DNA from: Acidobacteriota bacterium
GTDB lineage: Bacteria; Acidobacteriota; Vicinamibacteria; Vicinamibacterales; UBA8438
DNA length: 9,771 bases
Direction of reading: 5' to 3'
Assembly: GCA_011523485.1 (NCBI GenBank)
Contig: WTGR01000099.1
Location: 1-9,771 of the forward strand
The position numbers were made by a program, and so were the translations under genes. Positions 1 to 9,771 of this stretch are shown here, one piece after another (positions within the stretch are counted from its first letter, which is position 1; the number at the start of each line of letters is the position of its first letter). A model generated the notes under the pieces. That model worked only from the letters and a program-made list of their open reading frames with translations, made no database searches and had not been told where the DNA came from.

Positions 1-911
<911 letters not shown>

Positions 912-919
<8 letters not shown>

Positions 920-1730
920 GCGGGGAGAACGCCGCGTACGCCACATCCTGAGCATGTCCGGCGGCAAGGACAGCACCGCCCTCGCCGTCTACATGCGCGA
1001 CCGCCAGCCCGACATGGAGTACGTCTTCTGCGACACCAAGAAGGAGCTGCAGGAGACCTACGACTATCTGGCCAAGGTAGAGGCGTACCTCGGCAAGCCG
1101 ATCGTCCGGTTGAACGACAACCGCGGCTTCGACCACTGGCTGGAGGTGTACGGCCACTACCTGCCGTCGCCGCAGATGCGCTGGTGCACGCGGCAGCTCA
1201 AGATCCGGCCATTCGAGACCTTCGTCGGTGACGATCCGGTGATCAGCTACATCGGCATCCGGGCCGACGAGCGCCGGGACGGCTACATCTCGTCGAAGCC
1301 GAACATCACGCCGCGGTACCCGTTCAAGGAGGACGGCGTCACCGAGCGCGACATCTACCGCATCCTCGATGACGCGGGGCTCGGCCTGCCGGAGTACTAC
1401 AAGTGGCGTACCCGTTCGGGATGCTACTTCTGCTTCTTCCAGCGGAAGGCGGAGTGGCTGGGACTGAAGGACAACCATCCGGATCTGTTCGAGCGGGCGA
1501 AAGAGTACGAGAAGACCGATCCGCAGGCCGCGCGGCGGTTCACCTGGTCCCAGAGCGAAAGCCTGGAGGAGCTGGCGCAACCCGAGCGGGCGGAGGCCAT
1601 TCGGCGGCGGCATCTCAAGGTGGTGCAGGCGCAGCAGGCGGCCCGTCCGGATCGTCCGCTGGTGGACGTGTTCGCCGACGCGCTCGACGAAGAGGACGAC
1701 CAGGAAGGATGCCTGATCTGTCACCTGTGA
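912..1730 (+). CDS. PAPS reductase-family PP-loop protein (DndC-like, compact)
   Basis: The 272-residue product has the PP-loop motif SGGKDS at about residues 16-21, which binds ATP in adenine-nucleotide alpha hydrolases, followed by an aspartate region (YVFCDTKKE) and GIRADERRD near 115-123. Cysteines occur in three places: RWCTRQLK (Cys92), SGCYFC (Cys171, Cys174) and the extreme C-terminus GCLICHL (Cys267, Cys270). In DndC and some PAPS reductases, cysteines hold a 4Fe-4S cluster used in sulfur transfer; the first three are my candidates. DndC activates DNA for phosphorothioation, and related short proteins occur in BREX type 4 (BrxP). This protein is much shorter than classical DndC (about 500 residues). 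The operon context with a DGQHR protein and helicase favours DNA modification over sulfate assimilation, since no cys genes are visible. Family assignment is strong; the DNA substrate is inferred. Confidence 0.88.
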
Positions 1731-1761
1731 GGGGCGGAAGACTTGTCGGCTCGGCGCAACG

Positions 1762-1773
1762 TGATCGCGATCA
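1762..1773. promoter_or_regulatory. Perfect 12-bp palindrome, possible operator
   Basis: TGATCGCGATCA is its own reverse complement. It lies in the 94-base gap between the PAPS reductase-like gene and the GIY-YIG gene, the only sizeable gap in the plus-strand operon. That position would suit a repressor site or internal promoter. Two or three palindromes of this length are expected by chance in a window this size, so the support is weak. No convincing -35/-10 pair is visible around it. Confidence 0.2.
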
Positions 1774-1824
1774 GCCAGCGGCAGAGTCTCCACGACGGCC
1801 TGTCGACCCGTGCAGAAGAACGCC

Positions 1825-2436
1825 ATGACGCGCAAGTGGGAGCTCCTCTCGGGTGCCGAGGTGGAGGATGCGTATGTGCATCAGGCCTCTCTGCAGGACC
1901 TGGTTCCGGCGTGCGAGGCGATCTACTTGTGGCGGCGTCGGTTGTCCGTGCCGCGCGGGGCCATTCACGACGGCCAAGAGTTCATGACGTGGCTCGAAGA
2001 GGCCATGCAGGCACCGATCGGAGAGATCCGAAATCAGCATCTGTCGCACTTCGCCCAGCTTGAGCACCTGACCATAAGGGGCCAGAAGCTCACGCCGGAA
2101 AAGAGCCGCCTGCTCTCCAGGTTCGCCGGTCGTCCGAAGATGAGGAAGTGGCTCGCGCACTATGTCCGCAGCCTGGCGCAGTTCTCGCCGCCGCTCTATT
2201 GCGGCGAGACCGGCAACTTGGCGCAGCGCACCCGGGATCACGTGAGCGCGGACACCGGCTTCGGGAAGCAGGTGCTGCAGCGGAAGGTCCCGCCGTGGTC
2301 AGAGTTGGAGCTCGCATTCTACACACTCGGCGACGCCGCAAAGGATGACGACCTCCGGGCGAAGGAACGCAGGACCCTGCTGGAGATCGTCACGACCGCA
2401 TTCTCGGTGGCGGGTTACGTCGCGCGCCGCGGATGA
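1825..2436 (+). CDS. GIY-YIG nuclease-like protein
   Basis: From ATG at 1825 the product has 203 residues. GTG at 1810 in the same frame would add five residues, and neither start has a strong ribosome binding site. The C-terminal half matches the GIY-YIG layout: AHY at 111-113 in place of GIY, YCG at 125-127 in place of YIG, then the typical ETGNLAQRTRDH stretch with Arg135 and His139, and a candidate catalytic Glu187 in LLEIV. GIY-YIG domains cut DNA by metal-dependent hydrolysis, in homing endonucleases, UvrC and some restriction enzymes. Residues 1-105 match nothing I know; they are helical-looking and could recognise DNA or a partner. The gene ends in an ATGA overlap with the DGQHR gene, so the two are translationally coupled. 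I infer the nuclease arm of the plus-strand system. The first motif is degenerate, so activity is not assured. Confidence 0.68.
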   Translation: MTRKWELLSGAEVEDAYVHQASLQDLVPACEAIYLWRRRLSVPRGAIHDGQEFMTWLEEAMQAPIGEIRNQHLSHFAQLEHLTIRGQKLTPEKSRLLSRFAGRPKMRKWLAHYVRSLAQFSPPLYCGETGNLAQRTRDHVSADTGFGKQVLQRKVPPWSELELAFYTLGDAAKDDDLRAKERRTLLEIVTTAFSVAGYVARRG

Positions 2437-4541
2437 CTGGACTCACGAACATGAATGCACGCAGGATCGTAGTCGATACCCCGGCGACCCCGCACTTCGA
2501 CTTTCTGTTCGGTAGATACCGTCTGTCGCCGTGGGTCATACCGTACTTCTCCACGATCATTCCGATAAGGGACGCGGCCGCAAGCCTCCGGCTCGCCGCC
2601 GATTTTCCCGGCTCGGATGACGTCAGGTGGCGGCTCGACGAGCTGTACCAGCGGGAAATCGACTGGCCGCGGGTCGAACGCAAGATCGTGCCGTATCTGC
2701 ACGCGACCGACCAGCCCCAGTTCTTCAACGCTCTTACGATCGCGCTTCTGCCCCTGGAGAAGGACCTCTCCGCACTGGATCGCTGCTTCGGCAACGCGCA
2801 CGAATGGTTGGCGCCGGAACTCAAGGACGCCGAGCGTTTCGAGAAGACGTTGACGGCCGGGCCGATCTCGTGTGGATTCTGGACTGCATGGTCCGAGCTC
2901 TCGCAGGCGGAGGCAAAGACCGGCCAGCTTCGGTGGAACCCCGACCAGGTGTTCGCCGTCGCCCTCGACGGCCAGCATCGGTTGGCCGCGATCAAGGAGT
3001 TTGTGAAGGAGAAGGGAAGACCGGATCGGCACATGGACGACACGTCGGTGCCGGTGATCTTCGTGGTCCTGGATCCCGCCTTCGGATACGTTGCGCCGCG
3101 ACGCACGGGGCTCGTGGAAGTGTTGCGGACGGTATTCATCGATCTCAACAAGCACGCCAAGATTCCGTCGCGGGCCCGGCAGATTCTCCTGGACGACAAG
3201 GACCCGGCGTCCGTCTGCGTGCGGGCGCTCATCGGCGGCGCGTTGTGCGACGGCACCGACGAGTTGCGCGCGCGACCCGCGCGAATGCCGCTCTCGCTCG
3301 TCGACTGGCACACCGAGCAGGCAAAGTTCGACGACGGGCCGTACGTGACGACGATACTCGTGCTCGACTGGGCGATCGCCGAGCTGACGGGAGCGAAACC
3401 CGTTAAGGACTTCACCGATTACGGCGCAATCCGGAAGCAACTGAACGCGCTGGCGCAGTCGCTCGCGATTGACCTGAGCGCAGCGCAGAAGCGGCTCGAC
3501 GAGCTCGAGAAGTTCGAGATGAGGCCATTCGGTTTCTCGGAGGGAGAGGACGGCAACGAGCTCGACCAGATCTCGCGTGCGTTCCAGCGCGTCTGGAATC
3601 CGGCATTCGCCAAGCTGCTAACCGAGTTCACGCCGTACCGGAGGCTCATAGAGTTCCGTGCGAAGGAGAGCGCATTCACGCTCGACTTCGCGAACTGGTA
3701 CCGGCTGCGCTGGCAGCACAAGAGGGACAAGTACGGTGGCAGAGCGACGGAAGAGTACAGTCAGTTTCTTGGCAGGCTTGCTACGAAGTCCGTGCCGGTG
3801 GGCGAACGACAACTCGGCAGAGTGCTGGAAACAATCGAAAAGGACATAAAGCAGGGCAACCTCGCCTTCAACGTCGTGTTCCAGCGCGCTTATTTTCTTG
3901 CCTTTGGTCAACTGCGTCCCGTCACGGACTGGCACCTCGACGAACTGGCGCCAGACGATGTGGACTTCGGCGAGTTGGACGAGGGCGACGCGAACGATCC
4001 GGAAGAACCCGAAGCACGCGAGGAGGGAGTGCCGGTCGGGGACCGCGTGACGGGTGACTCGATTGCCGAGCGTACTTTGCACCTGAAGGTTCGCGCTGAG
4101 CGGTTCGTCACAGCGATGAATGCTCTCGTCGATGCCGTTCCGAACATTCTGGATCCGGAGTGCACATTCACTACCCCTGATGGAGAGGAGCAGCGGTTCT
4201 GGCTCGGCACCTTTCTGACCGCGGATCGCGGGATCGATTTCACGCAGAGCGCATCGAGGCGCGGACAGGAGGTCATCTTCTGGGCCGTCGCGATGCAGAT
4301 GTACGACGAGCTGGTGGAGCCGGAGACGCACTCCGATTTCGATGACTTCTGGACGAGAGCGATGGAAGCGGACCTGAGCTTTACGAAGCGGGTATGGCGT
4401 AGTGTGAAGCGCTTCAGCGACAAGGAGACGTCTGCCGGAGGACGGATTCTCGCCGCGCGGGGCGAGCCGTTCGAGGTCGAGGAGAGCCGGAACGAGGCTC
4501 GGTCGAGGATGTCGTGGCTCTGGGACAATCTCAAGCTCTGA
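2433..4541 (+). CDS. Long DGQHR-domain protein (DndB-like N-terminal part)
   Basis: The 702-residue product carries the diagnostic DGQHRLAAI motif at about residues 179-187, followed by TVFIDLNKHAK near 233-243, the second conserved block of DndB/DGQHR proteins. DndB is a DNA-binding regulator of the dnd modification genes; other DGQHR proteins have unclear roles. Ordinary DndB is about 350-380 residues, so this is nearly double length. The extra C-terminal half includes an acidic linker at about 505-532 and a final part rich in Trp, Arg and Glu that I do not recognise. ATG at 2433 overlaps the preceding stop; ATG at 2451 is an alternative. The helicase follows 20 bases after the stop. I infer a regulator or targeting subunit of this system; the DGQHR assignment itself is firm. 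Confidence 0.85.
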   Translation: MTGLTNMNARRIVVDTPATPHFDFLFGRYRLSPWVIPYFSTIIPIRDAAASLRLAADFPGSDDVRWRLDELYQREIDWPRVERKIVPYLHATDQPQFFNALTIALLPLEKDLSALDRCFGNAHEWLAPELKDAERFEKTLTAGPISCGFWTAWSELSQAEAKTGQLRWNPDQVFAVALDGQHRLAAIKEFVKEKGRPDRHMDDTSVPVIFVVLDPAFGYVAPRRTGLVEVLRTVFIDLNKHAKIPSRARQILLDDKDPASVCVRALIGGALCDGTDELRARPARMPLSLVDWHTEQAKFDDGPYVTTILVLDWAIAELTGAKPVKDFTDYGAIRKQLNALAQSLAIDLSAAQKRLDELEKFEMRPFGFSEGEDGNELDQISRAFQRVWNPAFAKLLTEFTPYRRLIEFRAKESAFTLDFANWYRLRWQHKRDKYGGRATEEYSQFLGRLATKSVPVGERQLGRVLETIEKDIKQGNLAFNVVFQRAYFLAFGQLRPVTDWHLDELAPDDVDFGELDEGDANDPEEPEAREEGVPVGDRVTGDSIAERTLHLKVRAERFVTAMNALVDAVPNILDPECTFTTPDGEEQRFWLGTFLTADRGIDFTQSASRRGQEVIFWAVAMQMYDELVEPETHSDFDDFWTRAMEADLSFTKRVWRSVKRFSDKETSAGGRILAARGEPFEVEESRNEARSRMSWLWDNLKL

Positions 4542-4561
4542 TTGGCGAGAACGGTTCTTCG

Positions 4562-5881
4562 ATGAGCTTGAGGCGCAACCCGTACCATCGACTGCTGCGC
4601 GATCTCGAAGCCCACTATCCTGGTATCACCGCCGACTACGAGGGTGATCCGGAGGCGGCGGACGAGTCCGCCGAGGTGGCTGTCGAGGCGTCGGCGCGAT
4701 TGACTCTTCGCGGCGCGGAGGCGGCGCCGGAGATGTTCGACTATCAGAGTGATCTGGTGGCGCAGTTCGAATCGGTCTGCAGGTCGTCGCCGCCCTCGAA
4801 CGTCGCACTGCTGGCCCTCCCCACAGGTTCCGGCAAGACCCGGACGGCGGTCGTCGCGCTGTTGAGGCTGTTCACGAAAGGCCATGCGCGGACGGCGCTC
4901 TGGCTGGCGCCGACTCGCGAGCTCCTGTCGCAGGCGATCGCAACGGCGAGGTCTGCGTGGACCGCGTATCGGGCGGCGGTCGACGTCGAGCTCGTCAGGG
5001 CGGATCGGTTGCGCCGCTATCCGGACGATCTGGATTGCGGAATCCTGTTCGCGACTCCGCATCTGGTAGCTGCCAGAATCAAGCGGGGCGATGCGCCCAA
5101 CCCGGATATCGTCGTGTTCGATGAGGCGCATCACGTAGAGGCGCCGACGTTTCGACGTGTAATCGAGGAGCTGCGCAAGGCGAAACGACCGGCCGTCATC
5201 GGCTTGTCTGCGACGCCCGGGCGCACGGACGAGACCCAGACGGAACGTCTGGTCGATTTCTTTCAGGGGCGTTTGCTGCGAAGTGAAGTACTGGATCCGA
5301 ACCCTGTACGCGCGCTGCAGCGGCGCGGGGTCCTGGCAAGGGTCGGCTTCAAGGACATTCCCGTGGCGTCGAGAAGCCGCTTGCCGCGTGCGCGCGTGTC
5401 ATTGGAGGCGTTGTCTCTCGACACCGACCGGTTTCGCGCGGTCGTCCGGTTGGCGGCCCGCGTCTCGCGCGGGGGCCGCGGCTTGGTGTTCACGGTGTCC
5501 GTCGGCTACGCGCACGTGGCGGCAGCCGCGCTGCGGCGCGAGGGAGTGGCGGCGAGGGCGGTGTCAGCCTACAGTCCGGACGACGTGCGGCGCGACACGC
5601 TGCGCGACTTCGAGCGGGGCGCGTTGTCGATCGTGCTGAACAAGGCGCTGCTGGCGACCGGATACGATTGCCCGGCCATCGGGCACGTCATCCTGGCGAC
5701 ACCTATACGTTCCGCCATCATGTTCGAGCAGGTCGTCGGACGGGCGTCGCGGGGGCCGCAGGTGGGCGGCAACGCGCACTCCACGGTGTGGCAGTTCGAG
5801 GACCATCTCGCTATGCACGGCCTGCCGCAGTCGTACTACCGCTACGCCGACTACGACTGGAAAGCGCTCCGGCGCAAGTAA
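4562..5881 (+). CDS. Superfamily 2 DEAH-box helicase, compact
   Basis: The 439-residue product has the full SF2 set in order: FDYQ upstream of the core (59-62), Walker A LPTGSGKT (86-93), Ia APTREL (116-121), DEAH (187-190), SATPGR (216-221), LVFTVSV (308-314), ATGYDCP (365-371) and motif VI QVVGRASRG (390-398). It should be an ATP-driven DNA translocase or helicase. No nuclease domain is visible, so cutting would depend on a partner such as the GIY-YIG protein. A helicase family called the DNA phosphorothioation system restriction enzyme occurs beside dnd genes, and this could be a distant relative; I cannot confirm that by eye. I chose ATG at 4562, 20 bases after the previous stop. GTG at 4514 would add 16 unremarkable residues and overlap the upstream gene. 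It is the last gene of the plus-strand arm and converges on the HNH gene 59 bases away. Confidence 0.9.
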   Translation: MSLRRNPYHRLLRDLEAHYPGITADYEGDPEAADESAEVAVEASARLTLRGAEAAPEMFDYQSDLVAQFESVCRSSPPSNVALLALPTGSGKTRTAVVALLRLFTKGHARTALWLAPTRELLSQAIATARSAWTAYRAAVDVELVRADRLRRYPDDLDCGILFATPHLVAARIKRGDAPNPDIVVFDEAHHVEAPTFRRVIEELRKAKRPAVIGLSATPGRTDETQTERLVDFFQGRLLRSEVLDPNPVRALQRRGVLARVGFKDIPVASRSRLPRARVSLEALSLDTDRFRAVVRLAARVSRGGRGLVFTVSVGYAHVAAAALRREGVAARAVSAYSPDDVRRDTLRDFERGALSIVLNKALLATGYDCPAIGHVILATPIRSAIMFEQVVGRASRGPQVGGNAHSTVWQFEDHLAMHGLPQSYYRYADYDWKALRRK

Positions 5882-5940
5882 ACGGTGCAAACGGCAGAGT
5901 CTGTGTCATGCCGCCGGTACAGGTAGACGAGCTCCATACT

Positions 5941-6864
5941 TCACAGGTCACCCCCGACCTCGCCGGGTGCAGCCCGCGCAGGACTTCGGAACACCTCCCG
6001 CCGATGCCAGTCGACGAATGCCGGGTCCGGCGTGTAGTCCGGGCTCTGGGGCCGGCGCAGGGGTTTGGCGTGGAAGTCCAGCAACCAGCGGACCGGCGCG
6101 CTCAGACCGTTGACCTCGCTGGAAATCAGGACGACGTAGTCGCCGCCGGCCGCTGCCGTGAGGCCGAGTGCACCGCGGTCGAACGCCTTGTGGTGGAATC
6201 CGCACAGGGCCAGGCCGTTCGGAACGGCGTCGGGACCTCCTGCCGCGTGCCACTTGATGTGCGCGGCTTCCAGGCCGATGGGATCGTTGCCCAAGCGCAC
6301 GTCGAAGTCGCACACGGCGCAGCGGCGCTCGTAGACACGCAGGACGTCGCGCCGGAATGCAGGGTCGCGCGCCGGCGCCGCGTCCCGCAGCACGGCGTCG
6401 CGGGGGATGCCGACAGCGCGACGGATGTCGTCGTGCAACGACGCCGGAAAGTGGCCGTCGAGCAGCCGTTTCGCTGCCTGCTTCACAAGTGCCCGGTCTG
6501 CCTGCAGCAGGGCATGGACGCTCTGGGGAAGCCCGCCGGGAACGTTGCGTTCGACGAGCCGGCGCTTGTCGACGGCGCCTCTTGGTGTCATCGGGTCGTG
6601 CTTCGGGATCTCCCAGAGACCGTCGCTGCACAGGTGGACGAACGGCAACTCCGGATGATGAGCGCGGCGCGGCGGCCCGAAGCGATCGAGCAGGTCGCCG
6701 AGTGGGCCGTCGATGTCGTCGCGGTACCCGCCGAGGCGTGGCTCACCGGCCAGAACGCGACCGAGCGCCAGCAGGAGCAGCAGCGGCTTGTGCGGCGCGC
6801 GCTGCCCAGCGCGCTTCCAGACGTTGAGGTGGTCGAGCCGGTCGAGGAACTCGTGGCGTTTCAC
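5941..6864 (-). CDS. SBD-HNH endonuclease (ScoMcrA-like, phosphorothioate-dependent), copy 1
   Basis: The 307-residue product has two parts. Residues 1 to about 150 resemble the sulfur-binding domain (SBD) of ScoMcrA-type enzymes: VWKRAGQRAPHKPLLLL (15-31), RFGPPRRAHHPELPF (61-75) and a GLP segment near 111. Residues 178-232 form a zinc-type HNH nuclease: CAVC (Cys182, Cys185), AAHIKWH with His202, Asn216, Cys221 and HH at 224-225. Such enzymes are type IV restriction proteins that recognise a PT group in DNA and cut nearby; ScoMcrA is the studied example. The GTG start at 6864 lies just inside a short AT-rich patch and has no clear ribosome binding site. All HNH residues I look for are present, so it appears active. 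A paralogue lies at 7448-8344. Family membership is confident; sulfur as the ligand is inferred from the family. Confidence 0.88.
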   Translation of the reverse strand: MKRHEFLDRLDHLNVWKRAGQRAPHKPLLLLLALGRVLAGEPRLGGYRDDIDGPLGDLLDRFGPPRRAHHPELPFVHLCSDGLWEIPKHDPMTPRGAVDKRRLVERNVPGGLPQSVHALLQADRALVKQAAKRLLDGHFPASLHDDIRRAVGIPRDAVLRDAAPARDPAFRRDVLRVYERRCAVCDFDVRLGNDPIGLEAAHIKWHAAGGPDAVPNGLALCGFHHKAFDRGALGLTAAAGGDYVVLISSEVNGLSAPVRWLLDFHAKPLRRPQSPDYTPDPAFVDWHRREVFRSPARAAPGEVGGDL

Positions 6865-6942
6865 ATGCGGTCGGTTATATCGTTTCCGGGGTCACGATAG
6901 CATGCCCGCCACTGCCGGCGGCGTCTACGTCGCGTGGCGCGC

Positions 6943-7272
6943 TCAGCCGGAGGGCGCGTGCTGCTCGGCACGCTTCGGATCTCGCGATGTCCCGGACGCG
7001 CTGCGCATGACGCCTCCTTCGACAAGGCCCTCGAGTTTCGCCACCCGCTCGCGGATCTCGGCAGCACCCTGCAGCAACTGCTCGAAGCGCCGAACACTGT
7101 TCCGCTCGGCGTGTTCGAACCGCTCGGCACTGCGCTGCTCGGTACGCTCGAAGCGCTCGGCGATGCTCTTCTCCATGCGCTCGAAGCGACCGGTGATCCA
7201 CAGTACGGTCGCGAGCTGCCCACTGCCGAGCGTGATTCCGATAGTCAGGATCGTGATGATTTCCGGCGTCAT
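6943..7272 (-). CDS. Small membrane-anchored coiled-coil protein with 11-residue repeats
   Basis: From ATG at 7272 the product has 109 residues. Residues 3-27 form one hydrophobic helix (EIITILTIGITLGSGQLATV and beyond), probably a membrane anchor. Residues 29-72 are four near-perfect 11-residue units, each beginning Arg-Phe-Glu (RFERMEKSIAE, RFERTEQRSAE, and so on). That period predicts a right-handed rather than a heptad coiled coil. The segment IRERVAKLEGLVEGG at 73-87 continues the helix. A poorly conserved-looking tail follows. A TTG start at 7344 would add 24 residues but has little to support it. Proteins with one helix and a short coiled coil ending in an RVAKLEGL-type motif are common hypothetical proteins. 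It lies between the two SBD-HNH genes on the same strand and may be co-transcribed with them. I do not know its function. Confidence 0.62.
   Translation of the reverse strand: MTPEIITILTIGITLGSGQLATVLWITGRFERMEKSIAERFERTEQRSAERFEHAERNSVRRFEQLLQGAAEIRERVAKLEGLVEGGVMRSASGTSRDPKRAEQHAPSG
7057..7188 (-). repeat. Four 33-bp coding repeats (hendecad coiled coil)
   Basis: Within the coiled-coil gene, four consecutive 33-base units encode 11 residues each, starting Arg-Phe-Glu. At DNA level the GCTCGAAGCG and CTCGGC words recur, seen on the plus strand. Divergence between units shows the array is old rather than a fresh tandem expansion. The unit is a multiple of three, so copy change would alter coil length and not frame. 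Confidence 0.7.
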
Positions 7273-7301
7273 GGCCTGCCCCGTCGATTGTAGTCCCGTT
7301 C

Positions 7302-7324
7302 GTTCGTCGATTTCGTCGACGAAC
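7302..7324. repeat. Perfect inverted repeat, 9-bp arms and 5-base loop
   Basis: GTTCGTCGA (7302-7310) and TCGACGAAC (7316-7324) pair perfectly around the loop TTTCG. It lies 30 bases upstream of the coiled-coil gene start, in the gap before the second SBD-HNH gene. No T-run follows on either strand, so an intrinsic terminator is unlikely. A regulatory stem or protein site is possible. Confidence 0.5.
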
Positions 7325-7363
7325 CCGTCCCCGACGATCGACAAGCAAGATCAGGACCAGGGT

Positions 7364-7385
7364 CGGCCGGCACCGGCGCCGGCCG
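7364..7385. repeat. GC-rich inverted repeat, 8-bp arms, downstream of the second SBD-HNH gene
   Basis: CGGCCGGC (7364-7371) and GCCGGCCG (7378-7385) pair around ACCGGC. It lies about 60 bases past the minus-strand stop at 7448. Reading along the minus strand, no T-run follows the stem, so it is not a textbook terminator in that direction. A short T-rich tail (TTTCT) lies on the plus-strand side, where no gene needs terminating. The rest of the 175-base gap (7273-7447) shows nothing else I can name. Confidence 0.4.
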
Positions 7386-7447
7386 TTTCTGCACCACCCC
7401 AACTCCGTGCAGGGAACCGCAGGTTGCCGGGACCGTTGGCCCGATCC

Positions 7448-8344
7448 TCACGGGCGTTCCGGCGACTGGAACACCTCGCGAACGTTCCACGCCAGAAACC
7501 GGACGTTCGGATGGTAGGTCTCGCGGATCGGCTCGCGGACCGCCTGCTTGTGAAAGCGGCCGAGCCACTCGTCGAAGCCGGTCGTGCCGATCGCGGCCTC
7601 GGAAACGAGCACCACGCTGCGCTCGCCCGGCGGCGACAGCGTAAAGGCGCCTTCGTCGAACAGCTTGTGGTGCAGGACACAGAGGGCGAGTCCGTTCTGC
7701 ACGTCGTCGGGGCCGCCCGCCTGATGCCACTTGATGTGGGCTGCATCGAGTGCCAGCGACCGGGCGCCGAGGCGAATGTCGAAGCCGCAGACCGCGCACC
7801 GGTGCTCGTAGGCCCGCAGCACTGCCCGGCGGAAACCGGGGTCCCGCATCTTCCGCCGACTCCCGGCGGCGAACTCGGGATCGAGGCCGACCGCGTGGAG
7901 GATGTCGTCGTGGCGTGTCTCAGGAAAGTGCGCGGCGAGAAGGTCACGCGCCACCTCGCTGGCAAGCCGTGGGTTCGCGCGCAGCGTGTCGTAGATCGGT
8001 TCGGGCAGGCCGCCACGGACGTTGTGCCGGAGGAGCGCCGTCTTGTGGGCGTCGCCGCTGGAGGTGACGGAAACGTCGCCGGCGCGGTCGAGCGCCCATA
8101 CGCCGTCGCCCTGCAGACGCCAGAACGGAAACTCCGTATGTATGGCTCTCCGCGGCGGACCGAATTCGCGCAGCAGTTCGCCGAGGCGCTCGTCGACCAG
8201 GCGGTACGACGCCATGCGGCTCTCGCCGCTCAGGCAGCGGCCGATTGCCCACAGCGCAAGGAGGCACTTGTGGGGTGCGCGCTGGCCTCTCCGTTGCCAG
8301 ACCTGGAGTCCCCGGAAGAGAGCTCGCACGTTGTCGGGAGTCAC
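7448..8344 (-). CDS. SBD-HNH endonuclease (ScoMcrA-like, phosphorothioate-dependent), copy 2
   Basis: From GTG at 8344 the product has 298 residues and aligns nearly position for position with copy 1. Both have QRAPHK at residues 21-26, which is why I prefer this start over GTG at 8353. The SBD part shows VWQRRGQRAPHK (15-26), EFGPPRRAIHTEFPFWRL (60-77) and the GGLPEPIYDTL segment. The HNH part shows CAVC (Cys183, Cys186), AAHIKWH with His203, Asn217, Cys222 and His225. About 40 of 55 residues match copy 1 across the HNH core, with less agreement elsewhere, so they are paralogues and not a recent duplication. Differences in the presumed DNA-binding half, such as PHKC for PHKP and EFPFWRL for ELPFVHL, suggest different target contexts. 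The open frame extends far upstream, but that extension runs through the antisense side of the ATPase frame and is not coding. Confidence 0.88.
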   Translation of the reverse strand: MTPDNVRALFRGLQVWQRRGQRAPHKCLLALWAIGRCLSGESRMASYRLVDERLGELLREFGPPRRAIHTEFPFWRLQGDGVWALDRAGDVSVTSSGDAHKTALLRHNVRGGLPEPIYDTLRANPRLASEVARDLLAAHFPETRHDDILHAVGLDPEFAAGSRRKMRDPGFRRAVLRAYEHRCAVCGFDIRLGARSLALDAAHIKWHQAGGPDDVQNGLALCVLHHKLFDEGAFTLSPPGERSVVLVSEAAIGTTGFDEWLGRFHKQAVREPIRETYHPNVRFLAWNVREVFQSPERP

Positions 8345-8385
8345 GGGGGTCACGGCTGCGCCCGTTCGAATGAAACCTTCTCGCG

Positions 8386-8532
8386 TTAGCAGTCCTGCGC
8401 GTAGTTCACGGAGAAGCCGTCCAGTTTCTCGCGGCGCAGCAATTGTCTGACCAGACGCACGTCCGCGGGGCCTTCGCAGAGCACGTAGACCGGGTCGTCG
8501 AAACGGAACGGATTCCCTTCCCTGTCGGCCAT
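8386..8532 (-). pseudogene. 48-residue stub of a probable TOPRIM-type partner protein
   Basis: ATG at 8532 begins 9 bases after the ATPase stop, with AGGTAG as a possible ribosome binding site, and the frame ends at TAA 8386-8388. The segment DPVYVLCEGPADVRLVRQLL (13-32) has the pattern of the first TOPRIM motif: a beta strand, then Glu-Gly, then Asp. This is how small DUF3226-like or DUF4435-like partners of AAA ATPases begin. Such proteins are normally 200 residues or more. The second half with the Asp-x-Asp metal motif is absent, and the SBD-HNH start lies only 41 bases beyond the stop. I infer that the gene was cut short when the neighbouring gene arrived or by a deletion. A genuine small protein is the alternative. 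The TOPRIM reading rests on one motif. Confidence 0.5.
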
Positions 8533-8541
8533 GATGCCCGA

Positions 8542-9594
8542 CTACCTGATCTCGAGGCCTTCTTCCAGAGCGGCCGCGAAGTGCTGGCCGTCGAAGCAAT
8601 CGACCGCGCTGGCCCCGTTGTCCTTGGTAGTGCGCAGCAGGCGAAAGTCGTCGGGATGCTCCCGGACGACCGGCAGCAGTGCGCGCAAGTACTCGAGACT
8701 GTGAGTCGTTGCGAACAGTTGGGTGTTCGATTCCCGGGCGGAGTGCAGGATCGCCGCTGACGCACGGCCCATGAGAGCGAAGTACAGGCCGTTCTCCATC
8801 TCGTCTATGAGGATGATCCCGCGTGAGAAGTGATGCACGGCGAGCAGGATGGACAGCATCTTGTTGATGCCGTCGGAGACCAGCGGCAGCGGCACCTTTT
8901 CGTGCACGGAGCGAAGCTTCGCGTGAACCATGGCGGTGCCGCCGTGGTACTCGACGCTCAGTCCTTCGATGAAGGGGAATTGCTTGCGGACGGCCGAGAC
9001 GACGGCCTCGTGTTCTCCCTTCTTGCTCAGCGAGGAGAATCGTTGACCGTTGTGTTCCGGGCCCTCGCGAAGCACCGGGGACAGGAGGATCGCGGGGAAC
9101 GTCTCGACCACCGCTCCGAAGGACAAACCCTGACTGGTAAGCGTTGACTGGCACGTGACGGCGTCACCGTTGGCGAGTCCGTATTCGAAGTCGATTGCAG
9201 CGTGCCGCACGTGTTCTTCAACCGGTCCCTTCCCGAACGGCAGGGTGGCGCCCGCCGGTGGACCGTAAGACACGTTCAGCGACCGGGTGTTCTCATCGGT
9301 CCCGACGGCACGCAGGGCGATGGTCGACGTCTGATCGAAATCGAAGAACAGGTCCCGCCACAAGGATTCGAAGGACCCGCGTTCCGCAGAGATGGAGACG
9401 CTGTCTCCAAGACCGCGCATCCGGCGTATCTTGAGCACCAGCTCCGGTCCGACGCTGGCGAGCAGGAAGAGCGCTTCCAGGAGGGCTGTCTTGCCGCCAC
9501 CGTTGCGGCCGACGATGACGTTGAACCGGCCGAGGTCGCGGAGATGCACGTCCTGGAAGCACTTGAAGTTCGAGATCCTGAGATCCTGAATCAT
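8542..9594 (-). CDS. AAA ATPase of the OLD/ABC type (AAA_15/AAA_21-like)
   Basis: The 350-residue product opens with the RecF/SMC-like start IQDLRISNFKCF. Walker A GRNGGGKT is at about 29-36. An ABC signature-like SDGINKMLSILLAV is near 239-252, Walker B IILIDEMENGL is near 259-269, and a switch histidine sits in ATTHSLE near 294-300. The stretch between about 60 and 230 is the usual variable insert. These ATPases form dimers that sense or clamp DNA and work with a TOPRIM or other effector, as in OLD, Gabija or PARIS defence systems. Here the next gene is only a 48-residue TOPRIM-like stub, so the ATPase may have lost its effector or been recruited by other genes. ATG at 9594 has no clear ribosome binding site and sits just after a GC hairpin. 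Family assignment is strong, role inferred. Confidence 0.88.
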   Translation of the reverse strand: MIQDLRISNFKCFQDVHLRDLGRFNVIVGRNGGGKTALLEALFLLASVGPELVLKIRRMRGLGDSVSISAERGSFESLWRDLFFDFDQTSTIALRAVGTDENTRSLNVSYGPPAGATLPFGKGPVEEHVRHAAIDFEYGLANGDAVTCQSTLTSQGLSFGAVVETFPAILLSPVLREGPEHNGQRFSSLSKKGEHEAVVSAVRKQFPFIEGLSVEYHGGTAMVHAKLRSVHEKVPLPLVSDGINKMLSILLAVHHFSRGIILIDEMENGLYFALMGRASAAILHSARESNTQLFATTHSLEYLRALLPVVREHPDDFRLLRTTKDNGASAVDCFDGQHFAAALEEGLEIR

Positions 9595-9601
9595 GGGACT
9601 T

Positions 9602-9620
9602 GCCGCGCGGGATGCGCGGC
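9602..9620. repeat. GC-rich hairpin before the ATPase start
   Basis: GCCGCGC (9602-9608) and GCGCGGC (9614-9620) pair perfectly around GGGAT. On the minus strand it ends 7 bases before the ATG at 9594, in the 49-base gap after the membrane-protein stop. No T-run follows, so a terminator is doubtful. In the messenger it would cover the place where a ribosome binding site should be. Confidence 0.45.
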
Positions 9621-9643
9621 GCAGCGCTCCGGGATGGCGACCT

Positions 9644-9771
9644 CTACCCGATCCCGATCCGCAGGACAGTGAACAGCAGCCAGCACGTGAACCCGCCGAC
9701 GATCGTCATCGACAGCCCCCACGCCATCAGCTTGTTGAACAGCTTCCGCGGGTCCTCGGACTTCGGCGCCG
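9644..9771 (-). CDS. Small membrane protein, C-terminal 42 residues only
   Basis: The reading frame enters from the window edge at 9771 and ends at TAG 9644-9646. The visible residues are APKSEDPRKLFNKLMAWGLS followed by TIVGGFTCWLLFTVLRIGIG, giving one clear hydrophobic helix at the C-terminus preceded by a charged segment. I do not recognise the family. It is on the same strand as the ATPase, 49 bases upstream, and may be co-transcribed. It could equally be ordinary chromosomal DNA outside the defence locus. Confidence 0.55.
   Translation of the reverse strand, partial: APKSEDPRKLFNKLMAWGLSMTIVGGFTCWLLFTVLRIGIG

What the first reader, a model, noticed from the sequence alone, without database searches (positions are those of the whole stretch)
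912..5881. Atypical phosphorothioate-like cassette: short PAPS reductase, GIY-YIG, long DGQHR protein, DEAH helicase
A DndC-like sulfur-transfer protein and a DGQHR protein point to PT modification, but DndA, D, E, FGH and SspB-D are not in the window. Instead a GIY-YIG nuclease-like protein and a compact helicase sit in the same run of overlapping genes. This set does not match the Dnd, Ssp or BREX type 4 layouts as I know them. A helicase plus a separate GIY-YIG nuclease could be the restriction half.
Basis: partly seen in the sequence, partly recalled or inferred. Interest (0 to 1): 0.75.

Follow-up and report, generated by a model that had tools for sequence, protein, structure and literature searches.

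The report
Unusual sulfur-DNA phage defence gene set
The window holds part of a bacterial system that marks its own DNA with sulfur, joined to a nuclease, a nucleotide-binding switch protein and a helicase that travel together in several kinds of bacteria and look like a restriction half not described in the papers searched.

Summary
The 'DndC-like' gene is SspD (PADLOC, E 1e-116) and the open frame before it is the end of SspC (E 6e-42). So this is an Ssp (single-strand phosphorothioate) locus, cut off by the window start. Behind it come a GIY-YIG nuclease (203 aa; AF2 model aligns with UvrC, T4 EndoII, R.Eco29kI), a DGQHR protein (696 aa; N-terminal ParB-like fold plus an unmatched helical half) and an SF2 helicase (439 aa). 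In 9 of 9 public loci with a full-length DGQHR relative the order nuclease-DGQHR-helicase is kept, with SspD within 10 kb in 7 of 9: Acidobacteria, Acidimicrobiia, one Mycobacterium. No SspE, F, G or H model match is shown for the three, while true SspE, SspF and SspH proteins match. Best reading: a third kind of Ssp restriction module, a 'split SspE' gated by phosphorothioate. Its activity is inferred. A looser DGQHR companion stands near SspD in 8 of 31 sampled loci; the exact triad in 0 of 31.

The parts
2..919 (+). 3' part of sspC (ATPase of the Ssp modification complex); 5' end cut off by the window start, which opens with 13 AGCC units
   Evidence: PADLOC SspC PDLC02781 E 6.1e-42, profile 878-1101 of 1104, for the part from base 89; 54-57% identical to SspC ends in L001, L003, L004; repeat counted
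912..1730 (+). sspD, sulfurtransferase (PAPS-reductase/ATP-pyrophosphatase family), SGGKDS loop and CxxC pairs
   Evidence: PADLOC SspD PDLC02782 E 1.1e-116; 83-86% identical to SspD of L001, L003, L004; start chosen by hand, motifs listed
1825..2436 (+). GIY-YIG nuclease, 203 aa, with a long insert between the GIY and YIG strands
2451..4541 (+). DGQHR protein, 696 aa: N-terminal ParB/sulfiredoxin-type NTPase-like domain, C-terminal helical half without a convincing match
4562..5881 (+). compact SF2 helicase/translocase, 439 aa, no nuclease domain seen
   Evidence: Pfam ResIII E 1.5e-21 and Helicase_C 1.8e-9; PTGxGKTRTA, FDEAH, SATPGR (TATPGR in L008), TGYDCP and EQ..GR..RG kept in 10 of 10 aligned, window included
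5941..6864 (-). SBD-HNH phosphorothioate-dependent restriction endonuclease, convergent with the operon; counted here by proximity only
   Evidence: NCBIfam NF045808 312.7 bits, cut-off 180; SBD structures of SprMcrA and ScoMcrA match by sequence
7448..8305 (-). second SBD-HNH endonuclease (start approximate)
   Evidence: NCBIfam NF045808 307.6 bits, cut-off 180; ScoMcrA 5zmm E 4.7e-15

Best explanation
This is a phosphorothioate (PT) restriction-modification locus of the Ssp type. SspA/B/C/D (SspC end and SspD seen here, the rest presumably upstream as in relatives) put sulfur into one strand of host DNA. The three following genes are its restriction half, a new effector module. The DGQHR protein is the NTP-driven sensor: like SspE and DndI it uses a ParB-type fold to read PT, but no HNH domain was found in it. 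The nuclease sits in a separate GIY-YIG protein, so the pair is a split counterpart of SspE. The SF2 helicase moves along or opens DNA and brings the nuclease to unmarked phage DNA. Shown: gene order, conservation, kept active-site residues, folds by model. Inferred: PT marking by this SspD, sensing, complex formation, cutting. Whether PT licenses (SspE-like) or blocks (DndI/SspFGH-like) cutting is open; I lean to blocking, because PT is reported to stop the ATP-driven translocation of DndFGH (PMC11662687, passage).
For: SspC and SspD models match; SspB confirmed by model in L001, L007, L009. Nuclease-DGQHR-helicase order in 9 of 9 full-length loci, SspD within 10 kb in 7 of 9; in L007, a 6.04 Mb Mycobacterium aurum chromosome, all genes from the nuclease to SspD lie on one strand within 11 kb. 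20 of 48 nuclease relatives share a longest-contig length with one of the 120 listed DGQHR relatives. Pairwise identities of the three genes and SspD correlate over the window and 7 loci, r 0.885-0.979. Active-site residues kept. GIY-YIG and ParB-like folds by model. SspE and DndI combine a DGQQR NTPase with a nuclease and sense PT (passages of PMC11662687, and PMC10952713).
Confidence: 0.6

Rival explanations
1. The DGQHR protein is a DndB-type regulator that limits PT modification or represses the operon; the GIY-YIG nuclease and the helicase alone are the restriction half.
For: Pfam DndB is the only Pfam family found for the window protein and three relatives. DndB is reported as a transcriptional regulator with a DGQHR motif (PMC4507180, passages), and a DndB-like protein binds ATP and GTP (PMC12704722, passages).
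Against: The protein is about twice the length of the DndB profile (338 positions), with a conserved C-terminal half, and it stands between nuclease and helicase in 9 of 9 loci, unlike dndB at the head of dndBCDE (recalled).
Confidence: 0.2
2. The three genes form a backup or suicide effector: they stay silent while PT is normal and destroy DNA when a phage inhibits the Ssp proteins.
For: Rakesh et al. propose this role for standalone nucleases at Dnd loci, GIY-YIG (URI) among them (PMC10853773, passages). SspFGH, DndFGH and DndI harm PT-less cells (PMC8092258; PMC11662687).
Against: In the window the genes follow SspD directly on the same strand, not at the boundary or on the other strand as described there. 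A translocase is more typical of direct restriction (inference).
Confidence: 0.12
3. The GIY-YIG nuclease and helicase serve modification or repair: nicking or opening DNA so that sulfur can be inserted, a variant of what SspB does.
For: SspB nicking is needed for sulfur insertion (PMC8092258), and the module stands in line with the modification genes.
Against: Relatives that have the triad keep SspB by model (L001, L007, L009), and none of 31 sampled SspD loci has the exact triad.
Confidence: 0.05
4. Chance adjacency in a defence island.
For: The window is crowded with other defence-like genes.
Against: Same order in 9 of 9 loci, whose titles name at least three bacterial classes.
Confidence: 0.02

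Closest known systems
SspABCD-SspE
   Same: SspC/SspD modification genes; ParB-type NTPase plus a nuclease as effector
   Different: SspE is one protein, DUF262 (DGQQR) with DUF1524 HNH; here DGQHR protein and GIY-YIG nuclease are separate, with a helicase. PADLOC SspE models match L052, L060, L069; none is shown for the window proteins
SspABCD-SspFGH
   Same: three-gene restriction module next to sspBCD
   Different: SspF has a Walker A motif and SspH an FtsK-like end (PMC8092258); SspF and/or SspH models match L050, L071, L075, L078; none is shown for the window proteins
IscS-DndBCDE-DndI
   Same: PT-responsive ParB-type NTPase and nuclease logic (PMC11662687, passages)
   Different: double-strand PT made by Dnd; DndI is a single DUF262-DUF1524 protein
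PbeABCD / TIGR04095 PT-system restriction enzyme
   Same: SF2 helicase as restriction part
   Different: PbeA carries an HKD (PLD-type) nuclease domain (PMC10853773, passages); Pfam shows no nuclease domain in the window helicase, and no PbeC-type ATPase stands in the operon
DndB
   Same: DGQHR motif, PF14072 domain
   Different: about twice the length, C-terminal helical half, GIY-YIG and helicase partners
BREX type 4
   Same: SspB, SspC, SspD counterparts (PMC12839542, passages)
   Different: needs PglZ and BrxL; neither is among the PADLOC rows shown for the window

Membership tests
Ssp phosphorothioate modification (SspBCD) | SspD sulfurtransferase | tested here: met
   PDLC02782 E 1.1e-116, profile 6-276 of 277
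Ssp phosphorothioate modification (SspBCD) | SspC ATPase | tested here: met
   C-terminal part only, PDLC02781 E 6.1e-42, 878-1101 of 1104; the ATPase motifs would lie outside the window
Ssp phosphorothioate modification (SspBCD) | SspB nickase | not testable with these tools
   not in the window and no whole genome held; present by model in relatives L001, L007, L009
Ssp phosphorothioate modification (SspBCD) | PT at CpsCA on one strand | not testable with these tools
   needs mass spectrometry
SspE effector | DUF262 (GmrSD_N, DGQQR) plus DUF1524 (GmrSD_C, HNH) | tested here: not met
Controls: L069 and L060 match SspE and GmrSD_N; GmrSD_C is below cut-off even in them
SspFGH effector | SspF, SspG, SspH protein models | tested here: not met
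   none among PADLOC rows shown (same cap); SspF and SspH controls match; SspG had no control
Dnd modification | DndC equivalog | tested here: not met
   TIGR03183 21 bits against cut-off 290.4
DndB | DndB equivalog TIGR03233 | tested here: not met
   32.5 bits against cut-off 328; the domain PF14072 is met, 50.6 against 29.1
GIY-YIG nuclease superfamily | Pfam PF01541 over its cut-off | tested here: not met
   15.2 bits against 22.6; 14.6 to 17.4 in L001, L004, L007, L009
GIY-YIG nuclease superfamily | fold and the Tyr, Tyr, Arg, His, Glu residues | tested here: met
ParB/sulfiredoxin-type NTPase | fold | tested here: inconclusive
BREX type 4 | PglZ and BrxL beside the PAPS reductase | tested here: inconclusive
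   no PglZ or BrxL among PADLOC rows shown for nine window proteins (lists of two capped at 25); upstream not visible
PbeABCD | PLD nuclease fused to SF2 helicase (PbeA) | tested here: not met
   best PbeA stretches lie within helicase residues 72-283 (E 1.2e-18 at best); no PLD domain by Pfam
SBD-HNH PT-dependent endonuclease (neighbours 5941-6864 and 7448-8305) | NF045808 over its cut-off | tested here: met
   312.7 and 307.6 bits against 180

The most novel reading that the evidence does not exclude
A third, unnamed class of Ssp restriction effector: a split SspE in which a DGQHR PT-sensing NTPase commands a separate GIY-YIG nuclease, with a helicase as motor, and the same nuclease-sensor pair with interchangeable motors (SF2, SNF2-like) is a common restriction partner of the many sspBCD loci now called orphan.
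Probability: 0.45. Interest if true: 0.78.

Novelty: new variant of a known kind. Interest (0 to 1): 0.62.

Why it matters
Wang et al. 2021 found that 2,211 of 2,678 sspBCD loci have neither sspE nor sspFGH nearby and proposed either unknown restriction partners or true orphans (PMC8092258). A 2025 review names dndFGH with sspFGH, sspE and pbeABCD as the proposed restriction branches (PMC12707154, passages). This module gives a defined, testable candidate: three genes, named residues, clear knock-outs. It would also show that the PT-sensing ParB-type switch can be uncoupled from the HNH nuclease and joined to another nuclease fold.

Tried and rejected
Whole-genome context: no genome is held for the window, so genes upstream of SspC are not known. 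Viral contigs: 447 pattern matches, no relative. Phages: no match. Plasmids: two records, both DndB in Trichormus, over 29% of the query. SspFGH as the identity of the three genes was my first idea; rejected after PMC8092258 and by models. PDB by sequence: two weak, unrelated hits for the DGQHR profile (E 0.05 and 0.29), none for the GIY-YIG profile. Foldseek: no significant match for either model; the second aligner's rows carry the fold claim. The helical half of the DGQHR protein had no convincing match, which is no proof of a new fold. I built no tree of DGQHR proteins, so 'effector or regulator' is not settled by phylogeny.

Literature: searches (held CC-licensed PMC papers only). Of 20 papers listed (of 21) none held sspBCD and GIY-YIG together. 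Three of 20 held sspD and GIY-YIG; passages read do not describe this set. Xiong et al. 2020 and other subscription papers were not read. Papers seen: PMC8092258, parts 1-3 of 5; PMC10853773, outline, abstract and passages; all others cited, passages only, plus the start of the abstract in listings.

Full report
WHAT IS THERE. The window (9771 bases, 66% G+C; 59-73% along it) has, by my choice of frames, five + strand genes followed by four - strand genes. The first frame is open at the window start; from base 89 it reads as the end of SspC (PADLOC PDLC02781, E 6.1e-42, profile 878-1101 of 1104). The next is SspD (PDLC02782, E 1.1e-116); DndC models score far worse (best E 8.9e-6), and the DndC equivalog gets 21 bits against a cut-off of 290. 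Bases 1-52 are 13 AGCC units; SspC-like sequence begins soon after them, so this may be a contig-end artefact or a real insert; I cannot tell.

Then follow the three genes of interest, with starts chosen by comparison with relatives: 1825-2436 (203 aa), 2451-4541 (696 aa), 4562-5881 (439 aa), gaps 94, 14 and 20 bases.

THE HELICASE. ResIII E 1.5e-21, Helicase_C 1.8e-9. PTGxGKTRTA, FDEAH, SATPGR (TATPGR in L008), TGYDCP and EQ..GR..RG are kept in 10 of 10 aligned proteins, window included. Pfam shows no nuclease domain.

IS IT A UNIT. Nine (L001-L009) have a full-length relative (38-59% identity). In 9 of 9 a relative of the nuclease lies directly upstream and one of the helicase directly downstream (L002's nuclease is cut by the contig end). 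SspD lies within 10 kb in 7 of 9; in L008's genome it lies on another contig (C3, triad on C33), and L002's genome shows none; both triads lie near a contig end. The titles name Acidobacteria, Vicinamibacteria, Acidimicrobiia and Mycobacterium aurum. In M. aurum (6.04 Mb chromosome) nuclease, DGQHR, helicase, a 73-aa frame, SspA, SspB, SspC, SspD and a gene of the TIGR04096 cluster all lie on one strand (SspB by model; SspA and the TIGR04096 gene by clustering with scanned relatives; the desulfurase models were all below their cut-offs). In protein databases, 20 of 48 nuclease relatives share a longest-contig length with one of the 120 listed DGQHR relatives (of 489). Pairwise identities over the window and 7 loci correlate (r 0.885-0.979), while SspD (mean 66%) is far more conserved than nuclease (37%), DGQHR protein (47%) and helicase (46%). 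This fits a fast-changing restriction half, but vertical descent would also give correlation.

WIDER PATTERN. 25 of the 31 loci carry an SspD at 45% identity or more; but they were chosen by their DGQHR gene. In many distant ones the frame just before the DGQHR gene looks like a GIY-YIG protein: of 10 tested, 3 pass the Pfam cut-off (one, L029, in a locus whose SspD match is only 30%, probably Dnd), 4 are below it, 3 show nothing. The third gene varies: SNF2-like (L018 by models below cut-off; L019, L026 by clustering) or TIGR04095-like (L017, 343.7 bits, cut-off 600). For a fairer sample I searched SspD: 15 of 396 Acidobacteriota, 8 of 396 Actinomycetota and 11 of 398 Pseudomonadota genomes at E 1e-40 (phylum names follow from the titles of L001, L007 and L012). 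Of these 34, 31 loci were fetched, leaving out three found through the DGQHR protein. A DGQHR-motif protein stands near SspD in 8 of 31 (L048, L049, L051, L053, L058, L063, L065, L067), none in 23; the exact triad in 0 of 31. L054 shows SspD without SspB or SspC. Of the 8, a nearby GIY-YIG frame passes Pfam in 1 (L048), is sub-threshold in 3 (L051, L049, L067), rests on BLAST in L058 (to a family itself called by motif only) and on a motif in L065, and was not seen in L063 and L053. SspE models match in L052, L060, L069 and SspF and/or SspH models in L050, L071, L075, L078; these are positive controls for the models. Other loci show a helicase with a GHKL ATPase and a PLD protein, or a PbeC-like set. 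So the triad is a rare member of a broader DGQHR class, and sspBCD partners look more varied than the published branches.

KNOWN SYSTEMS. SspE: DUF262 plus DUF1524 in one protein, PT-stimulated NTPase, nicking (PMC10952713). DndI: same architecture, PT-stimulated ATPase that releases it from self DNA (PMC11662687). SspFGH damages non-PT DNA (PMC8092258). The window triad matches none by the models shown. By logic it resembles SspE cut in two, with a helicase added. DndB-like regulation is the main rival (PMC4507180; PMC12704722).

NEIGHBOURS. Two SBD-HNH genes face the operon. Such enzymes cut PT-DNA and are seldom near dnd genes, under 3.6% (PMC7461809), so two beside an Ssp locus is a puzzle. 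A likely answer: the SBD of SprMcrA does not bind CpsCA (PMC7470945; PMC9521924), so the pair may guard against Dnd-type foreign DNA. Aligned with SprMcrA, the protein at 5941-6864 has H-K and L-P where the sulfur pocket has Y31-Q32 and Y78-P79; aligned with ScoMcrA, the one at 7448-8305 has H-K for H-R and F-P for Y-P. SBD-HNH relatives also lie near L009, L010, L018, L026, L028 and L053.

VERDICT. It is a new variant of a known kind: an Ssp PT system with a restriction module that I did not find in the papers searched. Mechanism inferred, confidence 0.6.

Noticed in passing
window 5941-6864 and 7448-8305, - strand: Two SBD-HNH (PT-dependent) endonuclease genes beside a PT-making locus, which would be self-harmful if they bound the host's own PT; similar genes near Ssp loci L009, L010, L018, L026, L028 and L053.
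   Followed up: partly
window 8542-9594, - strand: AAA_21/AbiLi-like ATPase gene (PADLOC AbiLi E 1.5e-44), probably another defence gene.
   Followed up: no
window 6943-7344, - strand: Small 133-aa frame with a likely membrane stretch and coiled coil (by eye) between the two HNH genes; no family over its cut-off.
   Followed up: no
window 1-52: 13 AGCC units at the very start, reading in frame into SspC; contig-end artefact or real repeat not decided.
   Followed up: partly
L049, L068, L069, L070, L073, L076, L077: Another recurring set near sspBCD: SF2 helicase of about 545 aa, a protein of about 600 aa (GHKL ATPase by Pfam in L049) and one of about 305-325 aa (PLD-type by Pfam in L070); members other than L049 and L070 judged by size and BLAST.
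   Followed up: partly
L064, L065, L074: sspBCD followed by a helicase similar to the TIGR04095-like protein of L017 and, by model in L064, a PbeC-like ATPase: Pbe-type genes joined to Ssp instead of Dnd.
   Followed up: partly
L001 6419-7864; same cluster in L003, L007, L009: TIGR04096 PT-associated putative methyltransferase near Ssp genes (model match tested for L001; others by clustering); not between SspD and the nuclease in the window.
   Followed up: no
L007 4396-9057: DruE-like (Druantia) gene directly before the triad in Mycobacterium aurum (E 4e-185).
   Followed up: no
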